Virus record (IMG/VR): IMGVR_UViG_3300033148_002656
Coordinates: 1-37,991 of that record
Length of the DNA stretch: 37,991 nucleotides
Source of the DNA: a virus
Strand: one strand, 5' to 3'
Shown here in pieces: positions 1 through 37,991 of this stretch (within the stretch, counting starts at the first letter, position 1; each line of letters begins with the position of its first letter). The translations under genes and the position numbers were made by a program. The notes beneath the pieces were generated by a model. That model was not told the DNA's origin. It did not search any database and worked only from the letters and a program-made list of their open reading frames with translations.

Positions 1-114
1 GAAGCCTCGTCATTCATTCCCCATGATGACAATGTAGACACTTCGCGTATGATAAGATTATCAATTACCCTAACCTCTTTATCATCCATCTGTTCGTAAT
101 GCCAATCTTTAACA
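1..114. repeat. Terminal direct repeat, left copy (circular closure)
   Basis: Bases 1-114 are identical to 37878-37991. The prohead protease reading frame crosses the join without a break when the two copies are merged. This means the window is one full circle, or a circularly permuted linear genome assembled to closure, with a unique length of 37,877 bp. A true packaged terminal repeat of 114 bp is possible but less likely, because it would lie inside a head gene. Confidence 0.95.
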
Positions 115-467
115 CGGTATCCTATTGAGTGCTCAACCATTCGCCCTGCTTCAGCAGCAGCTTTGTATAGTTGAAATGTATCCATTCCCACATCACGCTT
201 AAGCATTAATTGAGATGTAGATATAAGCTTATTCCCATCAGTGCTTAATGTAGGAAACCCAACCCATATTTTAGAATCATGCTCTCTAAAGTGTTTAATT
301 CTTGATTTATCATAGTCAGAATTTACAGTTTCTAGATATGATTTTCCAGAAGGAATTAAGTCATCTCCAAAATCTATCTTATCAGCAGTGGACGCAACAA
401 AACGGACAATGCCCTTTTCGTCTACATCCTCTATCTTATATTCGCACTCTTTATATTCTAAATTCAT
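1..467 (-). CDS. Prohead protease (HK97 family, S78), N-terminal part
   Basis: This is the first 155 codons of the head maturation protease; the rest is at 37700-37877. The joined protein has 214 residues. It shows the S78 signature: a histidine in a REHD motif (about H63), the serine in HSIGYR (about S114) and an acidic residue in REVSTLSS (about E142). The family processes scaffold and the N-terminal delta domain of the capsid protein during prohead maturation, and the gene sits directly upstream of the capsid gene as is usual. The ATG at 467 is chosen because the ATG five bases upstream meets a stop after two codons. The gene follows the terminator at 553-575, so a promoter is expected in 468-552, but I see no clear TAnnTTTG box there. 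Confidence 0.9.
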   Translation of the reverse strand, partial: MNLEYKECEYKIEDVDEKGIVRFVASTADKIDFGDDLIPSGKSYLETVNSDYDKSRIKHFREHDSKIWVGFPTLSTDGNKLISTSQLMLKRDVGMDTFQLYKAAAEAGRMVEHSIGYRVKDWHYEQMDDKEVRVIDNLIIREVSTLSSWGMNDEA

Positions 468-552
468 ACCATTAGTATTATATTCGATAAAAGTACAAAA
501 AAATATATCAACTACCTAATAGGTTCGATATGTTGATTAGATTACATGAAAA

Positions 553-575
553 AACCAACCTTGTTAGGGTTGGTT
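553..575 (-). terminator. Intrinsic terminator upstream of the prohead protease
   Basis: A perfect 8-bp stem (553-560 with 568-575) has a 7-nt loop that reads CTAACAA on the minus strand, followed by six U. It ends the leftward transcript of the 2619-596 genes, just before the capsid module. The gap 468-595 holds this terminator and no gene. Confidence 0.85.
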
Positions 576-595
576 ATTTGTTGGGATGTGCAAAT

Positions 596-898
596 CTATT
601 CACAACCTAAAGTATTAAAAAGAAATTCGATCGTATCGGGTTGTTGGTGAAACAACGGACTGCCTAGTATCCATGTGAATGGTGTATTTTCCCAATCACA
701 AGAACATAATTCAATAAAGCTGCCAGAGCTGAGCATTTCTACATCAGTGTCGGTTTTGTTTAATGCCATTAACATCTCAGCTTCTCTGATTGGTTTATTG
801 TCCCATTTTTTATCTGCTTCTGAATAATAAACAACATCAAGATTAGTATCTTGCAATAATTCACATATCTTATCGGTAACAATTTGTAATTTTTCCAT
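596..898 (-). CDS. Hypothetical protein, 100 aa
   Basis: I do not recognise this protein. It is acidic, soluble-looking and has no signal peptide or membrane segment. It carries a Cys pair near the middle (LCSCDW) and aromatic residues in the second half. It is the last gene of a leftward unit with the lipoprotein gene upstream (4-nt gap) and ends about 20 nt before the terminator. Such small genes between the minor head protein and the protease are accessory in related phages; the role is unknown. Confidence 0.6.
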   Translation of the reverse strand: MEKLQIVTDKICELLQDTNLDVVYYSEADKKWDNKPIREAEMLMALNKTDTDVEMLSSGSFIELCSCDWENTPFTWILGSPLFHQQPDTIEFLFNTLGCE

Positions 899-902
899 AG
901 TT

Positions 903-1301
903 TTATTTGTTCATGGTTGATTTATACACCTCATACGTAACGCCTTTTTTCATGTGTTGCTCAATGTATTTTTCAATAAGACGCTTAGCAATTGTCTTTG
1001 TTTTACATTTTTCTGCAAAGTAAAAACCCATCAGTCTGAATTCGCCATAAGAATATTCTAGATACTTACTGCCGTATTTAACGGCGTAGAATCCATTTTT
1101 AGGGTAGCGCTCAATCACAAACTCAACATCTTTTTTAATTCTATTACGTTCGGGAGTAGGTGTATAGTCCATAACCCTTACAGGATCGGGCATGTTTTTA
1201 ATCACGCATTCCTTTATGTCAGGCGTAATGACAGGATCTTTTTTCTGGTCGCATGATGCAATTGATATTAAAATGATTGCAAATAGAAGTAGTTTCTTCA
1301 T
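903..1301 (-). CDS. Predicted lipoprotein, 132 aa
   Basis: The N-terminus is a type II signal peptide: MKKLLLF, a hydrophobic run, then the lipobox SIASC with the modified cysteine at about position 17. The residues after the cysteine (DQKKDP) are charged, which in Bacteroidota can favour surface export of lipoproteins. The mature domain is basic, with a segment rich in Tyr and Phe. No family is recognised. A phage lipoprotein placed among head genes is a reasonable candidate for superinfection exclusion or receptor blocking, but that is inference. Confidence 0.7.
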   Translation of the reverse strand: MKKLLLFAIILISIASCDQKKDPVITPDIKECVIKNMPDPVRVMDYTPTPERNRIKKDVEFVIERYPKNGFYAVKYGSKYLEYSYGEFRLMGFYFAEKCKTKTIAKRLIEKYIEQHMKKGVTYEVYKSTMNK

Positions 1302-1329
1302 AGTTTTATTTTTAAATTATTACTGATGG

Positions 1330-1755
1330 TTATTTATTAATGTATTTTAATGATTCTTTAATTCCATCCTTTAACGCATTCTCATAGCTATCAAACCACT
1401 CTCTGGCTGAATTTTCTATAATTTCTTCATTTCCCCACTTATCTATTTCAACCCAAAACCCCATGCTTGGATTCGAAGACTTCTTAATCTCCATGTGAAT
1501 GTTAAACTCACTCCTTAGCCAATATTGTACATTAGAAAGCATTGGGGCTGTGCAAAGTGCTTCAGGATGTAGTATGTTAATTCTGTGATTGTGATTGTCA
1601 TATAACTTGCCAATAAAGCAAATTTCAGGAATTAACTTAATATCTGATTCAAAAGAATCTCTATAATAGAAAACATCACACTCGTTATATCCACTCTCCC
1701 TTAATAATTTAGATAATTCAAAATCAGCCAATTGATATTTAATCTCTTTATTCAT
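1330..1755 (-). CDS. Hypothetical protein, 141 aa (paralogue of 6766-7116)
   Basis: The C-terminus (WFDSYENALKDGIKESLKYI) matches the pattern SFDNYEKALEVGLKEALELI of the 116-aa protein at 6766-7116. Both also start with a short helix followed by a cysteine/aromatic stretch, and share a central W-L-R element (YWLRSEF here, KWLRDTH there). This family of small proteins is common in Bacteroidota phages, with no known function. The gene has its own strong promoter (1786-1816). Confidence 0.7.
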   Translation of the reverse strand: MNKEIKYQLADFELSKLLRESGYNECDVFYYRDSFESDIKLIPEICFIGKLYDNHNHRINILHPEALCTAPMLSNVQYWLRSEFNIHMEIKKSSNPSMGFWVEIDKWGNEEIIENSAREWFDSYENALKDGIKESLKYINK

Positions 1756-1785
1756 AATAATATCTGTTTTAAGTTCTTATTATCA

Positions 1786-1816
1786 CAAATATAAGAATAA
1801 TAACCGAATAAACAAA
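1786..1816 (-). promoter_or_regulatory. Bacteroidota-type promoter for the 1755 gene
   Basis: On the minus strand TTTG (1813-1816) is followed by exactly 19 nt and then TATATTTG (1786-1793), a perfect match to the primary sigma factor pattern of Bacteroidota. The transcript would start about 25 nt upstream of the ATG at 1755. A near copy lies at 3902-3927 (see findings). Confidence 0.75.
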
Positions 1817-1842
1817 CGATGAATGAATAAAAGAATAGAATA

Positions 1843-2619
1843 TTATCTGATAGGTCTGTACAATACCGTACACATGCAATTAATAGACTCACTAGCAGGT
1901 AGATTCAAAGCCCTTGGATAAGGTGCTAATGTACCACCAACGTCAAACATTCCACCTTTATTAGCAGTCGTACCATTAAGCAACACATGATTAGGATGTG
2001 GATTAGCAGCCCCCGAATGAATCCAAATCTTTTTAAATGGAACGCCTGCAGATTCAGCACCTAATTCTTGTGCAACAGAGAAAGCAGATAAAACCTCTTG
2101 ACTAACAATCTGTCTAACTTTCCAAGTTTCGTAACCTGTATATTGATTGACTAAGTATTTGGAAGCGTCCTGTGTTAGTGTTTCTAAGCCTACACCTTCA
2201 GCTATCGCCCTATCAACGAATGTTTGTACAGTGGATTGAACCCATGCCTTTAACGTACCTTCAACAGATACAATTAGCTCACCTGTTTGAGAATTAACAA
2301 AGCTATTTAATTGACTCGACCATACAGCATCGGCAATATCTTGTTTAAGTCCTAGTACATCATTATATGTCTGTCTAGCCCAAAAGCCCCCAACAGTATT
2401 ATAAAGATCTAAATAGAACTCTTCCAGGTAAGATTCATTCACAAGTGAAGCAGCATTAAAGGCTAAACTTTGAGCAGAACCAGTCATATTAGCAACAACG
2501 TGTTTTATAGTTTTCCTACGTAACTTCGTTAGTTTACTAATGTACTTAGTCCTAGCCTTAGCATTAACCCTAGCCATTGATGCTACTTGTGCCCTATCTC
2601 TTTGTGTGACTTTAGCCAT
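1843..2619 (-). CDS. Minor head protein (Mu gpF / SPP1 gp7-like), 258 aa
   Basis: The C-terminal third has the family pattern: KKIWIHSG, then HPNHVLLNG, a glycine-rich turn, PYPR, and a closing INCMC (in place of the usual NCRC) before the end. The N-terminal part is helical and basic. Proteins of this family bind the portal and are injected with or retained near the DNA. It lies downstream of the portal gene as expected, though four small genes have been inserted between them. The start at 2619 has a structured leader with TGCGA/TCGCA repeats. Confidence 0.85.
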   Translation of the reverse strand: MAKVTQRDRAQVASMARVNAKARTKYISKLTKLRRKTIKHVVANMTGSAQSLAFNAASLVNESYLEEFYLDLYNTVGGFWARQTYNDVLGLKQDIADAVWSSQLNSFVNSQTGELIVSVEGTLKAWVQSTVQTFVDRAIAEGVGLETLTQDASKYLVNQYTGYETWKVRQIVSQEVLSAFSVAQELGAESAGVPFKKIWIHSGAANPHPNHVLLNGTTANKGGMFDVGGTLAPYPRALNLPASESINCMCTVLYRPIR

Positions 2620-2635
2620 TGTTTAATATTAAAAT

Positions 2636-2660
2636 TGCGATGTTTTGCGATAATCTCGCA
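2636..2660 (-). promoter_or_regulatory. Leader hairpin with TGCGA repeats before minor head gene
   Basis: On the plus strand TGCGA occurs at 2636-2640 and again at 2646-2650, and TCGCA at 2656-2660. Either TGCGA copy can pair with the single TCGCA, giving two mutually exclusive small hairpins between the promoter box and the ATG at 2619. This could be an operator or a translation-control element. Confidence 0.35.
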
Positions 2661-2669
2661 TTATTTATA

Positions 2670-2699
2670 CAAATATAGCACAAATAATTAAGGCATAAA
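2670..2699 (-). promoter_or_regulatory. Candidate promoter for minor head gene
   Basis: TATATTTG on the minus strand (2670-2677) lies 19 nt from a TTT at 2697-2699. That TTT is part of the U-tract of the terminator at 2700-2722, so terminator tail and -33 element overlap. The -7 box is perfect and the -33 is weak. Confidence 0.5.
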
Positions 2700-2722
2700 A
2701 AAGCCTCATGTGGTGAGGCTTT
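2700..2722 (-). terminator. Intrinsic terminator after the 57-aa membrane protein gene
   Basis: A 9-bp stem (2700-2708 with 2714-2722) has a 5-nt loop and is followed by six U on the minus strand. Confidence 0.85.
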
Positions 2723-2728
2723 GTATTA

Positions 2729-2902
2729 CTAGCTGACAAGCTTTTCAGCTCTCTCTATCCAATCATCTAAACATTCGAGTATCCTTTTAACAATAGCAAG
2801 GCGAAAGAATATAACATCCACCCAAAATAGTAGAATCCATAATATTCCAACTAGAACGATTACAATTCCCTCTAAATACATTAGCGCCTTCTCTTGTACC
2901 AT
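2729..2902 (-). CDS. Small membrane protein, 57 aa
   Basis: ATG at 2902 starts MVQEKALMYLEG, followed by one long hydrophobic segment (about residues 12-37) and an amphipathic charged tail (RILECLDDWIERAEKL). Its stop lies six bases before a terminator. It is one of a run of four or five tiny membrane or soluble genes inserted between portal and minor head protein. Function unknown. Confidence 0.6.
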   Translation of the reverse strand: MVQEKALMYLEGIVIVLVGILWILLFWVDVIFFRLAIVKRILECLDDWIERAEKLVS

Positions 2903-2935
2903 ATTTATTTATTATTAATTTAGTTTTATTTAAAA

Positions 2936-3151
2936 TTACAACCTGTTAAACACGGCATCATGATAAACTGTAAAAGCCATACCAACAATATAGGTCATAA
3001 AAGACACTATTATTATTTGACCAATAGTGAAGTTGTTTGAAATTGCGTTCGTGAAAAAGAAAGCCTCTCCTTCGCCTAGCGAAAACACTAATTCACATGC
3101 TGCGTAAAAAATAAAGAAAGCGATAGTAGCTCCTATAAAAATTCTTTTCAT
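2936..3151 (-). CDS. Small membrane protein, 71 aa
   Basis: Two predicted transmembrane segments: about residues 4-24 and 42-62, separated by a polar loop (GEGEAFFFTNAISNN). The start MKRIFIGAT could also act as an uncleaved signal. No family recognised. It is expressed with the small genes around it (2-nt gap to the next upstream gene). Confidence 0.6.
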   Translation of the reverse strand: MKRIFIGATIAFFIFYAACELVFSLGEGEAFFFTNAISNNFTIGQIIIVSFMTYIVGMAFTVYHDAVFNRL

Positions 3152-3153
3152 CT

Positions 3154-3492
3154 TTAGTTGTTTTTATTGAAATACTTAGTAGTATACGGTTGGCTTTCTT
3201 CGTAATACCTTGCTCTGCTAGCTTTAAATTTACGAGCCTTTTCAAACAGCGGCTTTTCGTAATCAAGAACGTCTTGTATGCAATTAAGAGACTTTGCTAA
3301 TCTTTCAGCATCATCTATTCTAAATAACTTTGATGCCCATCCATTACTTTCGCTTTCAAACCCCATGTGAGTATAATAGGTGTCTATGCATTCCCATATT
3401 GGAATGAATCGATAACTAGCGTATTTAACATGATATCGACCTCTGCTATAATGGCAAACTTTAACTCTAAATTTTTTATTGAATAATTTCAT
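3154..3492 (-). CDS. Hypothetical basic protein, 112 aa
   Basis: The internal ATG at 3492 (MKLFNKKFRVKV) is preferred to the ATG at 3516, because the latter overlaps the end of the neighbour at 3497. The protein is basic and rich in Tyr, Lys and Arg (YSRGRYHVKYASYR; KARKFKASRARYY). Motif KYASYRFIPIWECI suggests a small beta-rich domain. Function unknown; nucleic acid binding is possible from charge alone. Confidence 0.6.
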   Translation of the reverse strand: MKLFNKKFRVKVCHYSRGRYHVKYASYRFIPIWECIDTYYTHMGFESESNGWASKLFRIDDAERLAKSLNCIQDVLDYEKPLFEKARKFKASRARYYEESQPYTTKYFNKNN

Positions 3493-3496
3493 ATAA

Positions 3497-3679
3497 TTAA
3501 TTTTTAGTTCGTTCATTAACTCCTATTAGCAATAATGATGTTTGTATGATAAGTAAGCATTCGCCAATCGCACATCTCCACATCGGTACATCTTCATAAG
3601 TGACTATTAGAATTATCATTAAAATAATTGATACAACTACCGTATATATACCTATTAGTTTTACATCTCTATATTTCAT
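3497..3679 (-). CDS. Small membrane protein, 60 aa
   Basis: A short basic start (MKYRDVKLIG) is followed by two hydrophobic segments (about 9-27 and 37-54) flanking DVPMWRCAIGE. It ends NERTKN. It is separated by two bases from the upstream gene, so it is probably in the same transcript. Unknown function. Confidence 0.55.
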   Translation of the reverse strand: MKYRDVKLIGIYTVVVSIILMIILIVTYEDVPMWRCAIGECLLIIQTSLLLIGVNERTKN

Positions 3680-3681
3680 AT

Positions 3682-3873
3682 CTATTCATTTTTATCACTA
3701 TTAAACAACCATGCAATTAACGATATAAATAAAAATATAGCAGTAAGTGCATACATAATAAGAAACATATCCCATAATTGAAAATCATGATTGGGGTCAT
3801 GTATATTATATACGACTACGTTTAAGCCTATAAAAGCTAATATTGATAAGATCCATCCTAATACTTTTTTCAT
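3682..3873 (-). CDS. Small membrane protein, 63 aa
   Basis: The ATG at 3873 (MKKVLGWILS) is chosen because it follows the recurring GAGAG-ATG leader of this phage. A longer frame to 3933 would run through a promoter-like repeat. Two hydrophobic segments (about 4-22 and 36-56) flank a polar loop NIHDPNHDFQLWD. It is the first gene of a leftward mini-operon of tiny membrane proteins. Confidence 0.6.
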   Translation of the reverse strand: MKKVLGWILSILAFIGLNVVVYNIHDPNHDFQLWDMFLIMYALTAIFLFISLIAWLFNSDKNE

Positions 3874-3905
3874 CTCTCTATTTATTGGTTTAATTATACC
3901 ACAAT

Positions 3906-3927
3906 ATAAGAATAATAACCGAATAAA
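3906..3927 (-). repeat. Copy of the 1786-1816 promoter region with one base lost
   Basis: Bases 3906-3927 are identical to 1791-1812 (22 bp, containing AATAATAACCGAATAA). At the -7 box this copy lacks one base, so the minus strand reads TATATTGTG instead of TATATTTGTG. It would be the promoter of the 3873-2729 membrane protein genes, weakened by the deletion. Confidence 0.6.
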
Positions 3928-3959
3928 TAACAATAAAGGAAAGAAATATTAATAAAAAA

Positions 3960-3978
3960 GCCACTTTATTAGAGTGGC
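3960..3978 (-). terminator. Intrinsic terminator after the portal gene
   Basis: Stem GCCACT/AGTGGC with loop CTAATAA on the minus strand, followed by six U. It is nearly the same element as the terminator at 5278-5301 on the other side of the portal gene. Confidence 0.8.
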
Positions 3979-4005
3979 CTTAAGTTTATACATGCTTTAA
4001 TGTTG

Positions 4006-5232
4006 TTATTCAACATTCAAATCAATCTCATTAAATCCATCATTAGGATCTGTAGGCGAAACATTGAAAGGGAATATAGGTAAATCCCCCCACTTTTCAT
4101 CTGTACCTGGTAAACCTAAAGCGGCCTGACGTTGATTATAAGTAGCATAAGCTTTATCTAAAGATGTCATTGTCTTATCCACATCCTCTTTAAGGGCTTC
4201 AATATTATCAGTATCGACAACTAAGTAAGCATTATCATCAGTTGAATTAGTAAAGAGATTAATAGCCTGTAAAACCTTTTCAAGCGATGGTATTAGTGAT
4301 TGTACAACGAAGTCACGATTAGCTGACTTCATGTTATTATACGTGCTTGAATCCTCAGATATTAAAGGTAACGGGACCTTAAGCAACTTAGCTAAAGACT
4401 TTTCGTTATTTTTAATCGACTCCTGCACATTCAAATCTACAGCCGTTTCCGAAACCTTATGAGCTTCGATAGATGCACCAGTAAATTCAACACGACCAGC
4501 ACCTATAGCTCCTCCAGCTCCAAGCTTTTCCTTTAAATTCCTACCTTGCTCCTCTGTAAATGTTCTATCAGTCTTAGATGCAAGTATCATTCTTGGGCCT
4601 TGATTCTTAAAGCCTGATATCTCAGTATTCCTACCCTCGTTTATAGCTTCAATCTCACGTGTAGCAGTAGTCAATAACGAAATAGCATGTAACGACTGTT
4701 CAGGATCTTCAATAACACCACGTAAATGAATAACACTTTCAGGATCTATCTTTCTTGTAGAATCTCGACCACTAACATATTTAGTAATCCCTAGACCGTT
4801 AGCCCTTTCAAACTCTACAAACTGAGAATGTAACCATACCATCTTATCTAGTCTCCCAGCCTGTAAACCTACTCTAACATCAGTTAATCCGAAAGCTTCA
4901 CCAAATATTAAATGCTCTCTTACGCCATTCTCAATAAAATCATATTGACCTTGATAATCGTTAGGCATCTTAATAAAATCATTACGCCAATCATTAGGTA
5001 AAGGGTTTTTATCTCTATCAACTACTTTAATAGGTAGACTTGCCGAACCTTCTGAAACCTTATTTATCAGCATCCTAACACTCGCATTATTAGCATATGT
5101 ACTAGCTAAGTCTTTACGATCATAAGGGCTATAATCGTATACAGTCCCATGAGTATTAAATATAAAAGAAAGAGAAGCGTTTTGTCCTACAAAGTTTCTT
5201 AATGCGTTTTTTATCTTATCTGTTAATGCCAT
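4006..5232 (-). CDS. Portal protein (HK97 gp3 family), 408 aa
   Basis: The portal is the dodecameric ring at the head vertex through which DNA is packaged and to which connector proteins bind. The protein has the family pattern: an N-terminal region with ASVRMLINKVSEGSASLPIKVV, the FIENGVREHLIFGEAF helix, a central FKNQGPRMIL segment, and a C-terminal region with LLKVPLPLISEDSSTYNN, typical of phage_portal domains. Length is normal for the family. The start is the ATG at 5232 (MALTDKIKNAL); the frame stays open ten codons upstream, but only to a TTG. It is flanked by near-identical terminators, so it is a separate transcription unit. Confidence 0.9.
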   Translation of the reverse strand: MALTDKIKNALRNFVGQNASLSFIFNTHGTVYDYSPYDRKDLASTYANNASVRMLINKVSEGSASLPIKVVDRDKNPLPNDWRNDFIKMPNDYQGQYDFIENGVREHLIFGEAFGLTDVRVGLQAGRLDKMVWLHSQFVEFERANGLGITKYVSGRDSTRKIDPESVIHLRGVIEDPEQSLHAISLLTTATREIEAINEGRNTEISGFKNQGPRMILASKTDRTFTEEQGRNLKEKLGAGGAIGAGRVEFTGASIEAHKVSETAVDLNVQESIKNNEKSLAKLLKVPLPLISEDSSTYNNMKSANRDFVVQSLIPSLEKVLQAINLFTNSTDDNAYLVVDTDNIEALKEDVDKTMTSLDKAYATYNQRQAALGLPGTDEKWGDLPIFPFNVSPTDPNDGFNEIDLNVE

Positions 5233-5277
5233 AGTGCTATATTTTTTTGCTAAGTTAAGCAAATTAGGGGTATAAAA

Positions 5278-5301
5278 AAAGCCACCTGTTAGAGTGGCTT
5301 T
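5278..5301 (-). terminator. Intrinsic terminator upstream of portal gene
   Basis: An 8-bp stem AAAGCCAC/GTGGCTTT (5278-5285 with 5294-5301) with minus-strand loop TCTAACAG and seven U. Near duplicate of the element at 3960-3978. Confidence 0.85.
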
Positions 5302-5306
5302 GATAT

Positions 5307-5393
5307 TTAAACTTTAACAACATATAATCGACCTTTACGTCTAATTATTTTATGTGTTAATTCCCTGTTTTTAAATCTCCATCTTACTTTCAT
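5307..5393 (-). CDS. Tiny basic protein, 28 aa
   Basis: ATG at 5393 follows the phage's usual TAGAGAG-ATG leader. The product is strongly basic (MKVRWRFKNRELTHK, IIRRKGRLYVV) and ends six bases before a terminator. Leader context and terminator placement support it as a real gene, but it is too short to classify. Confidence 0.45.
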   Translation of the reverse strand: MKVRWRFKNRELTHKIIRRKGRLYVVKV

Positions 5394-5422
5394 CTCTCTA
5401 ATTTTTAACCCGAAGGTGTTAG

Positions 5423-6469
5423 TTATTTATTAACTTCTTTCTTTATTTCTACTATTCGATTATAGAGCTTTAAATTTCGAGCTACTAATTGAACGTTTCT
5501 TACATGAAGATTATTACGACTAAGAGCCTCATTCTCTTCCTTTAAAGCATAGTGATCTTCTGATAAGGATTGATATTTACCAGTTATTTCATTGACCATA
5601 GATTGCGATAACTCCTTGCGCTTCTCATTCTCAGCATATAAGTCTCCATAGTCTTGCTTTAAGTTTGTAAGTTTATCACCCTGATTCTTATTAAGCTCCC
5701 TAAGTGCTTTGTTTGTGCTTTCGAGGTCTTTAATCTTAGCAGACTTCTTTAGTAATCTACCTCTTAATTTACTCGTCTCTTCTCTAAAAGCATCAGACAC
5801 TTTTAATACATCATCGGCAGTAAAAGAAACATTCCTCTTAGCCTCCTGAGCTTCGAAAGCTTCGAGGGTGGAGGGTTTAAAGTTGTAAGTGTTTAACATT
5901 GCTAAACGCCCTTCAAACTTTTCAATCCTACCTAAATAAGTGTCACTAATATTAACATTAACACACTCGAAATACTCAGGAATTTTAACCAACTCCTTAC
6001 CATCCCAATGATAGCCATTAGCGTGTTCAGCTTCGATTAGTTTTGCTGTTTCTTCTGGGGTGGCTTTGCGTTCTAATTTACCATGATAAGCTTTGGCGTT
6101 TAAATAGAATTTATCATTAGCTGTATCTATCTGTGAATACAATATCAATAAGGTAGTTTTACTAACGTCCTCAAATCTTACTATTCTACTTCCATCCACC
6201 CACACTTCCCCATGCTTAGGAACCTCAATCCCTAAAGCCTCCTGTATTAATGTCCAATCTTGGGGCATTTGGTATAGATTAGGATTAGAAAGTCCACCAG
6301 TATCATAATAGAAACCAGTATCCTTAACCATCAACACGTCCCATCTTTTGCGCTTAAACCTATCTTTATCACTAAACCCAAGCCCTACACTCTTAGCCGC
6401 CTTAATCACTTTCTTTCTGTCCTCTTTCGAACATCCTTTTAAATCTAATGCAAAATCTTTTTTAGTCAT
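5423..6469 (-). CDS. Coiled-coil protein of unknown function, 348 aa
   Basis: I do not recognise the family. The N-terminal half looks globular: residues 1-45 are basic (SKEDRKKVIKAAKSVG) and a segment near 135-165 reads KATPEETAKLIEAEHANGYH, a pattern often seen in small phage accessory proteins. From about residue 215 the protein is almost entirely charged helix (LKKSAKIKDLESTNKALREL and more), a long coiled coil to the end. It lies between terminase and portal, where scaffold-like or packaging accessory proteins can occur, but head genes downstream are separated by terminators, so an early accessory role is equally possible. Confidence 0.65.
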   Translation of the reverse strand: MTKKDFALDLKGCSKEDRKKVIKAAKSVGLGFSDKDRFKRKRWDVLMVKDTGFYYDTGGLSNPNLYQMPQDWTLIQEALGIEVPKHGEVWVDGSRIVRFEDVSKTTLLILYSQIDTANDKFYLNAKAYHGKLERKATPEETAKLIEAEHANGYHWDGKELVKIPEYFECVNVNISDTYLGRIEKFEGRLAMLNTYNFKPSTLEAFEAQEAKRNVSFTADDVLKVSDAFREETSKLRGRLLKKSAKIKDLESTNKALRELNKNQGDKLTNLKQDYGDLYAENEKRKELSQSMVNEITGKYQSLSEDHYALKEENEALSRNNLHVRNVQLVARNLKLYNRIVEIKKEVNK

Positions 6470-6489
6470 TGTTTTAGTTTTTAGTATTG

Positions 6490-6660
6490 TTATTTTTGAT
6501 TGATATATAAAATTTCAGACTTTGGGATTATTAATGTTTCATCCTTACCCTTCCAAACCCTTGTAAATTCTATGAAATTAGAATCGAGATCCCAAAGTTT
6601 AAATTTAGAGATTGAGTTCCATGCTGTTTTAGTTGTTGAAACTTCATACTTGACATTCAT
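6490..6660 (-). CDS. Hypothetical protein, 56 aa
   Basis: ATG at 6660 follows a CTAAAATT leader and starts MNVKYEVSTTKTAWNSISK. The protein is a probable small beta-rich domain with three Trp (KLWDLDSNF; TRVWKGKDE). It has its own promoter (6692-6720) and ends 21 bases before the 348-aa gene. A plus-strand frame over the same bases is considered a shadow. Function unknown. Confidence 0.55.
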   Translation of the reverse strand: MNVKYEVSTTKTAWNSISKFKLWDLDSNFIEFTRVWKGKDETLIIPKSEILYINQK

Positions 6661-6691
6661 AATTTTAGTTTTTAGATTAATACTCTTTCAA

Positions 6692-6720
6692 CAAAGATAA
6701 CCAATTAAATCAATAAACAA
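6692..6720 (-). promoter_or_regulatory. Candidate promoter for the 6660-5423 genes
   Basis: TTG (6718-6720) and TATCTTTG (6692-6699) on the minus strand are separated by 18 nt. The TTG directly follows the U-tract of the terminator at 6724-6757. Confidence 0.55.
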
Positions 6721-6723
6721 GAA

Positions 6724-6757
6724 AAAAGCAAACATTAAATTAATAAAGTTTGCTTTT
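6724..6757 (-). terminator. Intrinsic terminator after the 116-aa gene
   Basis: A perfect 10-bp stem AAAAGCAAAC/GTTTGCTTTT with a 14-nt AT-rich loop and a U-run on the minus strand. Confidence 0.75.
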
Positions 6758-6765
6758 GGGTGTTG

Positions 6766-7116
6766 TTATATAATTAATTCTAACGCCTCTTTTAATCCTA
6801 CTTCTAACGCTTTCTCATAATTATCAAATGATTCACTTATTGTAGATTCTTCCTCTACATCTAATATTAAAATCTTATACAGTATGACTCCATGATTACA
6901 TCTAGCCTTTATTGATATACATATTTTATGCGTATCCCTTAGCCACTTTTGCAAAAGGCTTTGTGTTAGTATTGGATACAGACCAACCCTACTGCCAAGC
7001 ACAGACTCAGAACTACACACGTCTCCATTTACCGTGTATTGCATCTCTGTGTAATCAGTAAATCCTTTATCCTTAGCTAATGCTGCGGTTTCGTAGTTTA
7101 TTAAATACTCTTTCAT
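6766..7116 (-). CDS. Hypothetical protein, 116 aa (paralogue of 1330-1755)
   Basis: This belongs to a small-protein family common in Bacteroidota phages and elements: an N-terminal NYETAALAKDKGF, a central TQSLLQKWLRDTHKI and a C-terminal SFDNYEKALEVGLKEALELI. Function is unknown. The second copy at 1330-1755 keeps the ends but is divergent in the middle. It stands alone between a strong promoter and a terminator, like a self-contained module. Confidence 0.7.
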   Translation of the reverse strand: MKEYLINYETAALAKDKGFTDYTEMQYTVNGDVCSSESVLGSRVGLYPILTQSLLQKWLRDTHKICISIKARCNHGVILYKILILDVEEESTISESFDNYEKALEVGLKEALELII

Positions 7117-7151
7117 TTGTGTGATAATTAATGTTAGTATTAATTCTTACA

Positions 7152-7181
7152 CAAATCTACAAATAAAAATCAAACAAACAA
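7152..7181 (-). promoter_or_regulatory. Bacteroidota-type promoter for the 116-aa gene
   Basis: On the minus strand TTG (7179-7181), 19 nt, TAGATTTG (7152-7159). Start of transcription expected about 30 nt before the ATG at 7116. Confidence 0.7.
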
Positions 7182-7206
7182 GGAATAAGGGAATAAATAA
7201 TAAAGA

Positions 7207-8655
7207 TTACCAATTATATTGATCGCTTTCCTTCATCTCAACACATCCTGTTAACGTATCGGGTGCATCATCATGCTTATTAGCCTTAAAGTTTCTAAGG
7301 AAGCCCGTAATGTGTGTATAGAAGTCAGGCCAACGACTAGACCAATCATCAGGGAAAACAACCTCACGCATTACCTGAGCTGATTGTGATATAATCCTAG
7401 ACTCTTTATTCTGGCTTTGATGAAACCAGTCTACATAAACGGAGCTGTCTGTTTTCTCATCTACAACCCTAGCAAATGACCTACCCCCGTTATTACTTTC
7501 AATATCGGCATGATTAACCTTGTGGGTATCTAGCATTGAAGCTGTCCAACCCTCAGTCTTTTCCATACCTTCCTGAGTGTATAAGATATCAAGAATATAA
7601 AGCTTATCATCATCTAATCCAACACCGTAAACAATCGAACATAGGTAGTCATCCCCTTTATCTGCTGTATCGGTATAGTTTTTAATCTGCTTAAATTCTG
7701 GAGGCTTAAGATATGTATTAAAACGACCATATAAGCGACCTGCTGTACTTGCTGGATTGCCTTGGTATAATGCTTCGAACTTAACTGGATCGGTTGCTTT
7801 ATCCTCTAATAGCTTTTTCTTATTATGACGTTCAGGCCAAAGTGCCTCACCTGGTTCTCTTGGATCTATCTGATTTGGTGGTCCTGTCTTGATAGCCTCA
7901 AAATTAATCTTTAACCACACATCATCAGGTATGTTATTAATATCTGTATTCTCATCAAACATCACAACCTTTTCTTTCTTCTCTAATCTACCTACTAAAT
8001 CGTCCTCGTGCCACCTAGTGAACACAATAAGCTGTTGTGACTTGTTGTGTAGTCTAGTTCTAACTACTGATGTGTACCAGTCCCAAACATTCTCACGTAT
8101 GATAGGTGAGCAAGCCTCTTTATAATCTTTATAGAGGTCATCCATTATCATGATATCAACAGGATTACCAGTAAGGGGACCAGATACACCGACTAATTTA
8201 AGACTACCACGAGCGTTTAATATTTCTGTTTCGTCTGCTCTGTTTATATAACCAGAAGTATCACCACGTTCAGGCATTTTAGTATCGGGAAAGACTTCTT
8301 TATACTCATCAGATCTAACTATGTTCTTTACATATCGACCGAACTTAAACGCTAATGAGGCCGCATAAGAGCCGATAGCAATTTGTTTATTAGGCTGTTG
8401 ACCAAAGATAAATGATGGTAAGTGTTGAGAGCTTCCTGTACTCTTTCCATGTTGAGGGGCAACAGATACCATAAGTTTCTTAATCTTACCATCTGCAAAC
8501 ATCTGTAATAACTCATAATACTGAGTATGAAACCAATCATTTTGGAATTCCTTCATCACAAAAGCCCCATAAGCAGGAAGAGAGACACGTGAACTTTCCG
8601 CATCTCTCATTCTGTATAAGCTTTCTAATTCTAATATCTCTTTGTCTGTAAGCAT
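7207..8655 (-). CDS. terL: Terminase large subunit, 482 aa
   Basis: This is the packaging motor and nuclease. The ATPase half has a Walker A-like loop APQHGKST (about 66-73) and a Walker B IMIMDD (about 168-173), then an SQQLIVFTRWHEDDLVGRL region characteristic of terminases. The C-terminal RNase H-like nuclease has acidic residues in DTADKGDDY, in ADIESNNGG and in HDDAPDTLTG. Length is normal. The gene starts two bases after the end of the small terminase and is transcribed with it. Confidence 0.93.
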   Translation of the reverse strand: MLTDKEILELESLYRMRDAESSRVSLPAYGAFVMKEFQNDWFHTQYYELLQMFADGKIKKLMVSVAPQHGKSTGSSQHLPSFIFGQQPNKQIAIGSYAASLAFKFGRYVKNIVRSDEYKEVFPDTKMPERGDTSGYINRADETEILNARGSLKLVGVSGPLTGNPVDIMIMDDLYKDYKEACSPIIRENVWDWYTSVVRTRLHNKSQQLIVFTRWHEDDLVGRLEKKEKVVMFDENTDINNIPDDVWLKINFEAIKTGPPNQIDPREPGEALWPERHNKKKLLEDKATDPVKFEALYQGNPASTAGRLYGRFNTYLKPPEFKQIKNYTDTADKGDDYLCSIVYGVGLDDDKLYILDILYTQEGMEKTEGWTASMLDTHKVNHADIESNNGGRSFARVVDEKTDSSVYVDWFHQSQNKESRIISQSAQVMREVVFPDDWSSRWPDFYTHITGFLRNFKANKHDDAPDTLTGCVEMKESDQYNW

Positions 8656-8656
8656 A

Positions 8657-9115
8657 TTATTTTTTCATTCTGCTTTCTAATTCTTTAATCTTATCTTCTC
8701 GCTCCTCGGCTGTTAGCTCTACATTAAGGTTTGTTTGCTCAATGATTTGCTTATCCCTCCATCGCCCAGGCTGTCTATTCTTAAGCCAAAATATAGCTGC
8801 TGCCGTATCAGGTGGATAGTGCTTGATAGTATCATGAGTTATGATTTCACCATTAGATAAAAATACCTTTTCCTCTGGATGCTCATAACCTAACGCCCTA
8901 TGTCTTAATGACTTCTCAACGGTTGAACTATCAAAATCATCCTTGCCGATTTTTATGGACGCCAAGAATTCAGGATATTCATTCTTCCAATTATTCAAAG
9001 TAGACTCACAAACATCAAAGAATTTAATCAACTCAGCATCAGTATGCCCTAACAAGCAAAGCTTTCTAGCCTGTTCGTTATATTCCTCTTTATATTTAGT
9101 TGGTTGCCCTGCCAT
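8657..9115 (-). CDS. terS: Terminase small subunit, 152 aa
   Basis: The small terminase recognises phage DNA and loads the large subunit. The N-terminus (MAGQPTKYKEEYNEQARKLC) and the following helix-turn-helix (GHTDAELIKFFDVCESTLNNW) are typical of TerS. The middle carries the helical ALGYEHPEEKVF and KHYPPDTAAAIFWLKNRQPGRW regions found in many Bacteroidota and Proteobacteria phage TerS proteins, and the C-terminus is a charged helix. Upstream is the 31-aa gene, with a 3-nt gap. Confidence 0.9.
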   Translation of the reverse strand: MAGQPTKYKEEYNEQARKLCLLGHTDAELIKFFDVCESTLNNWKNEYPEFLASIKIGKDDFDSSTVEKSLRHRALGYEHPEEKVFLSNGEIITHDTIKHYPPDTAAAIFWLKNRQPGRWRDKQIIEQTNLNVELTAEEREDKIKELESRMKK

Positions 9116-9118
9116 ACC

Positions 9119-9214
9119 CTAATAATTTACTTCGTGAAACTCATACACTTTAAATCCTAATACATCAACACCCACACAGTAGGCTATTAATTTTGTTCTG
9201 TTTTTATCTTTCAT
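9119..9214 (-). CDS. Tiny protein, 31 aa
   Basis: ATG at 9214 encodes MKDKNRTKLIAYCVGVDVLG then FKVYEFHEVNY. It fits exactly between the 68-aa gene (3-nt gap) and the small terminase gene (3-nt gap), which supports it as a real gene of this operon. No family recognised. Confidence 0.5.
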   Translation of the reverse strand: MKDKNRTKLIAYCVGVDVLGFKVYEFHEVNY

Positions 9215-9217
9215 AGT

Positions 9218-9424
9218 CTAAATCTTTTCTATTTCAATATGCATTTTAACTTTAACACGCTCATTACATACGTCACAAGTAATGCTACTATCCACTGATT
9301 TATCACTCATTTTACTGAGTCTAGTTGCAAATTCAAGCATAACCCAACTCATGAACTTTTCACCGTTTAATTTACACAATTGATTATATCCTACTTTCGC
9401 AATCCTTCTAATTATCCATTTCAT
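9218..9424 (-). CDS. Hypothetical protein, 68 aa
   Basis: First gene of the terminase operon. The N-terminus is basic and helical (MKWIIRRIAKVGYNQLC), and the C-terminal half has one CxxC pair (ITCDVCNERVKVK), half of a zinc-binding site. A TATATTTG box at 9447-9454 lies 22 bases upstream, with only a weak -33. Function unknown. Confidence 0.55.
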   Translation of the reverse strand: MKWIIRRIAKVGYNQLCKLNGEKFMSWVMLEFATRLSKMSDKSVDSSITCDVCNERVKVKMHIEIEKI

Positions 9425-9470
9425 ATTCTAATTATTTAATCCTATACAAATATACTAATAAAAAAATAAA

Positions 9471-9498
9471 GCCTAATCTAAAATTAATTAGACTAGGC
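9471..9498 (-). terminator. Intrinsic terminator of the tRNA island
   Basis: An 11-bp stem (9471-9481 with 9488-9498) forms on the minus strand with one G-U pair and is followed by a long U-rich tail. The G-U position pairs only in minus-strand RNA, so the element serves leftward transcripts coming through the tRNA region. Confidence 0.75.
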
Positions 9499-9617
9499 CA
9501 GTAATGTTACTCAGTCCTATATAGTGGTAGGTACTTACCGAGCCTTGGTAAACAAAAATCAGAGATAAATCTGATTAAAATTTAATAAATATAGATTTTA
9601 AGATGTTATATTTATTA

Positions 9618-9661
9618 GTGGAGTCGTGAGAATCGAACTCACTACCATACCAAAAACCCCA
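9618..9661 (-). ncRNA. tRNA acceptor/T-arm minihelix (tRNA remnant)
   Basis: On the minus strand a perfect T-arm, GTGAG-TTCGATT-CTCAC, is followed by GACTCCA, which can pair with TGGGGTT located only 12 nt before the T-arm (7 bp with two G-U pairs). There are no D- or anticodon arms. It looks like a tRNA that lost its anticodon half, or a deliberate tRNA mimic. Confidence 0.35.
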
Positions 9662-9763
9662 TGTGCTAGTCTTTCCTAGCAGTCATTAATCATCAAGTTT
9701 TACCAAGTGCTTAATAGTCAGTTTTAGTTAATCGGACAGGAGAACTAACAAACCCCCTTATCG

Positions 9764-9836
9764 AGCCTTAAGTAGGAGTCGAACCCACAACCATCCGATT
9801 ACAACTCAGAAGCTCTACCAATTGAGCTATTAAGGC
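9764..9836 (-). tRNA. tRNA-Thr (anticodon TGT)
   Basis: A full cloverleaf folds on the minus strand: acceptor GCCTTAA/TTAAGGC (7 bp), D-arm GCTC-AATTGGTA-GAGC, anticodon stem TCTGA/TCGGA with loop GTTGTAA (T33, anticodon TGT), variable loop TGGTT, and T-arm GTGGG-TTCGACT-CCTAC. The discriminator base is T. No CCA is encoded. It would read ACA codons. The two neighbouring tRNA-like folds are degenerate, so this is the only intact tRNA I find. Confidence 0.92.
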
Positions 9837-9924
9837 AAATTGTAGTACGCCTGTTACATTAGCTTATTTATACAGATTGACTGCCAATTCCCTAGGCAAA
9901 ACAATCAATGCTAAATACGTTCCG

Positions 9925-9993
9925 TGATCCAACGGGCTTCGAACCCTAACCTTTCCCTTATTCGGGAATATGCAACCAATACACCTTTAGATC
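9925..9993 (-). pseudogene. Degenerate tRNA-like element
   Basis: The minus strand gives an acceptor GATCTAA/TTGGATC (7 bp, one G-U), a D-arm GTGT-ATTGGTT-GCAT, an anticodon stem TTCCC/GGGAA, and a T-loop TTCGAAG. The anticodon loop has only six bases (GAATAA, no T33) and the T-stem has only three clean pairs. At 69 nt it is short by the missing bases. Either a decayed tRNA, a sequencing indel, or a non-decoding mimic. Confidence 0.45.
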
Positions 9994-10030
9994 TCCATTC
10001 GTCTTTCCGAACTGTCATACTAACCCAAAA

Positions 10031-10417
10031 CTAAACCAAAATAATATCTTCAATCTCTTCATTATAAACTTTCTCAATCATCAGAATTTCTTTTTCCTTC
10101 CAATTCATAGTCTCCAGCTTAACCTTCATCTTATACATTGTAATTCCAATCATAGGAGCTACAGCAGTTTTATCGTATAGTGCTATTAGAGCGACTAACT
10201 TGATGTAGAATGGTAGATTGTATACCCCATCAGGATAAAGTTCCTTAAAAGTCCTCTCAATCATCAACACGTCACCTTCGTCAAAGTTATTAGCCGTTAT
10301 ATTCTTGCGTAAAGAAGCCCAAGTTGTCTGAAACTTCTTATATGTCCAGACGATTCCACGACTAAATAAAATAAAGTTAAGCTTATCCGTTAATGTTATT
10401 TCTCTTGTTAATTCCAT
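10031..10417 (-). CDS. Hypothetical protein, 128 aa
   Basis: I do not recognise this helical protein. The N-terminus MELTREITLTDKLNFILFSRG is followed by an aromatic helix (VWTYKKFQTTW), a hydrophobic stretch (FYIKLVALIALYDKT, too polar around it for a clear membrane segment) and two similar short helices ending in MIERTFKELYPDG and MIEKVYNEEIEDI. It ends directly before the tRNA island and may be cotranscribed with it. Confidence 0.6.
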   Translation of the reverse strand: MELTREITLTDKLNFILFSRGIVWTYKKFQTTWASLRKNITANNFDEGDVLMIERTFKELYPDGVYNLPFYIKLVALIALYDKTAVAPMIGITMYKMKVKLETMNWKEKEILMIEKVYNEEIEDIILV

Positions 10418-10483
10418 GACTGTAAATATAAGAATGTTTTTTTAATTTCCCACTATGATAGGGATAAAAAGTTAATAATTTAA

Positions 10484-10888
10484 TTATTTCTTTAATTCAT
10501 CCTCAGTAATGTAATATTCTTTAGGGATTCCGATTGCGTAACCCTTTGAGCGTAGGGAATCGATTTGCTCACTATTCAACTGTCTATATGCAAATGAGTG
10601 ATCTCCATATCCGTGATTTCTTCTTCTTTTAGAGGATTTATAACATGATGAATATCCGAATCCATTTTGCCTTTTAACAATCTTTATTTCACAATGCAAA
10701 TCTCCTGATGCAATTCTAATACAACATATAGCATCTTCTTCACTAATATCCTTAAGCTCTTTTAGGATTAATTTTGAATCTGAATGTATTGCATCATACA
10801 AACTTGATTCTGTCAATCTTAGACGACCTAACCCTTTTCCATACTTACATCCTAAATATCGTCCGTACCATTTAATTTTATCGTTCAT
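10484..10888 (-). CDS. Hypothetical protein, 134 aa
   Basis: Not recognised. The sequence is basic and rich in Gly, Tyr and Cys (YLGCKYGKGLGRLRL; CCIRIASGDLHCEIKIVKR; SSCYKSSKRRRNHGYGDHS). The six cysteines and the Arg/His cluster could bind metal or nucleic acid, but no spacing matches a known finger. Small accessory gene in the replication operon arm. Confidence 0.6.
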   Translation of the reverse strand: MNDKIKWYGRYLGCKYGKGLGRLRLTESSLYDAIHSDSKLILKELKDISEEDAICCIRIASGDLHCEIKIVKRQNGFGYSSCYKSSKRRRNHGYGDHSFAYRQLNSEQIDSLRSKGYAIGIPKEYYITEDELKK

Positions 10889-10912
10889 CTCGTTTTTATT
10901 ATTGGTTAGTAA

Positions 10913-11170
10913 TTATTCCCCTAAAGCTTTATTGATTGCGTTATTTGATTGTTCTAAGAACTCACCCATAAATTCACTAACATGCTCATTCCCCACTTGA
11001 TTAACTAAATCCTGTAACGCTTTCAACAACTCTGGAGCTGCTGCAATTAGTTTCGCATTCTCTATCTTATCATCTCCAGTAATTATTGCAATCTGACCAG
11101 CACTAGAAGTAACCTCTCTAAATACGCTACCTCTTTCTGATACTATCCATTCACCTTTAAATTCCCTCAT
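10913..11170 (-). CDS. Ead/Ea22-like small phage protein, 85 aa
   Basis: The central motif ENAKLIAAAPELLKALQDLVNQV is the hallmark of a widespread small phage protein type, annotated with Ead/Ea22-like names, whose function is unclear. The N-terminal half (MREFKGEWIVSERGSVFREV) is beta-rich. It has its own promoter at 11202-11230. Confidence 0.65.
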   Translation of the reverse strand: MREFKGEWIVSERGSVFREVTSSAGQIAIITGDDKIENAKLIAAAPELLKALQDLVNQVGNEHVSEFMGEFLEQSNNAINKALGE

Positions 11171-11201
11171 CTCTTTTAGTTTTGGTTAAACATTCAATAC
11201 A

Positions 11202-11230
11202 CAAATATACATTAAATTATCTAATTACAA
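11202..11230 (-). promoter_or_regulatory. Candidate promoter for the 11170 gene
   Basis: Minus strand TTG (11228-11230), 18 nt, TATATTTG (11202-11209). It lies just downstream of the terminator at 11254-11279. Confidence 0.6.
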
Positions 11231-11253
11231 GCAATAATTAAATAAATAATGAA

Positions 11254-11279
11254 AAAACTCACCTGATTAGATGAGTTTT
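11254..11279 (-). terminator. Intrinsic terminator
   Basis: An 8-bp stem AAAACTCA/TGAGTTTT with a minus-strand loop TCTAATCAGG and six U. It ends transcripts from the replication operon or from the short RNA candidate at 11280-11375. Confidence 0.8.
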
Positions 11280-11375
11280 AAACAATTGGTTTTTTAAACC
11301 TTACTTCATAAGAACCTCCCAGCCTGCTTAGGCTTAATTTAGTTAGTGCAATATGCGTGTCTTAATAACTTAGTA
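11254..11375 (-). ncRNA. Candidate small RNA of about 120 nt
   Basis: The 11171-11411 gap holds no ATG-started frame of note. On the minus strand a perfect TATATTTG box (11379-11386, no good -33) is followed by a small hairpin AGCCT-AAGC-AGGCT, a purine run GGGAGG, a second mini-hairpin GGTTT/AAACC and the terminator at 11254-11279. That is the layout of a free-standing small RNA, but a start-less 24-codon frame also crosses it, so it could instead be a leader remnant. Confidence 0.3.
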
Positions 11376-11411
11376 CTTCAAATATACAATTAATTTATTA
11401 ATATATCCTAA

Positions 11412-11708
11412 TTATTTACTAATATTTTTAAACCAAACCTCTATTTCAGTCCTATTTCGTTTATAGTGACTGGCATTAATCCACCTCTCAGTATAATCAT
11501 TAGCCTTTTCTAAATCCTTCTTTGTACCCTTACCGCTTAGCTTGTGTTTTAAGCGTTCATACAAGCCCATTTTAGCAACTTTATCATATCGAGTAATGTA
11601 TTTGATTATATTACCCTTACAAAAGCCTGATCCATAGTCATAGGATATTGCAAACATTTGAGCAATTACATCATTCTTTTGTGTCCCGTATTTTTTAGCG
11701 TTCTTCAT
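11412..11708 (-). CDS. DUF3310-like protein, 98 aa
   Basis: The pattern GFCKGNIIKYITRYDK followed by KKDLEKANDYTERWI matches the DUF3310 family (phage proteins related to the SaV/T7 gp1.7-type nucleotide metabolism group). The first half is poorly conserved and the tail is basic and short. In other phages this family sits among replication genes, as here downstream of DnaB. Confidence 0.7.
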   Translation of the reverse strand: MKNAKKYGTQKNDVIAQMFAISYDYGSGFCKGNIIKYITRYDKVAKMGLYERLKHKLSGKGTKKDLEKANDYTERWINASHYKRNRTEIEVWFKNISK

Positions 11709-11709
11709 C

Positions 11710-11808
11710 TTAGAAAATTAATGTGATTAAATAAATTGATAATACACTTGATGCTAAGCAGATTAATAAGCCTAGTCTTTTGTAGTTCGTTTTAGATAAT
11801 TCTTTCAT
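11710..11808 (-). CDS. Tiny membrane protein, 32 aa
   Basis: ATG at 11808 follows an AAAGAG-ATG leader: MKELSKTNYKRLG then one hydrophobic helix to the end. Its stop is two bases before the DUF3310 gene, which fits tight operon packing. Function unknown. Confidence 0.5.
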   Translation of the reverse strand: MKELSKTNYKRLGLLICLASSVLSIYLITLIF

Positions 11809-11842
11809 CTCTTTAATTTTAATCTGTTAGTAATAATTATAT

Positions 11843-13354
11843 TTAAAATGGTTCGTTATTCTTTTCAAAGTCTCTACTTTCAAATCCAGCATTTGGACTA
11901 GTAGGAATAAAATCGTTAACCCTATCATTTTTCTTTTCAAGTATATAATCCTTAGTATCTCTCCAAGTCGTACAGGATTTATTTACATCTACAAGTATCT
12001 TATCAGGACCGTTAGCCCTATCCTTTGCAAAGTTTAATATGGTTGTTTCATTCCAGTCTACATCTTGGTATTGCTCACTTGAATTATCTTTAAGCAATTG
12101 CTCAAAACTTGGATCTTGCTGAATGTAGTATCTAGGTCTAAAGACAAATATAATCGCATCAGCATCTTGTTCAATACTTCCTGATTCTCTAAGGTCTGCC
12201 ATTATCGGTTGCTTACCTGGTCTTTTCTCAACCTCTCTATTTAGTTGAGCCAAAACGAAAATAGGGATATCTAACTCTTTTGCTAATAGTTTCAGGCCCC
12301 TAGTCATTTCTGATACCTCTTGCTCTCTGTTTTGTTTCTTTCCGGACGCTGATAATAATTGTAAATAGTCAATCAATATCATATCACATCTACCTTTTTT
12401 CTTTAAGCTTCTCGAGACTTTAGAAATGTAATTAAGGTTACAGCCTGCTTTATCATCAATAAACATGTTAAGCTTCTGTAATTCATCATGAGCCTCTTGT
12501 AATCTACCTTCTTCTTCATCTGATAAATTACCCTTTAAGAATCTTTTAGAATATCCATCATCTAAATTATCATCAGAATCTAAACCTTCGGCCTCTGCAA
12601 TTAATAATCTATCAGCTAAACTCACATCATCCATTTCTAAAGAAAAGAAACAAGGATGTTTGGAATCCTTACTTGCTGCCTTAGCTTCTTGTAGAGCATA
12701 GGCTGTTTTCCCCATTCCAGGACGTGCCGCAATTATTATAAGCTTACCACCTTGCCAACCGTTTGTATGATCCGTAATAGCTCCACTGAATGAAGGTATT
12801 CCCGCAATCTTACCCGATAAGAATAATTCTTTACGCTCATGATATTTTAAAACCGAGTCAGTAGCAACTAAAGAAACGTTTCTACCAGTAGATTCATTAT
12901 TAGTCACCTTATCCATAAGCCTAACCATATCATCCCATAAAGCAATAGATTCTAAAGGGTCAACGTCTGCAAATGCTTTAGATTGAATAATAGATGAGAC
13001 TTTAATAAGCTCCCTTTGAATGTATTTCTGAGCTATTATTCTAGCATGGTTTTCTATGTGAGCCGCATTAGCTATCTTAGTTGTTAGACTCGAAACAAAG
13101 AAAGCACCGCCTACATTTTCAAGCTGCTTAGTAAAAGTTAACCTATCGCAAACAGTTAATAAATCAACAGGTGAATGATTAGTATTTAAATAATCAATAG
13201 CTGAATAGATAACTTTATGAGCTGGCTTATAAAATGAATCCTCATTAATTATTTCACAAACCTTTTCATACGAATCCTGTTCTAAAAGTAAAGCCCCTAG
13301 AACGGCTGTTTCGAGATCTATTGATTGTGGTGGGATTAGTCCGTGTTGTTTCAT
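11843..13354 (-). CDS. dnaB: Replicative DNA helicase (DnaB-like), 503 aa
   Basis: This hexameric helicase unwinds the fork during phage replication. The N-terminal domain starts in the DnaB manner (PPQSIDLETAVLGALLLEQDSY). The RecA-like domain has Walker A AARPGMGKTA (about 209-218), the FFSLEMDDVSLADRL motif, Walker B MILIDYLQLL, the Gln-containing VLAQLNREVEKR and the DLRESGSIEQDADAIIFVFR arginine-finger region. Length is typical. It is two bases downstream of the DUF4373 initiator gene and must be cotranscribed with it. No primase or polymerase gene was seen, so host enzymes are probably recruited. Confidence 0.95.
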   Translation of the reverse strand: MKQHGLIPPQSIDLETAVLGALLLEQDSYEKVCEIINEDSFYKPAHKVIYSAIDYLNTNHSPVDLLTVCDRLTFTKQLENVGGAFFVSSLTTKIANAAHIENHARIIAQKYIQRELIKVSSIIQSKAFADVDPLESIALWDDMVRLMDKVTNNESTGRNVSLVATDSVLKYHERKELFLSGKIAGIPSFSGAITDHTNGWQGGKLIIIAARPGMGKTAYALQEAKAASKDSKHPCFFSLEMDDVSLADRLLIAEAEGLDSDDNLDDGYSKRFLKGNLSDEEEGRLQEAHDELQKLNMFIDDKAGCNLNYISKVSRSLKKKGRCDMILIDYLQLLSASGKKQNREQEVSEMTRGLKLLAKELDIPIFVLAQLNREVEKRPGKQPIMADLRESGSIEQDADAIIFVFRPRYYIQQDPSFEQLLKDNSSEQYQDVDWNETTILNFAKDRANGPDKILVDVNKSCTTWRDTKDYILEKKNDRVNDFIPTSPNAGFESRDFEKNNEPF

Positions 13355-13356
13355 GG

Positions 13357-14082
13357 TTACATAAAATTAAATTTCTCAGTTGGGTTTTTAGTTTCTGGTT
13401 CTGAATAGTCAGGTAGGTTATTTAGAAACGTGCTAAAGTTCTTAATAAATGTTTTACCTGTTGTGCATTCAGAAACATATCTTTTAATCATAGCCTTTAA
13501 TTCATCGGCTGTATTTGTTTTTAATAATGATTTGATTTTCGTTTTATTGGTTTTACTCTTACCAGTCGAACAATTCTTTACAGGGCATCTTGTTGGATAG
13601 AGGGAATATATCTCATTGGCGGCGTCAGCCTCTTTTTGTATCTTTTCTTTTCCTTTACTTTCCTTTCTTTTCTTTTCTTTGCTAGGTGTGGCTTTAGCAT
13701 TGCTAGGCTTTTGCTTTGACGATGCTTTAGCAATACCACCTAAACGCCCCGCCTCTGCACGCTTCCTTCTCTTCTCATCTACTTGTTCCATTCGAATCAT
13801 TAACGATTCAGAGAAGAAACGACCATCTTTTTCCACTAATAAGTTAGTGTCAAAACAGAGATTTAAAATACCGTTTAGCTTTTCTTTAGTAGTGTTTAAG
13901 CTAAGGGCTAGACCTGCTTTAGCATTGCTAGAAAATGAGTAATCTGAACTTTCTCTAAGCGTTTCTATTACTGCCCAATACAAGCCGTAACCTTCCCATC
14001 CAAACTCGGACCGTAATTGTAAAATCTTTTCGTCACCTCTAGCATTGCTATCATGTGAGAAATAATAAGCTTCTTTTACCAT
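13357..14082 (-). CDS. DUF4373 / Lin1244-type replication initiator, 241 aa
   Basis: The N-terminal 100 residues match the DUF4373 (Lin1244/Lin1753-like) pattern: YYFSHDSNARGDEKILQLRS, then GWEGYGLYWAVIETL. This winged-helix-like domain is found in phage and plasmid initiators and helicase loaders. A low-complexity Lys/Ser/Ala linker follows (about 110-150), then a C-terminal domain with DELKAMIKRYVSECTTGKTF and FLNNLPDY, resembling DnaD/loader tails. The gene is followed directly by dnaB. Its DNA contains three perfect 11-bp palindromes and a polypurine tract, so it may carry the origin, as lambda O does. Confidence 0.75.
   Translation of the reverse strand: MVKEAYYFSHDSNARGDEKILQLRSEFGWEGYGLYWAVIETLRESSDYSFSSNAKAGLALSLNTTKEKLNGILNLCFDTNLLVEKDGRFFSESLMIRMEQVDEKRRKRAEAGRLGGIAKASSKQKPSNAKATPSKEKKRKESKGKEKIQKEADAANEIYSLYPTRCPVKNCSTGKSKTNKTKIKSLLKTNTADELKAMIKRYVSECTTGKTFIKNFSTFLNNLPDYSEPETKNPTEKFNFM
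13641..14050. other. Candidate replication origin with three TAGCATTGCTA iterons
   Basis: TAGCATTGCTA occurs perfectly at 13695-13705, 13920-13930 and 14040-14050. Each copy encodes Ser-Asn-Ala followed by Lys or Arg in the initiator protein. Next to the first copy, 13641-13680 is 40 nt of pyrimidines with a single exception on the plus strand (polypurine on the minus strand). Iterons plus a strand-asymmetric tract inside the initiator gene is the lambda O/ori arrangement. No function is proven. Confidence 0.45.
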
Positions 14083-14085
14083 CTA

Positions 14086-14256
14086 TTAGTCCTCCAAGCT
14101 TAAAAGGTTTGTAATATAATGTATATCAGAAACACTATAAGTATTGTTTTTCATTTTGAGATTTAAGCTACTTCTGTGAATACCTAGTTTTGACGCTAAC
14201 CATACTTTACTAATTCCCTTTTCCTTTAACGCTTTGTTAATTTTATCCGTAAACAT
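14086..14256 (-). CDS. Cro/XRE-type helix-turn-helix regulator, 56 aa
   Basis: ATG at 14256 gives MFTDKINKALKEKGISKVWL, then ASKLGIHRSSLNLKMKNN, a clear XRE-type helix-turn-helix (WLASKLGIHRSSLNLKMKNN), and a short C-terminal helix. It is the first gene of the leftward replication operon, between divergent promoters, so it probably controls the early switch. At 56 residues it has no dimerisation or cleavage domain, so it is Cro-like rather than a CI-type lysogeny repressor. Confidence 0.8.
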   Translation of the reverse strand: MFTDKINKALKEKGISKVWLASKLGIHRSSLNLKMKNNTYSVSDIHYITNLLSLED

Positions 14257-14283
14257 AACTGTGTTTTATTAATTAATAGTACA

Positions 14284-14313
14284 CAAATATATACATTTAG
14301 TTTTAATAAACAA
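14284..14313 (-). promoter_or_regulatory. Leftward early promoter (replication operon)
   Basis: Minus strand TTG (14311-14313), 19 nt, TATATTTG (14284-14291), a perfect Bacteroidota promoter about 28 nt upstream of the regulator's ATG. Together with 14475-14504 it forms the divergent early control region. The 14257-14544 gap is very AT-rich and holds no gene. Confidence 0.75.
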
Positions 14314-14474
14314 CCATTCCCCAACATTTATTTCCCCAACCTCACATATAAATAATGTAATAATCTTTACATGTTCTATTATCGTGTATATAAATTACGT
14401 TTTTCTATACCTTATATATATAATGACCACAACCCACCTAAATAAAATTAATTATTCTTTTATCGTTTTATTAG

Positions 14475-14504
14475 TTGTTTATTAAAATATTAATGTTAGA
14501 TTTG
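14475..14504 (+). promoter_or_regulatory. Rightward early promoter
   Basis: TTG (14475-14477), 19 nt, TAGATTTG (14497-14504). The bases just downstream (TATAACGAAATGAGA) are shared with the 20145 promoter, and in both cases contain an ATG that opens a mini-frame almost at the expected transcription start. Confidence 0.75.
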
Positions 14505-14544
14505 TATAACGAAATGAGATACTAACTTTTAAAAATTGAATGAG

Positions 14545-14754
14545 ATGTTTAGATTAACTTATTATCATACAAGAAGTTTATTCACAAAAAATGAATTTAA
14601 GCCATTCGTGAATAAGTATTTTAAAAATGTACGTTTCGTAGGAGCGGAATCGGGTAATAATAATCCTATGATTGAGGTTTCAAATTATAATGAAGTAAAG
14701 GATGTTTTGCCGAAATATGCAAAGCCAGAAAAAATAGAAGAAATCAATATCTAG
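14545..14754 (+). CDS. Hypothetical protein, 69 aa
   Basis: First gene of the rightward early arm. The ATG at 14545 (MFRLTYYHTRSLFTKNEF) is preferred to an in-frame TTG nine bases upstream. Small alpha/beta protein with an EVSNYNEVKDVLPKYA segment. Early, immediate position suggests host takeover or regulation, but no family is recognised. Confidence 0.6.
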   Translation: MFRLTYYHTRSLFTKNEFKPFVNKYFKNVRFVGAESGNNNPMIEVSNYNEVKDVLPKYAKPEKIEEINI

Positions 14755-14758
14755 CACC

Positions 14759-14860
14759 ATGAAAAACAAACTTAAACAAATCGGAAACATTATTATAATA
14801 GCTGCATGTGTGTATTGTGTTGTAGCTGAATTTATTGGTCACATGTTAATTAATAACTAA
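14759..14860 (+). CDS. Tiny membrane protein, 33 aa
   Basis: MKNKLKQIGN followed by a single hydrophobic helix (IIIIAACVYCVVAEFIG). It starts four bases after the previous stop and ends five bases before the next ATG, so operon packing supports it. Confidence 0.5.
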   Translation: MKNKLKQIGNIIIIAACVYCVVAEFIGHMLINN

Positions 14861-14865
14861 ACAAA

Positions 14866-15534
14866 ATGAAAAGAGAAATTTACTTCCCAAAAGGAGCAGA
14901 ATCAATTGAATTTAATTTAAAGCAAGGAATCGCAACAGCTTTTTATCCTGCAGATGAAGAAACGGTTTATACTACTGTTGGTGCGCATGTTGAGAATAAG
15001 AAGGAAGAGGTTGAGTTATTCCCTAAAGTTGGCGAGTGGTGGGATCATAACACAGGTACATCAAACTTGATATTAGAGATTTATGATAATTGTGAAATTA
15101 AATGCGTGCCTACTTATGGCGATGCGTCAAAAGCATCATTCCATCATATAAGCGTAATGGCTTGTAAATCCAACATGAAAGAAGTTGAAAAGCTTTTGAT
15201 TGGTGAGTATGAAAATAAAGGTGGTAAAAAAGATGTTTCTTTATTTGGAATACATTTAAGAGATCTTGATGGGAATATTATTTTCAATGGCAATACAGGA
15301 CTTTGGTCCGAAATCATCGAAGAGAAGAAACCCATATACACTAATAGTTATGGCACATCTTTCTACAAAGGTGATAAATATTTTAGCGTGAGTAAATCAT
15401 CTGGAGAATTTTGGGACTGTTCCAATACTGTAGATCCTGAATTTTTCGGTGATACTAGTCAAGATTCAGAACTATTAACAGAGCGAGAATGTCACCAATA
15501 CTTAGCAGATAATTGGGATAAATTTAATAAGTAA
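14866..15534 (+). CDS. Hypothetical protein, 222 aa
   Basis: Not recognised. The protein looks like two beta-rich domains: an N-terminal part with KGAESIEFNLKQGIATAFYP and a WWDHNTGTSNLILEIYDN segment, and a C-terminal part with NSYGTSFYKGDKYFSVSKSS and acidic residues. No signal peptide or membrane segment. Moderately acidic overall. It is part of the early rightward transcript and is followed by a small intercistronic hairpin. Confidence 0.6.
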   Translation: MKREIYFPKGAESIEFNLKQGIATAFYPADEETVYTTVGAHVENKKEEVELFPKVGEWWDHNTGTSNLILEIYDNCEIKCVPTYGDASKASFHHISVMACKSNMKEVEKLLIGEYENKGGKKDVSLFGIHLRDLDGNIIFNGNTGLWSEIIEEKKPIYTNSYGTSFYKGDKYFSVSKSSGEFWDCSNTVDPEFFGDTSQDSELLTERECHQYLADNWDKFNK

Positions 15535-15539
15535 AACCA

Positions 15540-15569
15540 AAGCCAGGATTATTAGTTTAGCCTTGGCTT
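15540..15569 (+). other. Intercistronic hairpin
   Basis: AAGCCAGG (15540-15547) pairs with CCTTGGCTT (15561-15569) with one bulged base and a 13-nt loop. It is followed by A-rich sequence rather than U, so it is more likely an mRNA-stabilising or partial-termination hairpin ahead of the 15586 gene. Confidence 0.4.
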
Positions 15570-15585
15570 AAAATAAAATTAGATC

Positions 15586-15837
15586 ATGACACTATTTAAT
15601 GATAATGAAGATAAAAAGATTAATGAATATGACTGGGGTGGAATGCCTGAGTTTGTTCAGGAAAAACAAGAGCCTTATTCTAAAATAATATTTCGATTCG
15701 CAAACGAAGAGGATTTACAGGAGTTTGCGGAATTAATAGGACAGAAACTCACAAGTAAAACCAAAAGCGCATGGCATCCAAGATTAATTAGGGGCATCAA
15801 CTCAAATAAAAGATATTCAAATGAATCCAAGATATAG
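15586..15837 (+). CDS. Small partner protein of the glycosyltransferase, 83 aa
   Basis: The core reads WGGMPEFVQEKQEPYSKIIF, then FANEEDLQEFAELIGQKLTSKTKSAWHP. I associate this pattern with small phage proteins found next to, or fused with, base-modification or glycosyltransferase genes, from memory and without a search. Its end overlaps the start of the glycosyltransferase by 17 bases, implying translational coupling and a joint task. No catalytic motif is visible, so it may be a binding or targeting subunit. Confidence 0.6.
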   Translation: MTLFNDNEDKKINEYDWGGMPEFVQEKQEPYSKIIFRFANEEDLQEFAELIGQKLTSKTKSAWHPRLIRGINSNKRYSNESKI

Positions 15838-16648
15838 TATTTATATAATTTCAAAAGGTAGGGCTGAAAGATGCCTAACAGCTAGGGAGCTTACTAAAAT
15901 GAATGTTCATTTTAAGATAGTTGTAGAGCCGCAAGAAAGAGAAGTTTACGGCAAAGTCTGGGGTTTTGAAAATCTAATAATAACCCCTTTTAGTAATTTA
16001 GGGCAAGGCTCTATTCCTGTTAGAAATTTCGTTTGGGAATTATCTATTAATAAAGGAGAAGAACGCCACTGGCTAATGGATGATAATATAGAAGGATTCC
16101 ATAGGCTTAATCGAAACATGAAGCCAAAAGTCACGGATGGTACTATTTTTAAATGTTGTGAGGATTATACAGATAGATATTCTAATGTCGCAATGTCAGG
16201 ATTGAATTATTATTCATTCTGCAAAACGACCGATAAAGTACCACCATATTATTTAAACACTAGAATTTATTCATGCTCATTAATTAATAATTCAATGCCT
16301 CATAGGTGGCGTGGCAGATTTAATGAAGATACTGATATATGTTTAAGGATGTTAAAAGATGGTTACTGCACAATTCTATTCAATGCTTTCCTAGCTGGTA
16401 AGGTTACGACTATGAGAATGAAAGGCGGCAATACTGGAGAGGTTTATGGAGATACCGATAATCGGAAAGAGTTTGCTTTGAGTTTAGAAAATCAGCATCC
16501 AGATGTAGTTAGGACTGTTTGGAAATTTAACAGGTGGCATCATCAAGTTAATTATAAGCCATTTAAAAACAATGAATTAATTAAAATAGGTAATAATAAC
16601 TACAAGGGAGTTGATAATTATGGTATGGAACTAATCGAAATAGAATAA
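15821..16648 (+). CDS. TAGT-like glycosyltransferase, 275 aa
   Basis: The protein has a GT-A layout: an N-terminal Rossmann-like start (YSIYIISKGRAERCLTAREL), the metal-binding motif WLMDDNIEGF (Asp87-Asp88-Asn89), and a later acidic motif RFNEDTDICLRMLKDGY. These features fit the TET/JBP-associated glycosyltransferase (TAGT) group described in phages, which transfers sugar to hydroxymethylated bases. No hydroxymethylase, TET or modified thymidylate synthase gene is seen in this genome, so the acceptor is unclear: a host-made base, another nucleobase modification, or a protein. Translated in overlap with its 83-aa partner. Confidence 0.7.
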   Translation: MNPRYSIYIISKGRAERCLTARELTKMNVHFKIVVEPQEREVYGKVWGFENLIITPFSNLGQGSIPVRNFVWELSINKGEERHWLMDDNIEGFHRLNRNMKPKVTDGTIFKCCEDYTDRYSNVAMSGLNYYSFCKTTDKVPPYYLNTRIYSCSLINNSMPHRWRGRFNEDTDICLRMLKDGYCTILFNAFLAGKVTTMRMKGGNTGEVYGDTDNRKEFALSLENQHPDVVRTVWKFNRWHHQVNYKPFKNNELIKIGNNNYKGVDNYGMELIEIE

Positions 16649-16677
16649 CTTTATTTTAATTTATTTTCTTTTAGTAG

Positions 16678-16707
16678 TTGATTATTCAATATTTATTCAT
16701 ATATTTG
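16678..16707 (+). promoter_or_regulatory. Promoter for the recombination operon
   Basis: TTG (16678-16680), 19 nt, TATATTTG (16700-16707): perfect spacing and -7 box. It is about 45 nt upstream of the ATG at 16753. Confidence 0.75.
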
Positions 16708-16752
16708 CAATACAGATTTAGACAATTACATTAGACACCAAAACTAAACAAG

Positions 16753-17091
16753 ATGAGAATTTCAGAAGTAACTTTAACAAGCACAAATTTATTAAGACTT
16801 TACAACGCTTTCGATTTTAAGAGAATCGACTTCCAAGGCGATGAAACACAAACATTTCTATGTGAATCAGTATTGAAAGACTCGAGTATTGAGATCGATA
16901 TTGAATTTGAAATCTCAATGAATAGAGATTATGACACTGATAAAATGACTCACTTAGATTTTGTAGATACAACTATAACCGCTTTTGTAGATCGTGGTGA
17001 AGTTGGTTGTATTTATAGTTCAGAGTTAAATAATGAATGTAAGAAGGATATCGAGTCGCTAATCAATAGGAATTATTTCGATGAAAGATAA
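16753..17091 (+). CDS. Hypothetical acidic protein, 112 aa
   Basis: Not recognised. Acidic and beta-rich, with IEIDIEFEISMNRDYDTDK in the middle and a short helical end. First gene after the 16678-16707 promoter, in the unit leading to the Sak4-like ATPase and the SSB-like protein. Its end overlaps the next start by 11 bases. Confidence 0.6.
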   Translation: MRISEVTLTSTNLLRLYNAFDFKRIDFQGDETQTFLCESVLKDSSIEIDIEFEISMNRDYDTDKMTHLDFVDTTITAFVDRGEVGCIYSSELNNECKKDIESLINRNYFDER

Positions 17092-17236
17092 AATCTACCT
17101 AGCACTGATGGTTGTAGCAATCATCTTTGCTATACTTGCTGTGATTTTTATTTATCACCAAGTAGCGTTATTATTGTGTGGCATTGCATTAGCTTGTGTT
17201 TTAATAGCTGAGTATTTTAAACCAAAGAAAAAATAA
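17081..17236 (+). CDS. Small membrane protein, 51 aa
   Basis: MKDKIYLALM followed by two transmembrane helices (about 8-25 and 27-44) and a basic tail YFKPKKK. Starts inside the end of the previous gene and stops four bases before the ATPase gene, which supports a coupled operon. Confidence 0.55.
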   Translation: MKDKIYLALMVVAIIFAILAVIFIYHQVALLLCGIALACVLIAEYFKPKKK

Positions 17237-17240
17237 AACC

Positions 17241-18131
17241 ATGTTAGAAATAGGCAAAAAAGCAACAGTAAGTAAGGACCTTATTTACGGACCCGAGGGA
17301 GTAGGTAAATCAAGTTTAGGGTGTACATATCCAAGTCCTTTATTTTTAGATTGTGAAGGTTCAACGACTAAGTTAGATGTAGCTAGAATAAGAGTTCATA
17401 ATTGGAATGATTTTATTGAAGCTACAAACATGTTGATCTTGAATGAAGAACCCGTAAAGGATTTTGAAACAGTTATTATCGATACTGCCGATTGGTTAGA
17501 AAAGATTGCAATTGATAAGATCCTAGAGGAAGATGGAGTTCCAAACATGAATGATAAGCTGTACACTTACGGTAAAGATTCAGTTAGAATAAAAGGATTC
17601 TTCGAAACCAGTATTACACCAGTATTTGAAAAGATAATGGCAACAGGTAGGAATATAGTTATCATTGCCCACTCTGTAGTTAAGGGGTTTGATGATCCGA
17701 TCTTAGGCCGATATGATTACTATGGTATCGATATGAATAAAAAAGCCTCTGCGATTCTTAGGCAGTGGGTTAATAATGTTTTCTTTATCAACTACAAGAC
17801 ATATATAAAAGAAGGTAAAGGCATAGATAAAGATAGAGCTATTGGTGGAACAGAAGTCGTTTTACATACTAAGAAATCAGCTCAATATGAAGCTAAAAGG
17901 CGTGATGATTTAGATGATGTTATTACGTTTGAGGAAAATGAATGTCCTTATCCTGAGATTATTGGAACTACTGTTATTAAAGCTGAACAAATCGCTAAGA
18001 TTAAAGCCTGTAAAACTGAAGGTGAGTTAATTAAACTGTGGGCATCCTCTTTTATATTCCAAAAGAAAACATGGTTTGAATCAGAGTTTAAAGCTCATAC
18101 GGTTAAGGTTAGAGAATCAGTAAGTAAATAA
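17241..18131 (+). CDS. Sak4-like RecA-fold ATPase, 296 aa
   Basis: Walker A YGPEGVGKSS (about 16-25) with a preceding beta strand, then LFLDCEGSTTKLD, Walker B ETVIIDTADWLEK (about 75-87), and NIVIIAHSVVKGF. This order (phage nucleotide-binding / AAA_24 type) is that of Sak4 proteins, RecA/Rad51-related recombinases that promote single-strand annealing in phages. It sits upstream of an SSB-like gene, the usual partner of Sak4. It would act in recombination-dependent replication or repair. Confidence 0.8.
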   Translation: MLEIGKKATVSKDLIYGPEGVGKSSLGCTYPSPLFLDCEGSTTKLDVARIRVHNWNDFIEATNMLILNEEPVKDFETVIIDTADWLEKIAIDKILEEDGVPNMNDKLYTYGKDSVRIKGFFETSITPVFEKIMATGRNIVIIAHSVVKGFDDPILGRYDYYGIDMNKKASAILRQWVNNVFFINYKTYIKEGKGIDKDRAIGGTEVVLHTKKSAQYEAKRRDDLDDVITFEENECPYPEIIGTTVIKAEQIAKIKACKTEGELIKLWASSFIFQKKTWFESEFKAHTVKVRESVSK

Positions 18132-18138
18132 GTTAATC

Positions 18139-18157
18139 GGGTGGTTAATAGCCACCC
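18139..18157 (+). other. Intercistronic hairpin
   Basis: GGGTGG/CCACCC (18139-18144 with 18152-18157), loop TTAATAG, between the ATPase and the 90-aa gene. A-rich sequence follows, so it is not a strong terminator. A similar weaker hairpin (AATTTT/AAAATT) is at 18459-18476 before the SSB-like gene. Confidence 0.45.
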
Positions 18158-18172
18158 ACTAAAATAAATAAA

Positions 18173-18445
18173 ATGTCGAAAGCTGAAGAGATATTAAGTA
18201 AATACCCAAGCGTTAAACTTGGACTAGATGATCATTACGGGAAACAAACCGTATTAAATATGATTAACGAGGCCTTAAAGCAACCTAACCAAATCTTGAT
18301 TAAACAGATTGAAAAATGGGAGGATAGTAGTAATATTAATGCCGATGTATTCAAGAAAACTGGAATGAATACAAGCTCAATATCAGCAGCGGGTATGGCT
18401 CAAGCATATTGGAATGTTCTTCAGTTTATAGATGTGAATAAGTAA
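18173..18445 (+). CDS. Hypothetical helical protein, 90 aa
   Basis: MSKAEEILSKYPSVKLGLDD followed by helices with a Gln/Asn-rich middle (EALKQPNQILIKQIEKWEDS) and a small-residue turn SSISAAGMAQAYW. Placed between the Sak4-like ATPase and the SSB-like gene, so a recombination accessory role is plausible. Family not recognised. Confidence 0.6.
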   Translation: MSKAEEILSKYPSVKLGLDDHYGKQTVLNMINEALKQPNQILIKQIEKWEDSSNINADVFKKTGMNTSSISAAGMAQAYWNVLQFIDVNK

Positions 18446-18485
18446 TAATTAAATAAGCAATTTTCAAATTAAAATTTAGACAAAA

Positions 18486-19445
18486 ATGGATTTCGAATTA
18501 ACAAACAAACCAGAAACAGTAACAACAAAAGTAAGAACTTTAAGAACGGGTCTATTCCCTTTTAAAGTTGCAGCAATTAATCCTGATATGGTTGGTCTTA
18601 AAGACTTAGGTATTGACGTAGATAAGGAGCCAGTATATACTGGAAGTTACGAACAGGGCAATCTAGCAGGCAAAGATTTTGTAGATATTAAATTCTTGCT
18701 TAAAATCGATACCACAAAAGAAGGTTTCGAAACGTTCACAGAAGAACCTTTCCAAAGATTGAATTTCAGAATCACTAAAGGGAAGTTTATTAGTAGCTCG
18801 ATGAAGACTCAATACATTAATACATTCGGGAGAACATGCTGGTCGGACAATCCTAGTGTATTCAACAAGTATTTTGATCCAAATGGAGTCTTTGAGTCAG
18901 CCATGGGATTAGAAGGTTTTTGTAAATTCATTGCAAGCTGGTGTAACAAAAGCGATGATCAGCCGATTATTAATAAAGAAAGCTTTGATAAGTTAATGAC
19001 TGGTGACGTTTCATCACTAAGGAGATTGCTTAAAAAGACTGAGATTGAGTTTAAAGAAACAGGGAAGCCATATGTAGCTAGATGTTTACAGGGCGTTACA
19101 ATCGCTGCAAATGGCAATGCTTATAATCAGATTTTCAATAAGCACTTTTGTAAGCATCATCAAGGTGAAGGTTGGATGCGTAAATTTGTTGATAAGATTA
19201 CTAAGGATAAAAACACAGGCGAAGAGAAACAGCACGGTGCTTTTTCTACTGCAGCTTATCCAGTAACTTACTCTTATGACATTGAAATCTTTGACGAAGA
19301 TAAAGCGATGAGAGATATTGCTAATGCTCATGGGTTAAATAATGGTGGAAGCGAAACCGCTAAGCCTGCAGCTGTTAAAAGTGCTGAGCCTGCTAAGGCT
19401 TCGCAAAGTGCTGAGGATGAGACAGATGACCTGCCTTTTAGTTAA
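18486..19445 (+). CDS. Putative single-stranded DNA-binding protein, 319 aa
   Basis: The key feature is the C-terminus: a low-complexity Ala/Ser/Glu linker followed by DETDDLPFS, matching the acidic SSB tip (DDDIPF type) that recruits replication and recombination partners. The 230-residue N-terminal body is beta-rich with aromatic residues (FDKLMTG, GFCKFIASWC, AYNQIFNKHFCKHH) but I cannot match it to the classical OB-fold SSB. Neighbourhood with a Sak4-like ATPase supports the call. A terminator (19511-19547) ends the operon. Confidence 0.65.
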   Translation: MDFELTNKPETVTTKVRTLRTGLFPFKVAAINPDMVGLKDLGIDVDKEPVYTGSYEQGNLAGKDFVDIKFLLKIDTTKEGFETFTEEPFQRLNFRITKGKFISSSMKTQYINTFGRTCWSDNPSVFNKYFDPNGVFESAMGLEGFCKFIASWCNKSDDQPIINKESFDKLMTGDVSSLRRLLKKTEIEFKETGKPYVARCLQGVTIAANGNAYNQIFNKHFCKHHQGEGWMRKFVDKITKDKNTGEEKQHGAFSTAAYPVTYSYDIEIFDEDKAMRDIANAHGLNNGGSETAKPAAVKSAEPAKASQSAEDETDDLPFS

Positions 19446-19487
19446 GGGTTTTCTGTAATCCTGTAATCACAAAACAGAATAAATAAC

Positions 19488-19547
19488 ACCGTTTTAGTTA
19501 GTGTTTGTCTACCGTTTTAGTTATCTTTATAAGGTAATTAAAACGGT
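19488..19547 (+). terminator. Terminator with duplicated left arm
   Basis: ACCGTTTTAGTTA at 19511-19523 pairs with TAATTAAAACGGT at 19535-19547 (13 bp, one G-U), followed by TTTTCTT. An exact second copy of the left arm lies at 19488-19500 and could pair with the same right arm instead, giving a much larger loop. The ATG of the endonuclease is seven bases after the stem. Confidence 0.8.
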
Positions 19548-19553
19548 TTTCTT

Positions 19554-20099
19554 ATGGAACAAACAAAAGTATGCTTCAGGTGTGAGACAGAACAGCCACT
19601 CTCACAATTTTACAAGCACAAACAAATGGCTGATGGACATTTAAACAAGTGTAAGACCTGTACTAAAAAAGACTCTGGTAAAAGAGAGAAGGAAAATAGA
19701 GAAAATCCTGAGTGGGTAAAGAAAGAGCAAGCCAGAGCAAGAGAGAAATATCACAGGCTTGGGTATAAAGACAAGCAGCTAGAGTGGGATAAAAATAAAC
19801 CATGGACTAGGAGTAATATATATAAGGGCTTGCATTTATTTCTTAAAAGAAAAGGATTATTAAGCCATGGTCAAGTCGTTCATCATTGGAATTATTCAGA
19901 AGAGCATTTAAGAAACGTATTTATAATGAGTTTAGAGATTCATAAAAAAATACACAGGCACCTCGATTTAGATTTAAAAAGTAAAATATTCTTTTTCAAA
20001 GGAATACCACTAACAAATAAGAATAGGCATTACGCTGCCATAATGGATATATCTTTAATTGAGAATTTTGATTGTGATATTCAATCTGTTAACTTTTAA
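19554..20099 (+). CDS. HNH endonuclease with zinc motif, 181 aa
   Basis: The N-terminus has two CxxC pairs (C7-C10 and C33-C36) around FYKHKQMADGHLNK, a treble-clef-like zinc module. A basic helix follows, then an HNH core: VVHHWNYSEEHLRNVFIMS with EIHKKIHRHL. This is the layout of phage free-standing HNH (homing-type) endonucleases. It is isolated: a terminator directly upstream and a new promoter downstream, as expected of a mobile insertion into an operon boundary. With no promoter of its own in sight, its expression would depend on read-through. Confidence 0.75.
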   Translation: MEQTKVCFRCETEQPLSQFYKHKQMADGHLNKCKTCTKKDSGKREKENRENPEWVKKEQARAREKYHRLGYKDKQLEWDKNKPWTRSNIYKGLHLFLKRKGLLSHGQVVHHWNYSEEHLRNVFIMSLEIHKKIHRHLDLDLKSKIFFFKGIPLTNKNRHYAAIMDISLIENFDCDIQSVNF

Positions 20100-20144
20100 T
20101 TTAATCTTTTATTAATATATTACTATTTATTCTGCTTTTTATAT

Positions 20145-20152
20145 TATATTTG
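20145..20152 (+). promoter_or_regulatory. Candidate promoter -7 box for the methyltransferase/nuclease operon
   Basis: TATATTTG followed by TATAACGAATGAGA, nearly the same initial sequence as at the 14475-14504 promoter. No good TTG is found 19 nt upstream, so an activator may be needed. A 13-codon mini-frame starting at 20161 overlaps the start of the next gene. Confidence 0.5.
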
Positions 20153-20192
20153 TATAACGAATGAGAGTAATTAACCAAAACAAAGCGAAACT

Positions 20193-20510
20193 ATGTTTTT
20201 AGATGATAAATTATTAAAAATGGTTATGGATTCTGATCTTAGTAATCATGATGAAATACAAAATACATTTGCTAATCTATGTGTTGAATGTGAAATCCAA
20301 TACAAAAGCAAATTGAATAACAACAGTTCTGATAAGCAGATAAAAGCTTCATTAGATAGAGTCTTTAATTCTTGGGAATCGTTTATTAGAATGGGTAAAA
20401 AGATAAATGACATCCCTAAGTATAAGTTTATTTTAGTATTAGAAACGCATTCATTTAAAAAGCAGTTTCTAGCTGACGATACATTAAGAAGGATTTATAA
20501 TTCACTATAA
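20193..20510 (+). CDS. Hypothetical protein, 105 aa
   Basis: All-helical, acidic to neutral protein (MFLDDKLLKMVMDSDLSNHD; QIKASLDRVFNSWESF). A 13-codon leader frame at 20161-20202 overlaps its first codons in another frame and could modulate its translation. Not recognised. Confidence 0.6.
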   Translation: MFLDDKLLKMVMDSDLSNHDEIQNTFANLCVECEIQYKSKLNNNSSDKQIKASLDRVFNSWESFIRMGKKINDIPKYKFILVLETHSFKKQFLADDTLRRIYNSL

Positions 20511-20527
20511 AACTAAACTAAAGCGAA

Positions 20528-20977
20528 ATGAAACTAGAAAAACTATTAACACTAAGTCAATTTGTTGATTACGTACAATCAGACGAAATCTATAATAAGT
20601 GGAAGATTAAAAACGAGTTAGACAACCTAGACATAAATACAGACATATTTTACAAGGAGTGTTTCGATTTAGTCGATAATTACAATAACTTCCTAAAACA
20701 ACCACTCACTAAAGAGATGTTTGTAAATACAACAAAAAAGCCAATAGGGTATGAAACATGGCTTAAAGGTAATGGTGGAGCTGATGGGATTGCTTGTGTA
20801 AATTGGCAAGAAGCTGAAAAGAAAGTGATATTTGAATGCTATATCTGTGGTGATTATTTTGTTAATCACAATTGCAAGTATAATATCAAAGATGTATTAG
20901 GACAAAATAAAACCGTTCATGACCTAGCAGAAGCAACAGACGGAACCTTAAAACTTAAACAACATGTCAGCATCTAA
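20528..20977 (+). CDS. Hypothetical protein, 149 aa
   Basis: Mostly helical N-terminal 85 residues, then a compact C-terminal part with two cysteine/histidine-like sites (FECYICGDYFVNHNCKYN) that may bind zinc. It overlaps the next gene by 14 bases. Not recognised. Confidence 0.6.
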   Translation: MKLEKLLTLSQFVDYVQSDEIYNKWKIKNELDNLDINTDIFYKECFDLVDNYNNFLKQPLTKEMFVNTTKKPIGYETWLKGNGGADGIACVNWQEAEKKVIFECYICGDYFVNHNCKYNIKDVLGQNKTVHDLAEATDGTLKLKQHVSI

Positions 20978-21194
20978 AAAAGATTTTCAAGTAGGTGAGG
21001 AGCTAGTAATCTTAGAAACTAGACAATCATTCTTTGAAGAACATCACGAACTACTATTTGATCATTGTAATATCAAAAGGGTTTATGTGAAGAATGAGGA
21101 CTTTAAAGAAGATCAGGAACATAAGAAGCTTAGAAGGAATTATGCTTCAGCAGTAAAGGAATTGAGGGATTACGAATGGAATAACAAACATTAA
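20964..21194 (+). CDS. Hypothetical protein, 76 aa
   Basis: Small, charged, probably alpha/beta (KKDFQVGEELVILETRQSFF; KLRRNYASAVKELRDYEW). Translationally overlapped with its neighbours, so likely produced with them. Function unknown. Confidence 0.55.
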   Translation: MSASKKDFQVGEELVILETRQSFFEEHHELLFDHCNIKRVYVKNEDFKEDQEHKKLRRNYASAVKELRDYEWNNKH

Positions 21195-21195
21195 C

Positions 21196-21288
21196 ATGTC
21201 TATAACTGCAATATTAATAATCCTAGTTGAGTTTATATTGGCTTGGATTTTATCGGGAATTAAAACTAAAACGAATGATACTAAATAG
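21196..21288 (+). CDS. Tiny membrane protein, 30 aa
   Basis: MSITAILIILVEFILAWILS then a short basic tail. ATG is one base after the previous stop and the end overlaps the methyltransferase start by 14 bases, supporting translational coupling. Confidence 0.5.
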   Translation: MSITAILIILVEFILAWILSGIKTKTNDTK

Positions 21289-22048
21289 ATTAGGGAATAA
21301 AACTAATATAGCACACAAGATACATCCGCATTTCCCACCACACAAAATATATTACGATTTGTTTTTTGGTGCTGGAGGCATGTATTTTAATAAGCCTAGA
21401 TCTCAGTATTCAATAGTTAATGATTTAGATTCTGATGTGTTTAATTTATTCAGCGTTGTCAAAGATAAGCTTGATGATTTTATATTTATATTAGATTCAA
21501 CACCAATGTCAGAAGAGCTGTTTTATTATTGGATGGATAATAAAGAATCTGATTCTGTTAATAAAGCTTTGAGATTTTTATTTATTTCATCTTTCAGCTA
21601 TTTAGGCAAGATGGACACTTTTAAATTACTTCACTCTAATTGCGCAACGAAGCAAAAATTAAAATCATTAATAATAAAATGCTCAGAATTATTCCAAAAT
21701 ACAATGATACGGAATAAGGATTTTAGAGATTTTTTAGATGGTATTCAAGATGATGATGCGCACATAGGCAAACAGGATAGATTTATTTATGCTGATGCAC
21801 CATATTTAGACACAACGAGTACTTATAATACTCCAAAGTGGACTAAGAAAGATGTTGTTGATTTGCTTGATATGCTGCAGACTTCTAAAATTAAGTTTGC
21901 ATATTCAGAGTTTGATCACCCTTTTATTTTAGAGCAAGCAGAAAAGAGAGGATTAAATGTTATTATAATTGGTGAAAGATTGAATTTAAAAAATAGAAGA
22001 ACTGAAATATTAATAACTAATTATAAAAATCAACCAACACTATTCTAA
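21275..22048 (+). CDS. Dam-type (D12) DNA adenine methyltransferase, 257 aa, variant motif IV
   Basis: N6-adenine methyltransferases of the D12 class open with a GNK motif (RLGNKTNIAHKI), have motif I DLFFGAGGMYF (about 28-38) with the following ND.D (VNDLDSD), and motif IV DPPY. Here motif IV reads YADAPYLDT: Asp174-Ala175-Pro176-Tyr177, so the first proline is replaced by alanine. The catalytic Asp and Tyr are kept, so it may still work. The ATG at 21275 is chosen because it starts the family's conserved end. Phage Dam enzymes usually protect DNA from host restriction. Confidence 0.82.
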   Translation: MILNRLGNKTNIAHKIHPHFPPHKIYYDLFFGAGGMYFNKPRSQYSIVNDLDSDVFNLFSVVKDKLDDFIFILDSTPMSEELFYYWMDNKESDSVNKALRFLFISSFSYLGKMDTFKLLHSNCATKQKLKSLIIKCSELFQNTMIRNKDFRDFLDGIQDDDAHIGKQDRFIYADAPYLDTTSTYNTPKWTKKDVVDLLDMLQTSKIKFAYSEFDHPFILEQAEKRGLNVIIIGERLNLKNRRTEILITNYKNQPTLF

Positions 22049-22182
22049 TGGAACAAGACTTCACAGACCCCGTAAAACTAGAATTAGCAGGACAAATTTT
22101 AGCGTATCTATTTATACTTGCATTCATATGTTATACGTTTAGATTAGCTTATATAGCACTTAAAAAGAAATGGAATGAATGA
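22048..22182 (+). CDS. Small membrane protein, 44 aa
   Basis: MEQDFTDPVKLELAG, one hydrophobic helix (about 15-36), basic end KKKWNE. Its ATG overlaps the methyltransferase stop (TAATG) and its end overlaps the ERCC4 gene start by eight bases. Position in a fully coupled operon supports it. Confidence 0.55.
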   Translation: MEQDFTDPVKLELAGQILAYLFILAFICYTFRLAYIALKKKWNE

Positions 22183-22774
22183 TAAGATTTTTGAAGTTGC
22201 TAAAGAGATTTTAATGGAACATGCTGTATTAATTGTCGATACTCGGGAGCAGAAGAACCATATTTGGAAGCGCTATAAACGAACTCACAACCTGGGAGTT
22301 AAATTCATGAAGTTAGAATTTGGAGACTACTCATTTATGATCAATCCAAATGACACTCTAGGCAATTTAGAACCTATCGACTTTAGGAATCTGTTTGCAG
22401 TCGAGAGAAAGAGTGGATATAAAAGCAAAGGAGGTGGTTTTGCAGAGCTTAGAGGCAATCTAATAGGTAAAGACCACAGTAGATTTAAAAAGGAATTTAA
22501 TAGGGCTGTAGAGGCTAAATGTGATAGTCTGCATTTATTGATCGAGAACGCAGAAAGCTATAATGCAATTGAGAGCGTACCAGTTTTTAAAATCCCTAAT
22601 GAATCGTTTATTAAAACATTCGATACATTTATAATCAATCGAAATAAGGAAAGAGTTGAAAGTGGATTATCTGAGATTAATATCATTTATTGCATGAAAG
22701 ATGATAGCTGTTTGAATATTCAACTAGAGTTTTTCAAGTTCTTCAAACAGTATTTAAGAGAAAGATATGATTAG
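22175..22774 (+). CDS. ERCC4-type nuclease, 199 aa
   Basis: The ERCC4 (XPF/Mus81-like) nuclease motif is clear: LIVDTREQ (about 19-26), FGDYSF (about 49-54) and AVERKSGYKS (about 75-84), the last being the ERK catalytic triplet, followed by a region LRGNLIGKDHSRFKKEFNRA typical of the fold. Such phage enzymes cut branched or flapped DNA and fit with the Sak4-like ATPase and SSB-like genes. Length is short, a single nuclease domain without a helix-hairpin-helix partner domain. Confidence 0.85.
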   Translation: MNDKIFEVAKEILMEHAVLIVDTREQKNHIWKRYKRTHNLGVKFMKLEFGDYSFMINPNDTLGNLEPIDFRNLFAVERKSGYKSKGGGFAELRGNLIGKDHSRFKKEFNRAVEAKCDSLHLLIENAESYNAIESVPVFKIPNESFIKTFDTFIINRNKERVESGLSEINIIYCMKDDSCLNIQLEFFKFFKQYLRERYD

Positions 22775-22964
22775 AATATACCAATTGAAAGTAGGTGATA
22801 TCTACACAAGGAAAATAGATAAAGATTTAAGAAAGGATTTTGAAGTTATCGAAATAGACCATGGGTGTAAAACTCCAAGATTAACAATTAAAGAGGTGAT
22901 TAGTGGTAAAGAAAAGATTATTAAGGCATCGAGTGATAAAGTGATATTACTAAAAAGGGAATAA
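22767..22964 (+). CDS. Hypothetical beta-rich protein, 65 aa
   Basis: Overlaps the ERCC4 gene by eight bases (ATGA-type). Sequence MIRIYQLKVGDIYTRKIDKD then alternating charged and hydrophobic residues, as in a small beta-barrel. Last gene of the rightward arm; the bidirectional terminator follows five bases later. Confidence 0.55.
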   Translation: MIRIYQLKVGDIYTRKIDKDLRKDFEVIEIDHGCKTPRLTIKEVISGKEKIIKASSDKVILLKRE

Positions 22965-22968
22965 AAAA

Positions 22969-22994
22969 AAAGGCTATCCATATGGGTAGCCTTT
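22969..22994. terminator. Bidirectional terminator between the two arms
   Basis: An 11-bp stem (22969-22979 with 22984-22994, one G-U) with a 4-nt loop. On the minus strand it is followed by a long U-run, ending the late transcript; on the plus side the U-run is weaker, but it also separates the converging rightward arm. Confidence 0.85.
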
Positions 22995-23009
22995 AATATT
23001 TATAATGAA

Positions 23010-23402
23010 TTATTTACTTTCTTTTAATTTCCTTTTATCCTCTGCTTTTCGTTCTCTTCTGGACCTAATAAACTTATCCCCATAGTAACCGCCAAAGTAA
23101 AAGATTAACACTGTTATAAATGCAGGGAATAGCTTAGTAGCTAGATCTAATAAAAACTGTGCATAGTCGGGACTGAATGGATAAGCTACCCCAGCCCCTA
23201 TAAGTATTCCTAATTCAACACCAACAACACTAACAGCTATATAACGCCTCGTTAATGATCTCGGTGTACTTTCATTAAGGGATGTTTTATAATGCTCTAA
23301 AATCCCTGTAACGACCTCTTGTCTTGTTTCATTATTGGCATCTATAAACTTGCCAACTCCATCTAAAATCTTTTGTGGATTTATTCTACTAAATATTCCC
23401 AT
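23010..23402 (-). CDS. Holin-like protein (3TM/GTA type), 130 aa
   Basis: After a soluble helical N-terminus (about 1-55) the sequence RSLTRRYIAVSVVGVELGIL, a second hydrophobic block FLLDLATKLFPAFITVLIFYFGGYYG and a basic tail RSRRERKAEDKRK follow. This arrangement matches the GTA/3TM-type phage holin families seen in Bacteroidota phages. Holins form membrane lesions that time lysis. It lies directly after the endolysin candidate, as the last gene of the late arm. Confidence 0.7.
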   Translation of the reverse strand: MGIFSRINPQKILDGVGKFIDANNETRQEVVTGILEHYKTSLNESTPRSLTRRYIAVSVVGVELGILIGAGVAYPFSPDYAQFLLDLATKLFPAFITVLIFYFGGYYGDKFIRSRRERKAEDKRKLKESK

Positions 23403-23405
23403 AAC

Positions 23406-23843
23406 CTAAGGTTTAACAATGTCTAAATAAACTTTAATTCCTCTATTCTGATATGATAAAACCATGTTTGTAATCTTATCAGTCATATATGTATTATCTA
23501 ATGTATCGCCATTAGCACGACCAACAAGCAAACAACCTAGTGATTGCTTAATAGATCGACCCCAATGTATTCTAATGCCTTTAAAATGCTTTACATCTTT
23601 AATCAAAGTCATTTTACGTTTGAACTTTGGCGAATAAGTTACGACCAATTCATAAGTACCATAAGGAATAGCAGTTTCACCGTAAACCTTACCTTCGTCT
23701 TGGTCGTCTAAATCTCCATCAGCGTTTCTATCTCTTACGATATCTTCTAATGTATCGCAGATAGTTTCGTTTTCAAAAAAAAGCACACCTTTGGTTAAGT
23801 GTGGCTCTGGAAATCTAAGGAGTTTAAATCGTTTGGCTTCCAT
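23406..23843 (-). CDS. DUF5675-type endolysin candidate, 145 aa
   Basis: The DUF5675 pattern is visible: LRFPEPHLTKGVLFFENETI, TAIPYGTYELVVTYSPKFKR, then GIRIHWGRSIKQSLGCLLVG, with His93 and Cys104. The His ... Ser-x-Gly-Cys spacing recalls L,D-transpeptidase (YkuD) active sites, so it may act on peptidoglycan; position in the lysis cassette supports an endolysin role, but activity of this family is not established to my knowledge. Residues 38-49 (DRNADGDLDDQD) form a textbook EF-hand-type calcium loop, suggesting calcium control or stability. Confidence 0.65.
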   Translation of the reverse strand: MEAKRFKLLRFPEPHLTKGVLFFENETICDTLEDIVRDRNADGDLDDQDEGKVYGETAIPYGTYELVVTYSPKFKRKMTLIKDVKHFKGIRIHWGRSIKQSLGCLLVGRANGDTLDNTYMTDKITNMVLSYQNRGIKVYLDIVKP

Positions 23844-23850
23844 TATTTAA

Positions 23851-24171
23851 TTATTGATCAATTCTAGTTTTTATAACTGCAATATCAATAGACATCTCGC
23901 CTTGCTTCTTCACAATACCATCAAGTTTTGTATTTATTGAGCCTATCGCCATTACTGAATTTTCAAGCTTAATAAGCCTTTCGTTGTGCTTATTATTCTC
24001 CTTTAATATTGGCTTAAGCTCAGCCTTAATCATCAATAAAACATCTGGTTTGCTTGGCTTTGCATCCATCTGATTAACCATTCTTTGAGTGAATAGCCCA
24101 CCCAAGAATACACTAGCTGTGACTATGCCACCTATAATTGAGAGTATAACGTTTTTTCTTAACCAATCCAT
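23851..24171 (-). CDS. Membrane-anchored coiled-coil protein (lysis cassette), 106 aa
   Basis: One N-terminal transmembrane helix (about 8-28, LSIIGGIVTASVFLGGLF) followed by a helical, charged domain with heptads (ENNKHNERLIKLENSVMAIG). The shape is that of an inner-membrane spanin or a holin-associated protein, with the coiled coil in the periplasm or cytoplasm. It lies between the 4-TM protein and the endolysin candidate. No overlapping outer-membrane lipoprotein is found, so a classical spanin pair is not shown. Confidence 0.55.
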   Translation of the reverse strand: MDWLRKNVILSIIGGIVTASVFLGGLFTQRMVNQMDAKPSKPDVLLMIKAELKPILKENNKHNERLIKLENSVMAIGSINTKLDGIVKKQGEMSIDIAVIKTRIDQ

Positions 24172-24175
24172 AGAG

Positions 24176-24589
24176 TCATTTAATTAATTTATTCGCAAAA
24201 TACGCTCCATAAGACGTAGTCATTCCAACAGCTAACATGAAATAAATTGACATTGTGTGATTCAATATATCCCAAAATATAGTAATAGCACCATCTGGTT
24301 CATTACCAATATATGCCATACCTTTAAATCCAGCATAAACAACTAACCCCCAATTAATCATACAGAAAATAGAAAACCCATATCCTATTAACATCTCCTG
24401 AGTGTTATTAGCGTGCTTAGATGCTTTATAACAGAACAATGCTAACGATACATATATAATTGCGTAATACAGAACAGCCCATGCAACAGAATTTAAATCG
24501 CCCATGCCATCATAAATAGCGGTAGAGGCTACAAATAGCCCCACCGTTATTTTAATCCAATTGTTTGATAATAATTTAATCATCGTCAT
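24176..24589 (-). CDS. Four-helix membrane protein (lysis cassette), about 137 aa
   Basis: Four hydrophobic segments at about 12-28, 35-55, 68-90 and 105-130, separated by short loops. Start is uncertain: GTG at 24595, ATG at 24589 or ATG at 24583; 24589 is given. Its beginning overlaps the end of the tiny Pro/Asp peptide gene. A holin or antiholin role is possible from position, not from family. Confidence 0.55.
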   Translation of the reverse strand: MTMIKLLSNNWIKITVGLFVASTAIYDGMGDLNSVAWAVLYYAIIYVSLALFCYKASKHANNTQEMLIGYGFSIFCMINWGLVVYAGFKGMAYIGNEPDGAITIFWDILNHTMSIYFMLAVGMTTSYGAYFANKLIK

Positions 24590-24629
24590 CGTCACCCTTA
24601 GGTGGTTTTTGTGGGGGTACTGTTGGCAT
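24576..24629 (-). CDS. Tiny peptide MPTVPPQKPPKGDDDDD, 17 aa
   Basis: ATG at 24629 encodes a Pro-rich peptide ending in five Asp, overlapping the start of the 4-TM gene by 14 bases. It has no room for a fold. Its position right at the head of the lysis cassette and the frame overlap suggest a leader that couples or delays translation. Confidence 0.4.
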   Translation of the reverse strand: MPTVPPQKPPKGDDDDD

Positions 24630-24695
24630 AATAAAAAATGTTTAATTAATATTGATTTTAAATGTTCACCATAAAGATAGGAAAATTAAAATAAA

Positions 24696-24723
24696 AAAAC
24701 ACCACTCGTTTGAATGGTGTTTT
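24696..24723 (-). terminator. Intrinsic terminator after the receptor-binding gene
   Basis: A 9-bp stem AAAACACCA/TGGTGTTTT (24696-24704 with 24715-24723), then a U-run on the minus strand. It separates tail and lysis genes; a possible weak promoter (TATCTTTA) lies downstream. Confidence 0.85.
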
Positions 24724-24733
24724 GTGTTTACTT

Positions 24734-27019
24734 TTATTTATCTACTAATACTTTCATTACTCCATAGGCTGAAGCTTCAGCTTCTATCCCTCTAGGCATC
24801 ATTATTTCATTATCATTATTTATAGTAACAGTTCCGTCTGTTCCGACATCAGTAAACTTTTTAAAATACTCACCAAAATCAACCTCTTCTGAAGAAGCCG
24901 CAAGAAAATCAATATTTAAAACTGATTTATCAAAATCCGTGCTTTTATATGCGAAGTTATCGCCCTGTGTAGCTTTATTATTAAAGAACGAATAACACCC
25001 GTGCCAATAATGACTAGTCCCTGCTTGGAAAATGTCAGGATTGCCAGATATTAAATTGTAATACATCTTGCCATTTGATGAAGATAATAAAAATGAAACT
25101 ACTGAAATGTCCGCAGTCCCATCACCTAATCCGTTTACCCTATCCATTGACATTGCACAACACCTATCTTGTGCATCATTACAAATAATAGTTTTAAATA
25201 AATTAGGATTTGCGTTGACATCGTCTGAGCCAGTTTGAACCCATGCACCATTCCATTTTACTTGCAAAGCACTATTACCATTTCTAGCATAGTAAACCTT
25301 ATCCATCCAATTAGAGTTTTGAAGCAATTGCATACCAAAATAATGATCTATATTAGAATCGTAAGTCATACTGTGATGATTTAAAACCTCTATACTCCCT
25401 TCTATTACTTTATAACTAACATCCTCATAAAAATAATGATTTCTTGCGGCTGAGTCGAAAGCGTCTTTCCCATTAAACATGTCATTCCTAACAATAATCT
25501 CTATCTTATCACAGGCTAATAGCTCATTATTTTGCAACTCTTTACCATCTGCCAAAAATTTAAACGCTGTTGTTTCGGCTGTTTGATTTCCATTCTGTAA
25601 ATGATTGCCGCCAACTTCATACTGAACGCTTGAAAAAGTAGTTTGTACGGGTCCGATGTTATCCCCGTGTACCCCATTAAACTCTCCAATCAATAACTCT
25701 CCTGTCTGAACTTCTACATTCTGAGTGATTCCCTTTGCTGGATTATCAACCAGCTGAATATAGCTAAATGTCATTAACTCATTAGCCATACATTTTTGAA
25801 AGCATATAATTAAATCACTGGCATCATCGTACTTACTGGCAATAAATAACTTATCATCGACTCTCTTTGCTAACATTTTAGCTGTCGGGGTTATATCCTC
25901 GGCTAATTTAAAACACTCATCTTTTACCTGAGCAGGGAATAAAGGGATAGTTACATGAGAGCCGCTATTTATGACAGTAAAATCTATTTCAGCCCTAACT
26001 CTTAAAGTTGACGTTACAGCATCTAGAACGCCAATGCCTGCCGCATTCTCAATAACATCAACAGGTGTTGAATAATATACATCAATCCACGAAGGGTTTA
26101 TAAATTTACTTATTTTAATAGCCCATTTCCCGCCTTCGTCCCTGCTTAAAAAAGATAAAGAATGAGGCAGTAAAGGATCAAACCCATATAATTCAAGTGA
26201 TTTTATAGCTTTATAAGTATCTTCATAAGTCGCAGTATTGGAGGGTATTAAGTTCTTTAATTGTGTTCTGTCTGCATCCAAAGGGACAAAACAAGGCGCT
26301 TCGAAAATGTCTTTATCTTTTAATGAATCCTCGTTTAAAAAATAAAAAGGTGTGAAATTTGAAGAGAAGAAATTATCAGGAATAAAAGACCAATCAACTT
26401 CGGCTTTTACTCTTAAAGTTCCTATTGTTCTATCAATAGTTGCTACACCCGCAGCATTTTCAGTTAAAGCGCCAGCACCAGAATAGTAAACCTCTACCCA
26501 TCCACCATCATATTTACTTATTTTAATAGCCCATAATCCACCAAGATTTCGCATTACATAACTTACGGCATATTTAAACGAAGGGTCGAAGCCATATAGC
26601 TCTATATGTCTAATCGAAGCGTAAACTTGTCTGTGTGTTAATCCTGATTTAATTACAGAATCTAAATTCCCAGTATCGAACCTATTTAGTACAGGGAAGA
26701 TGTTTGAATTTAAAAGAGTCTGTCTTTTTCTCCAAGCACCAGATAAATAAACAAAAACACAAAGCTCATTAGCTCTTTCTAAACTATTGAAATTTACATA
26801 AGTTCCATCCTCTAAAGGTAAAACTGTAGCCCCCTCTTCAACTCCTGTAATTGCCGCATCAGTCGGAACTATAGCACCTAAATACTGAGTGTTTAAATTA
26901 CCTAAGTTATTCAGCACTAAATCAAAGGAGTCTCTAGCATCTTGCGCACTTATCGACTGACTACTATTATCAGGTAGTAGGTTCGATATTAATAATTTTA
27001 CATCATCTATTTTGCTCAT
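24734..27019 (-). CDS. Tail fibre / receptor-binding protein candidate, 761 aa
   Basis: The last large tail gene. The N-terminal 100 residues include a helical start and FNSLERANELCVFVYLSGAW. Two homologous domains follow, residues about 135-211 and 271-347, each with IELYGFDP / LELYGFDP, GG-WAIKISK, W-V/I-D-VYYS, ENAAG and TLRV-AE-D. The C-terminal half (350-761) is beta-rich with many Gly, Asn and aromatic residues, as in receptor-binding heads, and ends ASAYGVMKVLVDK. It would bind the host surface at the tail tip. Confidence 0.7.
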   Translation of the reverse strand: MSKIDDVKLLISNLLPDNSSQSISAQDARDSFDLVLNNLGNLNTQYLGAIVPTDAAITGVEEGATVLPLEDGTYVNFNSLERANELCVFVYLSGAWRKRQTLLNSNIFPVLNRFDTGNLDSVIKSGLTHRQVYASIRHIELYGFDPSFKYAVSYVMRNLGGLWAIKISKYDGGWVEVYYSGAGALTENAAGVATIDRTIGTLRVKAEVDWSFIPDNFFSSNFTPFYFLNEDSLKDKDIFEAPCFVPLDADRTQLKNLIPSNTATYEDTYKAIKSLELYGFDPLLPHSLSFLSRDEGGKWAIKISKFINPSWIDVYYSTPVDVIENAAGIGVLDAVTSTLRVRAEIDFTVINSGSHVTIPLFPAQVKDECFKLAEDITPTAKMLAKRVDDKLFIASKYDDASDLIICFQKCMANELMTFSYIQLVDNPAKGITQNVEVQTGELLIGEFNGVHGDNIGPVQTTFSSVQYEVGGNHLQNGNQTAETTAFKFLADGKELQNNELLACDKIEIIVRNDMFNGKDAFDSAARNHYFYEDVSYKVIEGSIEVLNHHSMTYDSNIDHYFGMQLLQNSNWMDKVYYARNGNSALQVKWNGAWVQTGSDDVNANPNLFKTIICNDAQDRCCAMSMDRVNGLGDGTADISVVSFLLSSSNGKMYYNLISGNPDIFQAGTSHYWHGCYSFFNNKATQGDNFAYKSTDFDKSVLNIDFLAASSEEVDFGEYFKKFTDVGTDGTVTINNDNEIMMPRGIEAEASAYGVMKVLVDK

Positions 27020-27034
27020 GTTGTTTATTTTATA

Positions 27035-28921
27035 TTATTCCGTTTTCTCCGTGATTGTAAAGATAGTATTACTTGAATAATCATCAACTGTATTATTATC
27101 AAAATTATCATCATAACCTAAATCAAACTCACCTAAAGTATTTACATATTCAAAAACCTCAACCCATTCAGCACTCATTTGATCAGTTACCATATCCCAC
27201 TCATTACAAGCGTTAATCATTAAACGTTTGTTTTGATCATCGATATTAGTCCATAAATCATAGTCCCAAAGAACAGTTCCATTAACCTGTCGAGATGGTT
27301 GTTTGTTTTGTAAGTCATATCCTATTGCAACCTTCTTTAATAAGTTCTCAGCCGTTGTATCTCCATCACGCTTCCAATCTACTTGTGCGACTCCTGCGCT
27401 CGTGAATAAGCCTCCTAGGTATATTATATCAGAATTATTATCTTCATCTACCTGACCTATATTTATTTCTACTGGTGGATTCTCTAAATTATTCTTACTA
27501 TCTATTTCAGCTATCAACTCCTGATCGTTATAGAATCTAGAGCTTAAAGCTTTTACTGATATCATAGAATAGTATGTCGCTAAGTTGGTAGCGTTTAAGC
27601 CATCAGTTGGCCCCCACACTTTTATTATTATTTCACCATCCTGAGGAACATCAAAAACAACAGTTAAATCACCACCCGCTGGAGTTGTATCTAGCTCTAA
27701 TTGCTTCTCTTGAGCTACATAGGCAACCCATCCCGAATCTGTTAGTATCTGTGAACCGTTTGATATTATATCAAAAAATGCGCTACTATTAGGTAAGCCT
27801 GTTGCCCCTATCGATATAACATTATATGTGGCTTTAAATTCAAAGCTTAAATCATCTGTTTCAAAATCACCAAGACTAGACTCTGCATACTCTCCTAAAT
27901 CTGCATGTATATTCATGTCTTTAGGCCATAGTGTCCATTGTCCACCGCTCAATGTCCAGTTGTCTATACTTGATGCTTTAGCTGTTCCGATTCTCTGCGT
28001 TGATGTTATTGCAATTCCACTTGTATCAAATGGGAAGAATCTAAATATATTTTCATCAACATTATAATCTTGCTCCAAACTAAATTCTTTCCATGCTGGC
28101 AAAATGGTCATGTCCGCATCACTACTAATCCAATCGAAAGCAGTTATTACCTTTGGGAAGTTTAAAATCTCCGCTAAATAATCAGGGAATGATGCGCTAT
28201 TACCTTGCACTGTTGGTCTATCGTGATATTTAGCTTGATCAACTATTCGCCATGCACCAGCTATCTGTCTTATTTGTGATCCAAACCCTTGCACTATATT
28301 AGTCAAAACATCTAAACAACTTAACGGCTCGTTATCTTCAAAATTCCAAAACGCATCGTTATTAATATACGCTTGACTCATAGTTGTACTTAAAGTACTC
28401 ATATCAGAAGACCATGTGTCTATAAAATCGAAAATATTAACCGAGTATCCTACATTATTAATGGCTCTCTGTACTATATTATTTGCCGATTCTAAGCCCG
28501 TAACCCTATCGCCATTAGGCATAAGATACGGAATGTCTTCAAGCCTCCCTAAGTTATCCCTAGCCGTTAAATTTACCGTGTAATTCTTCCAAGTGTAATA
28601 AGGTTCAGAATAAGAATCAGATTCTAAAAATCCTCTAAAGATTATAGCCCCTTTTCTGTATATCTCAACTTTATACTTCCTATCATCAGAAGTAAACAAA
28701 TGTTCAAACTGAAAATTCCTTTCACTAACCATCCTAAGCGATGCGGTTAGTTTCTTTATAGGTTCTTCCCTTCCATCACCTGAATCCGACAGATGCAAAC
28801 TTGCACCCATCTTTATCTGTTCAGAAGCACCTATATAATCACGCTCAGATATTTCTATCCTTACAGTTCTTTTAAAATGATCTGATGTAAACTCGTTGTA
28901 ATATCTTAGTCCAAATGCCAT
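27035..28921 (-). CDS. Distal tail / baseplate hub-like protein, 628 aa
   Basis: Position after the tape measure gene and the start (MAFGLRYYNEFTSDHFKRTV) match the large tail proteins of Bacteroidota siphophages that act as distal tail plus hub. The N-terminal region has RVEISERDYIG-like strands and a FRGFLESDSYSEPYYTWKNYTVNLTARDNLGRLE segment typical of this family. The middle (about 190-430) reads as beta-sandwich. It starts overlapping the tape measure stop and ends 15 bases before the fibre gene. Confidence 0.7.
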   Translation of the reverse strand: MAFGLRYYNEFTSDHFKRTVRIEISERDYIGASEQIKMGASLHLSDSGDGREEPIKKLTASLRMVSERNFQFEHLFTSDDRKYKVEIYRKGAIIFRGFLESDSYSEPYYTWKNYTVNLTARDNLGRLEDIPYLMPNGDRVTGLESANNIVQRAINNVGYSVNIFDFIDTWSSDMSTLSTTMSQAYINNDAFWNFEDNEPLSCLDVLTNIVQGFGSQIRQIAGAWRIVDQAKYHDRPTVQGNSASFPDYLAEILNFPKVITAFDWISSDADMTILPAWKEFSLEQDYNVDENIFRFFPFDTSGIAITSTQRIGTAKASSIDNWTLSGGQWTLWPKDMNIHADLGEYAESSLGDFETDDLSFEFKATYNVISIGATGLPNSSAFFDIISNGSQILTDSGWVAYVAQEKQLELDTTPAGGDLTVVFDVPQDGEIIIKVWGPTDGLNATNLATYYSMISVKALSSRFYNDQELIAEIDSKNNLENPPVEINIGQVDEDNNSDIIYLGGLFTSAGVAQVDWKRDGDTTAENLLKKVAIGYDLQNKQPSRQVNGTVLWDYDLWTNIDDQNKRLMINACNEWDMVTDQMSAEWVEVFEYVNTLGEFDLGYDDNFDNNTVDDYSSNTIFTITEKTE

Positions 28922-30705
28922 TATCTTGCTAGTTGTTTGTTTCCCTGTTTAGCTGAAAGTGCTATATCTGTTCCTTTTAAAACACCTTGAACGTTTATAT
29001 TTATTGCTTGACCTTGACTGTTTATGTTAGCATTCCTAGAGCTTGTATCATTACCCCTAGTATCTATTGATGTGACACTACCACCTGAAGAACTTCCACC
29101 AGGACCCGCAGCCGATAAGCTGGAAATCACAGAACCGATTGCAACCAAAGCAACACCAGCGGCAATTGCACCAGCGGGATTAGCGAAAGCTTTTTTAAAT
29201 GCAATCTGAGCAATACCATAAGCAATCAAAGCCTCACCAAATTGTTTAACGAAATCACCAACGACTCCTAATATACCACTAAAGAAATCTTCTAGTCCAG
29301 CATCTCCCGAAATCACAGCACCTATAAACTCACCCGTAAACTCTGCTAATGTAGCGAATCCCCCTGCGGTTATTGCGTTTAAGTCATTAACGAAAGCCTG
29401 TTGTTTTTCAATCTGAGCCTCTCTATTTTTATCTATCTCACCACTATCAAAAAAGCTAGAACTTACTTTCAATGCCTCTTGACCACCTATTTTAGCAGGT
29501 TTTAAGCTTGGTAAATCAGCAGGGGTTTGTAGTTTTAAAGGTTTAATATTTGCGGTTGTAGTGCCTACTTGCTTAAGTAGTGCTAAGTAGTTTTTAAGGA
29601 CTTCAATCTGCTTATTTATATTAGCTCTATTGGATTCAGATCCTTTATCTGACGTTTCTTTAAGTACCTTTAATTCAGCTTCTACACCTTTTATTAAATC
29701 AATTTGCTCAACAATCGGCTCTATTGCTTTCTTGGATAGCTCAGCCTCTTTTTTTAACAATACTAAAAGCGTTCTTATCTGTTGATGTCTCTCTTTACCA
29801 CCTTTTTCTATTATTCCATGATTGTCTAGTAACTGTCTTTTTTGCTTTTCTAATCCATCAATCCACTTTTTTATAAATGATGCTGTTAATTGACCCGAGT
29901 CTTTCCATGTTTTAAATAAGTCCTGTGCTCCTTTTCTTGCTTCATCGGTTGAAGATGTCGTTTTATCTAAAGAGTTGCCAACCCCTAAAATTAAATCAGA
30001 AATAAAAGCATATTCTTTTGATGCAGTAATGGCTCTACCTATTGCTAATTTTATATTATCCCACGATGCTGCAACAGATTGTAATTTCTGACCGTTAGTA
30101 GTTGCGGCAGTACCTATCTTATCAAGCTCCTCTGTTGCTATCTTGCTTACAGCTCTTGCAACATCTGCAACGGAAGCTGTACCAATTCCTACACCCTCCA
30201 TTTTTTCCTTAAGAGCAATGGCTGATATTCCTAAATTGTCAAGAATCAATGGAGACTTTCGACCGATACCAACAACAATAGAGTTAACTAGAAAATCAAC
30301 ACTTTCGCCAGTATCAGCAGCACGAGCAGCGGCAAATTCAAACAGCTTAGCGAGATCTTTAACGGGTACACCTAAGTTTTTAGCTGTAACCGTTTTACGC
30401 ATTAATTCTAAATTGGAAACTGTTCCTCTTGTGGCTGCCTTCAAGCTATCGAAAACCTTATTACCGCCTATCCGATCAAATGCCCTTTGTACACCTTCAG
30501 CCTCACCCGCAAGTTTAACAAGATCACCTACAAATCGACCTATCTCTTTAACCGCAAAAGCTCCAGCTATAGCAGTACCTATCTTTTTTATAGAATTACC
30601 AAAGGCAGAAGTTTTCTTTTCTGATTCCTTTAAGCCCTTTTTAAAGTCTTTATTATCAAGCCCTAAAAAGACTCTCATTCTAGATATAACACCGCCTCCA
30701 GCCAT
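28921..30705 (-). CDS. Tape measure protein, 594 aa
   Basis: The tape measure sets tail length. The start is typical (GLDNKDFKKGLKESEKKTSA, then an Ala/Gly hydrophobic block IGTAIAGAFAVKEI), followed by long helices (LKETSDKGSESNRANINKQI), and near the C-terminus a hydrophobic membrane-active segment (GAIAAGVALVAIGSVISSLSAA) and a glycine-rich stretch. With 594 residues the tail should be short, roughly 90 nm by the usual 0.15 nm per residue rule. Start follows the frameshifted chaperone by six bases. Confidence 0.88.
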   Translation of the reverse strand: MAGGGVISRMRVFLGLDNKDFKKGLKESEKKTSAFGNSIKKIGTAIAGAFAVKEIGRFVGDLVKLAGEAEGVQRAFDRIGGNKVFDSLKAATRGTVSNLELMRKTVTAKNLGVPVKDLAKLFEFAAARAADTGESVDFLVNSIVVGIGRKSPLILDNLGISAIALKEKMEGVGIGTASVADVARAVSKIATEELDKIGTAATTNGQKLQSVAASWDNIKLAIGRAITASKEYAFISDLILGVGNSLDKTTSSTDEARKGAQDLFKTWKDSGQLTASFIKKWIDGLEKQKRQLLDNHGIIEKGGKERHQQIRTLLVLLKKEAELSKKAIEPIVEQIDLIKGVEAELKVLKETSDKGSESNRANINKQIEVLKNYLALLKQVGTTTANIKPLKLQTPADLPSLKPAKIGGQEALKVSSSFFDSGEIDKNREAQIEKQQAFVNDLNAITAGGFATLAEFTGEFIGAVISGDAGLEDFFSGILGVVGDFVKQFGEALIAYGIAQIAFKKAFANPAGAIAAGVALVAIGSVISSLSAAGPGGSSSGGSVTSIDTRGNDTSSRNANINSQGQAININVQGVLKGTDIALSAKQGNKQLAR

Positions 30706-30711
30706 AATAAT

Positions 30712-31421
30712 TTAATTTTTTACAAATGAATCAGATATAGTATAACCCATTCTTAATACAAATTCTTTTTCTCTTTGGGAAATCTTAGTAACTGTAACCT
30801 TCTTTACTACATCAGATCTTAGTTTAAACACATCCGTTTCTCTTCTAGGTCTGTCTTTCTTATTGTAGTTCACGTTACCCCTCATTAACTCAAAAACTAT
30901 TTTTCTAGTGTTCATTAAAGTAAACTCCTGAGCATCTAAAAAGCCTTTCATTTTACAATTATATTCACCGATAGTTAATGTTGATAAATCGGAATATCTA
31001 AGGCCTAGTTTTCCTAAAGCATTGTTTTCAATCTCTGCAAAGTTCGACCAAAGCAACTCTTCTTTTTCTTCTTCTTCTCCATCAACTTTTTTTTTTGATT
31101 GGCTTTTGCTAAATCTTTAACATTAACACCGATCATTTGAGAATCAGACCAACATTTTACAACGTCTTTAAACTCGTCCATATTAGCATTACACCACTCA
31201 TAAACTTCATCCATAGTAAAATGAATAGGCTTGTTTTTAAAGTCGCAATAATTCATCATTGCAGCCCATGTAATATACACCAAGTTTGTAAACTCGTTTT
31301 CAGAAGGTTTAATTTCTTCGTTATCTTCTGTTCGATAATCACGAATGAATTTATAAATAGGAGTGCCAAATAGCACCCCCATCTTTTCACCCTTTAAAGT
31401 AATAAAAGTTTGTCCCTTCAT
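30712..31421 (-). CDS. Tail assembly chaperone, -1 frameshift fusion, 236 aa
   Basis: The 114-residue frame at 30712-31056 has no ATG and is in the -1 frame relative to the upstream chaperone. A slip on A-AAA-AAG at 31086-31092 joins 112 residues of the first protein to 124 more (VDGEEEEKEELLWSNFAEIE onward). This mirrors gpG/gpGT of lambda and equivalents in most siphophages, where a low level of fusion is needed to load the tail tube onto the tape measure. Confidence 0.85.
31014..31421 (-). CDS. Tail assembly chaperone, short form, 135 aa
   Basis: Zero-frame product, gpG-like. The start is KGQTFITLKGEKMGVLFG, the middle is helical (VYITWAAMMNYCDFKNK; VYEWCNANMDEFKDVVKCW), and the tail after the slip site is basic (LMEKKKKKKSCFG). 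Lies between the tail tube gene and the tape measure gene as expected. Its stop follows the slip site by 73 bases, so most ribosomes would finish the short form. Confidence 0.85.
   Translation of the reverse strand: MKGQTFITLKGEKMGVLFGTPIYKFIRDYRTEDNEEIKPSENEFTNLVYITWAAMMNYCDFKNKPIHFTMDEVYEWCNANMDEFKDVVKCWSDSQMIGVNVKDLAKANQKKKLMEKKKKKKSCFGRTLQRLKTML
31086..31097 (-). promoter_or_regulatory. Programmed -1 frameshift site (A-AAA-AAG)
   Basis: On the minus strand C is followed by ten A and G; the zero-frame codons are CAA AAA AAA AAG. The heptamer A-AAA-AAG (31092-31086) is the same as the slip site of E. coli dnaX. Shifting by -1 continues without a stop into the tail chaperone's second part. 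Confidence 0.88.
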
Positions 31422-31840
31422 TATACTTTTGTTTCTTTTACAAGCGGTCCGCTACCTGTTAGTGTACCCGACATAGTAATAACTTCTTGATCACCACCAG
31501 TGATAGAGATATTACCAACTAGTGCATTACCTTTATATCCAACATCTCCAGCAGTTGTTTGCTTACCAACAATAACACTAACAGATGTGGATGTATCAGG
31601 GTCTAGAATCTTATCAATTAATGCAACTGAAACAGTATCGGCCGCATCGTAGTTAAGTTCAAAATCAGTTGACCAGTCTCTACGGCCATCTAGATTTTCA
31701 CCCCAACCACCAGAGCCTTTATCTGAAGCATCAATTATATTGTTATTGATATTTAGAGTGTTTGTGATCTCTGTTGGAATTAAATCCGCTCCAGTATCTA
31801 GGTATACTCTCCACCCTTTTTCGCCAATTTCTTTAGCCAT
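31421..31840 (-). CDS. Major tail (tube) protein, 139 aa
   Basis: The tube protein forms the hollow tail. Typical features: MAKEIGEKGWRVYLDTGADL, then a strand with NLDGRRDWSTDFELNYD, and a beta-rich C-terminus (VGNISITGGDQEVITMSGTL). Length and position between tail terminator and chaperone genes match the TP901-1-like tube family. The stop overlaps the chaperone start. Confidence 0.85.
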   Translation of the reverse strand: MAKEIGEKGWRVYLDTGADLIPTEITNTLNINNNIIDASDKGSGGWGENLDGRRDWSTDFELNYDAADTVSVALIDKILDPDTSTSVSVIVGKQTTAGDVGYKGNALVGNISITGGDQEVITMSGTLTGSGPLVKETKV

Positions 31841-31850
31841 GATTCAAAAT

Positions 31851-32219
31851 TTAAATTTCTGTGTTTAAAAAATTATATATAATCAATTTCCTGTGAATAT
31901 CTTCAGTGTCGGTATTCTCATGAAAGTACTGATTTGAAATTAAAAGGACTCCATTAAATGATAAACCTGTTAGGCTAAACGTCCCTTCTTCAACCTGAGT
32001 TCTTACGAATGCTGCAAGTTCATTTACTTCGAATTCATCCCATCCCTTAGTAATGCAATCACAATATACTTGTGTGACGTTATCCTTGCTCTTATCATCT
32101 CCTAGTGTGCTTGTTCCTTCATATATTTCTATACGTGGAAAGGCTGTTGATTTAGGATTATACTTAACCCCGAACTTAGTAATTAAGTCACCTTTGATTG
32201 TATTAAATGGATCTATCAT
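31851..32219 (-). CDS. Tail terminator-like protein, 122 aa
   Basis: Belongs by pattern and position to the gpU / DUF3168-like tail terminator group: FPRIEIYEGTSTLGDD near the N-terminus and a beta-alpha layout ending KLIIYNFLNTEI. It would cap the tail tube and join it to the connector. The gene is four bases overlapped with the HK97 gp10-like gene. Confidence 0.65.
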   Translation of the reverse strand: MIDPFNTIKGDLITKFGVKYNPKSTAFPRIEIYEGTSTLGDDKSKDNVTQVYCDCITKGWDEFEVNELAAFVRTQVEEGTFSLTGLSFNGVLLISNQYFHENTDTEDIHRKLIIYNFLNTEI

Positions 32220-32722
32220 CTTGCTTTCCTCTCGTGTTTTTTAACTATCTTTTTTATTCTATTTGGGTATTTAGCACTAACCCTTGTAAATGCTGGCATA
32301 AGAAATGGCTTCGCTTTCGTTCCGTTTTCAAAAATACTCTTACCTACAAAGTATGCTATCACCTTAGCTCTTTTTGCATCTGACGTTATCTTTTTCCTGA
32401 CCCATGTAATTAAAGCATTAACATTAGGCCATTCCCCTGATTTCCTACCAAACTCAACAGCAGCACCATATACAGCATTAACAATTACAAAGCCGCCTCT
32501 CCTGTCTGTATTTGGCGTGGTTGTGACGCTATTAATTAATCTCGATGTTGCAATACTATTGTTAGATTTTAAGTTGCCTTTAGCATCAGCAGCTAAGTCT
32601 AATAGTGACATTTGAGTTTCATTTCTTAAATCCCTATCCAAGTCATTACCATACTTTCGCAAGGCACGATTAACCTTCTTAACTTCCCTTGGTGATAATG
32701 TCATTTTAATTGCCCCTGCCAT
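32216..32722 (-). CDS. HK97 gp10-like tail completion protein, 168 aa
   Basis: The family signature YGAAVEFGRKSGEWPN and the ending KPFLMPAFTRVSAKYP are clear. A basic start and end fit. These proteins connect head and tail. It is the first gene of the tail operon; its own promoter candidate is so near the ATG that the mRNA could be almost leaderless. Confidence 0.85.
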   Translation of the reverse strand: MAGAIKMTLSPREVKKVNRALRKYGNDLDRDLRNETQMSLLDLAADAKGNLKSNNSIATSRLINSVTTTPNTDRRGGFVIVNAVYGAAVEFGRKSGEWPNVNALITWVRKKITSDAKRAKVIAYFVGKSIFENGTKAKPFLMPAFTRVSAKYPNRIKKIVKKHERKAR

Positions 32723-32727
32723 AGTTA

Positions 32728-32758
32728 CAAATATAGCTATTATTTAGGTGCTATAAAA
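32728..32758 (-). promoter_or_regulatory. Candidate tail operon promoter
   Basis: TATATTTG on the minus strand (32728-32735), 19 nt from TTTT (32755-32758). The box ends six bases before the ATG at 32722, so the transcript would start at or almost at the start codon. Confidence 0.5.
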
Positions 32759-32810
32759 ACGTGATTCATTGCATTATAGGTATGTTTTTATTGATTTATA
32801 TTTGCTTGTG

Positions 32811-32842
32811 TTTTGTTTATTGGGATATTTATATTATATTTG
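32811..32842 (+). promoter_or_regulatory. Promoter of the plus-strand mini-cassette
   Basis: TTTTG (32811-32815), 19 nt, TATATTTG (32835-32842): a perfect match. It fires away from the tail operon, opposite to the neighbouring late genes. Confidence 0.78.
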
Positions 32843-32871
32843 TGTAGGAATTAATACTAATTATTAAATAT

Positions 32872-33093
32872 ATGGAGATGGATATAAGTGTAATAAGTAG
32901 CGAGATAAACAAAATCAATGTAACTGATAATAATGATACGTATCCAAAATATATTAACGAAAGTGTATCTGTAACATTTATGCTTGATGGAAAATTCGAG
33001 TGTTCATGTAAAATATTCTTTAATGGTCGTGAATCATTTGATTTACTAGAGGATATAAAAAGCAATTTAAAGAAATCTATTATGAATGAATAA
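32872..33093 (+). CDS. Hypothetical protein, 73 aa
   Basis: First gene of the small plus-strand cassette. Acidic start MEMDISVISSEINKINVTDN, beta-rich middle (SVSVTFMLDGKFECSCKIFF), helical end. No signal sequence. Unknown. Confidence 0.6.
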   Translation: MEMDISVISSEINKINVTDNNDTYPKYINESVSVTFMLDGKFECSCKIFFNGRESFDLLEDIKSNLKKSIMNE

Positions 33094-33153
33094 GTGATAT
33101 TTGTGTATCAAATCAGTGTAGATTTGGGTATTAGTAACTAAAAACTAAGAGAG

Positions 33154-33312
33154 ATGAAAAAGATAATAACAAGATTTGTACACCCTCCGATTCCTATAAG
33201 AAGATACGACTGGGAAGCATATAGAGAAGATTATGACGAAGGTGATTTAATAGGGACTGGTGAAACCGAACAGCAAGCTATTGATGATTTAATAATGCAA
33301 GAAGAAGATTAA
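33154..33312 (+). CDS. Hypothetical acidic protein, 52 aa
   Basis: MKKIITRFVHPPIPIRRYDW, then an acidic stretch (EAYREDYDEGDLIGTGETEQ) and a helix QAIDDLIMQEED. The ATG follows an AAGAGAG leader; upstream is a 5-bp mini-hairpin TGATA/TATCA. Resembles small phage proteins that bind or modify a host target, but no family is recognised. Confidence 0.55.
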   Translation: MKKIITRFVHPPIPIRRYDWEAYREDYDEGDLIGTGETEQQAIDDLIMQEED

Positions 33313-33350
33313 TTTAATCAACCAAGCCAATAGGCTATAATAAAGAAGAT

Positions 33351-33476
33351 ATGTTAGAGAAAATAAAATTAAGACTAACAGTATTAAAGAGTGTTAACGA
33401 ACCATTCGCAAGAACAGAAAGCGAAAAGGCTGTAATAAAAGAGTTGGAGTTTATAATTAAAATACTGAGCGAGTAA
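33351..33476 (+). CDS. Tiny helical protein, 41 aa
   Basis: MLEKIKLRLTVLKSVNEPFA, then a second helix with ESEKAVIKELEFIIKILSE, a helical hairpin. Preceded by the hairpin at 33325-33336 and AAAGAAGAT leader. Unknown. Confidence 0.5.
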   Translation: MLEKIKLRLTVLKSVNEPFARTESEKAVIKELEFIIKILSE

Positions 33477-33512
33477 TTAACCAAAAGCCAGAGATGGCGT
33501 AAAAGAAAAGAG

Positions 33513-33623
33513 ATGAAACCAAGAGAATATATTTATGAGTATGATTTTACTGTAGATGGGATTATATGCGTTGGTTATGTAGTTCACGGAATTGATTGTG
33601 ATTATATAAAGTATTTTAGTTAA
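33513..33623 (+). CDS. Tiny protein, 36 aa
   Basis: MKPREYIYEYDFTVDGIICV and GYVVHGIDCDYIKYFS: tyrosine-rich, beta-like. Follows the GAGA tetraloop hairpin and AAAAGAAAAGAG leader. Unknown. Confidence 0.5.
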   Translation: MKPREYIYEYDFTVDGIICVGYVVHGIDCDYIKYFS

Positions 33624-33655
33624 TTTAACCACCGAGAGGTAAAAGAAAAGAAGAT

Positions 33656-33826
33656 ATGTTGTATTGTATTGAAGTAGACAGAAGCGGCTTACCAGAGGAA
33701 GATATGGTGTTACACCACAATTTCGATAAAAAGCCAACACGTGACGAAGTAAAGAAAGTGATTGAAGATGAGGATTGCGGATATAATGATGACTATTGCC
33801 GCTTCGATTACTACCCAGTTGGATAA
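33656..33826 (+). CDS. Small acidic protein, 56 aa
   Basis: MLYCIEVDRSGLPEEDMVLH, then HNFDKKPTRDEVKKVIEDED and a Cys/Tyr/Asp-rich end CGYNDDYCRFDYYPVG. The acidic character resembles DNA-mimic or inhibitor proteins, which cannot be verified. Preceded by ACC-GAGA-GGT and the A-rich leader. Confidence 0.5.
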   Translation: MLYCIEVDRSGLPEEDMVLHHNFDKKPTRDEVKKVIEDEDCGYNDDYCRFDYYPVG

Positions 33827-33881
33827 ACCAACAAAAGCAAAAATCCCGATAGATCAAGCTGTCGGGAATAAAAACAAAGAT

Positions 33882-34139
33882 ATGAGCGAATTAACAGACA
33901 TATACGAAAAAGAAAAAGGTAAAGATGCTTATAATGACATGGGTGAAAATTCTTGCTATACAAGTGCATATACCGAATGGCTAGAGGCTAAGATTGAAGC
34001 TATGGAAGTATGGGAAGGATCGAAAGACTACCCTTTCAAGGCAGATGTAAAAGAGCCTATTAGTAGTAATATTATAGGAACTAGGATTGAAGGTTTAGAT
34101 GAGAACGGATTAAAGGTGGTTTGCTACATTAAAGATTAA
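33882..34139 (+). CDS. Hypothetical protein, 85 aa
   Basis: The ATG at 33882 (MSELTDIYEKEKGKDAYNDM) is preferred: a longer frame upstream overlaps the previous gene and the hairpin at 33843-33866. Helical N-terminus with a SCYTSAYTEWLEAKIEAMEVW segment, then a small beta part (GTRIEGLDENGLKVVCYI). Last gene of the cassette, five bases before the terminator. Confidence 0.6.
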   Translation: MSELTDIYEKEKGKDAYNDMGENSCYTSAYTEWLEAKIEAMEVWEGSKDYPFKADVKEPISSNIIGTRIEGLDENGLKVVCYIKD

Positions 34140-34144
34140 AAAGA

Positions 34145-34169
34145 AAGCCTAGATTATCAGTCTAGGCTT
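34145..34169. terminator. Bidirectional terminator closing the mini-cassette
   Basis: A perfect 9-bp stem AAGCCTAGA/TCTAGGCTT with 7-nt loop. U-rich sequence follows on both strands, so it ends both the plus cassette and the leftward transcript of the 335-aa gene. Confidence 0.88.
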
Positions 34170-34177
34170 TTATTATT

Positions 34178-35185
34178 CTACAACCCCCAAATAACATTAT
34201 CAAATATGTAAGCCTGAAAGCCTCCAGCGACTCCAATAGTAGCACTAACAGCCTCACACCTAAATATTAAGTCTGTCTTTTCAGTCATAATAGTTGGTAC
34301 AGAATATACGGAACGCCACGCCCCACCATTTGAATTAATAGATATACGCCTCTGAACTCTAAAGACCTTGCCAAACTCCCTAGTTCTTAATGTAAAATCA
34401 GCATTAGCAGCTACACCGCCACCCCTAGCAATAGAAACAAACCCTTCTAAATATGCGGCTGTTTTACCAGATGGAACAGCAAACACCATCATCTCGGTTT
34501 GGTTCGAATCAGCCTTAACTAAAGCCCTTATCTTAGTTGTATCAACAGGTATGCCAAGGCTTAAAGTCGTATCCTCATAGATGTAAACATCACCAACTAA
34601 ATCAATACTATCAGCATTATTAGATCTATATACACGAATCAAAGGCGTTGGTAATGCTACTCTTACCTGACCCGTTAGAGTAACCGTTTGTATAACTCTA
34701 TCCCAATTAGCGTCCAACCCTTCAACTGACATTTCAATTGTGTCAGCCCCAGAAGATGATATCGAATCAATAATTGCTGATGTGCTGAAATTATAAAGGC
34801 CGCCAAAGTCCCAAATATCTTCAGGTGCGCTCTGTGAGGTTACCTCTGGATTCTCACCGAATTTATTCACAGTATAAACACCCCTGATTTTCCCAAGTCC
34901 AACCTGTAAAGCAAAATTAGAATCATTAAGCATATCGGAAATATTAACCGTAATTAATCCCTCTAATGCTGCTTCTAATTCTAAATAGTCAGCGTATGGT
35001 GTTCCGCCTTCATCTTGATAGTCCGTTACTAATTGAATATCTACAAGAGGGAAATAATCAGTAGCACCCCTAATAGATGCTCGTGTCCTATCTGCATTGT
35101 AATTTAACCTATAATCACCGATAGTGATAATGTCGTTGTTTCGTCTGTAATTTCCAGCTGCGTCTTTGTAAATTCTAACTGCCAT
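34178..35185 (-). CDS. Virion structural protein, 335 aa
   Basis: The middle (WDFGGLYNFSTSAIIDSISS, MSVEGLDANWDRVIQTVTLT) matches a structural protein type common in marine phages, beta-rich, often annotated as structural or head fibre. The N-terminus (MAVRIYKDAAGNYRRNNDII) and Gly-rich SIARGGGVAANADFTLR fit a secreted-looking but signal-less capsid decoration or fibre. It lies between the connector genes and the plus cassette with its own terminator boundaries on both sides, so it is a separate unit. Exact location in the virion unknown. Confidence 0.65.
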   Translation of the reverse strand: MAVRIYKDAAGNYRRNNDIITIGDYRLNYNADRTRASIRGATDYFPLVDIQLVTDYQDEGGTPYADYLELEAALEGLITVNISDMLNDSNFALQVGLGKIRGVYTVNKFGENPEVTSQSAPEDIWDFGGLYNFSTSAIIDSISSSGADTIEMSVEGLDANWDRVIQTVTLTGQVRVALPTPLIRVYRSNNADSIDLVGDVYIYEDTTLSLGIPVDTTKIRALVKADSNQTEMMVFAVPSGKTAAYLEGFVSIARGGGVAANADFTLRTREFGKVFRVQRRISINSNGGAWRSVYSVPTIMTEKTDLIFRCEAVSATIGVAGGFQAYIFDNVIWGL

Positions 35186-35206
35186 AACTATATTTTTTAA
35201 ATGTAA

Positions 35207-35238
35207 AAAGCCAAACCTGTATTAATAGGCTTGGCTTT
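35207..35238 (-). terminator. Intrinsic terminator after connector genes
   Basis: Stem AAAGCCAA/TTGGCTTT (35207-35214 with 35231-35238), inner CCT/AGG, then five U on the minus strand. Follows the head-closure gene and the structured element at 35258-35307. Confidence 0.8.
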
Positions 35239-35257
35239 AAATATGTATTCAATAAGA

Positions 35258-35307
35258 TTTGGCGAAGTCTGACAATTAAAATTGTCCACGTGGACTTGAT
35301 CGCCAAA
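35258..35307. other. Nested inverted repeats, possible structured RNA or binding site
   Basis: Outer arms TTTGGCGA (35258-35265) and TCGCCAAA (35300-35307), inner AGTC/GACT, a small ACAAT/ATTGT hairpin and the perfect 12-bp palindrome GTCCACGTGGAC (35284-35295). It lies in the 3' untranslated region of the connector transcript, before the terminator. No gene with a start codon crosses it. Confidence 0.5.
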
Positions 35308-35332
35308 CCAATAATCAAAGATAAGTAATTAT

Positions 35333-35689
35333 TTACACATTCTCACTATTTCTTATGTCACCTAATATTTTAAGATCAAGCTTAGCATTTGCGATATCCT
35401 GCACAGAGCTTATAGTAATCTCAATAGTTACCCCATCATTACGATACCATTCAATGAGATTAAAATCAGCCCTTGGATCTGAACACATAACCTCAACAGG
35501 GTTAATTATACCAAGCTGATTATATTGCAAAGCTCTAGAGCCTGATAATTCGAACACGGAACCAACAGTATCAGCTACAGTAACCCTAGTTGCTGAAACT
35601 CCATAACTGCCTTTAGTTTCCTTAATCAGCTTTATATGCTCATTGTATTGACCCTTAAATAATGTCTTACTTGGTATCCTTAAGCTCAT
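35333..35689 (-). CDS. Head-tail adaptor (head closure-like), 118 aa
   Basis: Small beta-barrel connector of the SPP1 gp16 type: a RIPSKTLFKGQYNEHIKLIK strand, then an inserted loop (ALQYNQLGIINPVEVMCSDP) and C-terminal strands. Overlaps the upstream connector gene by four bases (ATGA). Such proteins close the connector below the portal and bind the tail. Confidence 0.8.
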   Translation of the reverse strand: MSLRIPSKTLFKGQYNEHIKLIKETKGSYGVSATRVTVADTVGSVFELSGSRALQYNQLGIINPVEVMCSDPRADFNLIEWYRNDGVTIEITISSVQDIANAKLDLKILGDIRNSENV

Positions 35690-36174
35690 ATCACATTGTC
35701 TATATATGGAAATAAATTATCGTAAACCTGTTCTTTAGCATCCTTGTCAGTTTGCCCAGTAAATCTAAGTAGTATATAATCAAGAATTGCTGTGTTGATT
35801 CCAGGTTGTGACTCTCCAGTTGTTTTATAAGTTACTATCACAGCACCCTCAACAGCTAAATAAAGCATTGAATTGTCAGCACTTAATGTATAAACTACAT
35901 CTTCACCCGTTTTAAAGTCTTTAACACTCTCAATTGAATCGATAGTATCAAATAACAACCAGTGATTAACTAAGCACGTGTCCTGAGTATAAGTAACATC
36001 AAAAGCCGCTAAACCTTTATTCGTAAGTTCAGAAGCCCAAAGAGTAGCAGTCTCAATATAAGACTGAATAATAGTATCTAATTCTGTATGAATAACCGCT
36101 AAATGACTTTTTGCAGTGGCTAGGTCAACAGGTAGATTTGCTACAGTTTGAAACTTAAGTTTAGTTCTTAGCAT
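35686..36174 (-). CDS. Head-tail connector (gp6-like), 162 aa
   Basis: N-terminus PVDLATAKSHLAVIHTELDT followed by SYIETATLWASELTNKGLA is the HK97 gp6 / phage_connect family pattern. The C-terminal half is beta-rich and ends with a helix. Rings of this protein attach below the portal. Its start overlaps the previous gene by seven bases. Confidence 0.85.
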   Translation of the reverse strand: MLRTKLKFQTVANLPVDLATAKSHLAVIHTELDTIIQSYIETATLWASELTNKGLAAFDVTYTQDTCLVNHWLLFDTIDSIESVKDFKTGEDVVYTLSADNSMLYLAVEGAVIVTYKTTGESQPGINTAILDYILLRFTGQTDKDAKEQVYDNLFPYIDNVI

Positions 36175-36350
36175 TTTTTAACGTATTTTTTAGCAAGCAT
36201 ATGATCAGCTTTCTGTTTATCGTTAATGGTTAAGATAGTATCTTTTTCGATACCACAGAATGATTCAATCACCTTATACTTATTCTTTGATTTAGACTTG
36301 TTTTCAATAACAGTCTTATCTTGTTTGTTCTCTAATTTCTCTTTTTTCAT
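36168..36350 (-). CDS. Small capsid-module protein, 60 aa
   Basis: Start at the ATG 36350 (MKKEKLENKQDKTV); a TTG nine bases upstream is less likely. The basic N-terminus precedes a KYKVIESFCGIEKDTILTI region, a small SH3-like/beta motif seen in many phages between capsid and connector genes. Role unknown. Confidence 0.6.
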   Translation of the reverse strand: MKKEKLENKQDKTVIENKSKSKNKYKVIESFCGIEKDTILTINDKQKADHMLAKKYVKKC

Positions 36351-36365
36351 ATCATACAAATTAAA

Positions 36366-36394
36366 AAAGGGATAAGGCTAAACCCTACCCCTTT
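36366..36394 (-). terminator. Intrinsic terminator after major capsid gene
   Basis: A 12-bp stem (36366-36377 with 36383-36394) that pairs completely only in minus-strand RNA (two G-U pairs; A-C mismatches on the plus strand), then U. It lets the capsid gene be made in excess over the connector genes. Confidence 0.75.
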
Positions 36395-36416
36395 GATTAT
36401 ATAAGTAATATTAATA

Positions 36417-37670
36417 CTAAGCTTTAGTCAAAGCAGTAATTGCAGCAGCGATATCAGGAATAGTAATTAAACCTAATTTCTCATTCTCTCTGATTCTCAT
36501 TTGACCTCTGAACCATAAAGTAACAGTCTTTCTGTCATTTAAAGCATCATCTTCGTTCTGGTCCCAAACTTTCAATTGCATTTCACGAGCAACATAAAAC
36601 TTAGGTAGACTTGAATCAAATACTAAAGCAGTATTTACAGTTACATTAGTGTTCTGTACGATACGCATTCCAGCTACTAAAGTACCATCAGCTGATTTAA
36701 ATGGAGGCAATACATAGTTCCCTTGTGTATCTTTTTCAAGCTCCAATAAAGCAAAGTCAGAAGGATTAACAGCAGCAACATCAGGATTAAAATGTTTCAA
36801 TCTAGCCTGTAAAGCAGCAGCCTTAAGAACATCACCGAAATTAGGTAATACAACTTTAAGAGCTAATCCAGCAGTTGTAGCATTGAAATCTGTAGCATCA
36901 GTTACAAGTCCGTGGAAGTTAGTCCCAGTACCATCACCTGTGTACATTTGATTATCAATATCCAACTCCATTTCAGTCATTAAGTCAGACTGTAGATCTC
37001 TAACAAGTTCGTTAACATCTTCAAACGACTCATTGGTATATTTAGCATGAACGCCACGCTTAACAACTGTACGAGATTTATTTTCCCAAGTTGAATCAGA
37101 TTGTCCAGAAGGATTGTTTTCAGCAACACCACCTGTATTATCTGTATGAGCAGTTCTTTCAACCCATTTCAAAATAGGCTTATCAGTTGGAATGTTCGCA
37201 ACTAATTGGCGCATGAAAGGCATTCTATAAAGAGGCTTATCAACAGATAGATCAATGCTAGATCTTTGCTGAGTACCAGTTAAAGCAGTTGTAAGAATAT
37301 CCGCTTTCACTTCGAAAGTTCCACCAACACCTGACATTGTTGAACCTTTAGCACCTTTAAGTTTGTCGACTAAGGTTTTAAACTCCTTATTGTCTTTCAA
37401 CTCCATCATTGCATCACCAAATGTTTTTATCTCCATTGGTTTTGCATCTTCAATGGCTTTAAAGTCAGTGTTTAGCTTATTCAACGCATCATCAAGAGCC
37501 TTAATTTCAACAGAATCTTTCAACTCTATAGCCTTTGGCAATTCATCAAATTTCTTTTGCAATGCCTCAATACCATCTGTAATAGACTTCACATCAAGGT
37601 CTTTTGTTTTGTCCTTTAAGCCTTTCAATTCGTCTTGAATCTCAAGAGCTTTTTTTTCTAAATCTGTCAT
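36417..37670 (-). CDS. Major capsid protein (HK97 fold), 417 aa
   Basis: The N-terminal ~110 residues form a charged coiled coil (EIQDELKGLKDKTKDLDVKS; AIELKDSVEIKALDDALNKL), the scaffolding delta domain removed by the prohead protease; the cut should fall near the Gly/Ser stretch KGSTMSGVGGTFEV. The rest has HK97-like features (SIDLSVDKPLYRMPFMRQLV; TKDTQGNYVLPPFKSADGTL-like loops; MQLKVWDQNEDDALNDRKTV). Directly downstream of the protease and upstream of connectors as usual. Confidence 0.93.
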   Translation of the reverse strand: MTDLEKKALEIQDELKGLKDKTKDLDVKSITDGIEALQKKFDELPKAIELKDSVEIKALDDALNKLNTDFKAIEDAKPMEIKTFGDAMMELKDNKEFKTLVDKLKGAKGSTMSGVGGTFEVKADILTTALTGTQQRSSIDLSVDKPLYRMPFMRQLVANIPTDKPILKWVERTAHTDNTGGVAENNPSGQSDSTWENKSRTVVKRGVHAKYTNESFEDVNELVRDLQSDLMTEMELDIDNQMYTGDGTGTNFHGLVTDATDFNATTAGLALKVVLPNFGDVLKAAALQARLKHFNPDVAAVNPSDFALLELEKDTQGNYVLPPFKSADGTLVAGMRIVQNTNVTVNTALVFDSSLPKFYVAREMQLKVWDQNEDDALNDRKTVTLWFRGQMRIRENEKLGLITIPDIAAAITALTKA

Positions 37671-37699
37671 TTGTTTAAAATTTAATAATTATCGACAAC

Positions 37700-37991
37700 C
37701 TATAAATAATCAAATATAGTTTTAGGCTCTCTTGATTTCAATTCTTTTTCTATTTTATTCTTTAATTGCTCCAAACCTTCAAGTTTAACATCGTCAAACT
37801 TAGCGTTTAGGAGTTGTTTTAAATACTTCTCTTCCATTAAAAGCTTTTCGAAATTCATATTCTTCAAGTCGAAAGTAGAAGCCTCGTCATTCATTCCCCA
37901 TGATGACAATGTAGACACTTCGCGTATGATAAGATTATCAATTACCCTAACCTCTTTATCATCCATCTGTTCGTAATGCCAATCTTTAACA
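37700..37991 (-). CDS. Prohead protease, C-terminal part (continues from position 467)
   Basis: In the circle this is residues from about 156 to 214 of the S78 protease; the bases 37878-37991 are the repeat of 1-114. It carries the REVSTLSSWG part with the third catalytic region, then a helical charged end (LLMEEKYLKQLLNAKFDDVK; KIEKELKSREPKTIFDYL). Gap to the capsid gene is 29 bases. Confidence 0.9.
   Translation of the reverse strand, partial: VKDWHYEQMDDKEVRVIDNLIIREVSTLSSWGMNDEASTFDLKNMNFEKLLMEEKYLKQLLNAKFDDVKLEGLEQLKNKIEKELKSREPKTIFDYL
37878..37991. repeat. Terminal direct repeat, right copy
   Basis: Exact copy of 1-114; see the left copy. Confidence 0.95.

Follow-up and report, generated by a model that had tools for sequence, protein, structure and literature searches.

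Why should a phage replication initiator gene carry, in the middle of its coding sequence, a long strand-asymmetric tract with short repeats beside it, and is this where the phage begins its replication? The question arises in a virus record of 37,991 nt, analyzed over its whole length and called here the window. Its two ends overlap directly over 114 nt (1-114 and 37878-37991), which makes the genome circular or terminally redundant. The gene is on the minus strand (13357-14082) and encodes a 241-amino-acid protein that matches both the Pfam family Lin1244_N (PF14297; E 1.8e-13, 51.5 bits against a gathering score of 25) and phrog_2562, a replication initiation protein in PHROGs (E 3e-23). 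Lin1244_N, which is the same as DUF4373, is its sole Pfam match, with neither homology to the lambda O family nor a match to PF07261. The DnaB replicative helicase gene lies directly downstream on the same strand (dnaB, 11843-13354; PF03796, E 5.1e-71), and the order given in a preliminary description of this DNA, a DUF4373 initiator and then dnaB, is thus borne out by Pfam. The next gene 3' of the initiator is therefore the helicase itself, not a helicase loader as in the lambda O/P module. Directly upstream, a small HTH protein of 56 amino acids is encoded on the minus strand (14086-14256), its HTH_26 score of 19.5 bits falling below the Pfam cut-off of 22. Beyond it, an AT-rich, non-coding, divergent region (14257-14535) separates the leftward from the rightward early genes and probably holds promoters, and there is an overlapping inverted repeat at 14255-14290.

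The initiator is made up of a winged-helix-like N-terminal Lin1244_N domain (amino acids 7-93), a low-complexity, lysine-rich linker whose DNA is proposed to carry the origin, and a helical C-terminal domain. In the AlphaFold model (pLDDT 80.9), the N-terminal domain is confident and the linker is less so, and a PDB fold search with this model returns weak winged-helix matches, including transcription factors, none of them with E below 0.001. Judging from the DNA and from its relatives, the linker DNA is very probably the phage origin. By analogy with lambda and with SPP1 oriL, the winged-helix domain of the initiator would bind iterons of 11-nt pitch, one helical turn apart (13681-13735); the resulting complex would open the adjoining AT-rich, strand-asymmetric 5-nt tract (13641-13680); and the C-terminal part of the protein would help to place the DnaB made next door on the opened strand, with replication starting at the linker. 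The amino acids of the linker would then be dictated by these DNA elements.

The tract is the plainest of these elements. The preliminary description reported a 40-nt polypyrimidine tract at 13641-13680, and this is indeed the longest in the window (the next has 27 nt), with a single purine. On the coding (minus) strand it reads as eight 5-nt units, AAAGA AAAGA AAAGA AAGGA AAGTA AAGGA AAAGA AAAGA. Its 5-nt period is strong: identity at lag 5 reaches 31/35, the best in the window, where the next site has 23, and the maximum of 2000 synonymous shuffles is 30. It is AT-rich and strand-asymmetric, and it adjoins a proposed iteron array of five degenerate units of about 11 nt (13681-13735, minus strand), which on the coding strand are TATTGCTAAAG CATCGTCAAAG CAAAAGCCTAG CAATGCTAAAG CCACACCTAGC. 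These units share AGC at steps of 11, 11, 11, and 10 nt. Because this chain has a P of about 0.02 against synonymous shuffles of the one gene, and simple lag-11 identity in the window's array is not significant against such shuffles, the assignment of iterons in the window leans on the family, in which they are clear.

The repeats that first drew attention to the gene are three copies of TAGCATTGCTA, described as perfect copies of a palindrome and taken as the iterons of the origin. The copies are exact (13695-13705, 13920-13930, and 14040-14050), there is no further exact copy in the window, and all three encode Ser-Asn-Ala, as had been claimed, each time as AGC AAT GCT in frame. Their symmetry is only that of a near-palindrome of odd length (TAGCA-T-TGCTA). 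No other 11-mer of the window occurs three times within 1 kb, and synonymous shuffles of the initiator gene never yield three copies (0/5000). At a random Ser-Asn-Ala, the codons AGC AAT GCT have a chance of 0.041 in this phage's codon usage, or about 7e-5 for three, and the tripeptide is absent from the 20 other ORFs examined. As an iteron set, the three copies do not hold together. The copy at 13695 is the only one within the array, beside the tract, and the same word is found in the linkers of Lactobacillus phages LBR48 and JNU_P2 and of Enterococcus phage EF62phi. The copy at 13920 lies 225 nt outside the array; it shares 16 nt (GCTTTAGCATTGCTAG) with that at 13695, which leaves room for a possible extra binding site, and the nearest relatives have no Ser-Asn-Ala at its place. 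The copy at 14040 covers the codons of HDSNAR, a protein motif conserved in the family. Conservation of the Ser-Asn-Ala codons had been put forward as the test of the original proposal, and here they vary freely across the family (Ser AGC 44/112, Asn AAT 67/112, Ala GCT 21/112), for which reason 14040 is rejected as an iteron. At the Ser-Asn-Ala motifs of the linkers, AGC is used in 34/47 and AAT in 44/47. The palindrome tends to occur at the N-terminus and in the linker of the same genes (Fisher P 0.009), an association weakened by the relatedness of the genes.

The first lead outside the window came from LBR48 and JNU_P2, in which the 11-mer recurs both at the N-terminal HDSNAR and in the linker, as it does here; EF62phi shares it in part. 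A single-protein search of viral contigs for close relatives confirmed none. A subsequent profile search found relatives both in IMG/VR and among bacterial genomes, chiefly those of Bacteroidota and Bacillota: 162 genes, reduced to 128 non-redundant ones, of which 118 were long enough and were tested, although they are not phylogenetically independent. The design thus extends beyond the Bacteroidota phages for which it had been proposed: phages of Lactobacillus and Enterococcus have it, as do many genomes of Bacillota, and the two-part signature recurs in related initiator genes of numerous phages and prophages whose hosts are distant from one another. Some of the Bacillota members carry PF07261, a DnaD-type domain. 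In the relatives, the downstream gene encodes DnaB in 26/72, a DnaC-like IstB protein in 11/72, and a G39P-like protein in 4/72.

When the linker DNA of these 118 relatives is compared with synonymous shuffles, in which protein and codon usage are kept, two periods emerge. Lags of 5, 10, 15, 20, and 25 give z values of 48, 37, 25, 30, and 20, and lags of 11, 22, 33, and 44 give 31, 23, 15, and 12. Gene by gene, z exceeds 3 at lag 5 in 25% and at lag 11 in 17%, and not every relative shows both elements clearly; among control ORFs from the same loci, none of 188 has a z above 3 at either lag. Of the 118 genes, 96 have a lag-5 identity of 24/35 or more (14.7 expected), and 46 have one of 28/35 or more (1.6 expected). 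These figures bear on whether the repeats simply serve the protein, the repeated codons being a by-product of a charged, flexible Lys/Glu/Ser linker and of a repeated Ser-Asn-Ala. HDSNAR is indeed a conserved protein motif with free codons, and the linker is low in complexity and rich in lysine. Yet repeated peptides cannot account for lags of 5, 10, 11, 20, 22, and 25, none of which is divisible by three, and neither the silence of the control ORFs nor the codon and frame data below fit such an account, which we regard as highly improbable. The comparison instead indicates that selection acts on the linker DNA, not on the protein alone.

Across the family, the unit of the tract is approximately AAAG plus a fifth base, T, G, or A. 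Four or more AAAG/AAGG pentamers in a row are found in 50 of the 118 genes (4.5 expected), on the coding strand only, usually some 400 to 490 nt from the gene start. When the fifth base falls at the first codon position it is almost always G or A and never T, because T there would create an in-frame TAA stop; T is common at the other two positions. IMG/VR was scanned blind with a single 29-nt form of the tract, which yielded 110 stretches, and among the matches listed 80/80 encode KVKESKVKE in an open frame (a few of these 80 are truncated fragments, left out of the individual classification). Wherever the protein could be classified, the scan hit initiator-type genes only: 60 of the 61 proteins chosen from it for Pfam are Lin1244_N, and one protein of another type (L202) has hits to replisome-organizer and O-like families and to DnaD-like loaders. 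When the pentamer pattern was instead of AGAGT type or ACTAA type, blind scanning gave no matches. At the KVKESKVKE sites found with an all-codon pattern (at least 81 among the matches listed, a sample in which contigs may be related), Val is GTA in 100% (background 32%) and Ser is AGT in 100% (background 20%), a fixation that a need for the peptide would not explain.

The iterons follow a different rule, in that their pitch is constant and their words are not. The commonest word in the linkers, GCAATGC, is read in each of the three codon frames (56, 42, and 11 places), which again argues against a role in the protein; it is in reverse orientation in 6 places. Its spacings are 11, 22, or 33 nt in 54 of 56 cases, as against 5.8 such spacings per shuffled replicate; since the shuffles keep the protein, they also keep some of this spacing, and the informative part is the excess in number. 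In other members the 11-nt pitch is kept with unrelated words, such as TTCAACCACAG, TCAACGGACGT, and AATCGCCACCC. In a gut phage relative (L005:2492-3502), linker words resembling ATCGCCACCCGATAG, again unrelated as an iteron sequence, likewise recur with spacings that are multiples of 11 nt. Order is also maintained: in genes with both signals the lag-11 maximum is upstream of the lag-5 maximum in 29/33, and where GCAATGC is present, its distance from the 5-nt tract is most often 4 nt.

This arrangement helps in weighing a role in expression, in which the iterons would form an operator for autoregulation, or the purine-rich stretch would work at the mRNA level (through open structure, or internal sites resembling ribosome-binding sites). 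Initiators often autoregulate, and on the coding strand the tract is rich in purines, with AAAGGA among its words. However, iterons and tract stand mid-gene, about 400 nt past the start, adjacent and in a fixed order, as in the mapped origins of lambda and SPP1, and the signature tracks initiator genes in Bacteroidota and Bacillota alike. We therefore hold a role in expression to be unlikely. Somewhat harder still to sustain is the idea that the linker DNA binds the initiator without being the main origin, acting as a replication-control locus or a second origin while the main one is elsewhere, for example at 14257-14535. That region is AT-rich and non-coding, and there is a precedent in SPP1, where gene 38 holds one origin and another lies elsewhere (PMC6316719). 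But the iterons of the relatives directly adjoin the tract inside the gene, and within the window no exact copy of TAGCATTGCTA lies outside the initiator gene. GC skew, which had been suggested as a check, follows gene direction and is uninformative on the origin.

An origin in the linker can be set beside several known systems. In lambda, two iterons and the AT-rich tract make up the minimal fragment for unwinding (PMC7466680). As in gene O, the proposed origin is in the middle of the initiator gene, with iterons and then an AT-rich tract that in lambda is also purine-rich on the coding strand. Candidate iterons within the initiator gene are found across the family, with a weaker signal when the window is taken by itself (P about 0.02), and 13641-13680 is an AT-rich, strand-asymmetric tract beside them. 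Unlike the window, lambda has four iterons of 18 bp whose starts are 20 to 24 bp apart, lacks a 5-nt period (lag-5 identity 19/35), and follows O with the loader P; the window protein is a Lin1244_N member and not of the O family in Pfam. Comparison thus strongly supports one half of the lambda-like origin first proposed, an intragenic origin beside a strand-asymmetric tract, and the other half, the three palindromes as the iteron set, has to be given up. In SPP1, oriL within gene 38 consists of direct repeats and an AT-rich unwinding element (PMC6316719). It resembles the present case in having both inside the initiator gene, along with genes for a loader and a DnaB-type helicase (PMC6316719), and differs in the presence of a second origin, oriR. 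RepA_N initiators (pSK41, PLE RepA) are also of winged-helix type and bind semi-palindromic iterons (PMC7145576), but they belong to a different Pfam family and the PLE iterons are in a non-coding region.

Short repeats in an unwinding element are known from bacterial chromosomes. At Bacillus subtilis oriC, the DnaA-trios and the DnaD recognition element are recognized as single strands, DnaD binding TnnT (PMC10201434), and at Vibrio cholerae ori2, RctB recognizes 5-nt repeats in single-stranded form (PMC10797057). The window's tract is similar in placing short repeats in a proposed unwinding element, whereas those systems are host or secondary-chromosome origins lying outside the initiator coding sequence, and the trios have a 3-nt period rather than one of 5 nt. 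We tentatively suggest, at a little short of an even chance, that the 5-nt tract represents a distinct class of origin opening: a one-strand register read as single-stranded DNA by the initiator or a loading partner, in a role like that of the DnaA-trios, yet phage-borne, within coding sequence and shared across phyla, the tract being constant and the 11-nt iterons varying. By inspection, the pyrimidine strand of the AAAG pentamers contains 5'-TnnT-3' in every unit, as is expected of any T-rich strand, and a link between the 5-nt register and DnaD-bound TnnT is put forward purely as a hypothesis. In the open-access literature searched, neither DUF4373 nor Lin1244 turned up in connection with phage, and we found no account of a 5-nt tract within a phage initiator gene. 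If the linker is an origin, a register for single-strand recognition is predicted, and a simple rule, 11-nt iterons adjoining a 5-nt tract in Lin1244_N genes, should locate origins in many uncharacterized phages and prophages. The Lys-Val-Lys-Glu-Ser linkers would then be a by-product of origin DNA, an overlapping DNA signal dictating protein sequence.

A few further observations concern the initiator's C-terminal domain and the rest of the window. In a Bacteroides phage, a protein with the annotation "preneck appendage" (L008:2501-2704) is 56% identical to this domain and has a different N-terminus. PHROGs assigns it as a replication initiation protein, which makes the annotation probably erroneous and suggests that the C-terminal domain is swappable. 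Elsewhere in the window, 17241-18131 encodes an AAA_24/Sak4-like single-strand annealing protein and 21227-22048 a D12-class N6-adenine DNA methyltransferase (PF02086). A putative glycosyltransferase of the TET-associated family (15821-16648; PF20691, E 3.1e-46) suggests that the phage DNA is hypermodified.
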